This document shows, piece after piece, positions 1 through 64,000 of a stretch of DNA of 64,000 nt. Below the pieces are notes generated by a model, which did not search any database, was not told where the DNA came from, and saw only the letters and a program-made list of their open reading frames with translations. Positions within the stretch are counted from its first letter, which is position 1. The number at the start of each line of letters is the position of its first letter. Origin of the DNA: Bacillus sp. 103mf (GTDB lineage: Bacteria > Bacillota > Bacilli > Bacillales > Bacillaceae_G); assembly GCF_900116295.1 (NCBI RefSeq), contig NZ_FPAF01000002.1, forward strand, positions 412,592 through 476,591, given 5' to 3'. A program made the position numbers and the translations under genes.

Positions 1-515
1 GAATCGCATTCGCAGGTGCTATCGGATTAAGTACAATTTCTATCCCTCACGTTAGCGCAGAAGAACAATCTATTGCTAACTACAATCAAGAAAAAGTTGC
101 TTCTAATGAGACATTTCATTTATCTATGGAAAACCAACCGAATACTAGTTTAAAACTTGCAGCTAGCGCCAATTTAAATGTTAATGTTGATGTCCTAGGT
201 ATCGCTGATAGAATTAGAGATGCTGTCAATGCTAACGCTAACCGTTCCGGATTTGTAAAAAATGTAATGGAATCAACTTTTTACTCAGCAGGTCAGCGCT
301 ATAATGTAATGGTTTTTAATTTAAATCAAGGGTATGTTGAACAATTTAGAGGAGTTAAATTTTATGGTTCAACAAATTATAATGGAACAATTTACGGCAT
401 ATGGGTGTTTGAAGACGGAGAATTCACCAATGAAGGAGATGGTGGATGGATTAACTGGGCATTTAAAGGTTGGTTTGATCGCAATGATAAGCATGTAAAA
501 TTTTATCGTCCATAA
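1..515 (+). CDS. Small secreted protein, 5' end missing
   Basis: The reading frame is open from base 3, before the first internal ATG at 126, so the gene starts outside the window. The visible N-terminus is the end of a signal peptide: a hydrophobic run followed by HVSA/EEQ, a likely signal peptidase site. The mature part is about 150 residues and rich in Asn, Gly and aromatics, ending in a Trp/Phe-rich block (GGWINWAFKGWFDR) and a short basic tail. From memory it resembles small exported proteins of the B. cereus group loosely annotated as 'stress protein'; no catalytic motif is visible. It is monocistronic as far as can be seen, with a bcr1-like repeat downstream. The coding call is secure; the function is unknown. 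Confidence 0.75.
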   Translation, partial: IAFAGAIGLSTISIPHVSAEEQSIANYNQEKVASNETFHLSMENQPNTSLKLAASANLNVNVDVLGIADRIRDAVNANANRSGFVKNVMESTFYSAGQRYNVMVFNLNQGYVEQFRGVKFYGSTNYNGTIYGIWVFEDGEFTNEGDGGWINWAFKGWFDRNDKHVKFYRP

Positions 516-554
516 TGTAAGTGCCTGAAAACCTAGCTTTAGTTAAATTGACTT

Positions 555-760
555 CTATATATATATCCAAATTAAAAAACCGACATAAAAACCTCTTTTT
601 TAGGGGGAGGACGAGAGCATCTGGCCGTGCATAGAAGCGGTCAGGGCCTTTTCCTGCCACATGCGATTTTTTAAAACAAAGGGAGAAAGCGAGTACAGGT
701 CGTGCTGCAGTCTGCATAACAGCAACTTATATGTCGAAAAATTAAAATTGATTGATATAG
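555..760 (+). repeat. bcr1-like interspersed repeat, copy a
   Basis: This is one of seven related copies in the window. It contains the shared core GAGAGCATCTGGCCGTGCAT, then CGGTCAGGGCC, CTGCCACATGC and AAAACAAAGGGAGAAAGC. The ends form imperfect terminal inverted repeats: CTATATATATATCC...CCGACATA on the left, against the complement of TATGTCG...ATATAG on the right. The bcr1 family (about 155 bp, B. cereus group specific, mobile-element-like) is known from the literature; the assignment here is by recognition. It lies between two convergent genes. Confidence 0.75.
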
Positions 761-852
761 TTGTTCCGTATGTTTTGCTCTAAAACAAAGTCAATTACAT
801 TATTAACTATACAGGTGGACGGTGAACCACAACTCACTTTCCATAACATAAA

Positions 853-883
853 AAATCCTAAAGGCTACAAGCCTTTAGGATTT
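853..883 (-). terminator. Intrinsic terminator of yhgE
   Basis: A perfect 14-bp stem (853-866 with 870-883) with a 3-nt loop is followed on the minus strand by TTTTTATG. It sits directly after the yhgE stop codon. Confidence 0.85.
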
Positions 884-888
884 ATCAA

Positions 889-3459
889 TTATTCTGCGTC
901 AGAAAATTTCCCATATTGACGCTTATGCATCCAAGTTAATGTACCAATTGTTCCAAGTGATAACAGAACAATGAAGATCATTAAAATACCTGCGTTTTGC
1001 CACATATAGCTGAAGTCTCCGCTTGAAATAACTGCTTTAAGTCCTGATACAGAATATGTCATCGGGAACCATGCGTTAAATACTTGCAGCGGTTTCGGAA
1101 TTAACTCAAGTGGGAATGTACCCGCACTTGTTGTTAACTGTAAAATCAATGTCAAGATCGCAATAAAGCGTCCTGCATCACCGAAAGTCGTTACTAAAAA
1201 TTGAACTAACGCAATAAACGATAAACTTGTAATAATACTAAACAATACGAAGTACGAAACACTTTGTACTTCAATATCTAACCAAGACAGTAATACTACA
1301 TCCGCCACAAGCGCTTGAATCACACCAACTGCAAGTAGTACCCCAAACTTACTAATAAACCAGCTAAATCCTGATTTCGGTATACCAACTGTTTCGCGTA
1401 ACGGGAACACGATAGATAATAACAATGCCCCAACGAATAAACCAAGAGATAAGAAGTACGGTGTAAAGCCTGTTCCGTAGTTTGGAACTTCTGCCATTTT
1501 CTCAGTTTTCACTTTCACCGGACTAGCGAACATATCATATTTGTTCTCATCGCCTTTTGTTTCACTTGTTTTCTCAGCACCTTCGCCGAGTTTTGTTGCT
1601 AGTTCTTTTGAACCGTCTGTGATTTTTCCAGAACCGTCTTTTAAACTAGTTAGCCCATTTTGGAAATCTCCTTTTGGATCTACGAATTGTCCTAGTCCGC
1701 CTGTGATTTTTCCTGAGCCGTCATATAAAGCATTTACTCCGTTTGCTAGTGGGCCTGCACTACCTGCTAAGGTATTTAAACCACCTGTGATTTTTCCTGA
1801 GCCTGCATATAAAGCATTTACTCCGTTTGCTAATGGACCCGCACTATCCGCTAAGGTATTTAAACCACCTGTGAGCTGTCCTGACCCATTTGCCAATTTA
1901 TTTAAGCCAGTTTGGAATTCCCCTTTTGAATCTACTAACTGGCCTAGACCACCTGTGATTTTTCTTGATCCCTCTGCTAATGGACTTATTCCTTCTTTGT
2001 CTAATCTATCTGCTCCACTTGCAAGTTTTGTTGCTCCGGCTTCAATTTTTTTAGCACCTTTTTCTCCAGCTAAACCTTGTACGCCTTGCGCAACTCCTGC
2101 TGTACCTTTAGAAACTTGTTCACTACCGGCCATTATTGCTTGAACAGTGGGCTGTAATTGTTTTCTATATTCTTCTGGTAAATTTTCAATTTGTTTATTT
2201 AAATCCGCTAAGTTTTTTGAAACTTGTTGAGCCCCTCCGGCTGTCTGTTGCGCAACACCACTTAGTGTATCTGCTTGTTTCTTCCATTCAGATACCCCTT
2301 GCGAAAGTCCAGAGGCTCCTGAACTTATATCTTGTGCACCTTTTTGAGCACCCTTTAATCCATCTGTAATTTGTTGCGAACCACCTAATAACTGACCTAA
2401 ATTTGATTGCAATTTCCCTTCAGGATTAATTAGTTCATTTAGGCCACCTGTAATTTGTTGTGAACCACCTAATAACTGATTCACTCCATCTGGCATGCCG
2501 CTTACTTTACTATTTAATTCACCTAAGCCATTTGTAATTTTCTGTGAACCACCTAATAACTGATTCACCCCATCTGGCATGCCGCTTACTTTACTATTTA
2601 ATTCACCTAAGCCATTTGTAATTTTCTGTGAACCGCCTAATAACTGATTCACCCCACCTGGCATTGCACTTACTTTACTATTCAACTCACCTAAGCCATT
2701 TGTAATTTTCTGTGAACCTCCTAATAACTGGTTCACCCCACCTGGCATTGCACTTACTTTACTATTCAACTCACCTAAGCCATTTGTAATTTTCTGTGAA
2801 CCATCTGATAATTGATTCAATCCATCATTAGCCTTCCCAGATAACTGGCCTATTCCATCTGTAATTTTCCCTGATCCATCATGAATCTGACCAGCCCCAT
2901 CACTTGCATCCGCAAAGCCTTTCGATACATCTTTTAATGAATCAAACATTGTCTCAGCATATGTTTTCGTTACTGTAGCTGATACTTCGCTTTTAATTTT
3001 TTCAATGGCTGATCCACCAATTTGTGAGGATAAGAAGTTTAAGCTTTCATTTGGAATGTACTCTAGTTTTGATTTTTTAGGGTTTGCATCCAACAATGTT
3101 GTTGTATTTTTAGAAAAGTCACTTGGGATGCGGACCGTCATGTAGTATTTACGATCGTCCATTCCTTTTTTTGCTGTTTTCTCGCTGACAAACTCCCATT
3201 TGAAACCCTCTTTTTCTTTCAAGTTATCAACAAGTTCTTTACCAGCTTCAATCGGTTTTCCATTATACACTACACCTTCATCAAGGTTTACAACTGCAAC
3301 TGGTAAATCATCTAATTGTTTATATGGATCCCAAAACGCCCATAAGAACATACCAGCGTACAATACTGGAATAAATAAGACTGCAATTATTGGAATTAAG
3401 ATTTTTTTGCTTCTGATGATCGTAGCAAACTCTTTTCCAAGCAGTTTCAATCCTCGCAT
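889..3459 (-). CDS. yhgE: YhgE/Pip-family membrane protein
   Basis: This 856-residue protein has the YhgE/Pip layout: one N-terminal membrane segment (about residues 15-40), a very long extracellular Gly/Ser/Asn-rich repeat region, and a C-terminal block of about five membrane segments (from about residue 665) like an ABC-2 permease. The middle is built of 'GSxKITxGLxxL' repeats, including four near-identical 28-residue units at about residues 222-333. Family members include the phage-infection protein Pip of Lactococcus; the biochemical role is unsettled, with export or secretion accessory functions proposed. The ATG at 3459 is preceded by GGGGGGAGTAAAC. The TetR gene yhgD lies just upstream on the same strand, with operators in between, so yhgE is probably its target. 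The yhgD-yhgE pair is also adjacent to hem genes in B. subtilis. Confidence 0.9.
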   Translation of the reverse strand: MRGLKLLGKEFATIIRSKKILIPIIAVLFIPVLYAGMFLWAFWDPYKQLDDLPVAVVNLDEGVVYNGKPIEAGKELVDNLKEKEGFKWEFVSEKTAKKGMDDRKYYMTVRIPSDFSKNTTTLLDANPKKSKLEYIPNESLNFLSSQIGGSAIEKIKSEVSATVTKTYAETMFDSLKDVSKGFADASDGAGQIHDGSGKITDGIGQLSGKANDGLNQLSDGSQKITNGLGELNSKVSAMPGGVNQLLGGSQKITNGLGELNSKVSAMPGGVNQLLGGSQKITNGLGELNSKVSGMPDGVNQLLGGSQKITNGLGELNSKVSGMPDGVNQLLGGSQQITGGLNELINPEGKLQSNLGQLLGGSQQITDGLKGAQKGAQDISSGASGLSQGVSEWKKQADTLSGVAQQTAGGAQQVSKNLADLNKQIENLPEEYRKQLQPTVQAIMAGSEQVSKGTAGVAQGVQGLAGEKGAKKIEAGATKLASGADRLDKEGISPLAEGSRKITGGLGQLVDSKGEFQTGLNKLANGSGQLTGGLNTLADSAGPLANGVNALYAGSGKITGGLNTLAGSAGPLANGVNALYDGSGKITGGLGQFVDPKGDFQNGLTSLKDGSGKITDGSKELATKLGEGAEKTSETKGDENKYDMFASPVKVKTEKMAEVPNYGTGFTPYFLSLGLFVGALLLSIVFPLRETVGIPKSGFSWFISKFGVLLAVGVIQALVADVVLLSWLDIEVQSVSYFVLFSIITSLSFIALVQFLVTTFGDAGRFIAILTLILQLTTSAGTFPLELIPKPLQVFNAWFPMTYSVSGLKAVISSGDFSYMWQNAGILMIFIVLLSLGTIGTLTWMHKRQYGKFSDAE
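2461..2796 (-). repeat. Four 84-bp tandem repeats inside yhgE
   Basis: Four head-to-tail 84-bp units start at 2461, 2545, 2629 and 2713, each encoding 28 residues (GGSQKITNGLGELNSKVS, then AMPGG or GMPDG, then VNQLL). The two units at 2713 and 2629 encode AMPGG; the two at 2545 and 2461 encode GMPDG, so identity is highest within pairs. More diverged related units continue on both sides (about 1680-1900 and 2797-2880). Confidence 0.95.
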
Positions 3460-3483
3460 TGTTTACTCCCCCCTTTAAATTGT

Positions 3484-3506
3484 TGACCATTTTGTTCATT
3501 TGGTCA
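3484..3506. promoter_or_regulatory. Putative YhgD operator 1
   Basis: Inverted repeat TGACCA-N11-TGGTCA, 25 bp upstream of the yhgE start codon. The same arrangement recurs at 3596-3618 and 4234-4256, and a half site CGACCAAATCAT lies at about 3534. Confidence 0.75.
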
Positions 3507-3595
3507 TTTTTTGTAAAAAAAAGAAGAAAATAACGACCAAATCATCCTCTCGTATGTGCTGCTATCTTCTTACAATTCCCCCTTTCACTAACTTA

Positions 3596-3618
3596 TGACC
3601 AAATCATTCAATTGGTCA
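3596..3618. promoter_or_regulatory. Putative YhgD operator 2
   Basis: Inverted repeat TGACCA-N11-TGGTCA between yhgD and yhgE, identical in both half sites to operator 1. It lies just after the yhgD stop codon and could control a yhgE promoter. Confidence 0.75.
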
Positions 3619-3644
3619 TATTTTATAATAATAAGAGGATTATC

Positions 3645-4217
3645 TTATTTTGACAATCCCTTTAATAAATATAATTCAAAAAGCTCAGCAATATGCTCTT
3701 TTTCTAACGGTTCATGATGTTTTTCCCAGTCAAAAATGAGAGATATATACAAACGAACCATGATAAATGCAGTAATTTCTGGATCACATTCCATAATCTC
3801 ACCTTTGGCAATGGCATCTTCAAGGCGTGATTTAATAAATGTAATAATTGTAGAATCCAGTTGTCTCATCACATCCTGCACTTCTTTTGTTCCCATATCT
3901 CGCTCTTCTTGAATGAGCTTAATCATCAGTTGATGGTCTTTTCGAAACTCTAAAATACTATATAAAGCACGATGTACGTTTTCAAAAAATGGTTCATTTG
4001 AATCAATTGTCATTTCTGCTACTTGCTTCATTTCTGTAATTAAATTGGAAATAATTTCACCAAACAGCTCTTCCTTATTTTTGAAAAACGTATAAATTGT
4101 TCCTTTCCCAACATTCGCAAGCTTTGCAACTTGATCCATCGTAGTTGCTTTATAACCAAACGCAGAAAAAGATTTTGTTGCTGCTTCAATAATTGCTCGT
4201 TTTCGATCAATTGCCAT
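3645..4217 (-). CDS. yhgD: TetR-family transcriptional regulator YhgD
   Basis: This 190-residue protein has a typical TetR N-terminal helix-turn-helix (ATTMDQVAKLANVGKGTIYTF, about residues 24-44) and a C-terminal ligand/dimer domain. The ATG at 4217 has a strong ribosome site (GGAGGTGAAAAC). It is immediately upstream of yhgE on the same strand. Palindromes TGACCA-N11-(T/C)GGTCA lie in front of it and in the gap to yhgE, which suggests autorepression and repression of yhgE. The ligand is unknown. B. subtilis has the same gene pair near hemEHY, supporting the name. Confidence 0.9.
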   Translation of the reverse strand: MAIDRKRAIIEAATKSFSAFGYKATTMDQVAKLANVGKGTIYTFFKNKEELFGEIISNLITEMKQVAEMTIDSNEPFFENVHRALYSILEFRKDHQLMIKLIQEERDMGTKEVQDVMRQLDSTIITFIKSRLEDAIAKGEIMECDPEITAFIMVRLYISLIFDWEKHHEPLEKEHIAELFELYLLKGLSK

Positions 4218-4233
4218 GTTTTCACCTCCAAAA

Positions 4234-4256
4234 TGACCATTTGAACATTCCGGTCA
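4234..4256. promoter_or_regulatory. Putative YhgD operator 3 (autoregulation)
   Basis: TGACCA-N11-CGGTCA, 16 bp upstream of the yhgD start codon. One base differs from operators 1 and 2. Confidence 0.7.
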
Positions 4257-4437
4257 TATAGTACGTTTATGATATTACCATAGCTTCCCAACTTTTTCAA
4301 GTTTTATTTCTTATTACATTGTAACAAAAAAGTGTCAATGTAGGAAAAAACAAAAGAATTGTACATAGAAATATTGAAATAACTATTATTTTATATATAA
4401 TGATTATTATAATGTTATAGTTAGAAAGGAAGATAAA

Positions 4438-5838
4438 ATGAAAAAAATTATATCAACACTATGTATAGCTGGAACGACTTTAAGCATTTTAGGAGCATTC
4501 CCTCAACATAGTTATGCTCATCTCGATCAAATTGATTTAAATGAGAATGATCCCATTGCTGAAAAATGGTCTGCAGAGGCTCCGTATCATTCTGATAAAA
4601 GTACACATTTATGGATTGCAAAACAAGCTATTGAAATTATGAAAACAGAATCTAATGTGGAAATAAATAAACAGGCTGTAGACTTCTTAAATTTCCCGCA
4701 ATATAAAGATTTATTTTCAAAAGGATTATATGATGCAGATTATAATTCTGAATTTAACGATGGCGGGTTAGGAATCGGCGGAATTTTCAAAGGTGGATGG
4801 AAGTCTCACTTTTATGATCCTGATACTCAGAAAAATTATAGAGGAGAAACAGATCCAACAGCTCTTACACAAGGAAAGAAATACTTTTATGAATCTGGAG
4901 AACATTTTCGAAATAAAGACTATGAAAAAGCTTTCTATTATTTAGGAGTAGCCACGCATTATCTTACAGATGCTACACAACCTATGCATGCAGCAAATTT
5001 TACCGCAATTGATACAAGGGCTATCAAATATCATAGTGCCTTTGAAAATTATGTGACAACCATTCAAGATCAATTTGCAGTCAATACTGGCGGGAATTAT
5101 AACGATTCTTTCACTAAACCTGAAGAATGGATTGATTATGTAGCAAAGATAGCTAAACCTGAAATCCAGAATATCACTAATGATAATACATTGAAGTATT
5201 ACAATAGTGGTAAAGAACAATTGTGGCAAGAGATGGTTATCCCTGCTGTGCAGCGAAGCTTAACAGCAGCTCAGCGCAATACAGCAGGTTTCTTAAATCT
5301 TTGGTTTAAAACTTTTGCTAAAAATGAGCAGGCTCCAAGTATAGAGAAGGCATTAATCTATGATGCAGAAGGAAATGTCGTAGAAGCAGGGAAAAACTAT
5401 TATATCGTACCAAGTGAATCTCCTTATCAAGGTTTAACATTTAAATGGTATGCAGGAACTCGTTACGATTATGTGCTACTTGCAAATGGAAATAATAATA
5501 CACAATCTGGTACACCTATAGAATTTGAATTTTACAAAGAAAATGACGCAAAATTGCACCATGGTGAGAGCGTATATCTTCACATGAAGAACTCGAATTA
5601 TAATGAATATCAATATTTAAATTGGTCTAAGTATTCTAGTTGGGTTCACCTTGCTCAAAAATCTGATAGTTTAGCTGACTTTAAAATTCAAATTAATCCG
5701 AATAACCCTACAGAATATAATATCTTTACAGATGGTTATCCATTAAATTATGAAAATGTAAATGCAGAAAAAAGTTGGATTGTACTAGGTGAAAAAACGC
5801 AAAAACCTAGCTCATGGAAGTTTGTACCTTGCAGATAA
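4438..5838 (+). CDS. Secreted zinc-dependent phospholipase C with extra C-terminal domain
   Basis: 466 residues. Residues 1-27 form a signal peptide (ending HSYA), and a short pro-segment leads to Trp44. Every zinc ligand of the B. cereus phosphatidylcholine phospholipase C / alpha-toxin fold can be placed: W44, H57, D101, H124, H174, D178, H184, H199 and E203 (motifs THLW, KSHFY, THYLTDATQPMH, HSAFEN). The classical B. cereus enzyme is about 283 residues and stops after the catalytic domain; this one continues for about 165 residues from about residue 300. That extension is rich in Tyr/Trp/Asn and looks all-beta, possibly beta-trefoil-like, unlike the PLAT domain of clostridial alpha-toxin. 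It probably hydrolyses phospholipids outside the cell. Ribosome site AAAGGAAG precedes ATG 4438. No PlcR box is visible upstream. Confidence 0.88.
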   Translation: MKKIISTLCIAGTTLSILGAFPQHSYAHLDQIDLNENDPIAEKWSAEAPYHSDKSTHLWIAKQAIEIMKTESNVEINKQAVDFLNFPQYKDLFSKGLYDADYNSEFNDGGLGIGGIFKGGWKSHFYDPDTQKNYRGETDPTALTQGKKYFYESGEHFRNKDYEKAFYYLGVATHYLTDATQPMHAANFTAIDTRAIKYHSAFENYVTTIQDQFAVNTGGNYNDSFTKPEEWIDYVAKIAKPEIQNITNDNTLKYYNSGKEQLWQEMVIPAVQRSLTAAQRNTAGFLNLWFKTFAKNEQAPSIEKALIYDAEGNVVEAGKNYYIVPSESPYQGLTFKWYAGTRYDYVLLANGNNNTQSGTPIEFEFYKENDAKLHHGESVYLHMKNSNYNEYQYLNWSKYSSWVHLAQKSDSLADFKIQINPNNPTEYNIFTDGYPLNYENVNAEKSWIVLGEKTQKPSSWKFVPCR

Positions 5839-5944
5839 ATTGCTGCTACCTTTTCGTGCAGAATGAGTATTTTTGTATTCAACATAACAAATTATATATT
5901 GAAAAATAAAAAGAACCTCACTCGTTCTTCTTATGTGAACTGCA

Positions 5945-5976
5945 CCCCGAATCATGTCCCTGATTCGGGGTTTTTG
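5945..5976 (+). terminator. Intrinsic terminator after phospholipase C gene
   Basis: Stem CCCCGAATCA/TGATTCGGGG (5945-5954 with 5961-5970), 6-nt loop and TTTTTG tail, about 105 bp after the stop codon. Confidence 0.9.
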
Positions 5977-6031
5977 TACGTTGTTGCCCACCACCACCTC
6001 GTTATACTGGAAACAATACTAAACTTAGAAT

Positions 6032-6095
6032 AGTAAAATCGACGTTTTTTCATATCGAAATTGCTTAGCTTATACGTTTAGTGTGGGCATTTATG
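6032..6095. repeat. Short interspersed repeat, copy 1 (left of DUF4145 gene)
   Basis: The sequence TAGTAAAATCGACG...TTTTTCAT...GCTTAGC.TATA is closely matched at 7247-7318 in the same orientation. The two copies flank the DUF4145 gene. The rest of the 5839-6366 gap holds the terminator at 5945 and the palindromes at 6153-6205. Confidence 0.55.
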
Positions 6096-6152
6096 GTGAT
6101 ACTCTACTTTTAAAAAAAACCATTATTTCCACATATTATAGATTGCAATTAT

Positions 6153-6205
6153 AATTTTTAAAGTTATACTTTTTGTATAACTTTAAAAATTGGTATTACC
6201 AATTA
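6153..6205. other. Nested palindromes upstream of DUF4145 gene
   Basis: A perfect 17-bp stem (6153-6169 with 6175-6191, loop TTTTT) overlaps a second palindrome AATTGGTA-T-TACCAATT (6189-6205). The first could fold as a hairpin in RNA; the second looks like a protein-binding site. They lie about 165 bp before the start codon. Confidence 0.5.
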
Positions 6206-6366
6206 TAAACTATACAGAAATAATAACTACTCTGCGATACCACTACATCTTGTGATAAAACAGGTAAACATATTCTAACTATCTTATATTTTCATGAGGT
6301 GACTGAATCGTCACCAGAAATATTTATATAAGTTACGTATTAGGGTTGAGTTTTTAGGAGGTTTAA

Positions 6367-7059
6367 ATGAGGAGAATATTGCCAGGGGCCATTTTGTCTC
6401 ATACCCAGTATGGGTATTTAAAGGTGCCGAAAAATGTTAAAAGTCAGTGTCCTAAATGCGGTAAATCAAGTGAATTTACGTTGAAAACGAATTATTATCA
6501 AGTTACAAAAAGAGGATTATTCGCAGAAGGGATTTGTTCTGAATGTAAAAAGCCATCAGAATTTGTGCTTATGTTTAATTCGAATCGATTAAATAGAGAA
6601 TTAGAAGTTTATATTTATAGTCCTTCGGATTTAAGAGATCCTTTGGACCAGCTCGAACGCAATAAACATATCCCTATAGACCTTGTCAGGGCATATCGCT
6701 CTGCTTTAAATGTCAGTCAGTCAAAAGATAATTCTGCTGCTGCAGTAATGTCAAAACGAGTTCTTGAAAGTGTCCTCAAACATTTTCTTGGAGAGGATAG
6801 TAATGGGCTGTCTCTTTCCCAGCAATTTGAGCAATTGCCAAACTATATCGATTTAACGAAACAGATTCAAGATGTTGGCTACCTCGTTCATCCGGACGGT
6901 TCTTTTTATGAAATGCTTGAATTGAAACGGGAAATTGATGATGAAACAATAACTTTAGTAACAGAATTATTAGAAGTCCTTATCGAATATTTATTTGTGT
7001 TGCCTGAAAAAATCGAATCAATACATGATAAGATTGAACAGAAATTTAAAAAGGGGTAG
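6367..7059 (+). CDS. DUF4145 domain protein with zinc-ribbon-like cysteines
   Basis: 230 residues. Two CxxC pairs near the N-terminus (CPKCGKSSEF and CSECKKPSEF, about residues 29-63) look like a zinc ribbon. The C-terminal half carries the DUF4145 signature: repeated Ala with AAAVMSKRVLESVLKHFLG, then LTKQIQDVGYLVHPDG. DUF4145 occurs alone and attached to restriction enzymes and other defence proteins; its function is unknown. The start ATG at 6367 follows AGGAGGTTTAA. It stands alone on this strand, and the flanking direct repeats suggest the locus may have been inserted or rearranged. A role in nucleic-acid handling or defence is possible but not shown. Confidence 0.8.
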   Translation: MRRILPGAILSHTQYGYLKVPKNVKSQCPKCGKSSEFTLKTNYYQVTKRGLFAEGICSECKKPSEFVLMFNSNRLNRELEVYIYSPSDLRDPLDQLERNKHIPIDLVRAYRSALNVSQSKDNSAAAVMSKRVLESVLKHFLGEDSNGLSLSQQFEQLPNYIDLTKQIQDVGYLVHPDGSFYEMLELKREIDDETITLVTELLEVLIEYLFVLPEKIESIHDKIEQKFKKG

Positions 7060-7246
7060 CACGCACATTTTAATGTTTTTATACGCTAAGAGATTTTCAA
7101 AAACCAATAGCATGATTTCAATTGGGATTTTGATTTTAATTTAAAGATAAGTTTTGAGACGCCATTTAAGCTATTTTTAGCTTTTTTTACGTTAAAGTGT
7201 ATTTGTCTCAAATACTACCGACATTTTTGAGATTAGTTGATTTTCT

Positions 7247-7318
7247 TAGATTAGTAAAATCAACGCTTTTTCATGCCAAATTTTGCTTAGCGTATATTTT
7301 CGTTAAAATGCGGACGGT
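7247..7318. repeat. Short interspersed repeat, copy 2 (right of DUF4145 gene)
   Basis: Second copy of the repeat at 6032-6095 (TTAGTAAAATCAACG..TTTTTCAT..GCTTAGCGTATA). Its left part also pairs with an adjacent inverted arm: GTTGATTTT...AAAATCAAC. No gene was found in the rest of 7060-7684, which holds only this repeat and the terminator at 7537-7585. Confidence 0.55.
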
Positions 7319-7536
7319 ACCCCCTAATATAGAAATATATTATTGTGCATTGGGCTTTTTGTAAGCTAAACTACTTTGTGTAAGAGCAAAGAAAAAAACA
7401 ATAATCAACAAATTGCCTTCACATTTTAGAACACCTTATTATTTTGGTGAATATTAAATATTTGAAAACGTGCCCACCACTCCAATATCTGATCCATAAT
7501 CGATTGAAACAGTGCGACCAAGGCCAGTAATTGAGA

Positions 7537-7585
7537 CAAAAAAATTAAAAAAGATGGATCCGATACAACATCGAAACCATCTTTT
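7537..7585 (-). terminator. Terminator of the secreted nuclease gene
   Basis: Stem AAAAGATGG (7549-7557) with CCATCTTTT (7577-7585) and an inner CGAT/ATCG stem. On the minus strand it runs into AATTTTTTT. It lies 100 bp past the nuclease stop codon. Confidence 0.75.
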
Positions 7586-7684
7586 ATGCGCTTAAGTTCT
7601 AAGGCCTTTTATTAAACTGTCCATTTTATAGGGTGCATTTTCACTTACCAGGCAATGCAAGCCCGTTGAACGCAGTTTTGCTTA

Positions 7685-10045
7685 TTACGAAGCTTTCTTT
7701 AAATCAATTTGCGCAAGCACTGGATCATGGTCACTCATACGACCGTGTTCTTCCATAACGTTTGAATTTAAATGAACTGGATCAACAATTGTATGCGGTG
7801 CAATGTTATTCGTTACGAAAATGTGATCTAATACTTGTGCATTTCCATCATGAATATATGTGTAACGATTTTCTTGTGGAACTGTTTCAAGCATTTCTTT
7901 CATAATGTCGCCTTTTAATGCTTGCATTGGTTTTGAGAAGTCGAAGTCGTTCATATCGCCAAGGGCAACAACCGGTGCGTTTGCATGTCGTCCTTGAATG
8001 CCTTTTACGAAACCATTTACTTCCTCAGCAAGCTGCACGCGTTTTGCTTCACTTTTTAATACAAGCGGCTGGATTTTTCCAAATGGCGATGCATCTCCTA
8101 ATTTAGAGTTTAAATGATTGGAAATAACAACGATATTTTGCCCTTGGAATGTAAACTCAGCAGCTAACGGCTTACGTGTGTCGTCAAATAATGCATTATT
8201 TTGTCCAATTCGTACAACGTTTTTCTCAAGTAAAACTGGTTTTTGTGCTAATTTCACGCGAGATGGATTATAGAAGAAACCAACGCGAATATTCGCTCCT
8301 GGCGCACCGCCATCTTTATTATTTTCTGGTGCAATTTCTACATACTCATACTTTGGTCCGCGAATTTCTTGAATCGCATCAATTAAGCGCTTTGCACTAA
8401 GCGATGCATCTGTTGTGCCATCATTCATTGTTCCATTGTTATCTTGCATTTCTTGAACACCAATAATATCTGGCATTTTTAAATTGTATTTAATAGCGTA
8501 AGCAAGACGTCTTACTTTCTCATCGGACGTTTCTTTTTTATTCGCTGAGAAGTTCTCAATATTATATGTTGCAATTGTTAGTTTATCAAGGCGCGGTTGA
8601 ATGTTTGCACCAAGTTGTTTAAATCCGCCGTCTTGCAGTGCTGGAAGCTCTGCAATTGGGGAAATGCGATAATTTCCGTAATCATAACCAACGATACCCG
8701 TTACATCTCCAAGAAGTTGATCCCCTGATTTTGCTACATAATTACGTGCAACTTTAATAGAGAGGCGCTCTGGATTTGCATTGTCAGCTTTCAGCAGCGG
8801 CGTTCCGAATTTTGTCGTTACTTTCTGGCTGCCATTCGCAGTTGTTACATATAAATTACCATTTTTTTGCGGTCCAACGACTTTTGGCTGCGGCACTGTT
8901 ACAAGCATGCCTTCTAAACTTTCATAAAAATCAATTGCATCTTCTGCTGGATCGAAAATGCCAAATCCATCATTATCAATAATTGTATCTGGTATTTTCA
9001 CACCATTTTCCCCTAATACAACTGCTTCAGGTAATTTTTGATTACTCTCTTTCACGATAACGTACTTTGCTTTAATTTCTGTAATCGATAAATCTGTATC
9101 AAAACGATCTGCATATCCTTGTCCGATAAACTCTTCCACTTGTCCATCGACAGAAACGAGATCACCTACTTTTACGCCGCTATCTTTTTTATAAACATAA
9201 ATCCCTTCTGACGTAGCTGGATCTTCATCAGATTGCGGGTCTTGCATATAAAATCCAGATTTATCTACTTGTGTCACAATACCAGTAACCGCTTTCACAT
9301 CTTTTCCATTATAAGAAGAAATATGAGATTTCCCTTGAATATCGTGAATACGAACTGGTTCATTTTTTATCATTGTAAACGAGAATGTCGCGATATTAGA
9401 ATTTTCAAATCCCTCTTTCACAGCAATTGCTTTAATGACACTATTTTCATTCAGTATAATTTGTTCATTATAGCGAATACTTTGAGACGTTGGATTTGAC
9501 CCATCTAACGTGTAATAGATGGTAGCACCTTCTGCTCTAGTTGATAATGTTACTGCTGTTCCCTTTTCTACTTCGCCACCGTTTGGACTAGCAATGACAT
9601 CGCTTACTTTTTGAGTTTCTTTATCTTGAAACGCATAAGCTGTAACCGCCTTTAGTCCTGGGCTACTAAAATAACTATCTAACGTACCTGTTAGACGCAC
9701 TTTTTTCCCCATATTTTCTGGATGATCTTTTACATTCACTGCTTTACGAACTTCACCTATCGGCAGCTGAACAGGCATAATTTTATCAGCGTTCACTTCA
9801 TCTGGAGAAGCGGCAATTGCAACGTTTGTATCTCCAAATTTCGCTGGTTCTTTCGTATATTTACCTGCATTTTGTGTGTATCCAACAATATACCCTTCTA
9901 CAGCTGCTTGTTTCTTACCTTGCTGCTGAAACAACTGAATTGCTTCATCGACAGTTAACACTTGTTCCTGTTCGGCCTTTGCTACAATATCCACTGCTAG
10001 TAAAACAAATACAAATGAAAAAAAGATAATTGCTAGTTTTTTCAA
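7685..10045 (-). CDS. Secreted endonuclease/exonuclease/phosphatase-family nuclease
   Basis: About 786 residues from a TTG start at 10045, chosen because AGGGGGAGG lies 5-6 bases upstream; the ATG at 10075 has no ribosome site. Residues 1-25 are a signal peptide. Domains in order: a DUF6359-like OB region (about 30-140), a chitobiase-like beta domain (YYTLDGSNPT, about 150-220), OB-fold segments (about 235-470) and a C-terminal endonuclease/exonuclease/phosphatase domain (about 485-780). The last has ATYNIENF, ALGDMNDFDF, LDHIFVTNN and SDHDP, which carry the metal-binding Asn, Glu, Asp and His of this superfamily. It resembles secreted Bacillus nucleases such as YhcR/YurI-type enzymes. Likely role: degrading extracellular DNA or RNA for nutrients. 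No partner genes are linked. Confidence 0.88.
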   Translation of the reverse strand: MKKLAIIFFSFVFVLLAVDIVAKAEQEQVLTVDEAIQLFQQQGKKQAAVEGYIVGYTQNAGKYTKEPAKFGDTNVAIAASPDEVNADKIMPVQLPIGEVRKAVNVKDHPENMGKKVRLTGTLDSYFSSPGLKAVTAYAFQDKETQKVSDVIASPNGGEVEKGTAVTLSTRAEGATIYYTLDGSNPTSQSIRYNEQIILNENSVIKAIAVKEGFENSNIATFSFTMIKNEPVRIHDIQGKSHISSYNGKDVKAVTGIVTQVDKSGFYMQDPQSDEDPATSEGIYVYKKDSGVKVGDLVSVDGQVEEFIGQGYADRFDTDLSITEIKAKYVIVKESNQKLPEAVVLGENGVKIPDTIIDNDGFGIFDPAEDAIDFYESLEGMLVTVPQPKVVGPQKNGNLYVTTANGSQKVTTKFGTPLLKADNANPERLSIKVARNYVAKSGDQLLGDVTGIVGYDYGNYRISPIAELPALQDGGFKQLGANIQPRLDKLTIATYNIENFSANKKETSDEKVRRLAYAIKYNLKMPDIIGVQEMQDNNGTMNDGTTDASLSAKRLIDAIQEIRGPKYEYVEIAPENNKDGGAPGANIRVGFFYNPSRVKLAQKPVLLEKNVVRIGQNNALFDDTRKPLAAEFTFQGQNIVVISNHLNSKLGDASPFGKIQPLVLKSEAKRVQLAEEVNGFVKGIQGRHANAPVVALGDMNDFDFSKPMQALKGDIMKEMLETVPQENRYTYIHDGNAQVLDHIFVTNNIAPHTIVDPVHLNSNVMEEHGRMSDHDPVLAQIDLKKAS

Positions 10046-10205
10046 AGAAATCCTCCCCCTACATGTTTTTCTCAATGCCTAGCATGTCTATCATAGCAGA
10101 GTTCTTTATAAAGGACATTATATTTATATATAAATTTACAAAAAATTAACTTCCTATCAGCCAATTAAATTTTTTGTATTCAAGTAACCTTTGCACTACA
10201 ATCTC

Positions 10206-10266
10206 TTGTTATTCCAATCATAGTAATTTATACTATTAAGTGTGCATGGTGTGTATGATGTGTATG
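10206..10266 (+). promoter_or_regulatory. Sigma-A promoter and triple 9-bp repeat before GntR-ABC operon
   Basis: TTGTTA (10206-10211), a 17-bp spacer and TATACT (10229-10234) form a good vegetative promoter. Directly downstream, over the expected start site, are three tandem 9-bp units: GTGTGCATG, GTGTGTATG and ATGTGTATG (10240-10266). These could be the operator of the GntR protein encoded next. Confidence 0.65.
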
Positions 10267-10302
10267 TTTAACCATAACAATTATTAACAAAGAGGGTGTC
10301 TA

Positions 10303-10686
10303 ATGAAAATTATCTTAAACAATGTATCAGATCAGCCTTTATACCAGCAGATAAAAGATCAGATTAAAACTTCCATTTTTAATAATGAACTTAAAGAAGG
10401 AGAACAACTTCCTTCAATCCGTTCATTGGCCAGCGATCTACATGTGAGTGTCCTCACTACGAAAAGGGTCTATGCTGAGCTAGAAGCTGAAGGATTTATT
10501 ATTACTAGAGTTGGTAAAGGATCCTATGTGGCACCTGAAAATTTAGAGATGTTAATGGAATCTAAGCGTCACATGGTGGAAGTTAAGCTAACAGAAGTCT
10601 GTAAAATGGCTCAAAATTTAGGAATAAATAAAGATGATCTTCATTCGATGCTGGACTTAATTTTAGAGGAGGAGAATGAAAAGTGA
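10303..10686 (+). CDS. GntR-family regulator, YtrA type
   Basis: 127 residues: an N-terminal GntR winged helix (PSIRSLASDLHVSVLTTKR, about residues 34-52) and only a short C-terminal tail, as in the YtrA subfamily that controls ABC transporters. Start ATG 10303 follows GAGGGTGTCTA. The gene overlaps the next one by four bases (stop TGA inside GTGA), so it is the first gene of a three-gene operon with an ATPase and a permease. It probably represses its own operon through the 9-bp repeats at 10240-10266. The effector is unknown; YtrA-type systems often respond to cell-wall-active antibiotics, which is only an analogy here. Confidence 0.88.
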   Translation: MKIILNNVSDQPLYQQIKDQIKTSIFNNELKEGEQLPSIRSLASDLHVSVLTTKRVYAELEAEGFIITRVGKGSYVAPENLEMLMESKRHMVEVKLTEVCKMAQNLGINKDDLHSMLDLILEEENEK

Positions 10687-11549
10687 ACCCTGTTTTAGAG
10701 GTTAACAACTTAAATAAAGCTTATGACCATTTTTCCTTAAAAAACATTTCGTTTTCACTACATGAAGACTGTATTACAGGCTTTATCGGTATTAACGGTT
10801 CTGGGAAAACCACCACGATTAAAGCAATCTTAGGCCTCATTTTGAAGGAATCTGGAAAAATCAATTTTCTAGGCAAAAATATGGATGATATTGAAAGAAA
10901 GGCAAAAAACAAGATTGGTATTGTATTAGATGAGGGATATTTCTATGAAGAGTTAACATTGAAAGAAATGAAAAATGTGATTGCCCCTAGCTACACTGAA
11001 TGGGACGAATCAATTTTCTTAGCTTACATAAAACAGTTTCATTTAAATTTAGATCAGAAAATTTCCACCTTATCAAAAGGCATGCGAATGAAGTATGCAG
11101 TTGCTTTAGCACTCTCCCACCATGCAGATTTATTGATTATGGATGAACCAACAAGTGGCTTAGATCCATTAGTACGAAGGGAATTGATGGATATTCTCCT
11201 CGACTTTGTGAAGAAGCCTGGAAAAAGTGTGTTTTTTTCAACTCATATCACCTCTGATTTGGATAAAATCGCCGACATGATCATCTTAATTGATGACGGT
11301 AGAATCTTACTTAATGAAGGGAAAGATGAGTTGATAGATACACATGCACTAGTAAAAGGAGACAATCACTTCATTAATGAACAAACTCAAAAACTTTTTT
11401 TAACTTTACATCAATCAAAGTACGGATTTGAAGGGATTACAAATAAAAAAGAGGAAGTACGGCGCACTATGCCTGATGTATTGATGGAAAGACCAACGAT
11501 AGAAGACATTATGCTTACTTATATCGGAGGTAATAACAATGCTAATTAA
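10683..11549 (+). CDS. ABC transporter ATP-binding protein
   Basis: 288 residues. GTG start at 10683 overlaps the GntR stop and follows GGAGGAGAATG. The nucleotide-binding domain is complete: Walker A GINGSGKTTT, signature LSKGM, Walker B LLIMDEPTSGLDP and switch His in FFSTHITSD. The C-terminal 70 residues are an extension typical of YtrB-like and antibiotic-export ATPases. It pairs with the permease downstream, whose start it overlaps by 11 bases. The substrate cannot be told from sequence. Confidence 0.9.
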   Translation: MNPVLEVNNLNKAYDHFSLKNISFSLHEDCITGFIGINGSGKTTTIKAILGLILKESGKINFLGKNMDDIERKAKNKIGIVLDEGYFYEELTLKEMKNVIAPSYTEWDESIFLAYIKQFHLNLDQKISTLSKGMRMKYAVALALSHHADLLIMDEPTSGLDPLVRRELMDILLDFVKKPGKSVFFSTHITSDLDKIADMIILIDDGRILLNEGKDELIDTHALVKGDNHFINEQTQKLFLTLHQSKYGFEGITNKKEEVRRTMPDVLMERPTIEDIMLTYIGGNNNAN

Positions 11550-12174
11550 CCTTGTAATAAAAGATTTTATGCTAATTAAAAAGTATTGCTTAGTCTTATT
11601 CATTTTTACTGCCATTGCTCCTATTTATATTTCTTCACAAATAGGCGACGGCGGTCTAGTCAGCTTCCTCTTAACAACAATTCTAGTGGAGTATATTTTG
11701 TTTGGTACAGTATCTAAATTTGAAGATAAATATAAAGGAGCGGCTTTGCTTTGTGCGACTCCATATACAAGAAGTGCATTTGTAAAGGCAAAATATCTCT
11801 TTATTTTTGTAATTTTCATTTCTATCGTCATGATTCATATTATCACATCTATTATTGTTCCATCCGGCATAGAAACATTAAACATTCATACCCTTGGAAT
11901 AACGTTTTTAATTCTTAGTATACTATTTGGAATACTAATCCCTGTTCAATTTAAATTTGGTTATGACAAAACAAAACTCATTTCTTTTTTTGTTATCTTT
12001 TTAACGCCATTTCTCCTCCCTACTCTTATAAAGGGAATACAATCGAATCATATTCATTTTACAATTACATTTCCACAAATCATTCAAGCATGGGCCCCTT
12101 GCTTCATTTCGCTAGTCATTGGGGTTGTTTCAATGATTATATCTCTAAACATATACGCAAAAAAGGATTTATAA
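11539..12174 (+). CDS. ABC-2 type permease subunit
   Basis: 211 residues with about six hydrophobic segments and no catalytic motif, as expected for an ABC-2 membrane subunit. The ATG at 11539 follows GGAGGTAATAACA inside the end of the ATPase gene, so translation is coupled. It is the last gene of the GntR-ATPase-permease operon; a hairpin at 12216-12240 closes it. It probably forms a homodimeric channel with two copies of the ATPase. Confidence 0.85.
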   Translation: MLINLVIKDFMLIKKYCLVLFIFTAIAPIYISSQIGDGGLVSFLLTTILVEYILFGTVSKFEDKYKGAALLCATPYTRSAFVKAKYLFIFVIFISIVMIHIITSIIVPSGIETLNIHTLGITFLILSILFGILIPVQFKFGYDKTKLISFFVIFLTPFLLPTLIKGIQSNHIHFTITFPQIIQAWAPCFISLVIGVVSMIISLNIYAKKDL

Positions 12175-12215
12175 TTAGATAAAAAATATAATAGAGACAC
12201 CATACAACTACAAAA

Positions 12216-12240
12216 AGCATCCCTTCTCCAAAGGGATGCT
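12216..12240. terminator. Shared terminator between ABC operon and hemY
   Basis: Stem AGCATCCCTT/AAGGGATGCT with loop CTCCA. The minus strand continues into TTTTTGTAG (stronger, for hemY); the plus-strand tail is weaker. Confidence 0.8.
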
Positions 12241-12247
12241 CCTCTTA

Positions 12248-13672
12248 TTACGCCATTAACTCTTTTTGATTTGTTTGTTCTAAATAAGACAATACATACT
12301 TTACGGCAGCTTCGCCTTGATCAATACAATCTGGCAATCCAGCACCGGCATACGAGCTTCCTGCTAAGTAAATACCCGGTAATTCTTCGTTCATGAACTG
12401 CTTTAACGTTTTCATACGCTGTTGATGACCAACTGTATATTGCGGCATCGCTTCTTTCCAGCGGCTAACAACTGCAAATTCTGGCTCAGCTGTTATATCC
12501 ATTGTCTTTTGCAAGTCTTCTAACACGACGCGAACCATTTCTTCATCTGTTTGTTCCACAATTGCTTCATCACCGGGACGCCCAACGTAACAGCGCAGGA
12601 GTACTTTTCCTTCTGGCGTTGTATGCGGCCATTTTTTATGTGTCCACGTACATGCTGTAATCGTAAAATCACTATTGCGTGACACAAGAAACCCCGTTCC
12701 TTCAATGTCACGCTGAATCGCTTCTTTTGGAAATGCTAATGCTACATTCGCAACTGATGTTGATGGAATGTTACGGAAGAAGTGGAACTGTTTATACTGA
12801 GAAAACATCGATGGCAGCCATTTGTGAGATGCGGCCATTACAACTGCATCTGCTTCTATTTGTTTTCCATTGCTAAGCGTAATGTTATAGCGGTCATCGA
12901 TCTTTATGATTTTTTCAACACGCGTCCCTTTCATAACTGTTCCATCTTCTAATCGCTCTTCAATCCCATCAACAATAGATTGTAAACCTGTTTTTAACGT
13001 TAAAAAGATTCCTTTTGTTTTTGCCTTTGCATCCTTTGGCTGTTTCGGTGCCAATGTACGCATACCGAGCGAAATGCTGCGATACTTTTGCTCTACTTGA
13101 TAGAACTGCGGGAACGTTGCCATTAAACTCATCTGATCAATATCACCAGCATAAATACCTGATAACAATGGCTCAATCAAATTTTCAACTACTTCATTTC
13201 CTAAACGGCGACGGAAAAATTGACCGAGCGATTGATCTGATACCGGTTTAGAACGAGGCAGTACAAAGTCAAGTCCTGCACGGAGCTTTCCGATAGGAGA
13301 AAACAACCCGGAAAATACAAATGGTGTAATTTGCGTTGGAATTCCCATCATCGAACCACTTGGAATGCTGTGCAATCGATTATTCACAAGTACAAACGAT
13401 TTCCCTGTTGCATTATTCACAAGTTGATCACCAAGTTGTAATTCACGTGCTAACCTTGCCGCACTCTCTTTCCGTTCTAAGAACGAATCCGGGCCACGTT
13501 CAATTGTATATCCATCTTTTCTAAATGTTTTAATTTTCCCGCCAAGCCTTCCTGATGCTTCAATAAGCATTGTGTCAATCGGCAAACTTTGTTCCCGAAT
13601 TTCTTTTTGCAAGTAATATGCTGTTGTTAAGCCGGAAATCCCGCCGCCTATAATCACTATCTTCTTTTTCAC
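12248..13672 (-). CDS. hemY: Coproporphyrinogen/protoporphyrinogen oxidase
   Basis: About 474 residues. GTG at 13672 is preferred: AGGAGG lies 8 bases upstream and the protein then opens with KKKIVIIGGGISGL, the FAD-binding dinucleotide fold. The upstream ATG at 13708 would overlap hemH and lacks a ribosome site. The C-terminal FAD motif (YLAGSSYAGAGLPDCIDQG) is present. In Firmicutes this enzyme (HemY/CgoX) oxidises coproporphyrinogen III to coproporphyrin III in the coproporphyrin-dependent haem pathway. It is third in the minus-strand hemE-hemH-hemY cluster, as in B. subtilis, 22 bases after hemH. Confidence 0.95.
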   Translation of the reverse strand: MKKKIVIIGGGISGLTTAYYLQKEIREQSLPIDTMLIEASGRLGGKIKTFRKDGYTIERGPDSFLERKESAARLARELQLGDQLVNNATGKSFVLVNNRLHSIPSGSMMGIPTQITPFVFSGLFSPIGKLRAGLDFVLPRSKPVSDQSLGQFFRRRLGNEVVENLIEPLLSGIYAGDIDQMSLMATFPQFYQVEQKYRSISLGMRTLAPKQPKDAKAKTKGIFLTLKTGLQSIVDGIEERLEDGTVMKGTRVEKIIKIDDRYNITLSNGKQIEADAVVMAASHKWLPSMFSQYKQFHFFRNIPSTSVANVALAFPKEAIQRDIEGTGFLVSRNSDFTITACTWTHKKWPHTTPEGKVLLRCYVGRPGDEAIVEQTDEEMVRVVLEDLQKTMDITAEPEFAVVSRWKEAMPQYTVGHQQRMKTLKQFMNEELPGIYLAGSSYAGAGLPDCIDQGEAAVKYVLSYLEQTNQKELMA

Positions 13673-13694
13673 GACTGCTTCCTCCTTCCCTGCT

Positions 13695-14630
13695 TTATGA
13701 AACTGCACTCCACTTTTTCATGACAACATCTGCTAAACAAGAAATAAATGGGGCCTTTGCATTTGGCATTTCTGGGCGATAATAGTTTGCTTGAATTTCT
13801 TCTGTGACAATTTTACATTCAATGTCATTGTCATATAATACTTCTAAATGATCAGCAACAAAGCCAACGGGTGCATATACAAAGGATGTGTATCCATATT
13901 TCTCATGCAACTGGCGTGTTAAATCCTGTACATCCGGCCCAAGCCATGGATCTGGCGTATTACCAGCACTTTGCCAGCCTATTGCATAGTTTTCTACTCC
14001 AGCTCCGCGTGCAATATAATCAGCCGTTTCACTTAATTGCTCTGGATACGGATCTCCAAGTGTAATGATTTTCTCCGGTAAACTATGTGCAGATACGATA
14101 AGGACCGCTTGTTCACGTTCATCAGCTGTCATCTTTTCATATATTGCTTTCACTTGGTTCACCCAATAATCAATAAATTTTGGTTCTTTATACCAACTAT
14201 CAATACCGTGAATTTGTAAGCCGCCAAGTTTATCAGCTTCTTCTTGTGCTCGTCCGATATAAGACTTCACGCTGAAAGTAGAATAGTGCGGCGCAAGAAC
14301 GATCGCAATTGCATCTTCAATTCCATCTTCGTGCATCTTCTTCACAGCATCTTCAATAAATGGCTCAATATGTTTTAAGCCGAGATACATTTTAAACTCC
14401 ACGTCATCTTGCATTTCATTTAAATATGCTTCTAACTTTTCCGCTTGTTCAAGTGTGATCTTCGCAAGAGGCGAAATCCCGCCAATTGCTCTGTATCGTT
14501 CTGTTAAGTCTTCTAACATTTCCACACTTGGCGTTTTGCCGCGGCGAATGTGTGTATAATAACGTTCGATATCCTCTTCTTTATACGGCGTTCCATATGC
14601 CATCACAAGTAAACCGATTTTCTTTTTCAT
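13695..14630 (-). CDS. hemH: Coproporphyrin ferrochelatase
   Basis: 311 residues. Start ATG 14630 ([15 protein letters not shown]) follows GGAGAAGCCCAT; the longer frame from 14675 overlaps hemE and has no ribosome site. Ferrochelatase features: LLVMAYGTP at the N-terminus, the active-site His in [10 protein letters not shown] (about residue 183) and a conserved Glu in [16 protein letters not shown]. It inserts Fe2+ into coproporphyrin III in Firmicutes (HemH/CpfC), between HemY and the final decarboxylase. Spacing of 13 bases from hemE shows one operon. Confidence 0.95.
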
Positions 14631-14643
14631 ATGGGCTTCTCCT

Positions 14644-15690
14644 TTACTTCGCCAACTGTTCTCTTGAATAGTCATGTATGAATGCAGTCATCTGTTTTAA
14701 CGTTTCTGGATTCACCTCTGGGAAAACACCATGTCCTAAGTTAAATACGTAACCTGGCTGTTTCATTCCCTCATCTAAAATCGCTTTTACATGCGTTTCA
14801 ATCACATTCCACGGTGCAAGTAAAATAGATGGGTCTAAATTTCCTTGCACAGCCTTTTGAATGCCGCGAGCACGCGCCTCTTCAATCGGCAGGCGCCAGT
14901 CCAAACCGACAACATCAAGCGGCAGATCATGCCATTCATTTGCTAAATGACTCGCTCCAACGCCGTGCATAATAAGTGGTACATTCATCGGACGAAGCTC
15001 TGTGAAAATGCGCTCCATTGCTGGTTTAATATATAAACGGTAATCCGTCACACTTACTGTGCCAACCCAGGAATCGAAAATTTGAATTGCTTTTGCGCCG
15101 GCGTTAATTTGCGCTTTTAAATACGTAATTGTCATATCTGCAAGCTTATCCATTAGCGCAAACCATGCTTTTGGCTCCGCATACATAAACGCTTTCGTTT
15201 TATGATAATTACGAGACGGACCGCCTTCAATCATATAACTCGCTAACGTAAACGGCGCTCCTGAAAATCCGATTAACGGGACATCAAGCATTTCCGTTGT
15301 TAATAAGCGAATCGTATCAAGCACATATGAAACGTCTTCTTCTGGGTGAATTTCCCCTAATTTTTCGACATCTTGAAGCGAACGAATCGGATTATCAATT
15401 ACAGGTCCGATTCCAGATTTAATCTCTACGTCCACACCGATCGATGGAAGCGGTGACATAATATCTTTATATAAAATAGCAGCGTCAACATTATATTGAT
15501 CAACAGGCAGCTTCGTTACATAGGCACAAAGCTCTGGTTGATGTGTAATTTCAAACAAAGAATACTTTTCTTTAATCTTTCTGTATTCTGGCTGAGAACG
15601 ACCTGCTTGGCGCATATACCATGCTGGTACATAATCCGTGCGTTCTCCTCTGCATGCTTTTAAAAATGTTTCATTGATTTGTCGTACCAA
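14644..15690 (-). CDS. hemE: Uroporphyrinogen decarboxylase
   Basis: 348 residues. The start at 15690 is a TTG codon after AGGGGGACAAGG. The family motif [16 protein letters not shown] is at residues 22-37, and [17 protein letters not shown] and [11 protein letters not shown] are also present, all typical of HemE. It decarboxylates uroporphyrinogen III to coproporphyrinogen III. It is the first gene of hemE-hemH-hemY. A structured repeat lies 45-200 bp upstream (15735-15889) and may be part of its leader. Confidence 0.95.
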
Positions 15691-15734
15691 ACCCTTGTCC
15701 CCCTTTTTCTAATACAGCTAACGAACCCTATCCT

Positions 15735-15889
15735 TTTTATCCCGTATTAACGGCCAATACCTCCCCCGCTCCCTCCTCAAAATTGTAAGGAATCCAAAGA
15801 AGATAAGCGGGGGAGAACTGCTGGCATGCGCCCGATTGGCGATAGCTTCCCATCAGCATGTAATCCCTATCGCTGGAAGCTTCACTTTA
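15735..15889 (-). repeat. Structured leader-like repeat, copy 1 (upstream of hemE)
   Basis: Reading on the minus strand the element opens with TAAAGTGAAGCTTCC, contains a hairpin CTCCCCCGCT...AGCGGGGGAG, and ends CGGGATAA, 45 bases before hemE. Related copies are at 34594-34690, 55915-56072 and (short, other strand) 47378-47432. It fills most of the pbpF-hemE gap; no gene is visible there. Related repeats are part of the bcr series described for the B. cereus group, though I cannot name the number. Confidence 0.65.
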
Positions 15890-16017
15890 CCTTTTCTTAC
15901 TATACAATTAGTGAAAACAAAATGCACAACATTATGTACGATGTTCATGAAATTGACACAAACATATGGTAATACTCTGCTTTTTTTAGAACATTCTCAT
16001 TATAACACAAGCTGAAA

Positions 16018-18135
16018 TTACGGTTTAACCCGTTTTGTTTTTTCTCCTTCTCGATTTGTTTGCGGATTAAATGGTACAACGTAAAAACGAGGGACCTTAA
16101 AAACGTTCATAAATTTTACTTCATACTCCCCTTTTCCGGTTACTGTATCAATATGAGTCGCTTTCCCTTTGTCTATTTTATAAATTCGATATTGCACTCT
16201 CTTATCAGGAAGTTGATTCCATGTTAATTTTGCGGTAAACAAACCAAGCGGAGTAAACGTCAACTTCGCTTCTAAATCGTCCACTTTACTTAAGCGAATC
16301 GGCTCTCCAATGTTCTCAACACCACGTGGCTGTGCAAATGTATAATCAGCTTTCACATTTGTTTTTGCTAAAATTGTTTTAAATAATTTTGTTGGATAAG
16401 AACTGCTTCCACGCACATAATGTTTATCATCCGTGCGATCATATCCCATCCAAACCGCTCCAACAATATGAGGTGTATACCCAACAAACCAAATATCTCT
16501 TGCTCCGTCTTCTTGATTTGGAAGCGACGTTGTTCCTGTTTTCCCAGCAAGCGCTCCTTTATATACACCATCTTGTGCAGTCCCTTCTTTTACAACACCT
16601 TCAAGCATTCTTGTCATATACCAAGCGGTTTGCTTAGAAAAAACTTTAATTTCTTTATCGGTTGCTTGCCCAATTACTTCTCCGTGTCGATTTAACACTT
16701 TCTCAATTACATGCGGTTCAACGATTTTTCCATCCGCTACAAACGCACGATACATTTTCACAAGTTCAAATGGGGAAACTCCTTCTTGTAAACCGCCAAG
16801 TGCAGTACTAAGACCATGTTCAGGAATGTGAATATTCCCTTTTTCCAAATATTGCTTCCCCTCTTCTAATCCAATTTCATGCAGCAGGGATACAGCTGGA
16901 ACATTAGCCGATTGCAGCAGGGCATCATACATCGTTACTTCTTTCGAATACTGATCGTTGTAATTGCGCGGTTCATAGCCATCAAACGAACCTCGTTCAT
17001 TTGTTAATAAAGAATATGGTGTATATTTTTTCGTTTCAAGTGCTGGTGCATAAACAAGAAGCGGCTTTAATACAGAGCCCGGCTGCCGCTTTGCGTAAAT
17101 TCGATTTAATCCACGCGCAATATAATGCCTTCCTCCAACTGCCGCTCTTATCCCGCCTGTCTTACTATCCATGAAAAGAGCGGCGCCTTGCATATGATCG
17201 TCTTGCATCGGAAAATTACGGACATTTTGCAATTGTTCATATGCTGTCTTTTGCATCTTGTCATCCATCGCCACAACAAACGTATATCCACCGCGCAGCA
17301 CTTCTTGATGTGATAACCCATAAGTGCGGGCCGCTTCATCAATTACCATATCAATGTACGGCATATACGCAAGCTCCTGCTCATTTTGATTCATATAAAG
17401 AGCAATTGTTTTCCCTTGATATCCCACCGTTTCTTCTGCTGATAAATATCCTTGCTTATGCATTAACGATAAAATTAAATCACGGCGCTCTTTACTTTTT
17501 TCAGGATGCAAAAATGGCGAGTAATTACTTGGCGCTTTCGGAAGAGCGGCCAGCATCGTCCCTTCCTCAACTGTTAATTGCTGCACTTCCTTATTAAAAT
17601 AAAATTTAGCAGCTGCTTGAATGCCATATGCCCCGTGTCCAAAATAAATATGATTTAAATACATCTCAAGAAGCTGCTGCTTCGTATACTTCTGTTCCAA
17701 GTGAAACGCAATCGCAACTTCCTTCATTTTGCGAAACAGCGTTTTTTCATGGGATAAAAAGACATTTTTCACAAGCTGCTGTGTAATCGTACTCCCGCCT
17801 TCTACTTTCTCTCCAGCGAGAACATCTTTATAAAGTGCCCTTACAATAGAAGGAAAGTCAATGCCATGATGCTCATAAAAGCGCGCATCTTCAACAGCTA
17901 AAAAAGCTTGTTGTACAAATGAAGGAATATCTTCAATACGTACCAATTCCCGATTTTCCAAATAAAGCTTTGTAATTTCTTTTCCGCGCTGATCCACAAT
18001 TTTTGATGAAGAATGAAATACAAGTCTCTTTTCATCCATCATATAACTGCCAGTAAATAAAATGAGTTTATATAGAACAATCGCAAATATAAAAATGGAA
18101 ACAAAACCAATAAGGACCATCTTTGTATTCTTCAT
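16018..18135 (-). CDS. pbpF: Class A penicillin-binding protein (PbpF, PBP 2c type)
   Basis: 705 residues. One N-terminal membrane anchor (about 8-30). The glycosyltransferase family 51 domain follows (EDARFYEHHGID with the catalytic Glu; GGSTITQQLVKN). The transpeptidase domain has SVLK (SxxK nucleophile), SAN and KTGTT. The C-terminal about 100 residues form an extra beta-rich tail. It polymerises and cross-links peptidoglycan. In B. subtilis pbpF also sits next to hemE and is expressed in the forespore; the shared position supports the name. It is separated from hemE by a 327-bp gap with a repeat, so it may be transcribed separately. Confidence 0.92.
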   Translation of the reverse strand: MKNTKMVLIGFVSIFIFAIVLYKLILFTGSYMMDEKRLVFHSSSKIVDQRGKEITKLYLENRELVRIEDIPSFVQQAFLAVEDARFYEHHGIDFPSIVRALYKDVLAGEKVEGGSTITQQLVKNVFLSHEKTLFRKMKEVAIAFHLEQKYTKQQLLEMYLNHIYFGHGAYGIQAAAKFYFNKEVQQLTVEEGTMLAALPKAPSNYSPFLHPEKSKERRDLILSLMHKQGYLSAEETVGYQGKTIALYMNQNEQELAYMPYIDMVIDEAARTYGLSHQEVLRGGYTFVVAMDDKMQKTAYEQLQNVRNFPMQDDHMQGAALFMDSKTGGIRAAVGGRHYIARGLNRIYAKRQPGSVLKPLLVYAPALETKKYTPYSLLTNERGSFDGYEPRNYNDQYSKEVTMYDALLQSANVPAVSLLHEIGLEEGKQYLEKGNIHIPEHGLSTALGGLQEGVSPFELVKMYRAFVADGKIVEPHVIEKVLNRHGEVIGQATDKEIKVFSKQTAWYMTRMLEGVVKEGTAQDGVYKGALAGKTGTTSLPNQEDGARDIWFVGYTPHIVGAVWMGYDRTDDKHYVRGSSSYPTKLFKTILAKTNVKADYTFAQPRGVENIGEPIRLSKVDDLEAKLTFTPLGLFTAKLTWNQLPDKRVQYRIYKIDKGKATHIDTVTGKGEYEVKFMNVFKVPRFYVVPFNPQTNREGEKTKRVKP

Positions 18136-18231
18136 AACGCATCCTTCTTTCCAAATGATGGTACATTTATTATTTGAAAAAACACACCCTTTATGTATAA
18201 TCTTCGAACTTTTTTACAAATATTTCTATAA

Positions 18232-18356
18232 TGAAGAAAAGCGGAAGCGGCGAGCCACAAAAGAGTATTTTTGCAAGACCTTCTTTTGTGACGACGTTTA
18301 CAGTCGGTGCATAATAAAAAAGGAGCTCTCTTATATTAGAAGAGGGCTCCTTTTTA
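18232..18356. other. Repeat remnant and hairpin in the pbpF-MocR gap
   Basis: The 18136-18538 gap holds no convincing gene. At 18232 there is a remnant of the GAAAAGCGGAAGCGGC repeat seen complete at 40807. At 18316-18356 AAAAAAGGAGCTCTCTT pairs with AGAAGAGGGCTCCTTTTT, a terminator-like hairpin with no obvious gene before it. Confidence 0.55.
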
Positions 18357-18431
18357 TTATTCCTTTTATAGAAACATTTGTTCAGTTTGATTTTCAAACG
18401 CTAAATGTAGCTTTTGAATAAAGTTTGATGA

Positions 18432-18473
18432 AAATCATCTCGGAAGATATCGTTATCTTAAGAGGTGATTTTT
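18432..18473. terminator. Terminator-like hairpin after MocR gene
   Basis: Stem AAAATCATCTC/GAGGTGATTTT (18432-18442 with 18463-18473) with inner AAGATA/TATCTT. It lies 66 bp after the MocR stop codon and is flanked by T-rich or A-rich tracts on both sides. Confidence 0.65.
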
Positions 18474-18538
18474 TTCTAAAAGAAAAAAGTAAATTCTATA
18501 GAAAAGAAAATCAACGAGATTAAATTTATTTACTTCAT

Positions 18539-19966
18539 TTAGATTTCATTTTTTCCAATCCATATTTTTGCTAATTTACAGACACCTTCCTTAATTTCAT
18601 GTTCACTTAAATTTCCCAAACCTAATTGGATATGCGGATATTTAGGTGCGTTTTTAATAAAATATTGAGAGCATGGATAAACAATAATTCCATTGTTAGA
18701 TGCTTTATTTATCAAATCTTTCTCACTCATTTGAGTTTTGACTTCAATAACTACATAAATACCAGAGGAATCTCCTTTGATTTCTATATAGTTATCAAAA
18801 TGATTCTTTATCTCTTCGCACAACACCTTCATTTTACGTTTATAAAGAGATTTCATTTTCCTCAAATGTGCATACCAATATCCCTCTGAAATAAAGTGAG
18901 CCAGTGTTCTTTGATGAAAAGAAGAAGCTGTTTGTTCTAGTAAAGACGAAATTTTCTCATACCTAGGAAGTAATCGTTTCGGTAAGACCATGTAACTTAC
19001 ACGGATTGAAGGTAATAATGCCTTAGAAAATGTGCTTACATACACAACCCTGTCATTGGAATCTAGACTCTGTAAAGAAGGAACAGGGTGATGAATGTAG
19101 CGAAATTCACTATCGTAATCATCCTCAATAATATATCCCTCAATCCGCTCAGCCCATTGAATCAGTTTTAACCTTTCATTAACAGGCATTGTATATCCAA
19201 ATGGAAAATGATGTGTTGGTGTAACATATATCAATCTTGCATCTACTTTCCAAAGTTGACGAACATCAACCCCATTTTCAGAAACAGATATAGGTTCAAT
19301 TAATAATGATTGTAAGGAAAAAATCTCTCTTGCCCCATTGTAACCAGGATCTTCTACAGCTATCTGCTGAAACTCCTCTTTTAACAGCAGTGTCAAAATC
19401 AATAACAAGTGTTGTGTACTGCTGCCAATCAATATTTGTTCACTAGAAGCGTTAACACCTCTCGACTGAAACAAGTAATCTGCTATAGCCATCCTTAACA
19501 ACATATCCCCTTGCTTGTCCCCATAGGAATACATAATAGGATCCATTAAAACTTTATTCGTTAAGTTTCGCCACTTTGCAATAGGAAAGTTCTTCTTGTC
19601 AACCGTCCCAATCTTAAAATCAATCGTTTCACTTACAACTTTTTTTCTCTGTTTATGCGTTACTGTAGTAGGCTCATATGTAAATAATTGTTCGGCCATA
19701 TTTACCTCCACAAAATAGCCCTTCTTACTTTCACTTCGTATATAACCTTCTGCTAGAAGTTGTTCATAAGCCACCTGTGTTGTATTTCTACTTACATTCA
19801 AAAGCATTGCTAATTGTCTAATAGAAGGTAGTTTCGTATACTGCGTAATCTTCCCTGTTAATATCTGTGTCCTTATATAAACATAAACTTGTTGATACAT
19901 TGGAACATTACTACTCCGATCTATATTAAAAACGAGTTCTTTCACTTCATACACCTCAACTGTCAT
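18539..19966 (-). CDS. MocR-family regulator (GntR domain plus aminotransferase-like domain)
   Basis: 475 residues. An N-terminal GntR winged helix (LPSIRQLAMLLNVSRNTTQVA, about 45-65) is joined to a class I aminotransferase-like domain; the pyridoxal-phosphate lysine is in TFSKALLPS. MocR proteins use pyridoxal phosphate or an amino compound as a signal and usually regulate a divergent neighbour. Here the divergent gene 99 bp away encodes an EamA exporter, the most likely target. An ACTGTA...TACAGT pair lies in the shared promoter region. The ligand is unknown. Confidence 0.9.
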   Translation of the reverse strand: MTVEVYEVKELVFNIDRSSNVPMYQQVYVYIRTQILTGKITQYTKLPSIRQLAMLLNVSRNTTQVAYEQLLAEGYIRSESKKGYFVEVNMAEQLFTYEPTTVTHKQRKKVVSETIDFKIGTVDKKNFPIAKWRNLTNKVLMDPIMYSYGDKQGDMLLRMAIADYLFQSRGVNASSEQILIGSSTQHLLLILTLLLKEEFQQIAVEDPGYNGAREIFSLQSLLIEPISVSENGVDVRQLWKVDARLIYVTPTHHFPFGYTMPVNERLKLIQWAERIEGYIIEDDYDSEFRYIHHPVPSLQSLDSNDRVVYVSTFSKALLPSIRVSYMVLPKRLLPRYEKISSLLEQTASSFHQRTLAHFISEGYWYAHLRKMKSLYKRKMKVLCEEIKNHFDNYIEIKGDSSGIYVVIEVKTQMSEKDLINKASNNGIIVYPCSQYFIKNAPKYPHIQLGLGNLSEHEIKEGVCKLAKIWIGKNEI

Positions 19967-19981
19967 TTGAAATTATTGTAA

Positions 19982-20039
19982 ACTGTACCTTTTATAAATG
20001 ACAATGAAAATTAATATTAAGTATACGGATTCATACAGT
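19982..20039. promoter_or_regulatory. Putative MocR operator pair
   Basis: ACTGTA (19982-19987) and its complement TACAGT (20034-20039) are 52 bp apart, about five helical turns, in the 99-bp region between the MocR and EamA genes. This spacing would suit a dimer bending the DNA. Confidence 0.4.
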
Positions 20040-20065
20040 ACTTATGTAACAGGAGTGATTCTACA

Positions 20066-20977
20066 TTGATTAAAATTATGTACTTATTTTGTTTAATTGT
20101 TTGGGGACTTAATTTTATTGCAGTTAAAATTCAAGGTACACCAGTTAGTTTAGAGCTATCATTATTATATCGCTTAGCTTTAACCGCAATTTTATTTCTA
20201 GTTCTCATATGGTTTATGAAACCTAATGGAAAACCTAATAAAAAAGATATTCCATTCATCATTTTATTTGGCGTTTGCAATTTTGCGTTGAGTTATCTAT
20301 GTCTCTATCATGCTACTATCATGTCTTCTGCTGCTATCGTAACTCTAATCTTTTCCTTAAAAGTTATTTTAACTCCAATAGCACTACGAATATTTCTTAA
20401 AGAAAAACTACATGCAAGAGTTTTTCTTGGAGGAGTTTTTGGTATCTTAGGTGTTTGTATTCTCATATATCCAACATTAAGTGACTTCAAAGGAATATCT
20501 ACTATGAAAGGAATTTTGATAGCTCTCTTAGGTACAGTTCTTACCGCGGTAGGAGATGCTTGTTCTGCCAGAAATGCTAGCAAAAAGGTAGACCCAATTT
20601 ATGCAAATGCTATTGGTTTTACTATAGGCAGTTTGTTAATTGGTTCAATTGTATATGCGCAAGGACAAACAATTGTTTGTCCTACAACCGTTACATACTT
20701 ATCAGCCCTAATGTATTTAACTTTTATTGCGTCTTTTTTGGCTTGGTTATTTTATTTAAAACTTGTAGAAAAAATAGGAGGAACAAAGAGTGGTTACATG
20801 GTCGCTTTATTCCCCGCAATTGGTGGGATAGCATCTGTGATAATTGGAGAAACAGATTTGTCAATGTATTTGGTTTTCGGATGTTTATCTTCTTGTATTG
20901 GAGCTTTAATAGCCCTAGGTTTTAGAGTTAATTTTAAAAAATCTACCTCCTATTCAAGTGTTAAAGTTAAGAAATAA
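20066..20977 (+). CDS. EamA/DMT-superfamily transporter
   Basis: 303 residues with about ten membrane segments in two EamA halves (first half about 3-135, second about 147-290). TTG start at 20066 after AGGAGTGATTCTACA. DMT transporters usually export amino acids or other metabolites. The divergent MocR regulator probably controls it, and the substrate may be related to the MocR ligand. The C-terminus is a short basic tail. No other gene follows in the operon. Confidence 0.88.
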   Translation: MIKIMYLFCLIVWGLNFIAVKIQGTPVSLELSLLYRLALTAILFLVLIWFMKPNGKPNKKDIPFIILFGVCNFALSYLCLYHATIMSSAAIVTLIFSLKVILTPIALRIFLKEKLHARVFLGGVFGILGVCILIYPTLSDFKGISTMKGILIALLGTVLTAVGDACSARNASKKVDPIYANAIGFTIGSLLIGSIVYAQGQTIVCPTTVTYLSALMYLTFIASFLAWLFYLKLVEKIGGTKSGYMVALFPAIGGIASVIIGETDLSMYLVFGCLSSCIGALIALGFRVNFKKSTSYSSVKVKK

Positions 20978-21237
20978 AAATATTTTATCAATTGGGGTAT
21001 TCAGGGTCTCTAGCGCTTATCACACATAGTTCGGATTTTTTTGCGGGTAATGGCCTGTGACAATCAAATTGTTCCCCAAAGTGGCTGCTTAAAAGAATGA
21101 AGAGCAGTTGTATTCGATGAACCTGTATATCATATAAAATATAACAACATGCTATATTCATGAAACAGAGTATGATAGACATATCAATTCTCGTATGTAA
21201 CGTAAGACAAACAATGAAATAAGGAGTATATATTCAA

Positions 21238-21798
21238 ATGCGGAGAAGAAGATCGTATGGAAGAACAAATAAGAAAGAAATTAGTTACGAAAAATTTCGT
21301 TGCACTCATTCCGAACATGAATTACCAATAGGCTATGGAAGTGATGCACCTATTTACTATTACAATATTCCTGAAAATGAAAGACATCAACGTTTTGAAA
21401 TAAACTCTGATATTTGTATCATGGATAAAGAATATTACTTCATTCGAGGCTGTATAGAAATTCCCATTATAAATAACAACGAAGTATTTATTTGGAATGT
21501 GTGGGTGTCTTTAAGCGAAGAAAGCTTCAGCAAAACAATGGAATTATGGGAAACGGAAGGAAGAAAAACAGAAGAACCATACTTCGGATGGCTTTCTACA
21601 TCAATCCCAGGTTATCCTGATACAGTAAACTTGAAAACACATGTTTATACAAGAGACATCGGAATCAGGCCATTTATCGAATTAGAACCAACTGATCATC
21701 CTTTAGCAGTTGAACAGAGAGAAGGAATTAATTTAGAACGAGTTGCAGAAATAAAAGAAATTGTTACTCTACATAATCAAGAAGCGAATCCTGAGTAA
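21238..21798 (+). CDS. DUF2199 family protein
   Basis: 186 residues, cytosolic, with no signal peptide. It matches the DUF2199 pattern: a short N-terminal Cys/His part, ELPIGYGSDAPIYYYNIP, a central IWNVWVSLSE, WLSTSIPGYPDT with Trp and Pro, and a C-terminal IELEPTDHPLAVEQREGI. Function is unknown. ATG 21238 follows AAGGAGTATATATTCAA. It is monocistronic, and a strong terminator follows at 21867. The 260-bp gap before it has no feature I can support. Confidence 0.8.
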   Translation: MRRRRSYGRTNKKEISYEKFRCTHSEHELPIGYGSDAPIYYYNIPENERHQRFEINSDICIMDKEYYFIRGCIEIPIINNNEVFIWNVWVSLSEESFSKTMELWETEGRKTEEPYFGWLSTSIPGYPDTVNLKTHVYTRDIGIRPFIELEPTDHPLAVEQREGINLERVAEIKEIVTLHNQEANPE

Positions 21799-21866
21799 CA
21801 CTCAGTGATGAGATGTATTACAGTATCGGGGTGAATTATAACCTATAATAACAAGGATTACATAAA

Positions 21867-21906
21867 TGAAAGTCCCTTCAAATTTTTGAAGGGACTTTCA
21901 TTTTTT
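21867..21906 (+). terminator. Terminator of DUF2199 gene
   Basis: A 16-bp stem around AGTCCCTTCAAA/TTTGAAGGGACT (21867-21882 with 21885-21900) followed by TTTTTT. Confidence 0.9.
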
Positions 21907-22676
21907 CAACACGTTAGTTTTATGTTAACAAAAAGCACTTTCCCTTGTTACGACATATTTATCTTCTTTCAGCCCTTATATTCATCTAAATAATATTTTT
22001 TACAGAATATGTATTTATTATTCAATGAATAATAATTTTACGAGCTATCATTCATATTAACCTGTTTAAAAAACCTTTATTTTAAGTATTTCTCGCTTAT
22101 ATTTTATGCAATTTTGCATAGTCAGATATAGGAAAACGGTATATGAAATATTATTTTATTATATTAAAATTATTTTTATGTCACTAATTTTCCACAATCT
22201 GTTATAATAATTCTATTTTTCAGAGAAATATAAAATGAAAGTTAGTATATTTTATATAAAAAGGATTTTAGTAAGATAGTTATTTTTAAAACAATTAATA
22301 TTAATATATAAATAATATATTTTACTGAGCAAAATTTTATGATTTACTAAGCAAAAACATAGTGTTTTAATGAGTGTATAAGATCTTTACCTTCTATGAG
22401 AAACAAAAGAAAAAGTAAAAGGTTCTTCATTATATGTAGTCGATTATAATGTATAGATAGGATGATGACCCTATCATTTATACGTAACTTAAAACTTTAA
22501 GTTCAAAAGGCTTTATTTCCAAAATTACATTCTTATCAATTTATCAACTACATTTATTCTCGATAAACCAAATAGAAACATAGTTTCACTCCTTTTACAC
22601 TTATAGTTTGGTAAATAGATCTTACAGCAATATGTACATTTTATCATTTAAAATCAAAACAGAAGAGGTGTGTAGG
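21907..22676. other. AT-rich intergenic region before the toxin gene
   Basis: This long, very AT-rich stretch has no supported ORF. A weak inverted repeat GATAGG/CCTATC is at about 22457-22475. I searched by eye for a PlcR box (TATGnAnnnnTnCATA) and found none. It probably contains the toxin promoter. Confidence 0.4.
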
Positions 22677-23618
22677 ATGAAAAGACAGAAAATTACAAAA
22701 ATTATTCCGGCAGCATTTGTATTAAGTACGGCTTTATTTGTAGCACCAGGGTTTTCTTCAGCAGATACGACTACGAATGTAGGAAATCTTCCAGTCGTAA
22801 TCAGTTCTCAAGAAGGACAAGCACCTATGTCAGCAGAGCAAGTTGCTCAAAATGGTACGCAGCTTCCTTACATCCCTACGGGTCCTTATGAAGAATTCCC
22901 TGGTCAATGGCATGTTTCTACAGAAGATGGAAAGTTAATTGATTATGTATATGTAGATGTTATTGCTCAAGGAGATAATACATCAATGAGTGGTATATTT
23001 AAGTTTTCAGGTTATAAGTATGTAAAACCTGATGGCACTTGGATTAAAGATGACGAAAATTATGCACCTAAAGGGAATAAAGGAGATGTGCTATATTCAA
23101 TAGCAATTCCTAAAACGGATCCAATAGCAGCAGATACGAAATTACAAAAAAAGCTAGATTGGAAATTAATTGATTCAAATATAGTAGATAAAAATTCAGG
23201 TTATCACTGGAGTAAATCTGTTACAAGTGGCGTTTCTCATAATATCTCAGTAGGATTATCTCAAACAATTGGAATGGAAGCAGGCATTGGAGATGTTTTT
23301 AAAGTATCGGCTTCATTAACTTGGAGTTTCGGTTATCAGCATACAATTTCAGAAGAAAGTACAGTTACAAAGACATTTGATTTTAATCCAAAACCTGATT
23401 ACGCATATGATCAATATAGAACGGCATTATATCAACAAGTAGCTAACTATTCAGTTATCCCAGGAGCAGGATTACAAAAATGGATGTCTGATCGAACTGC
23501 ACAAGATCCTTGGAATCAGCTATTTAACATGCTCGGAAAGGGAAATGCAATAGAGTATAAAGTAAAAAATTCAGTTGATTATCCAGTAGATGTTTTAGTT
23601 GCACTTACTTCAAAATAA
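22677..23618 (+). CDS. Predicted secreted beta-pore-forming toxin (aerolysin/ETX-MTX2-like)
   Basis: 313 residues from ATG 22677, chosen because GAGGTGTGTAGG precedes it. Residues 1-27 form a signal peptide (FSSA/DTT). The central part (about residues 165-235) is an alternating polar/hydrophobic Ser/Thr-rich stretch (SKSVTSGVSHNISVGLSQT, then VSASLTWSFGYQHTISEES). This is the hallmark of the membrane-inserting hairpin and flanking strands of aerolysin/ETX-MTX2 beta-pore formers. No Cys is present. The family call is from composition and pattern only. It stands alone, has its own terminator, and is followed by a bcr1-like repeat. An insecticidal or cytolytic role is a guess. Confidence 0.6.
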   Translation: MKRQKITKIIPAAFVLSTALFVAPGFSSADTTTNVGNLPVVISSQEGQAPMSAEQVAQNGTQLPYIPTGPYEEFPGQWHVSTEDGKLIDYVYVDVIAQGDNTSMSGIFKFSGYKYVKPDGTWIKDDENYAPKGNKGDVLYSIAIPKTDPIAADTKLQKKLDWKLIDSNIVDKNSGYHWSKSVTSGVSHNISVGLSQTIGMEAGIGDVFKVSASLTWSFGYQHTISEESTVTKTFDFNPKPDYAYDQYRTALYQQVANYSVIPGAGLQKWMSDRTAQDPWNQLFNMLGKGNAIEYKVKNSVDYPVDVLVALTSK

Positions 23619-23620
23619 TG

Positions 23621-23647
23621 AAAAAGCTAGCATTTTGCTAGCTTTTT
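23621..23647 (+). terminator. Terminator of toxin gene
   Basis: Stem AAAAAGCTAGCA/TGCTAGCTTTTT, loop TTT, directly after the stop codon. Confidence 0.9.
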
Positions 23648-23650
23648 TAA

Positions 23651-23853
23651 CTTATATATAAGTTAAAAAAACGACATAAAAACCTCTTTCGTTTACGAGG
23701 GAGACAAGAGCTTCTAACCATACATAGAAACGGTCAGAGCCTTTCTTCTGCCACATGCGAAGTTTAAAACAAAGGGAGAAAGCAAGTAACGGTCATGTTG
23801 TGTTCTGCATAGCAGCAACTTATATGTCGAAAAATTAAAATGGATTTATATAG
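23651..23853 (+). repeat. bcr1-like interspersed repeat, copy b
   Basis: Full-length copy. Core: GCCACATGCGAAGTTTAAAA and ACAAAGGGAGAAAGCAAGTA; right end TTATATGTCGAAAAATTAAA followed by TGGATTTATATAG. Orientation is as in all other copies of the window. It separates the toxin gene from the P450 gene. Confidence 0.8.
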
Positions 23854-24050
23854 ATATAAAATATCTTTTTTGACATAATACCCCTTCAAAATCAAGCAAA
23901 TATTTTAAGGCACCCCATTGCACCAAAGTTTTTTCTCAACCTCCCAAAAATAAACATTTATTCCTCTTATGCTAGAATAAAACATGTTAGCCTATACAAC
24001 TTAGAAAAACCTAATTGCTACTTTTATTTTGCAAAAAGGAGGAGATATCT

Positions 24051-25259
24051 ATGAAGTCACCTGAAAGTGTAATTTTAGTTCATGAAATTTCCAAACTAAA
24101 AACAAAAGATGAGCTTTGGAATCCATATTCTTGGTATCAGTATATGAGAGAGAATCATCCTGTCTATTATGATGCAGAGCAAGATGTATGGAATGTGTTT
24201 TCGTATGATGATGTGAACCGGGTTTTATCTGACTATCGTTTGTTTTCAAGTAGAAGAGATCGTCAGCAATTTTCATTTCCGAAGCGAGAAACAAGAATGA
24301 ATTTAAATTCTTCTGATCCTCCTGAACACCGCAATGTTCGCTCTATCGTTTCAAAAGCATTTACACCGCGCAGTTTAACTGAGTGGAAACCACATATACA
24401 AGCACTCGCAAATGAAATGATAGAAAAGCTAAGAAATCGTGATGAAATTGATATTGTAGAAGACTTAGCAGCCCCATTCCCTGTAACTGTCATTTCTAAT
24501 TTATTAGGTGTCGAGGCAACAGATTTAAAAAAGGTGAAACGATGGTCTGATATTTTATTCATGCCCTATAGCCGAGAGAAATTTGCTGATTTAGATAAAC
24601 AAAAAGCAATTGCTATGAAAGAATTTAAAACGTATCTTCTTCCCATTGTCCAAGAAAAACGATACCACTTAGCAAACGACATTATTTCAGATTTAATAAG
24701 AGCTGAATATGAAGGTGAGAGATTGACAGATGAAGAGATTGTAGATTTTTCACTCGGCTTACTGGCAGCTGGCAATGAAACAACTACCAATTTAATTATA
24801 AATAGTTTTTATTGTTTTTTAGTCGATAAATCAGGAACGTATACAGAGTTACGTAAAAATCCAGATTATATTCCGCAAGCAGTTGAAGAGGTTTTACGTT
24901 ATCGTTTTCCAGTCACACTGGCACGTACAATAACGGAGGATACAAATATATTTGGCCCACAAATGAAAAAGGGGCAAATGATTGTTACGTGGGTAAGTGC
25001 CGCCAACTTAGATGAGAAACAGTTCCCTAACGCCAGCTGTTTTGACATACATCGACCAGGTAATGACAAACATATGACATTCGGAAAAGGCCCGCACTTT
25101 TGCTTAGGTGCCCCACTCGCACGATTAGAAGCTACAATCGCTTTAACAACCTTTATTAAACAACATAAAGAAATAACACTGTCACCATCTTTTCAGCTCG
25201 AGAACTGTCTATTAGAGAATGAACAAACTTTGAAACATTTGCCGATCCTTTTAAAGTAA
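24051..25259 (+). CDS. Cytochrome P450
   Basis: 402 residues from ATG 24051 (AAAAGGAGGAGATATCT upstream); the longer frame from 24015 has no ribosome site. Class features of a soluble bacterial P450 are seen: I-helix AGNETT, ExxR in EEVLR, and the haem-binding loop FGKGPHFCLG with the cysteine at residue 351. It resembles the CYP107-like Bacillus enzymes (YjiB/BioI group). It hydroxylates an unknown lipid or small molecule and needs separate redox partners, none of which are adjacent. It appears monocistronic. Confidence 0.9.
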   Translation: MKSPESVILVHEISKLKTKDELWNPYSWYQYMRENHPVYYDAEQDVWNVFSYDDVNRVLSDYRLFSSRRDRQQFSFPKRETRMNLNSSDPPEHRNVRSIVSKAFTPRSLTEWKPHIQALANEMIEKLRNRDEIDIVEDLAAPFPVTVISNLLGVEATDLKKVKRWSDILFMPYSREKFADLDKQKAIAMKEFKTYLLPIVQEKRYHLANDIISDLIRAEYEGERLTDEEIVDFSLGLLAAGNETTTNLIINSFYCFLVDKSGTYTELRKNPDYIPQAVEEVLRYRFPVTLARTITEDTNIFGPQMKKGQMIVTWVSAANLDEKQFPNASCFDIHRPGNDKHMTFGKGPHFCLGAPLARLEATIALTTFIKQHKEITLSPSFQLENCLLENEQTLKHLPILLK

Positions 25260-26013
25260 AGATACTATAGTAAAAAATCAGTATACGATTTATACATTCT
25301 CCTCATCTTCTCGTGGAAATAATTGTATCCCGGAACTCTATCTATTTATCATATTCCATCCACATATTACGTTCAAACTAAGAAGCAAAGATACCTCCAG
25401 AACGAAAAAGATGCGCTGAATTCTCATAAACAACTGTGGAGGGATACAATTTTAGTTTTCCTACTATTTCAAAACACTATATTCATAAGCACGGGAGATT
25501 CCTTTTAAAGAAAAATATAAAAACACAGAAAGTATACTTGAATTGCTCTTCTCAAGAGAATATACTAACAAAGCAGGCTATGATATTCCTTCCTTCTAAC
25601 TTCTTTGGCAAAATAGGGATGTTACTTTCCTGCTAAACACATAGGCTATGACAATTCTTCCTTCTTTCTTAGAGAATTTTAATCGTTTTAGAGTTGTCAA
25701 TTTCCTATGAAAAATAATTAGACTATGAAACCTCTTTCTTCTTTGAGACTGAATAAACTTCAGTCTATCAATCATTGATGTAGAGGTTTTCTTTTTCTAA
25801 TTAACAAATTTACCACTAAACAACTAAATAACAGATTATTAAAGTTTAAAAATGTTATGTTCCTAATTTTTTCACTAAAAAATAGATATGTATCCTCTAT
25901 GCAGTTTTCTATATTTAGTGTGTTTATTCGTGTAAAAATAAAATCTACCACTGAAAGGAGGACAGTCAGGCTATTAACTCCTTTTTATAGGGGATTCGCT
26001 ACCTGGCGTTCTC
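25260..26013. other. Intergenic region with decayed direct repeats
   Basis: No gene is supported in these 754 bases. Three degenerate units of the form G(G/A)CTATGA...TTC(T/C)TTCTTTC start at 25576, 25644 and 25721. A long hairpin (AAACCTCT/AGAGGTTT with inner AGACTGAA/TTCAGTCT, 25728-25790) followed by TTTTCTTTTT looks like a terminator. A strong Shine-Dalgarno-like AAAGGAGG at 25954-25961 has no start codon within reach. Confidence 0.5.
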
Positions 26014-28125
26014 ATGAAAAATTCTATTTACATACGAAGAAATTTGAAAGTTATTGTAAAAAGTGAAGAAAATAAACTGCCGGACGTTTATTTAGCCACT
26101 GTTTTAAAAAACATGGAAAGCTTAGGATTTACTTTTTCCCAACCGTTAATAGAAGCGGTGCAAACACTTTCGGTTGATGCATTCACATCGTTTTACAAGG
26201 AGTTAGTAAAGAGTTTAAAAGAAATGGTTGGTGCACATGTTCAGTTTTCTCCTATGTATCCAAACTTTCCGCAACAAGTGATGGATATGAGTTGCGCTGA
26301 GTTATACATCAACGCCATTATTCATTATGTGACGTTACTCCTACCTGTATCAAAAGTAAACGAACGATTCCCTCTTTTGGATAGAGTCGATTTGAAGGTT
26401 ATTGACTTAGGAAGCGAAGAAGATTTCAATCAAATGATTTCTCAATTGATTGGTGCTAACAGCTCTATTTCCTCAACTGATAAGAAAGATGTAGAATGGG
26501 CTCTTACACACGCTGAAGATGTTTCTCTTTTTCTACCTGATGTGATTCCTCATAAGGAAAATATGTCTTTTATAATTGGGGCCTTATTAAAAAATGAAAA
26601 AATATCAGCCGATGATGCTGCAAAATATTTTAAAACGGCAACAGATGTTCTTCGCCTTGCAGTGGCTTTATCTGAAGGAGATGTGAGTTTAGCATCCTCC
26701 TCTCGCTTCAAGAAGTTTAAACGGGCGGAAAGACGTTTCCTTTTAGACTTGTTAGAGCAATGTGGAAACATTGCCGAAGATATGCTTCGATACAAAAAAC
26801 GTTGGATTCGTTTAGGTGAAATTCTTCACCCAGCAGAATATCGCACTCGTTTTCCAAAAGCTAACCGTGCGTTTGAGATTCTTCGTAATAACATTAAGTT
26901 TGAAACATTTAATGGAAAAGTGGAGGCAGCTCTGTTGAATCGTGATATAATAGCGGCGAAAAATCTTCTAACAACTCGCCCAGGAGAATTTGCCCGACGT
27001 TTGGATCATTTAGTTCGTTTATGTAGCGATGAATCAACAGATGTGTTCAATATTCTCGAGGGGTTTGTAAGTGTAATAGGGGATGTTTCTACTCCTGTAT
27101 TGCTTCAAGTCATGGCTCATTTTAAGCACCGAAATGATAACAACGAACTTCGTACCTTTTTTCCAAAAGGAAACGTAGCAAAAGCTATAGGTATTGAAAA
27201 TACACTTCCGCCTATCCCAGAGAATATTTGTTTAATGATTGTAAAAATATGTGAAGATGCTTTAAAAAATCGCTTCGCAGAACTTCCAAGTCTCGGAAAA
27301 GTGTTTTTGGATGAACAGTTAAAAAATTACTTAGTTCCCTTCTCTCAACGTTCAGCCAGCAAATCGCTTCGCACGTTAGTTCGAGGAAGCAAAATAGATT
27401 TGCCAGAAGGAGATACGATTCGTTTCTTCCTATGGTGGAAAGAAGGCTATGTCAATGGACAGCATACGGGATGTGTGGACATTGATTTATCTGCTGTGAT
27501 ATATGACGAAGATTGGCAATACAAAGAACATGTTTCCTTCACAAACTTACGTTCAAAAGAATTTAAGGCGTATCATAGCGGAGATATTACTTCTGCACCA
27601 AACGGGGCATCCGAATTCATTGATTTTGATATCCCGTCCGTATTGAAATATGATGGGCGCTACGTAGTCATGTCTTTAAATTCTTACACAAACCAACCAT
27701 ATAAGGATTTACCAGAATGCTTTTCTGGTTGGATGGTTCGTCAATATCCTGGTTCAGGTGAAATATTTGAACCTTCTACTGTTCAAGATAAAGTGGATAT
27801 TACTGCTGACACACAAATCTCTATCCCAGTCATCTTAGATTTAAAAGAGCGAAAACTGATTTGGACTGATTTATCTCTTACAAGAGATCTTACCTATTGT
27901 AATACCATCGAGGCTAATCAAAAAGGTATGGTACTAGTTGGGAAGTCTCTAACTAGCTTGGTTAAACCGAATTTATATGACTTGTTCCGATTACATCTTG
28001 AAGCTAGAGGTGAACTCGTCCAAGACATCGAGGAAGCAGAAAGTATTTTCTCTCTGGATAAAGGTATTACTCCTTTCGATATCGAAACAATCATATCTGA
28101 TTATATAGCTGACTTTAAAAGGTAA
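26014..28125 (+). CDS. Large TerD-domain protein (tellurite-resistance associated family)
   Basis: 703 residues, cytosolic. Residues 1-440 are mostly helical (VYLATVLKNMESLGF, then MYPNFPQQVMDMSCAELY). About residues 450-600 form a TerD/TerZ-like beta domain: FFLWWKEGY, CVDIDLSAVIYDED, YHSGDITSAPNGASEFIDFD, VVMSLNSYT. The N-terminal part recalls, from memory, the MXAN_6230/SCO0854 family of Ter-linked proteins, but no RING-type cysteines are visible. Ter proteins bind calcium and take part in a poorly understood stress and defence response. No other ter gene is nearby. The ATG at 26014 has a poor ribosome site; the strong AAAGGAGG is about 52 bases upstream. The stop codon lies in the centre of a terminator palindrome. 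Confidence 0.78.
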   Translation: MKNSIYIRRNLKVIVKSEENKLPDVYLATVLKNMESLGFTFSQPLIEAVQTLSVDAFTSFYKELVKSLKEMVGAHVQFSPMYPNFPQQVMDMSCAELYINAIIHYVTLLLPVSKVNERFPLLDRVDLKVIDLGSEEDFNQMISQLIGANSSISSTDKKDVEWALTHAEDVSLFLPDVIPHKENMSFIIGALLKNEKISADDAAKYFKTATDVLRLAVALSEGDVSLASSSRFKKFKRAERRFLLDLLEQCGNIAEDMLRYKKRWIRLGEILHPAEYRTRFPKANRAFEILRNNIKFETFNGKVEAALLNRDIIAAKNLLTTRPGEFARRLDHLVRLCSDESTDVFNILEGFVSVIGDVSTPVLLQVMAHFKHRNDNNELRTFFPKGNVAKAIGIENTLPPIPENICLMIVKICEDALKNRFAELPSLGKVFLDEQLKNYLVPFSQRSASKSLRTLVRGSKIDLPEGDTIRFFLWWKEGYVNGQHTGCVDIDLSAVIYDEDWQYKEHVSFTNLRSKEFKAYHSGDITSAPNGASEFIDFDIPSVLKYDGRYVVMSLNSYTNQPYKDLPECFSGWMVRQYPGSGEIFEPSTVQDKVDITADTQISIPVILDLKERKLIWTDLSLTRDLTYCNTIEANQKGMVLVGKSLTSLVKPNLYDLFRLHLEARGELVQDIEEAESIFSLDKGITPFDIETIISDYIADFKR

Positions 28126-28151
28126 CCTTTTAAAGTCAGCTTCTTTTTTTC
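28107..28151 (+). terminator. Terminator overlapping the TerD-protein stop codon
   Basis: GCTGACTTTAAAAGGT pairs with ACCTTTTAAAGTCAGC around a single central base; the stop TAA (28123-28125) is at the centre. The tail is TTCTTTTTTTC. The last codons of the gene are part of the hairpin. Confidence 0.85.
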
Positions 28152-28174
28152 AACAACCCTCTAAAAACCTATTA

Positions 28175-28720
28175 TTATATTCTTCCATAACCGGCAATAT
28201 GTTTACTCCAATAAGAATTATCTAGTTTAGCTGCACTTACTCCTTTTGAACTGCTAGCGTTATAGAATGTATTGTTTCCAATGTACATACCTACATGTGT
28301 GATATAAGTACCTGAATTGTAAGTGCCTTTGAAAAACACTAAATCACCCGGTTGAAGATTGCTTTTACTTATACGTTTAGTAGCATCATATTGCTGCTGG
28401 GCAGTACGCGGTAATTTAATTCCTTGTGTACCATAACCCCATTGCATTAATCCTGAACAATCAAATCCAGTTTTTGGGCTATTTCCACCATATCGATATG
28501 GCGTTCCTTCATATTTCTTCATTGCCACATAAACTTTTTGAAATTGAGAAGCAGTTATTGACTGAACTTCAAAAGATTCAATATTCATAGCTTCAAAATT
28601 AGTTTGCACCGTTACATCTTCATTTACAGGCATGTTATCCGTTTCTTCTGCAGAAGCAAAACTACTACCAGCTCCAATAACCATCCCAAATGCTAAAGTT
28701 CCGGCTATCAATTTTTTCAT
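28175..28720 (-). CDS. Secreted NlpC/P60 peptidoglycan endopeptidase
   Basis: 181 residues from ATG 28720 (GGGGGAAATATT upstream). Residues 1-24 form a signal peptide (FASA/EE). The NlpC/P60 domain occupies the C-terminal 115 residues: catalytic Cys88 in FDCSGL, His142 in THVGMYIGN, and the polar third residue nearby. There is no SH3 or LysM wall-binding domain; the segment between signal peptide and enzyme is short. It probably cleaves the gamma-D-Glu to diaminopimelate bond in the wall. The minimal size is notable; most Bacillus relatives are two or three times larger. Confidence 0.9.
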   Translation of the reverse strand: MKKLIAGTLAFGMVIGAGSSFASAEETDNMPVNEDVTVQTNFEAMNIESFEVQSITASQFQKVYVAMKKYEGTPYRYGGNSPKTGFDCSGLMQWGYGTQGIKLPRTAQQQYDATKRISKSNLQPGDLVFFKGTYNSGTYITHVGMYIGNNTFYNASSSKGVSAAKLDNSYWSKHIAGYGRI

Positions 28721-29043
28721 AATATTTCCCCCTATTTTTATTAAATATTTTACAATTACGTAAATTTCGACCATTTTTTTATAAAATCCTTTAGATAGGT
28801 TAGGAGAAAATATCGAATCATGTTGAGAAAATTTTTTAGGTTACTGTAAGTGCGGTTTATTTAAAAAAAATAACATTTTTGGTATTTGGGGCTGTTAAAA
28901 TATTTTAAGTTGGTGGGCATGCGGCTGAATCCATATTTCAAGGGAGAGAAAAATTCCAAACAGACTCTCTAAAAAGAACAGAAGGAGCCTATCATGACAG
29001 GCTCCTTCTAAAAAATTAAATTTACATATACATTAGAATAGAT
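28721..29043. other. Gap between NlpC/P60 and collagenase genes
   Basis: No gene is seen. A weak hairpin GGGAGAG...CTCTCT lies at 28942-28970, and the collagenase terminator is at 28980-29009. Confidence 0.5.
28980..29009 (-). terminator. Terminator of collagenase gene
   Basis: Stem AGAAGGAGCCT/AGGCTCCTTCT with 8-nt loop, 34 bp after the stop codon; on the minus strand it is followed by GTTCTTTTTAG. Confidence 0.7.
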
Positions 29044-31944
29044 TTATTTCACTAATAATGAATATGTTCCAGTTCTGTTTTCTTCTCCATAAGATAGAAT
29101 CAAGTAATACTTCCCTGGTTGCAATTCAAGCTTCCCTTTTATATTATTTCCATCCGCTTGACCATCAGCGACAGGATTTGCTAGATCTGATCCGTTAAGC
29201 AGACTCCAGTTTATTCCAATACCTTGTTCATCTATAACAGAAATATCTACTTCTTTTGGAGATGTGACATCGAACGTGTAAATATACGCCATATTAGGCA
29301 TATCCATATTTCCTTTAAAAAGTTTATTAAAACGAATTGCCTTTGCACTGTCAAATCCATGACCTACTGGCTCATCCTTTTTTACGGTAACCGTTGTTTG
29401 TCCTCGGCTCACTTTTCCTTTATTATCTTTCACTGTTAGCTTTGCAGTATATGTTCCCTCTTTTCCATATACATGAGTAGGATTTGCTTCTGTACTTGTT
29501 GTACCATCGCCAAAATCCCAGAGATAAGAAACAATTTTTCCACCTGTGCTTTCTGTACCATCGCTATGAAACTCAACTTTTTCATTTACTATCTCATTGT
29601 ACGGTCCATTCATATTTACTTTAACAGTCTGTTTTTCTTCTTCTCCCGTTGCAACACCATGGAATACAACATCGTATTCAAATTGATTTTTCGCATTCAC
29701 ACGATAATTGACAAAATACGCTGTAACTGTTTTGTAGCCGCTCCATTCTTTTTGCGCTAACTGTTCTAAAGATTGATTGATTTTCTTGCTCATCGTTTTC
29801 CAATCCTCAGATTCTCCTTTTGTTACGCCGCCTGTATATGTTCCTTCTAATGTAAACGTATCAAAAAATTGAGACTTATGCTTTGTAATTGTTGCATCTT
29901 TTATCTTCGCTACATCTGTAATGTCTTTCTTTACATCCGCTAGTGGCTTTGGTGCATGGTCAGCTAAATAATCATCTGATACTTGCGGGGTATTATATGT
30001 ACCCTGATTATCAACTAACTGCTTCATATAGTCTTGGTATCCTTTATTTAAATTTGGATCCTTACTTAAAGCTTCACGATATGCATCATAACCATTCACA
30101 TCATTTGCACGAATGAAATCTTGAATCTTATCGAAAGTTTCAAATTGATGAGTATATAAATAAGACTGTAGTGCAAAAGAATAATTATAAAAGTCCCATT
30201 TATCTGGTCCTTCTCCATATTTCGAAAATAATGTTCGTTCTGCTGTATAACGCTGTGCAGGATCAGATGATAATCCGCTAATTACACTTTGGCGCGGAAC
30301 AACATTATTCGTACGAGTAGATCCCGCAAAAAATTCTGCATTTCCTTCTTCAAACCAAGTTAAACGTTCATTTCGATACATTTCTCCTTGTCCCCATGAT
30401 CCTGGAACTTCGTATCTTCCCTGTAAATAGTGTGTAAATTCATGACGGAACAATTCTTCCAAACTATAACGACTTTGCTCTGGTGTACGCTCAAATGTAA
30501 AGAACGTTCCGATTCCTTCAATATAAAGTCCGCCATTATTCGTATCATATCCATATAGTTGGCTATTTTTTTTATATTCATCTGGATTATTATAAATTAC
30601 CATTGTCAGTACATCATCAGCTTTTCCTGCTTCTAACGCTCCATCTTTTCCAATTACACGATGATACTGCGCTTTCACTTCTTTAGCAGCCCAATATAGT
30701 CTCTTAACCTTTTCTTCTGTTACTTTATCTCCTGTTTTAAATACAATAGCACCGTCATCGAATGTATACGTTTTTGGTAAGTATTGCTTCTGGCCTTCTT
30801 CACGTATTTTCTTTAAATCTACTGTATTTCCGTAATAATCTTTTCCACCATAGTTTGTTGAAATTTGCTCTGCCGCAGTAAAATAAGCCTCACTTAACCG
30901 AGGGTACATATGCATTGCTTGTGTAAGCACTTCTAAAGGGTTATTTGGATTACTGTGGAAATTCCCTAAACGACCAGTATAATAAATGCCATTATTAATT
31001 AACCAGCTATTTTCTTTTTTTCCATCATTCAGAAGAGCCATTCGACTAAATTCATTTATGAAACCATCAATTTTCCCATACCATATTGTCTCATCCGCTT
31101 TTTTACGTGTATCAGACAAGTAAGACTGTATATCATCATCAATCCCTTGCATGAGCTCATACACGGCGTCCCCTTTATTCTTGTCACTTACATATGTAGA
31201 AATATTATCATTATATTGTTTTAATATATTCCCTGCATATTGAACTGTTTCAGCATCACAAGAAGCGTTATGAATTAATTTACCATATGCGGATACCACT
31301 TTATCCTGTTTATCTGTACCAAGTTTAAAATTCGGATTTCTTCCAATTTCTTTTAATGCAGGTAAGCATTTATCATGGAAGCTTCGCTCATTTAAATAGT
31401 TTAACTCTTTATTATTAAAGCCTAAATAAAAACCGCAACGTAATACTTCAGCAAACGTCTCAATCCCTTTTGTATCATCTTTTGTAAATGTGCTTCCGCG
31501 GCGACCTAATTCATCAATAATAATCTGCATCCGCTCTTTATTTTGATAAAATACTTTTGTTTCTTCATTAAATTGAGATAAATCTGTGATTTGATCCCAA
31601 CTAACATTTGCCAATGTATCAATTAATTCGTCATCACTCATTCTATTGAACTCTGCCACAGAATACTTTTGCTGAAATTGTTTTGCCGCTGCTCGTTTTA
31701 CGATCGGAGCTGGACGTTGTGAAAAATCGTTCACTTTTAAACGTTCTTCATAAGACAATGTTTCGTCTGCTTTTGTAGAATGGGCAATTTCATCTGTTGA
31801 AGTTTCGATCCCAACTGGTTTCTTTTGTAACACATTATAAGGTGTGTTTTCTTCTGCTGATACTTGTGTTTGAATACTTCCAAATGATAAAGCCACTGTA
31901 CTAATACCGAGCATCATTTGGGTAAATTTTGCTTTCTTGTTCAT
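29044..31944 (-). CDS. colA: Secreted M9 collagenase
   Basis: 966 residues from ATG 31944 (ACGGAGGAAATGGT upstream). Signal peptide about 1-30 (VSAEE). An M9 activator region (about 75-300) precedes the catalytic zinc domain with HEFTH at about residue 501 and the downstream Glu in EEGNAEFF. A PKD domain (about 770-860; SYLWDFGDGTTSTEANPTHV) and a C-terminal PPC domain (about 880-966; TFDVTSPKEVDISV) follow. This is the usual collagenase layout of the B. cereus group. It degrades collagen in host or carrion tissue. A perfect PlcR box lies upstream, so quorum sensing through PlcR-PapR very probably activates it. The symbol is by analogy; several col paralogues exist. Confidence 0.92.
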   Translation of the reverse strand: MNKKAKFTQMMLGISTVALSFGSIQTQVSAEENTPYNVLQKKPVGIETSTDEIAHSTKADETLSYEERLKVNDFSQRPAPIVKRAAAKQFQQKYSVAEFNRMSDDELIDTLANVSWDQITDLSQFNEETKVFYQNKERMQIIIDELGRRGSTFTKDDTKGIETFAEVLRCGFYLGFNNKELNYLNERSFHDKCLPALKEIGRNPNFKLGTDKQDKVVSAYGKLIHNASCDAETVQYAGNILKQYNDNISTYVSDKNKGDAVYELMQGIDDDIQSYLSDTRKKADETIWYGKIDGFINEFSRMALLNDGKKENSWLINNGIYYTGRLGNFHSNPNNPLEVLTQAMHMYPRLSEAYFTAAEQISTNYGGKDYYGNTVDLKKIREEGQKQYLPKTYTFDDGAIVFKTGDKVTEEKVKRLYWAAKEVKAQYHRVIGKDGALEAGKADDVLTMVIYNNPDEYKKNSQLYGYDTNNGGLYIEGIGTFFTFERTPEQSRYSLEELFRHEFTHYLQGRYEVPGSWGQGEMYRNERLTWFEEGNAEFFAGSTRTNNVVPRQSVISGLSSDPAQRYTAERTLFSKYGEGPDKWDFYNYSFALQSYLYTHQFETFDKIQDFIRANDVNGYDAYREALSKDPNLNKGYQDYMKQLVDNQGTYNTPQVSDDYLADHAPKPLADVKKDITDVAKIKDATITKHKSQFFDTFTLEGTYTGGVTKGESEDWKTMSKKINQSLEQLAQKEWSGYKTVTAYFVNYRVNAKNQFEYDVVFHGVATGEEEKQTVKVNMNGPYNEIVNEKVEFHSDGTESTGGKIVSYLWDFGDGTTSTEANPTHVYGKEGTYTAKLTVKDNKGKVSRGQTTVTVKKDEPVGHGFDSAKAIRFNKLFKGNMDMPNMAYIYTFDVTSPKEVDISVIDEQGIGINWSLLNGSDLANPVADGQADGNNIKGKLELQPGKYYLILSYGEENRTGTYSLLVK

Positions 31945-32009
31945 ACCATTTCCTCCGTTTCTATAATCCATCCAACAGGATACCACGTCATTCGAATAAA
32001 ACAATGTAA

Positions 32010-32025
32010 TATGCAATATTGCATA
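32010..32025. promoter_or_regulatory. PlcR box upstream of collagenase
   Basis: TATGCAATATTGCATA is a perfect 16-bp palindrome that fits the PlcR consensus TATGnAnnnnTnCATA at every fixed position. It lies 66 bp before the collagenase start codon. The PlcR regulon is well established in the B. cereus group and includes collagenase genes. Confidence 0.9.
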
Positions 32026-32209
32026 TCATTTCTTTATATTTGTGAACAAATTATAAAAATTCAATGATATCAACGTTTTCTAACTATAATTATGCACATT
32101 AATTGTGTACACAATTCAATATTCAATTAATCTTTAGTTTTTATCTTTCCGAATATATATTTACCCTTTAAAGCTGTTTAATATGGCGGTATATATTCTA
32201 CTTTTCCCT

Positions 32210-32695
32210 CTATATAAATCTACTTAAAATTTCTCCAGGTAATCCTTCGATTTCACAAATTTTCTCTGATGTAAATCCTTGCTTTATTAGAATTTTTCTA
32301 GAAGGAATATTTTCCGGATCAATAATTGCTTTCAATATGTTCAAATTTGTTTGCTTAGCTAATTCAATTAATTGTTTTGCAATTGTACCACCATATCCTT
32401 TGCCCCAATATTTAGGTAATATCATATAGCCAATTTCAGCTTCTTGGATTTTATGTTCATCTAATGTTACATGTCCAAGTCCAATAAATTCATCCGTCAC
32501 ACGATTATAAACTTTATATGAGCCATATAGCTCATATTTTTCATTACGCTCTAATAACTTTTGATAGTTTACTTGAGCCTCTTCTAATGGAATCGCTCGT
32601 TCCGTAATTTGTGCCATAACTTGTTCATTCGACACTAGTTGGAAATAATCGTTAAAGTCTGTTGCTTCAAATTTCTTAAAGATTAGTTGATGCAT
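32210..32695 (-). CDS. GNAT-family N-acetyltransferase
   Basis: 161 residues with the GNAT fold of the RimJ/RimL type: an N-terminal beta strand, IGYMILPKYWGKGYGGTIA (acetyl-CoA binding, Q/R-x-x-G-x-G/A variant GKGYGG, about residues 88-106) and IDPENIPSRKILIKQGF. The acceptor is unknown and could be a protein N-terminus, antibiotic or small amine. Start ATG 32695 is not backed by a strong ribosome site (a GGGTGGGAG run lies close upstream). It is a single gene between the collagenase and the Rap-Phr locus. Confidence 0.85.
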   Translation of the reverse strand: MHQLIFKKFEATDFNDYFQLVSNEQVMAQITERAIPLEEAQVNYQKLLERNEKYELYGSYKVYNRVTDEFIGLGHVTLDEHKIQEAEIGYMILPKYWGKGYGGTIAKQLIELAKQTNLNILKAIIDPENIPSRKILIKQGFTSEKICEIEGLPGEILSRFI

Positions 32696-32990
32696 TTTTC
32701 TCTCCCACCCTTGACTGATAAAAATTATTGTTATTATTGTATCTTAATTGGAAAAATAACACTATTTTCACAGTATCTAATTCCATTTTTATACAACGCA
32801 CTCATACTTTAAACGACTTTTTATAAATTCAACAATTTTTATTGTTTGCTTACATTTTGCAGATGTTTTAAAAGTGCGCATGCCAAATAAACCCTGATGG
32901 GTTGAATGGGCTTGCAAGCATACTTAATTTAATATGGCTAACACAGAAAGAAATTGTATTTAACGACAGTTATCCTATACGCCAAGAAAT
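32696..32990. other. Gap upstream of the Rap-Phr terminator
   Basis: AT-rich sequence with no supported gene. It holds the upstream region of the GNAT gene. Nothing else was recognised. Confidence 0.4.
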
Positions 32991-33026
32991 AAAAAGAGAG
33001 CCCGTTTTGAAGCAGACTCTCTTTTT
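32991..33026 (-). terminator. Terminator of rap-phr
   Basis: AAAAAGAGAG (32991-33000) pairs with CTCTCTTTTT (33017-33026), directly after the phr stop codon; the minus strand continues TTTTTATTTC. Confidence 0.8.
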
Positions 33027-33027
33027 A

Positions 33028-33174
33028 TTAAATACCTCTGCCATGTTCATACTGAACATCAATAGCACGTTGTGTATCCGATGACGCGTTCTCTTTTAAA
33101 TTCAATCCATTTAAGCCAAAAGATAAGACAGTTACAGTCATCAAACTAAGTATGCACAATTTAATTTTTTTCAT
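33028..33174 (-). CDS. Phr pre-signal peptide paired with the upstream Rap
   Basis: 48 residues, too short for usual gene callers. The ATG at 33174 overlaps the rap stop codon (ATGA), the standard rap-phr arrangement. The N-terminus is a Sec signal (MKKIKLCILSLMTVTVLS, then FGLNGLN). The C-terminal tail is AIDVQYEHGRGI. Phr peptides are exported, cut to 5-7 residues, re-imported by Opp and inhibit their cognate Rap. The end YEHGRGI closely matches the register of the known B. thuringiensis plasmid signal Phr8 (YAHGKDI, recalled from literature), so YEHGRGI is the predicted mature peptide. Confidence 0.85.
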   Translation of the reverse strand: MKKIKLCILSLMTVTVLSFGLNGLNLKENASSDTQRAIDVQYEHGRGI

Positions 33175-34241
33175 TTTAACGATCCCCTCTTTTTCAATAT
33201 TTTTTTCGCTTCATAACCAATATAAAAATACTTGCTCACTTCACCTTCATTACCCACATTATACCATTTTACTGCTAATTCTTCGGCATAAAATTGTACA
33301 TCTTTCCATAATTCTTGATGTTTGAAATATGAAATCGCTTCGGCTACTAGGTGATCTAGTTTTTCAACAGGTTCATTTTCGTTTAAGCCATTTAATATCG
33401 AAAAGTGGTAATGATATTCTTTATCGCAAGATGTAAGCCCTTTGGATATATATTGGCTTGCTTCTTCATGATGGCCCAGGCGGAAATGCTCTCTTGCTAA
33501 TAAATAATTAGTTTTTATATGCTGGTCTTCTTTGAAAACTTCTGTAAGGTGTCGAATTGCTGACTCTGAAAGATCTTGATCGGCATATAGTAGACCTAAG
33601 TTATGACGTACTTTTAAAATCGATGCACGCTCATCGGTTTTTGTAAAAGTATTGAGTGCTGAGATTAAGTATTCTTCTGCCAGTTCAAATTGCCCTAATG
33701 AAATACAAGACATCCCTAAAGTATTTTTACAAGCTCCAGTTTTAACTTCATAACCTTTATTTTTAGAGAAAAACTCCTGAGCCTTTGTAGCGTAATGAAT
33801 AGCCCGGAGCGGCTGAGAAAGGTAATAGTGAAATAAAGCCACTCGGTAATTAAACTCAGCTTTTTCCGCTTCATCAGGGACTGCAGCGAGCAATTTCTCC
33901 GCTAGTTCATAATGTTTTTTAGCGTCGCTGTAGTTTCCAACTTCCATAGCGTAAATGAATTTAAAAAAATGATAATAATATTTCAAAAAGTCGTTTGTTT
34001 GCTCAGAGATAGAGTCATATTCATCTAAATCTTTATCAAAGTTGCCGATCAACATTTTATATCTAAAATCTAATAATGAATAATACATGAGGATTTCTTG
34101 CTCTTCCTCAACCCTATCAATTTTACTATCAATTTCTTTCTTTAACTGGCCTGCTTCCAGCACATGCTGCACAAGCATTTCTCGATACCAATCATTAAGT
34201 AAATTTGTAATATGACTCTTTGCAACAACACCTGTGTTCAA
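33171..34241 (-). CDS. Rap-family aspartate phosphatase/regulator (TPR protein)
   Basis: 356 residues, built of an N-terminal three-helix bundle (about 1-70) and six or seven TPR repeats (for example AEKAEFNYRVALFHYYLSQP and ASILKVRHNLGLLYADQDL). This is the Rap layout: the bundle acts on Spo0F or blocks a response regulator, and the TPR part binds the Phr peptide. The phr gene follows with overlapping stop and start. The start is ATG 34241; its ribosome site (AAAGGGTGATTTA) is moderate. Likely targets are the sporulation phosphorelay or a transition-state regulator, which cannot be decided here. Confidence 0.92.
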   Translation of the reverse strand: MNTGVVAKSHITNLLNDWYREMLVQHVLEAGQLKKEIDSKIDRVEEEQEILMYYSLLDFRYKMLIGNFDKDLDEYDSISEQTNDFLKYYYHFFKFIYAMEVGNYSDAKKHYELAEKLLAAVPDEAEKAEFNYRVALFHYYLSQPLRAIHYATKAQEFFSKNKGYEVKTGACKNTLGMSCISLGQFELAEEYLISALNTFTKTDERASILKVRHNLGLLYADQDLSESAIRHLTEVFKEDQHIKTNYLLAREHFRLGHHEEASQYISKGLTSCDKEYHYHFSILNGLNENEPVEKLDHLVAEAISYFKHQELWKDVQFYAEELAVKWYNVGNEGEVSKYFYIGYEAKKILKKRGSLK

Positions 34242-34593
34242 TTAAATCACCCTTTTCCAAGAAATATTATCTAAATATTAACACAATTTATGGTGTAAGT
34301 TTCCAGATTTATTGTTATGTAGATTGATAAAAATATTACAGAATATTACAAATATATGTGTATGATGTGTCTTTATACAAATTATAACATCATTGACAAT
34401 GTATAGGAATCATATACTGAAAGAAAAACCTCAATCATTTTGTTGAAAAAAAGAAAATGTAGCAGCTGGATTTATGGGTATCGATTCCTTTCTATAAATG
34501 CCTTTGCTATTTGACTATTATGGTTCTCTGCTGCAATACCTTTCCGTAGCACACTTTAAGAAATTGTCCTATGTGTTCTCGCTACCACTTTGA
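34242..34593. other. Gap upstream of rap
   Basis: AT-rich and without a supported ORF on either strand. It should hold the rap promoter; I could not fix a convincing -35/-10 pair. Confidence 0.35.
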
Positions 34594-34690
34594 TTTATCC
34601 CGCATTAACGGGCCACCTCAAGATTCAGAGAGAAACAAAGAAGATAGGTGGGGGATGAAGAAAACCCCCACTGACGGAAGTTTCACTTTA
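34594..34690 (-). repeat. Structured leader-like repeat, copy 2 (upstream of rap)
   Basis: On the minus strand it opens with ATAAAGTGAAACTTCC, holds GTCAGTGGGGG and the pair CCCCCACCT...AGGTGG, and ends CGGGATAAA. It is shorter than the copies at 15735 and 55915 (the middle is missing). The nearest gene it reads into is rap, 350 bp away. Confidence 0.6.
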
Positions 34691-34733
34691 TTATCGTTTT
34701 AAATTTCTTTATTTTAGTAATTTTTCTATATAC

Positions 34734-34985
34734 TTAACGTGTTGCAAACCAGTATACTACAATGTAAACTAAGATAAATGATCCTCCAAATATCAACAAA
34801 CGAAATAATATGGGGATAAAAGATAATGATGTGAAGTATAGTAAATATAGAATTATAAAAGGAATAAAAAATAAAAATAATATATATGTTTTATGTTTAA
34901 CTATTGTTAGTATGAAACCTCCACTACAAATAACTCCTATTATAATCCCATATATCCAAATTATTGTTTCATCGCTATCTATCAT
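34734..34985 (-). CDS. Small membrane protein of unknown function
   Basis: 83 residues from ATG 34985, which follows AAAAGGTGATGAA. The same frame is open back to 35189 but has no ribosome site there. Two or three hydrophobic segments fill most of the protein (WIYGIIIGVICSGGFIL, then a long aromatic-rich stretch). I do not recognise the family. It lies at the end of a minus-strand cluster that includes another membrane ORF and remnants of an ABC transporter, so it may be a leftover of an export or immunity locus. Confidence 0.55.
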   Translation of the reverse strand: MIDSDETIIWIYGIIIGVICSGGFILTIVKHKTYILFLFFIPFIILYLLYFTSLSFIPILFRLLIFGGSFILVYIVVYWFATR

Positions 34986-35224
34986 TTCATCACCTTTTCC
35001 TATAAGAATTCCACCCTTTCTAATACTATCCTTTTTCCTGTTCTGCCATAAATAAGTTCCACCTTCAAAGTTAGATGTTGTGTCTAACTTTTGCGAAACA
35101 ATACAATTATTGATATTTTTAAACAATACTTTGATACTAACAGATTCAGATCCTTTTATAATGTCTACACAAGATTTTTTCACTTTCATATAGTTGTACT
35201 ATTGTAGCTTAAATAGACAAACCA

Positions 35225-35590
35225 TTAAGCTATAAAAGCAAACATAATATAAAAGTAAGAGCCAATACCATAGGCGATAAAAGCAACTATTGTAATGAAC
35301 CAACTTTCCTTATACTTTTGGACATACTTTGAAAGTACCCAAAGAAAAAGTAATATGATTGATTGAATCACTACGGCTTGTAATGTACCCAGTAGTGTAG
35401 CCGTCGTAGAATAGACTATCCATGTACTCAACAATAAACGTATAAGAATAGAGGTAACTGCAATGATTGTCTTCTCATAAGCTGATTTTATGGCAACTAA
35501 ATAATAATCTTGCGAGATGACAATAAACGTTAGTAACATATTTAAAATCAAAATTGCAACAAATTCTATCCCCTCTGCCATTGCCTTCAT
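35225..35590 (-). CDS. Membrane protein of unknown function, next to ABC transporter remnants
   Basis: About 121 residues (start ATG 35590 or 35581; neither has a strong ribosome site). There are four hydrophobic segments and few charged residues between them, so it is a polytopic membrane protein. The start lies ten bases after the stop of a permease remnant (35600), as if it had been translated together with that gene. Not recognised as a family. It may have been an accessory or immunity subunit of the lost transporter. Confidence 0.55.
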   Translation of the reverse strand: MKAMAEGIEFVAILILNMLLTFIVISQDYYLVAIKSAYEKTIIAVTSILIRLLLSTWIVYSTTATLLGTLQAVVIQSIILLFLWVLSKYVQKYKESWFITIVAFIAYGIGSYFYIMFAFIA

Positions 35591-35599
35591 TCCATTCTA

Positions 35600-35740
35600 T
35601 TATCTAACTTTTCTATATTCATAGATTGATAAAAATAATCCTACTATAAAGATAAAACATAGACTAAATGTTCCGAGCGGATAGCTAATAAATGTTTTTC
35701 CCATGCCTTGGTGAGGACTAAATATAAGTGGTACAATCCA
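35600..35740 (-). pseudogene. C-terminal remnant of an ABC-2 permease
   Basis: A frame without a start encodes IIYPWIVPLIFSPHQGMG, then about 26 hydrophobic residues, ending IYEYRKVR and stop. This is a typical last membrane segment and tail of an ABC-2 permease. It joins, out of frame and without a gap, the truncated ATPase at 35718-35819. The junction is at about 35735-35745. Confidence 0.65.
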
Positions 35741-35819
35741 AGGATATATGATCAACTACTGTTCTTGAATCATACATTTTTGTAAGATGGGATGTTTCTA
35801 ATACATATTCCACAGGCAT
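35718..35819 (-). pseudogene. N-terminal remnant of an ABC transporter ATPase
   Basis: AAAAGGAG then ATG (35819) or GTG (35813) opens VEYVLETSHLTKMYDSRTV followed by VDHISLD. This is a clear first strand region of an ABC ATPase (compare ILETKNLCKTFQKQRVVQDIS in the ATPase at 55084-55788). The frame then leaves the family, before Walker A, and stops at 35718. About 200 ATPase residues and most of the permease have been deleted. Confidence 0.7.
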
Positions 35820-35876
35820 ACTCCTTTTATTTGGAATTTTATACCACATTTTTACCGAATTTACACATAAAAAAAC

Positions 35877-35900
35877 CACCCTTACATGAGGGTGATTTTT
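35877..35900 (-). terminator. Terminator overlapping the end of ydbT
   Basis: CACCCT/AGGGTG stem extended by A/T pairs (AAAAACCACCCT with AGGGTGATTTTTT); minus-strand tail TTTTTTTATG. It includes the ydbT stop codon. Confidence 0.75.
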
Positions 35901-37324
35901 TCATTACTCTTCTTATACCAATCCTGCATCTTCTCCGCATCTTCCATCCGTACATGTTCTAACGTATGACCAGCCGAGGCATTATGGAAATGATATGTGC
36001 AAAGTGCATCTTTTTTCTGGAAGTATGATTGACTTTTCTTTAAAGATTGAATATGTCTTCTTTTAGCAAAAACAGTATATTTAGCAATTCTGCGATATGA
36101 TATTGTTAACTGGTCGTCATCAATACGATATCCGCCTGCTTTGTACTGCGCATAGCCAAGCCATATAGACACTAAGAAAAGTGGTAATAGCAATGCGAAT
36201 AGAAAGTGTTTGTGAAAGTAAATACTTGCACCGATAATTGGTACTGCTACAATACAAGCGAACACAAAATTATCTAACATGTGACGTCTCATTGCCGTTT
36301 TCGGCAACCTTGTCATCTCACTTTTTATATCATATGGCAATTGTAAATATTGCAGCATCTCTAGCACTTTTTTCTTTTTCATAAGCGGATGTATCGTTAC
36401 GTCTGTTTGTCCTTCTTCAAATTTTTGAATGGCTTCTACATGAACAGAGCAATATCCAAAAGGCTTGCGAAGAATACCTTCTTTTATTTTAATACCGTGA
36501 ATACGATGCGTTTTCAAGACAAGCTCTTTTCTTTCTAGCAAACCTTGCGAAATGCGAATTTCATTTCCTTTACGTGAAATGGTAAAATTCGCATGTTGCA
36601 ACGCATATTGAATCGTTGAAACAATCCACGATAATAGAAATAAAGCGACGAGCATATATACCCAGCCAGCTATGTCACTTTCTGATACATATGTTTCGAC
36701 ATAATGCTCAATTTTCTTCACAATATCATTCGGCATAATTTCCCGAATTTTATCTGCTAAAATGAAAAGAATTGAAAATAAAAGGCCAAATTTCCCGGAC
36801 GTAATACTTGCTAGCAAAATTTCTTTCCACGTTAATGTATATGCGACTGTGTTATGTTCTTTCTTTTCAATCGTAGTAACCTCTAATTCAGGCGCATCCT
36901 TCACATCGCTATTTGTATTTAACATGGCAATTAAGCTTGCTGCTTCTTCTTGAGTAATCCCTACTAACTGTACTTCTGCTTCGTCAGCTCCGCCAGCTGT
37001 TTCAATTTTTAGCTTTGTGAGACCTAATATTTGATATAAAATATTTGAGCTCGTATTAATGGTTTGCACGCGATCTTTATTTAAGTAGCTTTCTTTCTTT
37101 GTAAACATCCCTTGTTTAATATGTAATATATTATTTTCAACCCAATATGTTTTGTAATACCAAGAAATAAAGGTAGAAATAACTGCTAAAGCAAAAAATC
37201 CAATCGGAACTAAATACCAAAACGGGAACTTGCCCTTAGCACTAATCAAAAATATTGCAATCGGTGCAAGGTCTCTCAATTTAATTTCAAACAAGATCGT
37301 AATCGGATGCTGCCGCTTATACAT
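35882..37324 (-). CDS. ydbT: PH-domain membrane protein YdbT
   Basis: About 480 residues. ATG 37324 is favoured because AAAGGTGAG lies 8 bases upstream; alternatives are at 37330 and 37333 in the same frame. Three bacterial PH (bPH2) domains alternate with membrane segments: about 60-140 (WVENNILHIKQGMFTKKES), about 260-330 and about 395-470. Its start overlaps the stop of ydbS, so the two are translationally coupled, as in B. subtilis. Function is unsettled; a role in membrane stress and resistance to other bacteria's antimicrobials has been suggested for ydbST. Confidence 0.88.
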   Translation of the reverse strand: MYKRQHPITILFEIKLRDLAPIAIFLISAKGKFPFWYLVPIGFFALAVISTFISWYYKTYWVENNILHIKQGMFTKKESYLNKDRVQTINTSSNILYQILGLTKLKIETAGGADEAEVQLVGITQEEAASLIAMLNTNSDVKDAPELEVTTIEKKEHNTVAYTLTWKEILLASITSGKFGLLFSILFILADKIREIMPNDIVKKIEHYVETYVSESDIAGWVYMLVALFLLSWIVSTIQYALQHANFTISRKGNEIRISQGLLERKELVLKTHRIHGIKIKEGILRKPFGYCSVHVEAIQKFEEGQTDVTIHPLMKKKKVLEMLQYLQLPYDIKSEMTRLPKTAMRRHMLDNFVFACIVAVPIIGASIYFHKHFLFALLLPLFLVSIWLGYAQYKAGGYRIDDDQLTISYRRIAKYTVFAKRRHIQSLKKSQSYFQKKDALCTYHFHNASAGHTLEHVRMEDAEKMQDWYKKSNEKITLM

Positions 37325-37793
37325 CCTCATCACTCACCTTTGCCAGTTCTGCAATTTGGCGCTTTAGCCTCTCAGCTTCGCGCATCGTCAATCCAGGAAG
37401 ACTATGTGCTGTTGCGGCTGTGGAAATTTTCAATTCAGCTAAATCAAACTTACGCATAATAGGCCCTTGTTCAATTGTAATATGCTGAATACGAATCATC
37501 GGGACAAGTACTCGCTCTACAGTAAACATTCCTTTTTGAATTTCCATTTCCTCTTCGTTTAATTCGTAACTATAATAGCGCTGACGTAAACTTGGAAATA
37601 CAAGATAACCGAGCGGTGCATACGCAAGAAGCCCTATCACAAGTGCACCAAATATCCAGCCTGTCCAATCGAATTTCATCATAAATATAAAATAAGCTAT
37701 TGTAATAATAAGACCGATTCCAGATGTAATGAGCGAGCTAATTTGCCATACTCTTACCATCTTTGGATTAATTTCATTCTGTAATGGTTGCAT
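37317..37793 (-). CDS. ydbS: PH-domain membrane protein YdbS
   Basis: 158 residues: two membrane segments (about 15-65) and one bPH2 domain (YSYELNEEEMEIQKGMF, then VLVPMIRIQHITIEQGP). Start ATG 37793 follows GAGGTGAAAGA. It overlaps ydbT by a few bases and forms a two-gene operon. B. subtilis keeps the same pair. It probably forms a complex with YdbT in the membrane. Confidence 0.88.
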   Translation of the reverse strand: MQPLQNEINPKMVRVWQISSLITSGIGLIITIAYFIFMMKFDWTGWIFGALVIGLLAYAPLGYLVFPSLRQRYYSYELNEEEMEIQKGMFTVERVLVPMIRIQHITIEQGPIMRKFDLAELKISTAATAHSLPGLTMREAERLKRQIAELAKVSDEDV

Positions 37794-37815
37794 TCTTTCA
37801 CCTCTACTTCATAAT

Positions 37816-37935
37816 CTATATAAACCCAAATTAAAAAGTCGATATCTCCCTCTTTTTAGGTGGACGAGAGCATGTCATGTTTTGTTTTGCATACCAACAA
37901 CTAATATATTGAAAAATCAAAATGGATTTATCTAG
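37816..37935 (+). repeat. bcr1-like repeat, copy c, internally deleted
   Basis: Both ends are present (CTATATAAACCCAAATTAAA on the left, AAAATCAAAATGGATTTA on the right), with GGACGAGAGCATG and TCATGTTTTGTTTTGCAT in between. The middle 80-90 bases, including the CGGTCAGGGCC part, are missing. It lies between divergent ydbS and the sensor kinase. Confidence 0.7.
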
Positions 37936-38143
37936 TACATTTCTTTCTATGACTCTATCATGTTATTTAACATGCTGTATCCATCATATAAAAAACACAA
38001 TTGGAAAACAAGTTATTTTAAGGTAATGTTTCCCTTTTAATAAGGTCTTAAATTCTAAGAGTAAATTTATATCATTTACTTTATAACAATATATTAAGTT
38101 GCAACAAGAAACGGGCTGTCCCTCTATTTCTATAATAATTCTT

Positions 38144-38170
38144 GTAGGATTTCCTCCTTTTTTGTCGAAT
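38144..38170 (+). promoter_or_regulatory. Sigma-H type promoter with overlapping 0A-box-like site
   Basis: GTAGGATTT, 11 bp, GTCGAAT matches the sigma-H consensus RnAGGAwWW-N11/12-RnnGAAT at every position. The start site would be at about 38177, 20 bases before the kinase ATG. TGTCGAA (38163-38169), the core of a Spo0A box, overlaps the -10 element. Confidence 0.75.
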
Positions 38171-38196
38171 TTGTTTGATATAAGGAGGAGCACTAT

Positions 38197-40605
38197 ATGT
38201 TTATCAAAGACTTTTTTATTAACCTTTTTATTTTTGCTTTCCTAGTTAGTTCAACTATATTCATCCAAGTGTTTGTAATTAAATCCAACCAGTTCATTGA
38301 AAAAGTATATGGGGCAATCATTGCTGTTATTTTGATGGTCTTCTCTTTTAAATACATGGGGTTTTACTATGATCTTCGAGCTGTTCCTCTCATTTTGTCA
38401 TTTGTTTACTTTGGTCGTACTGCCGGTTGGATTACGTTACTTAGTATTTTTATAATGCGCATTATTTATATGGATGGATATTGTGGAGCATATGTCGTTG
38501 CCTTATTAGGAGTAGGTATTATATTTACTATTTTTAAAACATATTTCAAAAACTTGCATCCGTTTAAAGCTAGCTTTCTTTATCTGATTTGTTATGTAGC
38601 TATGATTCGATTGGTAGGTGAACTCTTCATTCCGACTGTAATATCTAACATTCTTTACATGCAAAGCTTATTCTTTACAAGTGTAGGTTTATTAAGCGGA
38701 CTTTTTCTGATGGAAGCTTATCAAAAATTATATTCCTTAACACAAGATTTATTTAAAATAAATCAAAAATTAGAAAGATCGAAGCAAGAGCTAAAAGATA
38801 CTGTTCATGAACTGCAAGGAGGGATTTTTAAATTTATTAAAGTAGATACGCACTTTATACATACGATGTGTGATGGACAATTTTATTATCAAAATGGATT
38901 TTATTCTGAACAAGTGGTAGGAAAAAGTTTACGTATGATAGATCCTTCCATTGTCCCTTCCCATCTCGTTCCTCAATTACTGAAGTATTATGTACAGGCG
39001 TGGGAAGGGAATGAAGTTATCTTTGAAATTCCTTGGCCAGATGATGAAACCATTGCGCTAATCGCTCTTAGGCCCTTTAAGCGAAATGGAAAAGTGATTG
39101 AAGTTGTTGGTTCTGCAATTGATATTACAAAGAGAAAAAAAGTGGAAGATGAATTAAAAACGACTAAAGAATTACTAGAGTCATTTGTAGATAACAACAT
39201 AGATGCGATTGTTATCACTGATCGAGAAGGACATATTTTACAAGCGAATAAAGCTTATGAAACGATATTTGGTTGGTCCATACAAGAAGCGATCGGTAAA
39301 AAACTTCCTTGTGTACCCGATTTCTTAATGGATGAATCGATAAAAATTGTTCGAAATATCCTGTCTGGAAAATCTGCAATTACTCGATTAGAGACCATTA
39401 GACAACGAAAAAATGGGGATTTAATTGATGTAAGTATGACGATTTCACCGATTCTAGATGTAAGAGGGAAGATAATGGCCCTCTCTGCAATATGTAGGGA
39501 CATTTCTGAAAGAAAACAAGCAGAAAAAGAACGACATCAATTATATCAACAATTGCAAGAAAGTGAATTGAAATATCGTGCACTGTTTGAACAGGCAGCG
39601 GATGCGGTATACGTAGTAGAATTGGATAGAAATCGAATTCCTACTCGATTCATTGAAGTAAACACGATTGGGTGTGAAAGGTTTAATTTAAGTAGAGATG
39701 AAATGCTTAATATGCCATTTTTTGATCTTGCTTCTAAGGATTCTCCCCTTTTAAAAAGATTAATAGAAAAAATTAAAAAAGGAGAAGATTCTTTTACTTT
39801 GCAAGATGAATATGTTTTTCCTACAGGAAAGAAAATAACGACAGAAATTAGTATTCGCGTATTCAAGTTGAATGGAAAAGAAGTTTTCTTAAGTATTTCT
39901 CGAGATATTACCGAACGGATCAAGACGGAAGAATTATTAAGAAAATCAGAAAAGCTTGCGGTTGTAGGTCAATTAGCTGCAGCAATCGCTCATGAAATTA
40001 AAAACCCTTTAACTGCCATGAAAGGATTTATGCAATTATTAAAAACGGTGGAAAATGAAAGTAATCATCACTATATAAATATCGTATCATCAGAAATTGA
40101 TCGAATTGAAAGCATTACGAATGAATTTATGGCAATCGCCAAACCACAGGCAGTAAAAATTCAGCCTAATGATATAAGCATGTTAATGAATCAAGTTGTC
40201 ATGCTGCTAGAGCCCCAAGCACTCATGAATAATATACAAATGAAGACAGAAGTTATGTCTAATATTTCAATGATAGATTGTGAAGGAAATCAATTAAAAC
40301 AAGTATTCATTAATATCTTAAAAAATGCCATTGAATCGATGCCAACGGGAGGAGAAATTTCAATTCAAATTGATAGAGCTGATGATAATCAAATCAATAT
40401 TCGATTTATGGATCAAGGATGCGGGATCCCTCAAGAACGTATACCATACCTTGGAGAACCTTTTTATAGCATTAAAGAAGAAGGTATTGGCTTAGGATTA
40501 ATGATTTGTTACAAAATTATTGAAATGCATCAAGGCAAGATATGGATTGAAAGTGAAGTGAATAAAGGAACAACGATCGATGTTACTCTCCCTATTTGCA
40601 AATGA
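38197..40605 (+). CDS. Sporulation-type sensor histidine kinase with three PAS domains
   Basis: 802 residues. The N-terminal five or six membrane segments (about 1-190) resemble the 5TM-5TMR_LYT sensor. A first PAS-like region follows (about 215-310), then two clear PAS/PAC units (about 325-440, SFVDNNIDAIVITDREGH, and about 455-575). HisKA comes next with the phospho-His in AIAHEIKNPLTAMKGFM (about residue 598), then HATPase with NILKNAIESMP and GCGIPQERIP. ATP-binding and His boxes are intact. It is an orphan kinase with no adjacent response regulator, like the KinA-KinE enzymes that feed Spo0F. The sigma-H promoter supports a role at sporulation onset. Confidence 0.9.
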   Translation: MFIKDFFINLFIFAFLVSSTIFIQVFVIKSNQFIEKVYGAIIAVILMVFSFKYMGFYYDLRAVPLILSFVYFGRTAGWITLLSIFIMRIIYMDGYCGAYVVALLGVGIIFTIFKTYFKNLHPFKASFLYLICYVAMIRLVGELFIPTVISNILYMQSLFFTSVGLLSGLFLMEAYQKLYSLTQDLFKINQKLERSKQELKDTVHELQGGIFKFIKVDTHFIHTMCDGQFYYQNGFYSEQVVGKSLRMIDPSIVPSHLVPQLLKYYVQAWEGNEVIFEIPWPDDETIALIALRPFKRNGKVIEVVGSAIDITKRKKVEDELKTTKELLESFVDNNIDAIVITDREGHILQANKAYETIFGWSIQEAIGKKLPCVPDFLMDESIKIVRNILSGKSAITRLETIRQRKNGDLIDVSMTISPILDVRGKIMALSAICRDISERKQAEKERHQLYQQLQESELKYRALFEQAADAVYVVELDRNRIPTRFIEVNTIGCERFNLSRDEMLNMPFFDLASKDSPLLKRLIEKIKKGEDSFTLQDEYVFPTGKKITTEISIRVFKLNGKEVFLSISRDITERIKTEELLRKSEKLAVVGQLAAAIAHEIKNPLTAMKGFMQLLKTVENESNHHYINIVSSEIDRIESITNEFMAIAKPQAVKIQPNDISMLMNQVVMLLEPQALMNNIQMKTEVMSNISMIDCEGNQLKQVFINILKNAIESMPTGGEISIQIDRADDNQINIRFMDQGCGIPQERIPYLGEPFYSIKEEGIGLGLMICYKIIEMHQGKIWIESEVNKGTTIDVTLPICK

Positions 40606-40632
40606 TAAAACAAAAGTTGTTACATGTTAAAA

Positions 40633-40807
40633 TATATGTATATAAGTTAAAAAAACGACATAAAACCCCTTTCTTTTTTATGGGAGGGCGAGAGCATCTG
40701 GCCGTGCATAGGAGCGGTCAGGGCCCTTTTCTGCCACATGCAAGGTTTAAAACAAAAAGAGAAAGCAAGTAGTGGTCATGTTGTATTCTGCATAGCAGTG
40801 ACTTATA
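40633..40807 (+). repeat. bcr1-like repeat, copy d, right end replaced
   Basis: The left end and core are intact (GAGAGCATCTGGCCGTGCAT; GAGCGGTCAGGGCCC). After GCAGTGACTTATAA the usual TGTCGAAAAATT end is missing and the sequence switches to AGAAAAGCGGAAGCGGC. The same switch occurs in copy f. Confidence 0.75.
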
Positions 40808-40990
40808 AAGAAAAGCGGAAGCGGCTCGCTCAGAACAAGAGGGGGATGGAGCTTCTGACATAGAGGCGCTTTTTGCCTCGGCGGAAGACGCGAAGCCACC
40901 GACTGTTCTAGCTGCTGGAGCTGGATTATAAAGAAAAGCAGAGCCGACTCAAAAGAGATGTAGCTGTCATTTGAATCGGCTCCTTCTTAT
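40807..40990. repeat. Second repeat family joined to bcr1 copy d
   Basis: ATAAAGAAAAGCGGAAGCGGC, continuing through a GC-rich hairpin-forming segment (GAGGCGCTTTTTGCCTC; CAGAACA...TGTTCT), ends at CTGGATTATAAAGAAAAGC. A further hairpin GAGCCGACTCAAA...TTTGAATCGGCTC follows (40937-40982). Related fragments occur at 18232 and 61209. It fills the gap between the kinase and ecsC; no gene is seen here. Confidence 0.65.
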
Positions 40991-41080
40991 ATGTTCACTT
41001 ATATATCAGCGCTTTTTAAAATATATCGGCGCTTCGACACAATTTAAAGATTACTCGGCGATATTCGACACTACAAGTAC

Positions 41081-41112
41081 ACGAAAAGGACCTGACATTA
41101 GTCCTTTTTCGT
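41081..41112 (-). terminator. Terminator of ecs operon
   Basis: ACGAAAAGGAC (41081-41091) pairs with GTCCTTTTTCGT (41101-41112), 19 bp after the ecsC stop codon. Confidence 0.65.
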
Positions 41113-41130
41113 GTCAGATCCTTTATATAA

Positions 41131-41847
41131 TTACATCATACCTTCTCGCTGCAAAAACCGCAGCCGGTAACAATTCATCGTCACTTCTCCAAGCCGCTGC
41201 AGGAGTTGATAGTTCGCATACGCTCCCACCGGCGCACCAATGACAGGTACGAGCTGCAGCATTTTGGCTAGGTCAATATAATCGCGGTATTCTTGCTGAA
41301 ATTTCTCCCAGTCTATATGATTTTCCTTATTCGTATCCCAGGTCTCAATGGCCTTCCATACTTCCTTCCGATGATTATCGCTTGAGAAAGCTAACTGAAA
41401 TACGTGAAGAATGAATAATCGTTCTTCTTCTTTACTCGTGTCATAGCCGTACAATGTTGCCGCATCAAACAAAAATTTAATTTTAATGCTGAGCAGCAGC
41501 GGGAAGTCAGCAAGCCCGAGTAAAAATCCTCCTGCTCCTGTCCCGGCTCCTTCTGCGGCTGCAATCTTTTTATACTCCTCTATCTTCTTTAGCACTTCTT
41601 CATCTCTTTTTTGCAGTGACCAATCTGTTTCTTTTAGCCTCGGTTTGATAAAATTCGAGCCAATACTAATGCCTTGTACCATCTTTTTAATGGTTTCTGT
41701 AAGTATATTTTGCACTTTTTCTGGAATGAGCTGCTGCATTTTCGTTTGAACTGCTTTAGAGAAACGTGTCATTGCAGAAGAGTTTTTTATCATTTTTCTT
41801 TTCCACTGTTGTAATTCTAAGATGACCTTTTGTTCATATTCAGTCAT
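41131..41847 (-). CDS. ecsC: EcsC family protein
   Basis: 238 residues. The family signature is seen in the centre: a Gly/Ala-rich segment (AAAEGAGTGAGGFLLGLADFP, about residues 96-116) followed by LLLSIKIKFLFDAATLYG, and a second Gly-rich segment VPVIGAPVGAYANYQLL. It is the last gene of ecsA-ecsB-ecsC. In B. subtilis EcsC is dispensable for the secretion phenotype and its role is unknown. Start ATG 41847 after GGGAAAGGGAGAAAAGA. Confidence 0.92.
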   Translation of the reverse strand: MTEYEQKVILELQQWKRKMIKNSSAMTRFSKAVQTKMQQLIPEKVQNILTETIKKMVQGISIGSNFIKPRLKETDWSLQKRDEEVLKKIEEYKKIAAAEGAGTGAGGFLLGLADFPLLLSIKIKFLFDAATLYGYDTSKEEERLFILHVFQLAFSSDNHRKEVWKAIETWDTNKENHIDWEKFQQEYRDYIDLAKMLQLVPVIGAPVGAYANYQLLQRLGEVTMNCYRLRFLQREGMM

Positions 41848-41863
41848 TCTTTTCTCCCTTTCC

Positions 41864-43084
41864 CTATATGATGCGGGATAATTTTTTTAAACGCTTCACC
41901 CCGTATTGATAGACAAACAAGACACTAAATAACATATTTTCAAGAAAAACAAGTCCTGTCATCATGATATCCTTCGTTGCAAACGCAAATAGTACAGTGA
42001 AAATGACACCACCTACACAAAGCAACGTACATAATAACGTCAGAAAATCTTTCATTTTCGCTTCTTCTCGGACAGGGTATAGCTCAAGCCATAATTTCAA
42101 ACGATGATGCTTCCATAAACTTAACAGCTGATAGCCGATTAAATATAAAAACACGACACCGACAAAAAGACGAACATAGAGAAACGGCGCAAAGTATAGA
42201 ATCAAGCCGCCAATTGCCAGTAAGCGGACATACAATCCAAAATAATTTCCTGAGCGTAAAAACGTGCGCAAGAATAAGAATAAATATGGCCGTTTGTCTG
42301 AGACAATCTGAAGAATAAAATCAAGCCATTTGCGGCGAGCTACCCGTTCTTTTAATGCCGGTACATCCACAAACATATTAGCAATGCGGTACAGCAGCAT
42401 CATTTTCTTTCCTTCTTCAGCAATTAAATATTCCCAGTTCAGCGGCTTTCCTTTTACTTTCTGGTGCAAGTATACAAGATAAATCACCATCGCCATGACG
42501 ATTGCTCCCATATACATAACAGAAGCGCGCTCGACGAGGAAATAAACGAAGAAAAAGTTAAGTACAAAACGAACAAACCAGTCCGTAAGATGAATACGAT
42601 TATCCGTCATATACGACTTTTCCCACGTCACAAATAAATTCCAGCCTTTACTTAACACGATCGCAAGTACAATTACGATGTATGTTTCCCCAGATTGTTT
42701 CGTCTGCTGGAAATAGAGCGGAGCAAGCGCCGCACTTACCATCGCCACAATATACAGCTGGATCATAAACGTAAATTGAAATGCTTTTACGAAATATGCT
42801 TTTAATTTTTCTTCTACTGAAAGTAAATACACAAGATCCGCTTCTTTTAATAACGTTTGAATCGATCCTGTCGTTAACACAAGTCCTATCAGAATCGCCA
42901 TCACAAATGAGATCGGAAATGCAGGCGTTAATGTTTGCAGCCATTGCTGATAATAATACGCACCCGCTCCGATAATAAACACAAAAATAAATTTCAAATG
43001 ATCATTAAACACATATTTACCGTATGTACGAATTTCCTTTAAAAAATGTCGAAACCGTTCTTTCCATAACTCTTTACTATTCAT
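41864..43084 (-). CDS. ecsB: ABC transporter permease EcsB
   Basis: About 406 residues with about ten membrane segments. ATG 43084 (MNSKELWKERF) is preferred: GGAAGATGCTG precedes it; an in-frame ATG also exists at 43090. It overlaps the ecsA end. EcsAB is the exporter needed for normal regulated intramembrane proteolysis (RasP), protein secretion, competence and sporulation in B. subtilis, and it has been linked to peptide export. It works with EcsA. Confidence 0.93.
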   Translation of the reverse strand: MNSKELWKERFRHFLKEIRTYGKYVFNDHLKFIFVFIIGAGAYYYQQWLQTLTPAFPISFVMAILIGLVLTTGSIQTLLKEADLVYLLSVEEKLKAYFVKAFQFTFMIQLYIVAMVSAALAPLYFQQTKQSGETYIVIVLAIVLSKGWNLFVTWEKSYMTDNRIHLTDWFVRFVLNFFFVYFLVERASVMYMGAIVMAMVIYLVYLHQKVKGKPLNWEYLIAEEGKKMMLLYRIANMFVDVPALKERVARRKWLDFILQIVSDKRPYLFLFLRTFLRSGNYFGLYVRLLAIGGLILYFAPFLYVRLFVGVVFLYLIGYQLLSLWKHHRLKLWLELYPVREEAKMKDFLTLLCTLLCVGGVIFTVLFAFATKDIMMTGLVFLENMLFSVLFVYQYGVKRLKKLSRII

Positions 43085-43823
43085 CAGCATCTTCTTCCTT
43101 CGTTAGTGCAATGTAAATATCATCAAGCGTTGCTCCCGGCATGTTAAACTCGCTTTGCAGCTCTTCAAGAGTGCCTTGTGCACGAATTTCACCTTGATGC
43201 AAAATAATGAAGGAATCGCAATAACGCTCTGCTGTCGCTAAAATATGTGTACTCATTAAAATGCCTGCACCGCTTTTCTTTACTTGGTCCATCATTTGCA
43301 GCAATGATTGAATCGCTAGCGGGTCTAGTCCAACAAATGGTTCATCCACAATATATAAAGAAGGCTCGACTAAAAACGCACTCATAATCATTACTTTTTG
43401 TTTCATCCCTTTTGAAAAATGGGATGGAAACCACTTCAAACGATTTTTCATACGAAACTCTTTTAACAGTCTTTCTACGCGTTTTTCGTACTGTTTCTCT
43501 TCAACGCCATACGCCATTGCCGTTAGCTTTAAATGCTCTTCTAACGTTAGCTCCTCATAAAGCACAGGTGTTTCTGGAATAAACGAGAAACTAGAGCGAT
43601 ATGCTGTCATATCATCTTTTAACGTCTTACCGTTAATCGTAATATGACCTTGTTTCGGCTCCATTAATCCGATAATATGTTTGATCGTTGTACTTTTTCC
43701 CGCACCGTTTAAACCGATTAAGCCGACCAGCTCTCCTTTCTTAACAGAGAATGAAATATTTTGTAATACAGGACGCTTCGTATATCCGCCTGTGACATTT
43801 TCCACGCGTAATAATTGTTCCAT
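43077..43823 (-). CDS. ecsA: ABC transporter ATPase EcsA
   Basis: 248 residues, very close to B. subtilis EcsA: Walker A GLNGAGKSTT, signature HFSKGMKQKV, Walker B LYIVDEPFVGLDP, and MSTHILATAERYCDSF. ATG 43823 is preceded by GAAAGTGGTGTCAT. It is the first gene of ecsABC and energises EcsB. The gene is divergent from hit across a 550-bp region that holds a repeat/hairpin array. Confidence 0.95.
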   Translation of the reverse strand: MEQLLRVENVTGGYTKRPVLQNISFSVKKGELVGLIGLNGAGKSTTIKHIIGLMEPKQGHITINGKTLKDDMTAYRSSFSFIPETPVLYEELTLEEHLKLTAMAYGVEEKQYEKRVERLLKEFRMKNRLKWFPSHFSKGMKQKVMIMSAFLVEPSLYIVDEPFVGLDPLAIQSLLQMMDQVKKSGAGILMSTHILATAERYCDSFIILHQGEIRAQGTLEELQSEFNMPGATLDDIYIALTKEEDADE

Positions 43824-44022
43824 ATGACACCACTTTCTTCATTTATGTATATGTATCATCTTACCAAAAAAATAAAGCTTCTACATAGTACAGACATACG
43901 ATAAAAAGAAAAAAATTCCTTTGCATATCTTCCGTCAAAGCGGACATCATAATTAGTGAGGAAGGAACACATTGAAAAAGCAACCATAAAAGTGATGAAT
44001 ACAGCCTAGCGAACTCATCATG

Positions 44023-44238
44023 AAATGGGGTGTCTATAATGGACAAAGGTAATTTACACGGAGTCATATAATTTGTTTCATTTTAGAAACGGGGTGTCTC
44101 GAGGAGAGTAGATACTGTTTTATAAAATAAACAATTCATTTCTAAAGGATTGCAACATCATTTCAATGTAAATGGGGTGTCGACGGCAGAATATATGTCG
44201 AGTTACCGCGCATTTCCTAAATAAATGAGGTGTCTCCC
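44023..44238 (+). repeat. Array of four GGGGTGTC boxes with preceding short stems
   Basis: GGGGTGTC occurs at 44027-44034, 44091-44098 and 44174-44181, and GAGGTGTC at 44227-44234, all in one direction. Boxes 2-4 directly follow a short inverted repeat: GTTTC-ATTTTA-GAAAC, CATTT-CAATGT-AAATG and CATTT-CCTAAAT-AAATG. Box 1 follows a weaker CAT-CATGAA-ATG. Downstream segments also resemble each other (CAAAGGTAATTTACACG against CAAAGGTAGATTAAACG), so this is a decayed tandem array. Spacing is 64, 83 and 53 bp. Confidence 0.65.
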
Positions 44239-44318
44239 AAAGGTAGATTAAACGAAAATGCTTTTTCAAACCTTCTTCAGAAGGCAGGAAGCTCAGCGGC
44301 TTCCTGCTTTTCGTGTTT
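44041..44318 (+). ncRNA. Candidate small RNA or leader between ecsA and hit
   Basis: Stem-box modules lie ahead of a strong intrinsic terminator (44284-44307, tail to 44322) on the plus strand, but no ORF of any size fills the region. A TATAAT at 44035-44040 could serve as -10; no good -35 is seen, so the 5' end is uncertain. It could be a trans-acting RNA or a leader ahead of hit. Confidence 0.35.
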
Positions 44319-44322
44319 TTTC
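44284..44322 (+). terminator. Strong terminator upstream of hit
   Basis: GCAGGAAGC (44284-44292), loop TCAGCG, GCTTCCTGC (44299-44307), then TTTTCGTGTTTTTTC. It lies 53 bp before the hit start codon, so it must end a transcript that begins in the ecsA-hit gap. Confidence 0.85.
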
Positions 44323-44374
44323 TATTGTGTAATTATGATAAAATACGGCTAAGACTACTGAAAGGATGAGGAAT

Positions 44375-44809
44375 ATGAATCATACAGCGGATAATTGTAT
44401 TTTTTGTAAAATTATTGAGGGGCAAATCCCTTGCGCAAAAGTATATGAAGATGAACATGTACTCGCTTTTCTTGATATTAGCCAAGTTACAAAAGGACAT
44501 ACACTCGTAATTCCAAAAGTACATAAACAAGATGTATTTGCATTAACACCAGAAATTGCCACGCACATTTTCTCTGTTGTTCCAAAAATTTCAAATGCGA
44601 TTAAAACTGAATATAATCCAGTTGGTTTCAACTTATTAAATAATAACGGAGAAAAAGCAGGACAAACTGTCTTTCACTTCCATTTTCATTTAATTCCACG
44701 CTACGGTGAAAAAGACGGTTTCGGTGCTGTATGGAAATCTCATCACAGTGATTACACAATGGAAGAATTACAAAACATTGCAAACACAATTGCAACTAGC
44801 GTAAAGTAA
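44375..44809 (+). CDS. hit: HIT-family nucleotide hydrolase
   Basis: 144 residues. ATG 44375 (MNHTADNCIFCK) is preferred since AAAGGATGAGG precedes it; the ATG at 44366 has its ribosome site too close. Features: CIFCKIIEGQIPCAKVYED at the start and the histidine triad HFHFHLIPR (about residues 98-106). HIT proteins cleave adenosine phosphoramidates or Ap4A-like nucleotides. Location next to ecsA is as in B. subtilis. Confidence 0.95.
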   Translation: MNHTADNCIFCKIIEGQIPCAKVYEDEHVLAFLDISQVTKGHTLVIPKVHKQDVFALTPEIATHIFSVVPKISNAIKTEYNPVGFNLLNNNGEKAGQTVFHFHFHLIPRYGEKDGFGAVWKSHHSDYTMEELQNIANTIATSVK

Positions 44810-44855
44810 CTCTTTTATCAGAAATGATGAATGTAAAAGATCAAATCTTTATTAT

Positions 44856-45047
44856 CTATTGCAGTATGTACAATAGGATTGTACATACCATACATACTCC
44901 GCCAATGAACGCGAATCTAACAGCTTGCTGCTTCACCGAAAGTATTGGCGGGTATGATCTTTTCTGTTTTAAAATAAAAAATAATTGCATTGCTCGTACA
45001 AGAAAGAAAAGACTGACAATAAAACAAATGCTTGTAATCAATTTCAC
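44856..45047 (-). CDS. Small membrane protein, two predicted helices
   Basis: 63 residues with a GTG start at 45047 behind a strong AGGGGGGAGAAAA. Two hydrophobic helices (SICFIVSLFFLVRAMQLFFIL and FAFIGGVCMVCTILLYIL) are joined by a short basic loop. It lies between hit and yhaH on the opposite strand. The family is not recognised. A perfect 11-bp inverted repeat (GTATGTACAAT/ATTGTACATAC, 44867-44891) lies within its last codons. Confidence 0.65.
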   Translation of the reverse strand: MKLITSICFIVSLFFLVRAMQLFFILKQKRSYPPILSVKQQAVRFAFIGGVCMVCTILLYILQ

Positions 45048-45160
45048 TTTTCTCCCCCCTTGTCTTATGCATATGCACAGTTTTACACATCATGAGTATA
45101 ACAATGCTGTGAAACTTCCATCTATGATGGCGAGTTACACAAATTAAGGAGGCCATTTTC

Positions 45161-45523
45161 ATGTCAAAATCTAAATCCTTTCTAACTGGCGTCATTTGCG
45201 GCGGAGCTGTTGCTGGACTTGCTGTACTCTTTTCTACTCCTTCATCTGGAAAAGATATGCGAAGTAAGTTAAAAGAAAAAGGAAATGATATAAAGAAAAC
45301 ACTGGCTGATATTACAGCAGATACAAAGCTATTAAGACGACAAATCGTTGAAACAGCTTCTGAAGGAAAAGAAGTGATTCAAGAATTAAAAGTTGATATG
45401 CACGAAACACTTTCCACATGGAGAAAAGATATCTCTCAAAATAAACGCCACATTGAAAAAGAAATTGAAAACATTCAAAAATCAATTGAAAAGTTACAAC
45501 AAACGGTTCCTGATAAAGCGTAA
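45161..45523 (+). CDS. yhaH: YtxH-domain protein YhaH
   Basis: 120 residues: one N-terminal membrane helix with GGAVAGLAVLF (about 8-28), then a long charged, coiled-coil region (LRRQIVETASEGKEVIQELK). This is the YtxH/general-stress layout. ATG 45161 after AAGGAGGCCATTTTC. B. subtilis yhaH also sits between hit and hpr. Function is unknown, possibly envelope stress. A terminator follows at 45566. Confidence 0.9.
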   Translation: MSKSKSFLTGVICGGAVAGLAVLFSTPSSGKDMRSKLKEKGNDIKKTLADITADTKLLRRQIVETASEGKEVIQELKVDMHETLSTWRKDISQNKRHIEKEIENIQKSIEKLQQTVPDKA

Positions 45524-45565
45524 TTTTTCGTATATAACAAATATTTTTGATTCTTATCGTCTCTT

Positions 45566-45600
45566 ATACGGCACATGACATACATGTGCCGTATTTTTTA
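45566..45600 (+). terminator. Terminator of yhaH
   Basis: ATACGGCACATG/CATGTGCCGTAT with 5-nt loop and TTTTTT tail. Confidence 0.9.
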
Positions 45601-45821
45601 TACAATGATACTCCTTTTCTTTCTACATCCAAATAAGAATAAAATTCCGTCAATCTTTGTCCTGTCCTACAAGGAAACGCTTTTATTACTACTCGAAATT
45701 TGTATAGTTTTGTCATTTTAACGAAAAATTTTCACAATTCTAACAAAAACACTTTATTAATTTTTATTTTACTGGCATAATAGATAGTAATGAATAAGAA
45801 TTGTATAAAGTGGGTGAATCG

Positions 45822-46382
45822 ATGAAAAACGGAGAAAAAAGTTATTCAATAAAAGAAGCGATGATTTTTAGTCAACGTATCGCTCAATTATCAAAAGCAT
45901 TATGGAAGTGCGTAGAAAAAGATTGGCAGCAATGGATTAAACCATACGATTTAAATATTAATGAACATCACATTTTATGGATTGCGTATCATTTAAAAGG
46001 GGCTTCTATTTCAGAAATTGCAAAATTCGGTGTCATGCACGTATCCACGGCTTTTAACTTCTCTAAAAAACTAGAAGAACGCGGTCTGCTTATATTTTCA
46101 AAAAAAGAAGATGACAAACGAAACACGTATATTGAAATTACAGAGAAGGGAGAAGAATTGCTATTGCAATTAATGGAGGAATATGATCCTGAAAGTAATT
46201 CTGTCTTTAACGGTGCCTTGGCTCTTCGTAATTTCTACGGTAAATTCCCAGAAAACATCGAATTAATGGCTATTTTACGAAATGTTTATGGGCAAGACTT
46301 TATCGATATTTTCGAGAAATCATTGGATAATATCGAGGATAGTTTTATAGAGCACGACGAAAAACTTGTTAAAAAATGCTAA
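45822..46382 (+). CDS. hpr: Transition-state regulator Hpr (ScoC), MarR family
   Basis: 186 residues from ATG 45822 (GTGGGTGAATCG upstream). It matches B. subtilis Hpr/ScoC across the MarR winged helix: [56 protein letters not shown]. Hpr represses protease and sporulation genes during growth. The neighbourhood (yhaH, hit, ecs, yhaI, prsA) is the same as in B. subtilis. The C-terminus is shorter than in B. subtilis. Confidence 0.95.
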
Positions 46383-46386
46383 ATTA

Positions 46387-46722
46387 TTATCTTTTCGCTA
46401 TCATATGTAAAAACTCTTGCATCAATGGTTGAAACAAACCTTGACGTTCGAGCGCTTCCGCCGTCTCTTTTCCTTCGAGGCTTTCTGGAAGCGCTCTTTC
46501 AAATTTATTCAACAGCTCATCAAATAAAAGCAAACCTTCTTGCTTTTCCATTAAGTATTGCTCATTCATTTGTTCACAAAGAACTAACAAATGTTCTACA
46601 TCACATTTCATCACTTTCTTCTTTATAATTAAAGAATAAAATGGACACTTTTGTTCATCTATCATATTAAAAAGAAGCGATACATAATATTCTGCTTGTT
46701 CTAAGCGTTTCACAACGTCCAT
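46387..46722 (-). CDS. yhaI: DUF1878 protein YhaI
   Basis: 111 residues from ATG 46722 (GAGAGGGAAGAAA upstream); the open frame continues to 46788 without a ribosome site. Helical protein with MDVVKRLEQAEYYVSLLFNM and a C-terminal ERQGLFQPLMQEFLHMI. It is convergent with hpr, 4 bp apart. YhaI is conserved next to hpr in Bacillus; function unknown. Confidence 0.88.
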   Translation of the reverse strand: MDVVKRLEQAEYYVSLLFNMIDEQKCPFYSLIIKKKVMKCDVEHLLVLCEQMNEQYLMEKQEGLLLFDELLNKFERALPESLEGKETAEALERQGLFQPLMQEFLHMIAKR

Positions 46723-46923
46723 TTTCTTCCCTCTCTTTCTATATAAATCGCTACTATTGAACATAAAAATTGACCTGCTTTCTCCCACGCTAAAAAGGGG
46801 ATGTCTTTTTTAATTTGTATTTATATAATCTCAGTGCCTCTATTTCAGAATTTTATAACACGAACAAATTATCGTATGATACAATAGGATTATATGTATT
46901 TTCGCCAAAGGAGGACTCTCCTC

Positions 46924-47115
46924 GTGACAATTATAATTACATTTATTGCTTTTGCATTTATCGTTCTAGCTTATGCAAACATTATGACACACACACTGTG
47001 TCAACAAAAACAAATATCTGATCGACGTCAAACGAGTGTCTTTCGGTTCGTTAACATATGCATTACCATTCTATTAATTTCTAGTTATATAGAAATTATA
47101 TTTCATGCAAAGTGA
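46924..47115 (+). CDS. Small two-helix membrane protein
   Basis: 63 residues from GTG 46924, chosen because AAAGGAGG lies 9 bases upstream. Helix 1 is TIIITFIAFAFIVLAYANIM; helix 2 near the C-terminus is FVNICITILLISSYIEIIF; a short polar loop with RRQ joins them. It occupies the yhaI-prsA interval but is not recognisably YhaL. Its terminator follows at 47111. Confidence 0.65.
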   Translation: MTIIITFIAFAFIVLAYANIMTHTLCQQKQISDRRQTSVFRFVNICITILLISSYIEIIFHAK

Positions 47116-47143
47116 GGAAGGAAACCCCTTCCTCACTTTTTTC
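47111..47143. terminator. Terminator between two small membrane protein genes
   Basis: AGTGAGGAAGG (47111-47121) with CCTTCCTCACT (47127-47137) and a TTTTTT tail on the plus strand. It overlaps the end of the plus-strand gene and may also serve the short minus-strand ORF at 47146. Confidence 0.85.
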
Positions 47144-47145
47144 CT

Positions 47146-47217
47146 CTATAAACAAATTATACCTACTATTACTAATAAAATAAACAACACAAGCCATAAA
47201 ATTAATTGTTGATTCAT
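47146..47217 (-). CDS. Tiny single-helix membrane peptide (candidate)
   Basis: 23 codons: MNQQ followed by a purely hydrophobic helix (LILWLVLFILLVIVGIICL). AGGAGG lies 11 bases before ATG 47217, and a hairpin lies just after the stop. It is too short for ordinary gene callers. Similar tiny hydrophobic proteins are common in Bacillus spores and membranes. Only the ribosome site and composition support it. Confidence 0.45.
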   Translation of the reverse strand: MNQQLILWLVLFILLVIVGIICL

Positions 47218-47377
47218 TATAAATTCAACCTCCTCATTTCTCTTTGTATGCGTGTAAGCCCAGAATGGTGACATGACCGAATCTGACAATCCTTACGAAC
47301 AAATGGGCAATTTTTCTTTATCAATAGGAAAACGAACCGAAATATGTTATATTAAATTTTGTACATATTGCTTATAC

Positions 47378-47432
47378 TATAAAGTGAAACTTCCATTAGT
47401 GAGGGATTACTGCCCGTTCATGCGGGATTAAA
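47378..47432 (+). repeat. Structured leader-like repeat, copy 4, short (upstream of prsA)
   Basis: On the plus strand TATAAAGTGAAACTTCCAT, TAGTGAGGGATTACTGCCCG and CATGCGGGATTA match the two ends of the repeat seen at 34594 and 55915, with the centre deleted. It is oriented as a leader of prsA (ends 30 bp before the ATG). Confidence 0.6.
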
Positions 47433-47461
47433 AAATACATAATAGTAGGAGTGTTTATTTC

Positions 47462-48307
47462 ATGAAGAAAGCAATGCTTGCCCTAGCTGTAACAAGTGTA
47501 TTCACATTGTCAGCATGTGGCACTTCTGACAAAGTTGTAACATCAAAAGCTGGGGACGTAACAAAAGATGATTTCTACAATGCAATGAAACAACAAGGCG
47601 GTAAAAACGTCTTACGTAACCTAGTAATGGAAAAAGTATTTATCAAAAACTACCCAGTAAAAGATGATGCCGTTAATAAACGATTTGACGAATACAAAAA
47701 GCAATACGGCGATCAATTCTCTGCTGCATTAAAACAAAGCGGCATGACTGAAAAACAATTAAAAGAAACTGTTCGCGCTGAGCTTTCAATGAAAGAAGCT
47801 GTGAAGAAAAGCATCACAGATAAAGAAATAAAAGACAATTACAAACCTGAAATTAAAGCAAGCCACATTCTTGTAAAAGATGAAGCAACTGCGAAAAAAG
47901 TAAAAGACGAACTTGCACAAGGCAAATCTTTTGAAGAGTTGGCAAAACAATACTCTGAAGATCCAGGTTCAAAAGAAAAAGGCGGCGACTTAGGATACTT
48001 CACATCAGGTAAAATGGTAAAAGAATTTGAAGATGCTGCATATAAATTGAAAAAAGACGAAGTGAGTGATCCTGTAAAATCACAATTCGGTTACCACATC
48101 ATCAAAGTTACTGATATTAAAGAATTAAAACCACTTGATCAAGAAAAAGATCGTATTAAAAACGAGCTTGTTGACAAGAAAATGCAAGATCCTAAATTTA
48201 TGAACGATCTTGTTACAAAAGAAATGAAAAAAGCAGATGTGAAGATCGAAGATAAAGACTTAAAAGATGTTTTCGAAACTCCAAAGGCTGAAAAAGAATC
48301 GAAGTAA
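47462..48307 (+). CDS. prsA: Foldase lipoprotein PrsA (parvulin-type PPIase)
   Basis: 281 residues. Signal peptide with lipobox LSAC (Cys19-20 region, SACGTSDK). The N-terminal helical part (about 35-130) precedes a parvulin domain (about 133-225): [42 protein letters not shown]. The charged C-terminal tail is typical. PrsA helps exported proteins fold at the outer face of the membrane; B. cereus group genomes have several copies. It is monocistronic, with terminator at 48314. Confidence 0.95.
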
Positions 48308-48313
48308 TAATAA

Positions 48314-48345
48314 AAAAGCTCGGCATATGCCGGGCTTTTTTTGTT
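48314..48345 (+). terminator. Terminator of prsA
   Basis: AAAAAGC-CGGCATATGCCG-GCTTTTTTT hairpin right after the stop codon. Confidence 0.9.
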
Positions 48346-48467
48346 TTAGGTTTGTATCCTATACAACCTTGTTATCTTTTAATTATGAATTTTTCGTTTT
48401 CGTATTGCTTCCACGCTTCGAAATGAGGTAAAATTCGTAAAAAAGTGTTCATTAGGAGGCAGTTAGA

Positions 48468-49142
48468 GTGTCCAATGAAATAAAAAGTTCCATTGACTAT
48501 CCAATGGTGAAAATTCCAGCGGGCGCAGTGGAATTAAGGGACGACAGAATAAAAAGCACATGGAAAGCTGAAATCAAACCGTTTCTTCTTGCCCGGTATC
48601 CTGTAACTACAGATCTATACTATGCTATTACAAATCAATCTTCTTTTGACGGAGATCTAAAACCGGTTGTAAATATTTCTTGGCACGATGCGATTTCCTT
48701 TTGTAATCTGCTTTCACAGAAAGCTGGACTGAAAGAATGTTATTCTATAAGTAACGATGGTGAAAACATTATTTGTGACTTGGAAGCAGATGGCTATCGA
48801 CTTCCTTCAGACGCAGAGTGGCAATATGCATGTAAAGCAGGAACTACTGGTTATAGATACGGAGAGCTTGATAAGATTGCCTGGTATAATGAAAATTCAG
48901 AAGGCAGGGTCCATGAAGTAGGAAGAAAGGAACCGAATTCATGGGGTCTGTATGATATGCTAGGGAATGTTTGGGAGTGGTGCTGGGATTTATATGATGA
49001 ACAAGTATACGGCTCCTACAGAATTTTCCGAGGAGGCAGCTGGGCTGAAGAGGCCAGAGGTTGCGGGGCTTCGTGTCGTCGTCGTAGCCATCCAACCTTT
49101 CGCATAGACGACCTTGGATTCCGTCTTGCCCGGTCTTTTTAA
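48468..49142 (+). CDS. Formylglycine-generating-enzyme-like (FGE-sulfatase) domain protein
   Basis: 224 residues, GTG start at 48468 after AGGAGGCAGTTAGA. The SUMF1/FGE fold is evident: ARYPVTTDLYYAIT, PVVNISWHDAISFCNLLSQ, YRLPSDAEWQYACKAG, WGLYDMLGNVWEWCWD and FRGGSWAEEARG, then LGFRLARS. True FGE enzymes carry a copper-binding Cys pair in the segment after GGS; here that segment is GGSWAEEARGCGASCRR, so the first Cys is displaced or absent and classical activity is doubtful. No sulfatase gene is linked. It is cytosolic (no signal peptide). Confidence 0.85.
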   Translation: MSNEIKSSIDYPMVKIPAGAVELRDDRIKSTWKAEIKPFLLARYPVTTDLYYAITNQSSFDGDLKPVVNISWHDAISFCNLLSQKAGLKECYSISNDGENIICDLEADGYRLPSDAEWQYACKAGTTGYRYGELDKIAWYNENSEGRVHEVGRKEPNSWGLYDMLGNVWEWCWDLYDEQVYGSYRIFRGGSWAEEARGCGASCRRRSHPTFRIDDLGFRLARSF

Positions 49143-49202
49143 TTCTACAAATATGCTCTTTTCCAGCTCAGCTAAAGTTCAATAACACTGATTATATGAA
49201 CG

Positions 49203-49235
49203 GAAAGTTTCTTCGGTTCTTCTGAAGAAACTTTC
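49203..49235. other. Hairpin after the FGE-like gene
   Basis: GAAAGTTTCTTC (49203-49214) pairs with GAAGAAACTTTC (49224-49235). There is no clear T-run, so it may be a weak terminator or an RNA stability element. Confidence 0.6.
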
Positions 49236-49305
49236 ATGTACAGAAAACTTCTATTCAGCCTACAACTATTTTTATGAGACATAATAATTGATAATACTTC
49301 TTCCC

Positions 49306-49398
49306 CTATCGCACTTTCATGAAAAAAGCGGTTAAATATGCTAAATTCTCCTGTGAAAAATTCCGATGCTTTTCAATTACTTGTTGCAACTTATCCAT
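49306..49398 (-). CDS. Candidate 30-residue small protein
   Basis: ATG 49398 is preceded by GGGGAGGGGATTTTTGG, a strong ribosome site. The peptide (MDKLQQVIEKHRNFSQENLA, then YLTAFFMKVR) is soluble, amphipathic and helical. It lies in the gap between the FGE-like gene and the DUF3955 gene, opposite strand. Palindromes at 49449-49511 lie upstream of it. No family recognised. Confidence 0.45.
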   Translation of the reverse strand: MDKLQQVIEKHRNFSQENLAYLTAFFMKVR

Positions 49399-49448
49399 CC
49401 AAAAATCCCCTCCCCTTCATTTAAAACCCACACATATACACTTTTCCC

Positions 49449-49511
49449 TCTTACAGATCTGTAAGATTTTTGTCACCTATATAAATAGTACTAACTACAT
49501 GACAGTACTAT
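49449..49511. promoter_or_regulatory. Two palindromic operator-like sites upstream of DUF3955 gene
   Basis: TCTTACAGATCTGTAAGA (49449-49466) is a perfect 18-bp palindrome. ATAGTACT-N11-AGTACTAT (49485-49511) is a perfect interrupted palindrome whose right half overlaps a TATAAT -10 element at 49508-49513. They could serve the small minus-strand ORF, the DUF3955 gene, or both. Confidence 0.55.
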
Positions 49512-49569
49512 AATTATTAACTATAAAGCAGTTATTTTCAAAAAAAATTCCTACACATGGAGGTTTAAT

Positions 49570-49767
49570 ATGAAAAAATACATTTTAACTTTACTACCAT
49601 TTATTTTCGGAATCGCATGTTTTGTTAGCTTTCATACTGTCGGATCTACAGTCGCTCCAGATGGTAAACTTGTAGAACCATTTTATTTACTACCAATAGG
49701 TTATGCATTCATTGCTATCGGTACCGTTAGTCTTTTTGTAAATAAAATGAAAAAGGTTAAGAAGTAG
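49570..49767 (+). CDS. DUF3955 small membrane protein
   Basis: 65 residues, two membrane helices (LTLLPFIFGIACFVSF and YLLPIGYAFIAIGTVSLFV) with a short outside loop containing VAPDGKLVEPF, and a basic C-terminus. This fits DUF3955. ATG 49570 follows TGGAGGTTTAAT. Function is unknown. The stop codon is within a long terminator palindrome. Confidence 0.8.
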   Translation: MKKYILTLLPFIFGIACFVSFHTVGSTVAPDGKLVEPFYLLPIGYAFIAIGTVSLFVNKMKKVKK

Positions 49768-49808
49768 ACTAAAAAAAAAGCTTTACTAAAGCTCTTTTTT
49801 TAGTCTAC
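49764..49808. terminator. Long bidirectional terminator palindrome
   Basis: GTAGACTAAAAAAA...AGCTTT-ACT-AAAGCT...TTTTTTTAGTCTAC: 21-bp arms with one mismatch. It includes the DUF3955 stop codon. Confidence 0.9.
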
Positions 49809-49953
49809 TGAACGTTTGTAATGATATCCTTCTTCATTCTTAGAAATCCCCTCTGTAAAAGTTGAATTGACAGAATCCTCGTTGATTTTCTACGTTTTTT
49901 GACATACAGATTTATCTACTCAAATGGTTCAAGATACCAGAAAGAGGTGGTAA

Positions 49954-50028
49954 ATGGAAAATATTTTTTATATAATGAAGCGTAGAAAAGATAGGGAGGG
50001 CGATACAACCGATTATTCGACTATCTAG
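49954..50028 (+). CDS. Candidate 24-residue upstream peptide
   Basis: ATG 49954 after AGAAAGAGGTGGTAA encodes a short basic peptide (MENIFYIMKRRKDREGDTTD, then YSTI), ending 39 bases before the lipoprotein gene. It may be an upstream ORF in that gene's leader, or chance. The remainder of 49809-50067 shows no other feature. Confidence 0.3.
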   Translation: MENIFYIMKRRKDREGDTTDYSTI

Positions 50029-50067
50029 ATTAGGGGTTTAGTAGAGAGAAAAATAGGGGGAAGAGAA

Positions 50068-51309
50068 ATGTCAAAAAAAATAATTTCTTTATTTTCTATC
50101 ATGATGGTTGCAGCCTTTATGATAACTGGTTGCGGTCAAAGTGATAAAGCAAGTAAAGATCAAAAAGAAAATAAGACAGAAAAAACGGATACAGCAAAAG
50201 AAAAAAAATCTGAAGGTGCGAAAGCTAATTCAAGCGATTATTCAAAGCTTATTTCATATATGGAGAAAGAAACAAACGGTAAAACGAAAGTCCTTTATGA
50301 AAACAAGGAACCGCAAGTACATAAGTTACAAGATGTTTCAGTATCGCTTGATAACTATACATTAGTTGAATTGAATGATTTTCATAACGATTTTAGCATT
50401 CCTTTTAACAATCAAACAGATGGTGGGGTTATTCTTGCACACTATACTGTAAAGAATAGTTCAAATAAAGATGTTTACTATATGCCAACCTTAGACATGT
50501 CATTTACAGGCGCTAAAAAGGCTTACACGAATTATAGAGATTTAATTCCAAAAGAAGAACAATTATCTGAAAAATTGTCTCCAAAAAATAATTATTTAGT
50601 AGAAGCAGGGAAAACCGTTTCTGGTTATGTTGCTTATCCATTCGGTAAAGATGATTTAACAAAAATTTTGGGGCTATCAACGGTATCAGTTAAAGTTTCT
50701 GAAGCGCAAGCGAATAAAGGAAAATTTGACGCTCCAATCGGAAGTGCGGGGACATTTGCGTTAAGTGTAAATAAACAAGGTAGCAAAAAGGTTGCAGCAG
50801 ATAAAACTTTTTATAAAGATAAAGCAACCGTTGATAACATGGGCGAGAAGAAAATGCTAAACGAGAAAGCAAACATTAATAAAAGTGAACAATTAGGTGA
50901 TGTCAATGTTACATTAGATGGATACCAATTCACCAAATTCACGCCAAATTCTGTTGAAGCTCCGCGATTTGAAAATTTCAAAAATGGCATTGTTTTATTG
51001 ACAGTTCAATTTAAACTCAATAACAAAGGGTCTGAAGATATTGCGTTGTCTTCAATAAGTTCTACACTAAAAGTGAATGATGGCGCGCAGTATACGCTCG
51101 GCGAAGGCATGTTGCTAACTTACAACTATAATGATGTGATCAAAACCGGAACATCTGGCGAGTTATTACAAGTTTACCTCTTAGATGAGGAGCAGTATGA
51201 AAAGATTTGGAAAAACAAGAGCTTTGAGGTCGAATTAGGACCTATGAGAAATAAAGAGGTAAAAGACCTTTCAAATGGGAAAAAAGTGACATTCACATTA
51301 CCAAAATAA
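50068..51309 (+). CDS. DUF5068-like lipoprotein
   Basis: 413 residues. Signal peptide with lipobox ITGC (Cys24 region), then a Lys/Glu-rich linker (about 28-55) and two related beta-sandwich halves (about 85-215, VSVSLDNYTLVEL, and about 285-410, VNVTLDGYQFTKF), each with an extended strand such as VILAHYTVKNSS or IVLLTVQFKLNN. It fits DUF5068 and is similar in style to DUF4352 lipoproteins. Exposed on the outer membrane face; function unknown. ATG 50068 follows AGGGGGAAGAGAA. Terminator at 51321. Confidence 0.82.
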   Translation: MSKKIISLFSIMMVAAFMITGCGQSDKASKDQKENKTEKTDTAKEKKSEGAKANSSDYSKLISYMEKETNGKTKVLYENKEPQVHKLQDVSVSLDNYTLVELNDFHNDFSIPFNNQTDGGVILAHYTVKNSSNKDVYYMPTLDMSFTGAKKAYTNYRDLIPKEEQLSEKLSPKNNYLVEAGKTVSGYVAYPFGKDDLTKILGLSTVSVKVSEAQANKGKFDAPIGSAGTFALSVNKQGSKKVAADKTFYKDKATVDNMGEKKMLNEKANINKSEQLGDVNVTLDGYQFTKFTPNSVEAPRFENFKNGIVLLTVQFKLNNKGSEDIALSSISSTLKVNDGAQYTLGEGMLLTYNYNDVIKTGTSGELLQVYLLDEEQYEKIWKNKSFEVELGPMRNKEVKDLSNGKKVTFTLPK

Positions 51310-51320
51310 AGTAGCAAGAA

Positions 51321-51358
51321 AAGCCTGGGTGAGGTTGTTTCCTTACCCAGGCTTTTGA
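51321..51358 (+). terminator. Terminator of DUF5068-like gene
   Basis: AAGCCTGGGT (51321-51330) with ACCCAGGCTT (51345-51354), tail TTTTG. Confidence 0.85.
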
Positions 51359-51510
51359 ATCTTTTATTCCGTATTTTGTTGGAACACCCTTTTTCTTAAG
51401 AAAAAAGGAAAACTACCTTAATGCAGCCGGTCAACTAAGACATAAGTTATCATTAGTATAGTTAAAACTATAAAGACTGTATGAAAACAAAACTTTGAAC
51501 GTTTTCTCCA

Positions 51511-52872
51511 CTACACCGATATTTCCAAAACAACTTTTGCCCCGCCTAGCTTTTCTGAATTATTTAAATAAACATTTCCACCATGCTGCTTTGCAAAGTT
51601 TTTAGCAATATATAGCCCGATTCCATGATGATTTTTTGACTTTCTACTTTTATCTCCTCTATAAAATTGCTCTGTGGCTGAATTCATTTCTTCTTTTGTA
51701 AATCCTCTTCCTGAGTCCTCGACAATGAACCGGACCTTACTATTACTAGTTTCAACTGAAAATATCAAATCACCATGTACCGGGGAATATTCAATTGCAT
51801 TCATCATCACATTCATAATTGCTCTTTTCAAAGCACCCTCATCAGCATTTATAAAACTCGGTATGTCCTTAACCTCTTTGATTAGATTTAACTGCTTGTC
51901 CAAAGCACAAATTGCACTTTCCTCTATAATATGATCAATAAAGTTTTGAAGTTCTATTTGCTTAAATTGAAGTGAAGTCCCTTCCTCACTTTTCGTAATG
52001 TCAAGCAAAGATTTCATATACATTTCCATTTCAGCAACACTTTTCAGAATATGCTCATTACATTTCCCCTGATTCGAATCCAGCATCAATTCATTTAACA
52101 ACTCGGCATTCCCTCTCAGTATCGTTAATGGCGTTTTGACATCATGTGCTAAAGCAGCAATCTGTTCTCTTCTATTCGTTTCCATCTCCCACTGTTTACG
52201 TAAGGAATCGTTCAATTCATCTTTCATTTTTACTAAGGAATCTAATATTTCATTCACTTCTATGATTCTAGATTGTTCTACTTGAAAATCTAAATCTTCT
52301 TTTTGAATTTTATTGGTTACCTTTTTCAAAATTAGCATTTCCTTTGACAATGATTTGCCAAAAAAACGAGATAGAAAGAGCACTTCTGCAACAAATAATA
52401 GGATAAAAGAGATAATCAAAGAAATGTCTGGGATTGGTAAATACTTCTGCAAAACAGGATTTTTATAACTAGTATGCAAAGTATATAAAACGACACAAAT
52501 ATCTTTATTTCGTTTTATAACTGCATAGTAGTATCCTCCGTCACCTATTTCATTGTTCTGTACGTTATCCCATATTTTCCTCGCATCATTTTTATGAATA
52601 TTCCCTTGAATGATGTTTCCTGAAAAGTCATACACAACATATTTATATTGTTTTAAAATCCGTTCATCGCCCTGTTCCGCTTTTACTATGGCGTCTCTTT
52701 GTGATTCAATCTGTTTCTCATAATAATTTGCCGGAAGAATCACCCCTTTGTTAACTCCAATACTGAACAAGCTCAGATGAAAAATAACTAAAGCAATTGT
52801 CCCTATTGAAAATGCGAAAATATACCGTATAAAAATTTTGCGGAGATTTATTTGTCTTTTCACTTTTTCCAT
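51511..52872 (-). CDS. Sensor histidine kinase of peptide-protection operon
   Basis: 453 residues. Two membrane segments (about 13-35 and 148-170) enclose an extracellular loop of about 110 residues, followed by a HAMP-like linker. HisKA has the phospho-His in LAHDVKTPLTILRGNAELL; N box NVMMNAIEYSP, G boxes DSGRGFTKEEM and GIGLYIAKNFAKQHGG are intact. Its start overlaps the end of the response regulator gene. With the upstream ABC genes it resembles SpaK/CprK-type kinases that sense lantibiotics or other cationic peptides. The signal is not known. Confidence 0.9.
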   Translation of the reverse strand: MEKVKRQINLRKIFIRYIFAFSIGTIALVIFHLSLFSIGVNKGVILPANYYEKQIESQRDAIVKAEQGDERILKQYKYVVYDFSGNIIQGNIHKNDARKIWDNVQNNEIGDGGYYYAVIKRNKDICVVLYTLHTSYKNPVLQKYLPIPDISLIISFILLFVAEVLFLSRFFGKSLSKEMLILKKVTNKIQKEDLDFQVEQSRIIEVNEILDSLVKMKDELNDSLRKQWEMETNRREQIAALAHDVKTPLTILRGNAELLNELMLDSNQGKCNEHILKSVAEMEMYMKSLLDITKSEEGTSLQFKQIELQNFIDHIIEESAICALDKQLNLIKEVKDIPSFINADEGALKRAIMNVMMNAIEYSPVHGDLIFSVETSNSKVRFIVEDSGRGFTKEEMNSATEQFYRGDKSRKSKNHHGIGLYIAKNFAKQHGGNVYLNNSEKLGGAKVVLEISV

Positions 52873-53522
52873 TTATATCCGATTCCCCACACCGTTTCTA
52901 TTGGATTCATGCCATACTTAGATAATTTATAGCGGATATTTTTAATATGTTCCACAATTACCAGATCATCACTTTCGCCATCATATCCAAAAACATTTTC
53001 ATAAATCTTTTCTCTTGAAAATACTTGACCGTGATTGAGAGCTAAATACTCACAAATTCCATACTCGCTTTTCGTAAATGCGATAACTGTATCGTCATAC
53101 CTTATTTCTTTACACGATAGATTAAATGTAAGACCTGACAGAAAAAAGGCATTTTGCTTTTCCCTATGTTCACGTCTTACATGCGCTGACACTCTTGCAC
53201 GCAGTTCGCCGATTCCAAAAGGTTTTGTAATATAATCATCTCCGCCAAGGCTAAGACCTGTGATCAGATCCTTTTCCATTGTTTTCGCAGTTAGAAACAC
53301 AATGGGACTATCCACCAAGTCCCGAATCTCCTTGCAAAGTGTAAATCCATCTATTTCTGGCATCATGACATCTAATAAAATTAAATCATAATGACAAAAT
53401 TTGTTCTTGGAAATCGTAAGAGGATTACGAACGGCAGTTACCTCATGTCCTTCTTTTTCTAAAGCACTTTTTATAATATAAAGAATGCCTTCTTCATCAT
53501 CAATTGCTAATATTTTTGCCAT
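52860..53522 (-). CDS. OmpR-family response regulator
   Basis: 220 residues: receiver domain with DDEEG, phospho-Asp in LILLDVMMPEIDG and Lys in VFLTAKT, then a winged-helix DNA-binding domain ending WGIGYKWKK. ATG 53522 follows AAGGAGGAGGGGATCTGT. It pairs with the kinase downstream and follows the ABC genes by 48 bases on the same strand. Its likely target is the operon promoter at 55833-55861, where an 8-bp direct repeat with 11-bp period lies. Confidence 0.92.
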   Translation of the reverse strand: MAKILAIDDEEGILYIIKSALEKEGHEVTAVRNPLTISKNKFCHYDLILLDVMMPEIDGFTLCKEIRDLVDSPIVFLTAKTMEKDLITGLSLGGDDYITKPFGIGELRARVSAHVRREHREKQNAFFLSGLTFNLSCKEIRYDDTVIAFTKSEYGICEYLALNHGQVFSREKIYENVFGYDGESDDLVIVEHIKNIRYKLSKYGMNPIETVWGIGYKWKK

Positions 53523-53570
53523 ACAGATCCCCTCCTCCTTCCATTATAATGCTGTGTTTACAAAATGTGT

Positions 53571-54329
53571 TTACATTTCTTTACGCCCTTCATAAAAAGA
53601 AAACCATATAAGTGACATAATAAAAGCAATAATCGTTGAGCAAATACATATAACTACTCCCATTTGAGTATCTCCTTGTAAGGCATGAAACGAATCAGGT
53701 CTCAATCTGTATTCAAAAAAACTACTACACAATCTCATCCCCCACGCACACGGAATGTATTTCCAAATAACCTCTCCCAGCCCGGTAAGCATTAAAGCTG
53801 CCAGTAAACTTTCTATAATGCCGACTCCAATGGAAGCACCTTTACTAAAGCGAAAGTTCAAGAACAGATGGAATAGATACATAAAGATTTGACATCCAAA
53901 AAGTATTAAGGAAATCTCAAAATATAAAGAAAGGGGAAATTCATTCTGCCCTAACAAAAAATGAAAACCTGCCGCAAACCCAAAGACTGCCAATATAGTC
54001 GAACAAAACCCGCATATTAACAGTAAACATACTTTACTAATAAATGCTTTCCGCTTTCCGTATTCTGTTGCTAAAAGTTCTGTAAAGTTCCCTGCTAACG
54101 CTTCCTGTTCCACAATAGAAGAACATACAACACTAATAAGCAGTGGAAAAGTCATAGATAATACTTCTATATAAACTGGAACCTTACTAATAGTATCAAC
54201 TTTGGAAAAGGAATAGTAACTTAAAAAAAGAATAATCCCGATGATTGGCATCACTATATGTATCCAGAAAAAAATCGTACCCTTCATCTTTAGAAAATCA
54301 GCTCTTAATACCCTTGGTAAAACTCCCAT
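53571..54329 (-). CDS. Lantibiotic-protection-type ABC permease, subunit 2
   Basis: 252 residues with six membrane segments. ATG 54329 (MGVLPRVLRADFLKMKGT) is used since AGGAGGCAAAATAAA precedes it; the frame is open to 54353. The pattern LRADFLKMKGTIFFWIH and EQEALAGNFTELLATEYG is shared with LanG/LanE immunity permeases. It directly follows subunit 1 (one base after its stop). The pair should form a heterodimeric permease. Confidence 0.85.
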   Translation of the reverse strand: MGVLPRVLRADFLKMKGTIFFWIHIVMPIIGIILFLSYYSFSKVDTISKVPVYIEVLSMTFPLLISVVCSSIVEQEALAGNFTELLATEYGKRKAFISKVCLLLICGFCSTILAVFGFAAGFHFLLGQNEFPLSLYFEISLILFGCQIFMYLFHLFLNFRFSKGASIGVGIIESLLAALMLTGLGEVIWKYIPCAWGMRLCSSFFEYRLRPDSFHALQGDTQMGVVICICSTIIAFIMSLIWFSFYEGRKEM

Positions 54330-54330
54330 T

Positions 54331-55080
54331 TTATTTTGCCTCCTGCTTTTCAAACCATTTTGTCGTCACATAAGTAAACAAAAGAAACAGCACTACCGAA
54401 ATGACTATGCCTGGCAGCAGGACATGATAGGAGAGGAGTTCTGGTGTAAACGTTACACTTTCTGGTTTTGCAAGCATACCATTCGGTAATATTTCCATAA
54501 TCGGAATCATGAGTCTACTTGGATATGCATATGGATTGAGCAGCCAAATACTTTTTGTTGCAAATGCAAGTCCTACTCCATTTGCTATCACGTTTAATAG
54601 AACCGTCAAAAATATACCTATCTTGTTACCTAAAAACAAACATATAGGAATTTGCCACATAAAGGTAACAACCAAAACAATGCTTCCTAATAATGTATTC
54701 TTCACGGAGATTATTTGGAAATCACCTTTATTTAATAGTAAACTAAATAACTGTATTCCACAGAAAAAAATCATGCAGGAACAAATCAAAATTCCTAAAA
54801 CCAGTAATACTTTAGAAACCCATACTCGTTTTAAGGAAACAGGTAAAGATAAGATGGCTCGATTATTCATTTTTTTATCCTTTTCCGCAAGAAGTGCACA
54901 ACTTAAAGAAAGCATTCCTGAAAGAATAGTGGCGTACCACCAGTTGTAACTAGTTATTTGAAAATACCCCCCCGAGATTAAAAGCGCAATCAACATTGGA
55001 GTTAATGGAGCTAGCCATATCAGCTTATTTAAAAAAGTATGTTTGATTTTTATTTTTTCAGCCGCAAGATATGGAATCAT
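54331..55080 (-). CDS. Lantibiotic-protection-type ABC permease, subunit 1
   Basis: 249 residues with six membrane segments, opening MIPYLAAEKIKIKHTFLNKL as in LanE-type permeases, and with CALLAEKDKKMNNRAILSLP after the first pair of helices. ATG 55080 starts 3 bases after the ATPase stop. It forms the membrane part of the exporter with the subunit at 53571-54329. Confidence 0.85.
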   Translation of the reverse strand: MIPYLAAEKIKIKHTFLNKLIWLAPLTPMLIALLISGGYFQITSYNWWYATILSGMLSLSCALLAEKDKKMNNRAILSLPVSLKRVWVSKVLLVLGILICSCMIFFCGIQLFSLLLNKGDFQIISVKNTLLGSIVLVVTFMWQIPICLFLGNKIGIFLTVLLNVIANGVGLAFATKSIWLLNPYAYPSRLMIPIMEILPNGMLAKPESVTFTPELLSYHVLLPGIVISVVLFLLFTYVTTKWFEKQEAK

Positions 55081-55083
55081 TTC

Positions 55084-55788
55084 TTATGCCTCCCTTTTAT
55101 ATTTTCTCGAAACTTGTACAAATAAATTTTCCAAGTCATCATTCTTATTCAATTTCCCCTGATATCCTAATACACCGTTAGCTATAATCCCAACATGATC
55201 TGCAACCTGGCTTACTTCGCTTAAAATATGGCTGGATAAAATGACAGTAATTCCTTTGCTAGGGAAAGAAAGGATCAATTCTCTTAATTCCTGTATACCA
55301 AAAGGATCAAGTCCATTCATTGGTTCGTCTAATATTAAAAGCTTCGGATGATTAAGCAATGCAATGGCAATTCCCAACCGCTGCTTCATTCCCATCGAAA
55401 ATTTCCCTGCCCTTTTCTTACCTGTATTCTCTAACTCCACAACATGCAATACCTCATCAATCCTTGATTTCGGCAAGCCTAAAGCAGTCGTACGAACCAG
55501 CAAATTTTCTTTTGCCGTTAAATTTTCATAAAGCGGAGGGGACTCAATCAAAGCACCGATAGAATGTAAATCATGCCGCGTCCATGTATGACCATCAAAA
55601 TAAATTTCACCAGAAGTAGGTGTAAGCATGCCCGTTATCATTTTCAAAGTAGTCGATTTCCCCGCCCCATTCGCACCTAATAATCCATAGATTGAATGTT
55701 TCGGTACAGAAAGTGAAATATCTTGTACCACCCTTTGTTTTTGAAATGTTTTGCAGAGATTCTTTGTTTCTAAAATCATCTCACTCAT
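55084..55788 (-). CDS. Lantibiotic-protection-type ABC ATPase
   Basis: 234 residues. ATG 55788 after AAGGAGGAAGTTTAGA. Walker A GANGAGKSTT, signature FSMGMKQRLG, Walker B LLILDEPMNGLDP. The opening ILETKNLCKTFQKQ, the spacing and ESPPLYENLTAKENL are typical of LanF (SpaF/NisF/CprA) immunity ATPases. It is the first gene of a five-gene minus-strand operon: ATPase, two permeases, response regulator, kinase. No lantibiotic structural or modification genes are present, so it protects against foreign peptides rather than self. Confidence 0.9.
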   Translation of the reverse strand: MSEMILETKNLCKTFQKQRVVQDISLSVPKHSIYGLLGANGAGKSTTLKMITGMLTPTSGEIYFDGHTWTRHDLHSIGALIESPPLYENLTAKENLLVRTTALGLPKSRIDEVLHVVELENTGKKRAGKFSMGMKQRLGIAIALLNHPKLLILDEPMNGLDPFGIQELRELILSFPSKGITVILSSHILSEVSQVADHVGIIANGVLGYQGKLNKNDDLENLFVQVSRKYKREA

Positions 55789-55832
55789 TCTAAACTTCCT
55801 CCTTGTATTTGGTGAGTCTAGAATAAATCACA

Positions 55833-55861
55833 ATTATAAGGATTCTATAAGGAAAGTAAAA
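55833..55861 (-). promoter_or_regulatory. Promoter of the peptide-protection operon with 11-bp-spaced direct repeat
   Basis: On the minus strand TTTACT (55861-55856), 17 bp and TATAAT (55838-55833). TCCTTATA occurs twice, 11 bp apart (55853-55846 and 55842-55835), between and over the promoter elements. One-turn direct repeats are typical OmpR-family sites. Confidence 0.6.
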
Positions 55862-55890
55862 AGACATAGCTATCTATAGCTATGTCTAAA
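55862..55890 (-). terminator. Hairpin upstream of the peptide-protection promoter
   Basis: AGACATAGCTAT pairs with ATAGCTATGTCT (perfect arms around 55862-55887). The minus strand then reads TTTTTACTTT, so a transcript from the repeat at 55915-56072 would end here before the operon promoter. Confidence 0.65.
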
Positions 55891-55914
55891 AGTGCTCCTA
55901 AAAGCGATATTGAT

Positions 55915-56072
55915 TTTATCCCGCTATTTGTGGGCAGTAAAACCCCCACCTCAAGGTTGAGAGAGAAGCGAAGAAGATAGGTGGGGGATAACTGCCCGTA
56001 AAAGCCCGATTGGTTCAACTAACCATCAGTGGGGGATGAAGAAAAACCCCACTGATGGAAATTTCACTTTAT
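55915..56072 (-). repeat. Structured leader-like repeat, copy 3, full length
   Basis: The minus strand opens AATAAAGTGAAATTTCCATC and contains two strong hairpins: CCATCAGTGGGGG with CCCCCACTGATGG, and CCCCCACCT with AGGTGGGGG enclosed by GGGCAGT/ACTGCCC. It ends AGCGGGATAAAA. A further hairpin GACTGT.GC/GC.ACAGTC lies at 56094-56116. No gene is seen in the 55789-56356 gap. Confidence 0.7.
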
Positions 56073-56324
56073 TGCTTTACGCACATAGAAAAGAGACTGT
56101 CGCAAGTCTTTCGCTACAGTCCCCATTCATCTTTTAATTAATTACTATATAATTTTATTTCTGAAGCTGAAGTAAATCCACCGTATTGCAACTAAATGAA
56201 ATTAAGAAAGGATCGGGAGTCATAACAAAAAATGTTGCAATGGCTCTTTCCTTTTTTCGAATTCATTGTCTTCTAATTCATTATTTACCTTTGCTTCTAT
56301 ACATGATTTCCTTATTTTTCACAA

Positions 56325-56356
56325 AAAACTATCCACCCATTAGAGTGGATAGTTTT
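56325..56356. terminator. Terminator of dbpA
   Basis: AAAACTATCCAC (56325-56336) with GTGGATAGTTTT (56345-56356), immediately after the dbpA stop codon; T-rich on both strands. Confidence 0.85.
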
Positions 56357-57802
56357 TTACTTAATAGCTTCATGAACCTTTAACTGCTTACCTTTTATCG
56401 TTTTGTTTTTCATTGCTTTTAAAACAAGTGGTCCTTTTCCGTTTAATATATCAACATAGGAAACATTATCTTGGATCGTAATAATCCCTATATCATCCGC
56501 TGTGACACCTGGGATTTTGGCAATTGTACCAACGAAATCCACTGCTCGGATTTTCTTTTTCTTCCCGCCATTAAAGTAAAGCTTCATGATTCCCTTATTT
56601 AATCCCACACTTTTATCTTTCTTTATGATTGGTTTAGCATTTATTTTTTCCTCAAATGCTATCTTTCCTTTTGTAATATCCTCTTTTGATGGAGCATCCA
56701 TTTGCGGAATTTCAAAGCCAATATATTCTTCGATTTCTGCTAAAAATCTTTCTTCATACGGGGTTACAAATGTAATTGCTTTTCCGCTATTACCAGCACG
56801 TCCCGTTCTTCCTGTACGGTGTACATAACTTTCTTTTTCTAATGGAATATCGTAATTAATAACGTGGGTAATATTCTCAATATCAATTCCTCTTGCTGCT
56901 ACGTCTGTCGCTACTAAATAACGGAATTTCCCTCTTTTAAAATCATTCATTACTGCAAACCGGTCTTCTTGCACCATACCGCCATGAATTTTATCACAAG
57001 GATAGCCAGAACGTTTTAACTGTCTAAATACATCATCTACATTTTCTTGCGTACGGCAGAAAATAATGCAACTATCTGGATTTTCAATCGTTGTTATATC
57101 TTTCAGAAGAGAGAACTTCTCTTCCTCCCTCACTTCTAAAAGACTATGTTCAATTTTATCTGTCGTAATGCCAGATGCTTTAATCTCGATGTTGATTGGT
57201 GATTCCATATATGTACGAGATAAATTTTCAACATCTGCTGGTAATGTCGCAGAAAAGAGCATCGTCATTCGGTTTGTAGGTAGTTCGTCAATAATGGCTT
57301 CTACTTGATCGATAAAGCCCATATTTAACATCTCATCTGCCTCATCAATCACCAAGTATTTCAGACGCTCTAACGAAAAAGTCCCTTTTTCAATATGATC
57401 TAATACACGACCTGGAGTGCCGACAACAATATGTGTCTTTTGCTTCAGTTCTAATTTTTGACGTGCAAATGGGGATTTTCCGTAAACCGCAGTTGCTTTA
57501 ATACGCTTAAATCTTCCTATATTCGTAATATCTTCTTTTACCTGCGCAGCAAGTTCTCTTGTTGGTGTAAGAATTAACGCCTGCGGTTTATTTTCTTCCC
57601 ATTCAACCATTTCACAAAGCGGAATCCCAAAAGAAGCTGTCTTACCGCTTCCTGTTTGTGACTTTACAACAAGATCTTTCTTTTCTAATGCAATTGGGAT
57701 GACTTTCTCTTGCACTTCTGTTGGCTTTTCATATTGTAAGCTAGCAAGTGCTCTTACAATTTCTTTACTCAATGCGTAATCGTTAAAACTTTGTGGACTC
57801 AT
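56357..57802 (-). CDS. dbpA: DEAD-box RNA helicase DbpA (YxiN type)
   Basis: 481 residues. All DEAD-box motifs are visible: [33 protein letters not shown] and HRTGRTGR. The C-terminal about 75 residues ([34 protein letters not shown]) form the DbpA RNA-recognition domain that targets hairpin 92 of 23S rRNA. It acts in 50S ribosome assembly. ATG 57802 follows GAGGTTAGTAC. The 330-bp region upstream could carry a long leader. Confidence 0.95.
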
Positions 57803-58132
57803 GTACTAACCTCATTTTGTTATATATTCTTGTATGTATTTTTCACCATTGTATGAATACCATATGCATAATTCCTGCTAAACCTGTTTTCAAGCCTTCA
57901 GAAAATACATCAATGTAGAGTATTAATAAGTATACGTCATTTCCAACACATATGCCTACAAAATCTAACACATCTTTTTCTGAACAAAGTTGTCTCTCAA
58001 TAAAAACACATTCCATATATTTTTTGTTGTTTTTTCCGCTATTCTGTAATTTATTATGCTTGTCCCCTTGAAAATCAAATGCGAATCCAATATTCTTATA
58101 CTATTAATTCTCTACTTAAGGTTGTGTTTAAC
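57803..58132. other. Divergent promoter region of dbpA and rluF
   Basis: AT-rich, with no ORF of note. It must hold promoters for both genes; no operator, riboswitch or strong hairpin was recognised. Confidence 0.4.
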
Positions 58133-58840
58133 ATGCGTATTAATAAGTTCATTAGTGAATCTGGACAAGCATCGAGACGCGGTGCAGATAAATTAGTCAC
58201 TGAAGGAAGAGTCACGATAAATGGAAAGGTTGCGAAAATAGGCAGCCAAGTCGAGCCAGGGGATGATGTTCGTGTAAACGGTAACCAAATACGAATGGCA
58301 AGTAATTATGTTTATATTGCCTTAAATAAACCCGTTGGTATTACAAGTACAACAGAAAAAAATGTTAAGGGTAACATTGTTGATTTAGTCAATCACCCAT
58401 TAAGAATTTTTAATATTGGGCGACTAGATAAAGATTCAGATGGCTTAATACTCCTTACGAACGATGGAGATATAGTCAATGAAATTTTACGTGCTGAAAA
58501 TAAGCATGAGAAAGAATACATTGTTACAGTAGACAAGCCGATTACTCCTGAATTTTTAAAACGAATGGCTGAAGGTGTAAAAATTTTAGGTACGAAAACG
58601 CTGCCTTGTAAGGTGGAACAACTTTCCAAATATGTTTTTCAAATCACTTTAACACAAGGACTAAATCGCCAAATTCGTCGCATGTGTGAAGCGCTTGGCT
58701 ACGATGTGTATAGACTACAGCGGACTCGAATTATGAATATTCATTTAGGTAATCTACCCGTTGGACAATGGAGAGACTTATCTAAAAAAGAGCGTAATCG
58801 ATTATTCCAAGACTTGAACTATGAGCCAAAGGAATGGTAA
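58133..58840 (+). CDS. rluF: 23S rRNA pseudouridine synthase, RluF/RsuA family
   Basis: 235 residues from ATG 58133 ([21 protein letters not shown]). The N-terminal S4 RNA-binding domain (about 1-60) precedes the catalytic domain with the active Asp in [18 protein letters not shown] (about residue 100) and [16 protein letters not shown]. It isomerises uridine in 23S rRNA (RluF modifies position 2604 in E. coli). The neighbour dbpA is also a 23S rRNA factor, though divergent. Terminator at 58850. Confidence 0.9.
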
Positions 58841-58849
58841 AAAAAGATA

Positions 58850-58886
58850 GACCAAAACAGGAAGAAACTGTTTTGGTCCATTTTTT
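58850..58886 (+). terminator. Terminator of rluF
   Basis: GACCAAAACAG (58850-58860) with CTGTTTTGGTC (58868-58878) and ATTTTTT tail. Confidence 0.85.
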
Positions 58887-58911
58887 ACTGTACTATTTTA
58901 CGTTTCCCTAT

Positions 58912-59790
58912 CTATTTCCCAAATCGTTTGCGATATCCGCATTTTCTGCATAGTTCCTCTACTGCTTCTCTTCGTGAAAATCCATCTACTAGATTTGTCG
59001 CTCGTTCCCCTTCGATAATATCAGAAAATGAGGCATCGTTAATATTTCCAAGATTGATAATGCCCTCACCATCTAAACAACAAGGAATAACCGTTCCGTT
59101 CGCTAAAATACCTGCTTGATTTCGAAGGCCATAACAGAAGCCCTTTCCATCATCCTCTTCTTCATGCAGTGCAGGCCACTGGAATTCGTAATCTTGATTG
59201 ATGAAAATACGATCAGCAATTTTCACGCCACTTCCTGGTGTGACCTTCTCTTCAATTTTGTATGGTAAATCAAATTCTTTCTCAATAATTTCCAATAACT
59301 GTCTGTTTCGTTGTATTTCAACATTCGTCTTATTGTCTTGCGTGAGATTCCATAGTCTCAGCGAAACAATCATTTCCGACTGACTTGTCGCTTCTTTAAT
59401 AAAGGAAAGTATGCTCCTCACATATCCTTCCTTATCTTTAGAGCCCTCATGACCATCAAAGCTATGAAGTGAAAAATTCATCTGTCTGAGTGCAGGTTTA
59501 TTTAATAATTTGTCTCTCTTTTTATTAATTAATGTTCCGTTTGTTGTAATGTTGACTTTAAACCCTTTTTCATGACTGATATCTAACAATTGACCTATTT
59601 TAGGGTGAAGCAAAGGCTCACCTTTTACATGTAAATAAATGTAGTCTGTGTGAGGTTTAATTTGATCTAATCTCTTAGCAAAATCCTCCACAGAAAGAAA
59701 TTGCTTCTGCCGTTCTGTTGGCGGACAAAAGCTGCATGCGAGGTTACATACACTCGTAATCTCTAAATAAAACTTCTTAAACTTTTTCAA
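58912..59790 (-). CDS. Radical SAM/SPASM domain protein
   Basis: 292 residues. The radical SAM cluster motif CNLACSFC (CxxxCxxC) is at residues 16-23, followed by HVKGEPLLHPKIGQL and the SAM-binding ITTNGTLI. The C-terminal SPASM-like region has cysteines at GFCYG, PCCLDGEG and LCRKCGYRKR, which should bind an extra iron-sulfur cluster. Such enzymes modify peptides or enzymes. No small precursor peptide is found beside it; the next genes are rluF (convergent) and, across a bcr1-like repeat, a GntR regulator. Substrate unknown. Confidence 0.88.
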   Translation of the reverse strand: MKKFKKFYLEITSVCNLACSFCPPTERQKQFLSVEDFAKRLDQIKPHTDYIYLHVKGEPLLHPKIGQLLDISHEKGFKVNITTNGTLINKKRDKLLNKPALRQMNFSLHSFDGHEGSKDKEGYVRSILSFIKEATSQSEMIVSLRLWNLTQDNKTNVEIQRNRQLLEIIEKEFDLPYKIEEKVTPGSGVKIADRIFINQDYEFQWPALHEEEDDGKGFCYGLRNQAGILANGTVIPCCLDGEGIINLGNINDASFSDIIEGERATNLVDGFSRREAVEELCRKCGYRKRFGK

Positions 59791-59815
59791 TCTCGATTCC
59801 TCACTTCTTTGACTA

Positions 59816-60016
59816 CTTATATAAATATAAATTAAAAAATCAACATAAAGCCACTTTTTTTAGGGGGGCGAGAGCATCTGGCTATGCATAGAAGCGGTCA
59901 GGGCCTTTTCCTGCCACATGCAATGTTTCAAACAAAGGGAGAAAGCAAGTGCATATCATGTTTTGTTGTGCATAGCAGCGACTTGTATGTTGATAAATCA
60001 AAATCGATTTATATAG
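59816..60016 (+). repeat. bcr1-like interspersed repeat, copy e
   Basis: Full-length copy with ends CTTATATAAATATAAATT and TCAAAATCGATTTATATAG, and core GAGAGCATCTGGCTATGCAT. It lies between the divergent radical SAM and GntR genes; the rest of 59791-60302 shows no feature beyond the presumed GntR promoter. Confidence 0.8.
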
Positions 60017-60302
60017 AACAGAATGAACGATTGTTCTCTCACTATTACAGCATAATTTTTCATAAATGAAAATATGCTTATTCAAGGAAACTACTGTTAC
60101 TATTTTCTTTGTTTAGAAGACCATGCTGTTTTTTGTACAGTGCGCAATACCCTTCTTCTTCAGTTTGAGTGACAAATGCACATAGTGCCAATTATAATGA
60201 TTTTTTGAAAGCGTATTAATTTCCACAAAAAAGTGAGTTACAATAGAATAAAGAAACGGAATGTATAGTCATGAAATTGAAAAGCTATAGGGGTATAAGA
60301 AA

Positions 60303-61046
60303 ATGAAAAATAAGCTTCATGAACTTAATAAACAAAAAAAACCGTTATTCGTCACTGTGTATGACCAATTGTATAAATTAATCATGGATGGAACCTTCCC
60401 ACCGGACAGTCAACTTCCAACAGAACCCGAATTGGCCAAAATATTTGGTGTAAGCAGAATGACATTACGGCATGCTTTAGCACTTTTGCAGGAAGATGGA
60501 TTGGTGAAAAATATCCATGGAAAAGGAAATTTCATTACATACTTTCACCATAATGAAAGTATGGACGGCTTGGAGAAGTTAGGGAATCCCTTATATAAAT
60601 GCTATACCGAAACAATAGATGATATCGAACTTACTTTCCGAATTGATCTAGTAACAGACTATGCTATGCAAGTACTAAATCAAAAAATGACTGCAGTGGT
60701 TGCATTGGAACGCTGGTATAAAAGTAACGATAAGATCGTAGCTTTTGCTTTTACGATGATGCCAATAGAAGCTGTTTCCAAGTTAAATCTTGACTTACAA
60801 AACGAAAAACAACTATTGGAAATGTTAGAGGAGAAAATATATGAACTAGCTAATTCCTCTACCATTGAAATTAAACGTTCTCATTCCGTCAATACTCCAT
60901 CATCATTAAAATATCAACTTTTCCACGGAGACGAATGTGATTTGATTTTAGAAAGTATATATATTAGCAATAAATATCCCGTGATTTATAATAAATATTA
61001 TATACCGGTAGAATTTAGCCAGATTAGGATTAAAACATCTAAGTAA
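60303..61046 (+). CDS. GntR-family regulator with UTRA ligand domain
   Basis: 247 residues: N-terminal GntR winged helix (LPTEPELAKIFGVSRMTLRH, about 35-54) and a C-terminal UTRA domain (about 95-240), as in HutC/TreR-type regulators. ATG 60303 is preceded by a weak ribosome site (AGGGGTATAAGAAA). UTRA domains bind sugars, sugar phosphates or related metabolites. No catabolic or transport gene is adjacent; it lies between two bcr1-like repeats, so its target is elsewhere or its partners have been lost. Confidence 0.85.
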   Translation: MKNKLHELNKQKKPLFVTVYDQLYKLIMDGTFPPDSQLPTEPELAKIFGVSRMTLRHALALLQEDGLVKNIHGKGNFITYFHHNESMDGLEKLGNPLYKCYTETIDDIELTFRIDLVTDYAMQVLNQKMTAVVALERWYKSNDKIVAFAFTMMPIEAVSKLNLDLQNEKQLLEMLEEKIYELANSSTIEIKRSHSVNTPSSLKYQLFHGDECDLILESIYISNKYPVIYNKYYIPVEFSQIRIKTSK

Positions 61047-61049
61047 CCG

Positions 61050-61212
61050 GATAAAAAAACGCATTTGCTCTTAAAAATCCTTTTCTTTTTAGATGGGCAA
61101 GAGCACCTGGCCATGCATAGGAGCGGTCGGAGCCTTTTCCTGCCACGGGCAATGGTTAAAACAAAGGGAGACAACGAGTGCAGGATACTTTTTCTCCATA
61201 GCAGCGACTTAT
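61050..61212 (+). repeat. bcr1-like repeat, copy f, diverged left end and replaced right end
   Basis: Core AAGAGCACCTGGCCATGCAT, GAGCGGTCGGAGCC and ACAAAGGGAGACAACGAGT. After CAGCGACTTATAA it switches to AGAAAAGCAGAGCCGACT, the same breakpoint as copy d at 40807. Confidence 0.7.
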
Positions 61213-61286
61213 AAAGAAAAGCAGAGCCGACTGGCTTAGGAGGCAGAGCTAGACAAAGATGCCGAAAAATAAATAAACAAATTGAA

Positions 61287-61325
61287 AGAGCAAGTTTTGA
61301 AAAAAGATTGATCAAAACTTGCTCT
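61287..61325. terminator. Terminator-like hairpin in the GntR downstream gap
   Basis: AGAGCAAGTTTTGA (61287-61300) with TCAAAACTTGCTCT (61312-61325). It may terminate the GntR transcript. Confidence 0.7.
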
Positions 61326-61373
61326 AAATATATAATTATGAATTTACTTTTTCTAAAAAAATTTAATTATTTT

Positions 61374-61574
61374 CTATATATACAAGTTAAGAACCCGACA
61401 TAAAAAACCTTTCTTTTTAGGGGGACGAGAGCATCTGGCCGCACATGGAAACGCTCAGGGCCTTTTCCTACCACATGCAAGGTTTAAAACAAAAGGAGAA
61501 AGCCAGTAGCAGTCATGTTGTATTCTGCATAGTAACGACTTAGATAGCGAAAAATGAAAATGGATTTATATATA
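61374..61574 (+). repeat. bcr1-like interspersed repeat, copy g
   Basis: Full-length copy: CTATATATACAAGTTAAG at the left, GAGAGCATCTGGCCGCACAT in the core, GAAAATGGATTTATATA at the right. It lies 160 bp after copy f in the same orientation. Confidence 0.8.
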
Positions 61575-61630
61575 CTGTTTACATGAATAAAACACCCTAT
61601 TAGTTACATAAGGAAACTAAAAAATACTTG

Positions 61631-62257
61631 TTAAGTTGCTGACAACTCTTTGATACATTCTTCTCTAACTTTCCATAAACTATCCAAATCGAATTTTTGA
61701 TTTAATTTATATTTTTCTAACCATATTGGTATGTAAGAACGGTGAAAATCAGTTTTGAAATTCCCAATCTGATAAGGTTCTATTTGTTTTTCTATTAAAA
61801 ATTCTTCAATAGGCTCCCCATTCACATTAATTCTAGTGAAATCAAATCTTTCATTTTTATACTTTAAATAACAATGTGCTTCTGGGATAGAGTTTAAGCC
61901 GTGCATTCTCAAAACATTTCCAACACCTGGTGTGTTATTTTCGTTCATTTCATAAATTCCTGTAATTAATTTTATTTCTTCCACCCCTTGTTCTTTACAT
62001 AACGCAGAAAGTAAAGCATGTTTCGTACTACAAGTTCCCTTTCCTTCGCTCATTACTAATTCATAATCGGACCGATTAGAATTCCTCCCATAGGGCAATT
62101 CGCCAACAAACTTTAACGCTGCATAAAAATCATATATCCTTAATTTAATAAAACATTCCGATACCTTACCACGTTCTTTAATAATGAAATTCGGCAATGA
62201 ATAATTAGTCATATATGCCCTCCATTTCCTTTTATCAACATTCTTTTCTATTAACAT
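61631..62257 (-). CDS. Transglutaminase-like cysteine-protein fold, unknown function
   Basis: 208 residues from ATG 62257 (AAAGGGGATTTGTTG upstream); the frame extends to 62296 without a ribosome site. The order of possible catalytic residues fits the transglutaminase/papain-like fold: Cys in GKGTCSTKHALLSAL, His in IPEAHCYLKY, Asp in ERFDFTRIN. No signal peptide. It could be an amidase, protease or a degenerate transglutaminase; the exact family is not recognised. It is single, between a bcr1-like repeat and the DUF6886 gene. Confidence 0.7.
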   Translation of the reverse strand: MLIEKNVDKRKWRAYMTNYSLPNFIIKERGKVSECFIKLRIYDFYAALKFVGELPYGRNSNRSDYELVMSEGKGTCSTKHALLSALCKEQGVEEIKLITGIYEMNENNTPGVGNVLRMHGLNSIPEAHCYLKYKNERFDFTRINVNGEPIEEFLIEKQIEPYQIGNFKTDFHRSYIPIWLEKYKLNQKFDLDSLWKVREECIKELSAT

Positions 62258-62339
62258 CAACAAATCCCCTTTTTTCAATGGTCCTGCTTCTTTCATTTAA
62301 TAATGAAAAATACTTCTCAAACTCTCACATCAAAGCAAA

Positions 62340-62375
62340 AGAATACATTTTGAAAAGATTACTCAAAATGTATTC
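62340..62375 (-). terminator. Terminator of the DUF6886 gene
   Basis: AGAATACATTTTGA with TCAAAATGTATTCT (62340-62353 with 62362-62375), about 50 bp after the DUF6886 stop codon. Confidence 0.7.
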
Positions 62376-62427
62376 TCTTATTCGAAATCTAAATTTAGTT
62401 TTTAAAAAAGGGGGCCCCGATAAAAAA

Positions 62428-62955
62428 TTATCCCTCAAATCTCGGCTGCGCAAAACCCATTCTACACATTGACCAATTCAATGTTGTTTTTTGAATTTCA
62501 TCAAAAATATCCCACAAGTTATTTACTAAACGTAATTCAACATTACGCTTAAATAGCTCTTCAAATAAATCAACTACTTCCAATTTGGCAATTGGAATTT
62601 GCGATGTTTCACTTACATAATAACCAGCGTTCTCATCTTGCAGTGTGAACTGCTTTGTATCAAATTCATACAAGTATAATTTCGTATTTTTCATCGTTTC
62701 AAACCATCTGTTTTCTATAACGACTACATGTGAACATGACTTTGATGATATATATGTTTGCTTGTCGATTTCAGATGTATTTGGGCCAACATGATAGCAA
62801 ACACGTGGACAATTTCTAGGCGTTAAAAAGTTAGGTAAGCATTGATCATTTATTGCCCATACAAGCCCTTTTGTTGGATCTAAGTCCTCTCGAGTAGGTA
62901 TTCGGGGATAAAACACTTGAATATGATTCTCCTCACTTACATGGAATATCCGCAC
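62428..62955 (-). CDS. DUF6886 family protein
   Basis: 175 residues, GTG start at 62955 with AAGGAGGGAAACGT upstream. The opening RIFHVSEENHIQVFYPRIP and GLVWAINDQCLPNFLTPRNCPRV match the DUF6886 pattern, which recalls an ADP-ribosyl-type or RES-like small domain, but no function is established. It directly follows the methyltransferase gene on the same strand (28-bp gap), so the two are probably co-transcribed. Confidence 0.75.
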   Translation of the reverse strand: MRIFHVSEENHIQVFYPRIPTREDLDPTKGLVWAINDQCLPNFLTPRNCPRVCYHVGPNTSEIDKQTYISSKSCSHVVVIENRWFETMKNTKLYLYEFDTKQFTLQDENAGYYVSETSQIPIAKLEVVDLFEELFKRNVELRLVNNLWDIFDEIQKTTLNWSMCRMGFAQPRFEG

Positions 62956-62983
62956 ACGTTTCCCTCCTTATCATGCATGGTCC

Positions 62984-63745
62984 TTATTTTCTTAATTTAA
63001 ATACGATGAAATCCGCACAGTGTAGATCCTCTTCAAATTGCGGATACTTTTTTAGCATTTCTACAGAAGGCATCGGTTCGATAACATCTATCAAGGTAAA
63101 TCCTACTCGGTGAATCGCTTTAAAATAGCTCGTCAATGTACGATGATAAAATACAACTTTTTCATCAGAATCTATCGGAAACCGTTGATCATATACCCCT
63201 TCATAGAAATAACGCTGAACCTTCCAATATTGTTGATCGACTTGTCCACGCCCTATCCATCCACTATTTGGCGTGATAAAACAAGGATGAAGAATAGAGA
63301 AAATAAACGTACCCCCTTGCTTTAAAAGCCTGTACATCTCGCTTAATGCTGCCTCATAATTTTCTAAATCTTGAATGACCATATTAGAAACGATCATATC
63401 GTACTGTGCGTCTGCTAAAAAATCGAGCTTCTCACAATTTCCTTGTTTATATTCGATTGCTTCATCACTTTTCGTTCTTTGTTTAGCAATTTCAATCATC
63501 TTTCCCGCATAATCAACAGCTGTTACAGTAGCCCCTTGTTTGGCTAAGATTCTACTTAAATAGCCTTCTCCACATCCAGCATCTAAAAGTTTTTTTCCTT
63601 TAACATCTTCTATTAACGAAAAAATCGCAGGATTCAACAATACCTCTCTATGAATACCACCATGCTCGTCATAGCCTGCTGTAAAATGTTCAGCATGTTT
63701 GTTCCAACGCTTAATTGCTTCATCAGTCGTTATTGTTCTTCTCAT
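62984..63745 (-). CDS. Class I SAM-dependent methyltransferase
   Basis: 253 residues. The SAM motif LLDAGCGEGYLSRILAKQG (about residues 54-72), the acidic TAVDYAGKMIEIA and the post-motif MIVSNMVIQDLENYE are typical of UbiE/Methyltransf_11-type enzymes. ATG 63745 follows AAGAGGGCGTACG. The acceptor is unknown (small molecule likely). It is the first gene of a possible operon with DUF6886. Confidence 0.88.
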   Translation of the reverse strand: MRRTITTDEAIKRWNKHAEHFTAGYDEHGGIHREVLLNPAIFSLIEDVKGKKLLDAGCGEGYLSRILAKQGATVTAVDYAGKMIEIAKQRTKSDEAIEYKQGNCEKLDFLADAQYDMIVSNMVIQDLENYEAALSEMYRLLKQGGTFIFSILHPCFITPNSGWIGRGQVDQQYWKVQRYFYEGVYDQRFPIDSDEKVVFYHRTLTSYFKAIHRVGFTLIDVIEPMPSVEMLKKYPQFEEDLHCADFIVFKLRK

Positions 63746-64000
63746 CGTACGCCCTCTTTTCTATATTGTTCGTAACGTTACGTTTCTTGTGCACACTCTT
63801 ATTTTTGCATTTTTATAAAAAAAGATATAGACTTATAATTCAGTTTTTTGTATCATGTAGATAGTGTCATGTCTTTTTTTATATGAAAACAAGCCAGATA
63901 TCCTTAGTTGGATGTCTGGCTTTTCTAATACCGAAAAAAACGATTATCTTATTTCCACATATTCAAATCACATCTTTTATTCATACAACGAAACTTATAT
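63746..64000. other. Window end: promoter region and a terminator
   Basis: AAGCCAGATATCC (63891-63903) pairs with GGATGTCTGGCTT (63910-63922), followed by TTTTCT: an intrinsic terminator. No gene is visible in the remaining bases. Confidence 0.6.

Follow-up and report, generated by a model that had tools for sequence, protein, structure and literature searches.

Repeated Shine-Dalgarno-like modules in a putative forespore small RNA gene between ecsA and hit in Bacillus sp. 103mf and related bacilli

The ecsA-hit intergenic region

The window, meaning the whole stretch of 64,000 nucleotides from Bacillus sp. 103mf that was analysed, contains an intergenic region between an ecsA-like gene for an ABC transporter ATPase (43077–43823, minus strand) and a hit/hinT-like gene (44366–44809, plus strand). 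The genes were named from family matches below the curated cut-offs: the ecsA-like gene matched ABC ATPase families, none of the 25 matches shown being at the curated cut-off, the sole NCBIfam match of the gene next to it (41864–43090) was EcsB and the best NCBIfam match of the hit-like gene was HinT, placing the gap between an ABC ATPase with an EcsB-like permease on one side and a HinT-like gene on the other. A preliminary description, made from the sequence alone, had seen no open reading frame between the terminator and hit; in the gap as a whole none exceeds 68 aa among the frames of at least 40 aa that were listed. The covariance models of Rfam release 15 gave no match in the gap at E values up to 1, and a search of nine relatives at E up to 5 gave 14 matches, none of them inside the gap. 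Elsewhere in the window (46329–46392) a sub-threshold match to the SAM-II riboswitch was seen, probably by chance (22.9 bits, gathering threshold 44, E 0.45).

The same description had reported four boxes pointing in a single direction and a strong terminator after them, and both were confirmed. When both strands of the 64-kb window were scanned with the pattern GRGGTGTC, four matches were obtained, every one on the plus strand and in the ecsA-hit gap, where 0.90 would be expected by chance in the window and four anywhere in the window were reached by one out of 100 shuffles. The box GGGGTGTC starts at 44027, 44091 and 44174 and the box GAGGTGTC at 44227. Together with cross-locus alignment, the scan places these boxes within four modules on the plus strand, A1 (44023–44043), A2 (44087–44107, an AAAC variant without ATG), A3 (44170–44190) and A4 (44223–44243). 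A terminator search identified an intrinsic terminator on the plus strand at 44280–44320, formed by a stem (44280–44311) and a T tail, and a corresponding hairpin was found in the alignment with four relatives.

Upstream of the modules lies a putative promoter, GCATA-N17-CATCATA (43923–43951, plus strand), similar by sequence pattern to those recognised by sigma-G and sigma-F. The positions of this element and of the 5' strand of a closing stem, P1, suggest a start near 43957 and thereby a predicted RNA of ~360 nt, instead of the ~280 nt proposed earlier. The stretch 43957–44320 folds with -108.3 kcal/mol (z -5.8) and none of 100 shuffles was as stable.

The gap corresponds to the locus of a published small RNA. 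A table of Hfq-associated RNAs lists ncr1670 as 256 nt located between hinT and ecsA (PMC3574147), and ncr1670 and S357 are treated as one RNA that is reported to change in minimal medium when Hfq is lost (PMC4410918). In B. velezensis the 294-nt RNA Bvs196, seen by northern blot, is placed in the hinT-ecsA gap (PMC9147052); its homologue is named S357 in the introduction of that paper and S547 in the discussion. Since ncr1670 is listed at hinT-ecsA, ncr1670 equals S357 and Bvs196 is the S357 homologue in the hinT-ecsA gap, the region 43923–44320 is, as judged from sequence and location, an independent sRNA gene and a homologue of S357/ncr1670/Bvs196. The distance from assumed start to terminator in L066 (B. 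inaquosorum) is 293 nt, compared with the published 294.

The earlier remark that no element of this kind had been described does not hold for the RNA, whose locus is published, but stands for the repeated module, of which no description was found in the literature searched, a search with subscription papers mostly outside its coverage. In the Bvs196 paper the words 'motif', 'Shine' and 'anti-SD' do not occur and both uses of 'repeat' concern experiments (PMC9147052). As far as the literature was searched, the repeated module A, P1 as a covarying closing stem and a second module, B, described below, are undescribed.

Two modules in related genomes

The hit protein was used as query in Bacillaceae and relatives, and the best 80 of 575 confirmed matches were taken as loci which, together with the window, gave 81 sources, in each of which up to 1000 bases before hit were scanned. 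The titles of the 80 loci name no B. cereus-group species, and many of the 81 sources are close kin, the counts not being independent. The boxes are conserved across these loci, with 188 strict boxes in 70 of the 81 sources. Alignment of these boxes gave a core of 21 nt, AAAUGRGGUGUYURYNRMAGR (module A), in which the search pattern itself dictated GRGGUG and the following pyrimidine. AAAU in front of them and the 3' half of the core, which the pattern left free, are conserved as well. Most sources contain two (28) or three (37) strict copies, one contains a single copy, one (the window) four, two contain five and one six, and 11 have no strict box (L006, L008, L012, L021, L049, L054, L061, L064, L070, L073 and L079). 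Module A is common to the window and the B. subtilis-group members L066, L067, L071, L072, L078 and L080. In the gaps of L034 and L068 some modules carry GGTGG instead of GGTGT (GGGGTGGTTGTTAAAGA) and fall outside the strict-pattern counts.

A search of 20 whole genomes with the exact module gave 40 matches in 17 genomes, compared with none for the reversed pattern and one for a control pattern extended by one N. Three of the 40 matches lay off the contig carrying the main cluster (two in G033 and one in G034), and among the 20 genomes those of L012, L073 and L079 had no exact match. In a sample of 199 genomes of the order, the exact module was present in 114, the reversed pattern giving five matches in four genomes. 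DNA of the gap itself was matched in five of 19 genomes of the family to which the genome of L001 belongs.

A peptide reading of module A (ATGAGGTGT, translated MRC) was ruled out, the AAAC and AAGA variants losing the ATG. The sequence AAUGAGG in module A resembles the U4 kink-turn; a kink-turn was dropped as a candidate when no conserved partner GA was seen by eye.

Between the A modules, 45 of the 81 sources contain a second element, module B (AGGGGAUGRU-N4-UUG or a close form), consisting of a Shine-Dalgarno-like stretch followed 9 nt on by mostly UUG, sometimes AUG or GUG. With a stricter pattern that left the codon open and required NAC after it, 68 of 75 sites carried TTG (62), ATG (4) or GTG (2) at the start-codon place, and the remaining seven had AAA (six, which look like variants of module A) or AAG (one). 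A looser pattern found TTG or ATG in 46 of 53 distinct sites and neither in the other seven. The frames opened by these codons comprise 3–17 codons and differ between clades. The TTG form of the B pattern was not found in the window, the B. subtilis group or the B. pumilus group.

Closing stem and local hairpins

In the window, P1 consists of TGAGGAAGG/CCTTCTTCA and TTGAAAAAGCA/TGCTTTTTCAA and is present in the minimum-energy fold. Its outer 5' strand, TGAGGAAGG (43957–43965, plus strand), marks the approximate RNA start and pairs with 44271–44279, with covariation across genera, while the inner 5' strand, TTGAAAAAGCA (43972–43982, plus strand), is a perfect 11-nt complement of 44259–44269; the 3' strand, TGCTTTTTCAA together with CCTTCTTCA (44259–44279, plus strand), is delimited by complementarity, covariation and the fold. 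A purine-rich 5' strand faces a pyrimidine-rich strand located directly before the terminator. The promoter-like pattern with a spacer of 16–18 was found ahead of the first module in 47 of the 70 sources with boxes (in 39 with a spacer of 17) and was not found in 23.

In 35 of the 70 sources with boxes both promoter and terminator could be recognised, and there the duplex energy of P1 averaged -25.6, compared with -16.4 when arms of unlike loci were exchanged and -14.0 when the 3' arms were shuffled; the observed median was reached by 4.4% of the swaps (n = 1086 swapped pairs) and 1.4% of the shuffles. Covariation was assessed on arms chosen as the best duplexes, leaving out L003. For the nine outer pairs, compared in 13 distinct arm pairs, 94% of cells can pair, the best of 1000 row shuffles reaching 88%. 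Double changes were found in six of the nine columns, the row shuffles averaging 3.7 and 41 of the 1000 reaching six, and because this count alone is weak the support for P1 lies in the pairing percentage and the energy. RNAalifold consensus structures made for each clade show P1 and the terminator recurring in several clades, with a varying inner structure. A TTG after the 5' purine strand is present in the window and four relatives, and since it is part of P1 its conservation says nothing on translation. By eye, P1-like arms and a terminator-like hairpin also seem present in the gap before hit in L012 (Fervidibacillus), which has no strict module A.

The preliminary description had emphasised short stems before boxes 2–4, with compensatory changes; these stems are mostly not conserved, the one before module 2 having some support. 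In an alignment with four relatives (L001, L102, L103 and L104), the first three retain the hairpin before module 2 with altered letters and L104 lacks it, none of the four has the one preceding module 3, and the one preceding module 4 has shrunk to 4 bp in three of them and is missing from the fourth. An exact 5-nt upstream partner was found for 16 of 74 non-redundant boxes, some excess over the 2.8 (maximum 7) in 200 shuffles; a control in which partners were swapped between boxes gave 16.2 and says little since the arm is nearly constant. Among the 11 boxes with a changed arm that were printed (L034 appearing twice), a matching change could be seen by eye only in module 2 of the window.

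When helices at a fixed distance beside module A were searched in 77 non-redundant boxes, the largest excess over expectation was 0.09 and the strongest pair signals came from neighbouring bases within the core. A possible hairpin inside the core, UYU-NNNNN-AGR, has its three pairs in register in 76, 83 and 94% of cases, and for each pair some shifted register reaches 82–85%. Nor did prediction support the exposed G-rich loops that had been suggested: the G-rich part (172 boxes, 66 sources) came out as unpaired as controls or slightly less so, and the preceding AAAU was more paired than controls. As far as sequence comparison can tell, it is P1, and not the small hairpins before the boxes, that is the best supported structure.

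Possible function and relation to known RNAs

The earlier suggestion of a small RNA with repeated boxes appears correct on present evidence, since in B. velezensis the corresponding locus gives an independent RNA of ~300 nt according to northern blot and forespore reporter data (PMC9147052). The same paper describes control of Bvs196 by sigma-F and mainly sigma-G, confinement to the forespore and, in a deletion strain, lower sporulation frequency and lower resistance to heat and UV, the resistance to formaldehyde not being lowered. By analogy, the copy in the window would likewise be expressed in the forespore.

To our knowledge, it is not settled how translation is shut down and how ribosomes are kept in the forming spore. 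The best explanation we can offer for the locus, held tentatively at a probability of about 0.4, is a trans-acting forespore RNA whose Shine-Dalgarno-like modules engage the 30S ribosome. A promoter of the sigma-G type would direct an RNA towards hit that ends at its own terminator. By pairing the 5' end with the bases just ahead of the terminator, P1 would close this RNA into a domain carrying four copies of module A in the window and one to six elsewhere by the strict pattern, mostly two or three. Module A would then offer a start-less Shine-Dalgarno-like sequence, and in many relatives module B would add a Shine-Dalgarno sequence whose start codon opens a very short frame. Produced at a late stage in the forespore, such an RNA would engage several 30S subunits at once, by which initiation may be damped or re-allotted as the spore goes dormant. 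The most elaborate version, a widespread RNA in which an array of start-less mimics, joined in many genera by mini-genes of module B (Shine-Dalgarno sequence, start codon, 3–17 codons and stop) and held in a closed stem, would bind several 30S subunits and slow or park translation towards dormancy, is doubtful as a whole. The modules, P1, the pattern of promoter and terminator and the copies at other loci are supported by the computations presented here; engagement of the ribosome and its effect on initiation are inferred.

The affinity to the 16S tail, whose complement both modules resemble, was calculated after the idea of the ribosome had arisen. The mean energy was -10.1 for module A (177 sites) and -12.5 for module B (59 sites), compared with -2.7 across 11827 further windows taken from these gaps. 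For the region of the hit ribosome binding site the mean was -11.8, a best-of-many-windows value, so that A and B resemble it loosely. Shuffles of the modules' own letters matched the energy in 5.5% of cases for A and 2.6% for B, and shuffled tails in 0.3% for both. The anti-Shine-Dalgarno affinity of A thus seems modestly above chance, a suggestive and not a strong result. Against a simple decoy speak the base before GRGG, where a G would complete the match and which is G in none of 188 boxes (T in 178, C in six and A in four), and the conserved 3' half of A, which pairing with the anti-Shine-Dalgarno sequence does not explain.

CsrB and RsmZ hold CsrA and RsmA, and offer a model in which copy number sets the amount of protein held; an RNA-binding protein of the forespore could be held by module A in the same manner. 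Such a sponge or scaffold is somewhat less likely than the ribosome reading, and would account for a 21-nt sequence core with no fixed structural partner, for the conservation of both core halves and for the varying copy number and the duplication of whole units, whereas it leaves the start codons of module B unexplained. The 2.77-fold enrichment of ncr1670 with Hfq points the same way, but is lower than most of the values shown beside it (PMC3574147).

Somewhat unlikely, in our judgement, is an ordinary antisense sRNA that pairs with particular mRNAs, be it spo0A, sspN-tlp or others reached through the GRGGUGU boxes. Published work names spo0A and sspN-tlp as direct targets of Bvs196: fragments of both were bound in vitro, mutation abolished the binding, and the mRNA levels differed in the deletion strain (PMC9147052). 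Transferred to L066, an approximate yardstick with cross-species coordinates and an assumed start, the pairing regions given there (74–131 and 109–124) fall between A1 (26–46) and A2 (145–165), so the conserved modules would be left unexplained by the published pairing. Moreover, the boxes would repeat the Shine-Dalgarno sequence of an mRNA and not its complement. In this approximate comparison the published pairing regions seem to lie off the most conserved parts of an RNA that, in one species, reportedly arises in the forespore and influences spore resistance.

The preliminary description had also raised a leader acting on hit. A cis-acting leader, or a processed piece of the hit transcript, is very improbable: the boxes run in the direction of hit and at a short distance from it, but the terminator stands between them and the gene. 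The unit also occurs apart from hit, at second loci in the genomes G220 (L091, 2250–2800) and G195 (L094, 1735–2200), where promoter, closing arms and terminator were judged by eye and no hit or ecsA frame is present in the stretch fetched; a frame near these copies looks like a cold-shock protein. L092 contains a truncated third copy, and the whole unit is duplicated in tandem in L034, L096 and L097, the promoter-like sites of L034 being located at -907 and -441 from hit. Because of these copies elsewhere and in tandem, the unit behaves like a separate gene and not like a leader of hit, and the northern blot of B. velezensis likewise speaks for an independent RNA (PMC9147052). A chance cluster of words like ribosome binding sites can practically be dismissed, for although the motif is short, was spotted by eye and reached four matches in one of 100 window shuffles, boxes occur in this gap in 70 of 81 sources and only three of 40 exact matches in the 20 whole genomes lie off the main-cluster contig.

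The RNA itself is already known from related bacilli and, as far as searched, its modular anatomy is the new part. Conservation of the repeated module in many Bacillaceae, together with the covarying closing stem and the companions bearing start codons, leads to a simple test, namely whether the ribosome or a protein is bound and whether the boxes matter.

When compared with known systems, a cis-regulatory leader or riboswitch would be expected to remain upstream of the gene it controls, which the unit at L091 and L094 does not. The RoxS sponge of B. subtilis, FosA, is also a regulatory RNA of Bacillus but its partner differs; an RNA sponge of RoxS in this species is described in PMC8216469.

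CsrB, RsmY and RsmZ likewise carry several copies of a short purine-rich box in one RNA ended by a terminator; they have GGA in hairpin loops, whereas module A has the core GRGGUGU and no demonstrated protein partner, its G-rich part is no more unpaired than controls and no fixed helix adjoins it. Set beside the Shine-Dalgarno and start region of mRNAs, module A resembles the Shine-Dalgarno sequence but has no start codon at that distance and falls one base short of the match in all 188 boxes, while module B has both a Shine-Dalgarno-like stretch and a start codon, with frames of just 3–17 codons that vary between clades.

The closest likeness is to S357/ncr1670/Bvs196, which share with the copy in the window the ecsA-hit/hinT gap, a promoter of sigma-F/G type, a terminator of their own and the lack of an assigned protein product. 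Relatives of B. subtilis, through whose sequences that group was compared, carry module A of the window. The window copy differs in its predicted length, ~360 nt compared with 294 nt for Bvs196, and in its four modules, compared with three in L066 and its kin.
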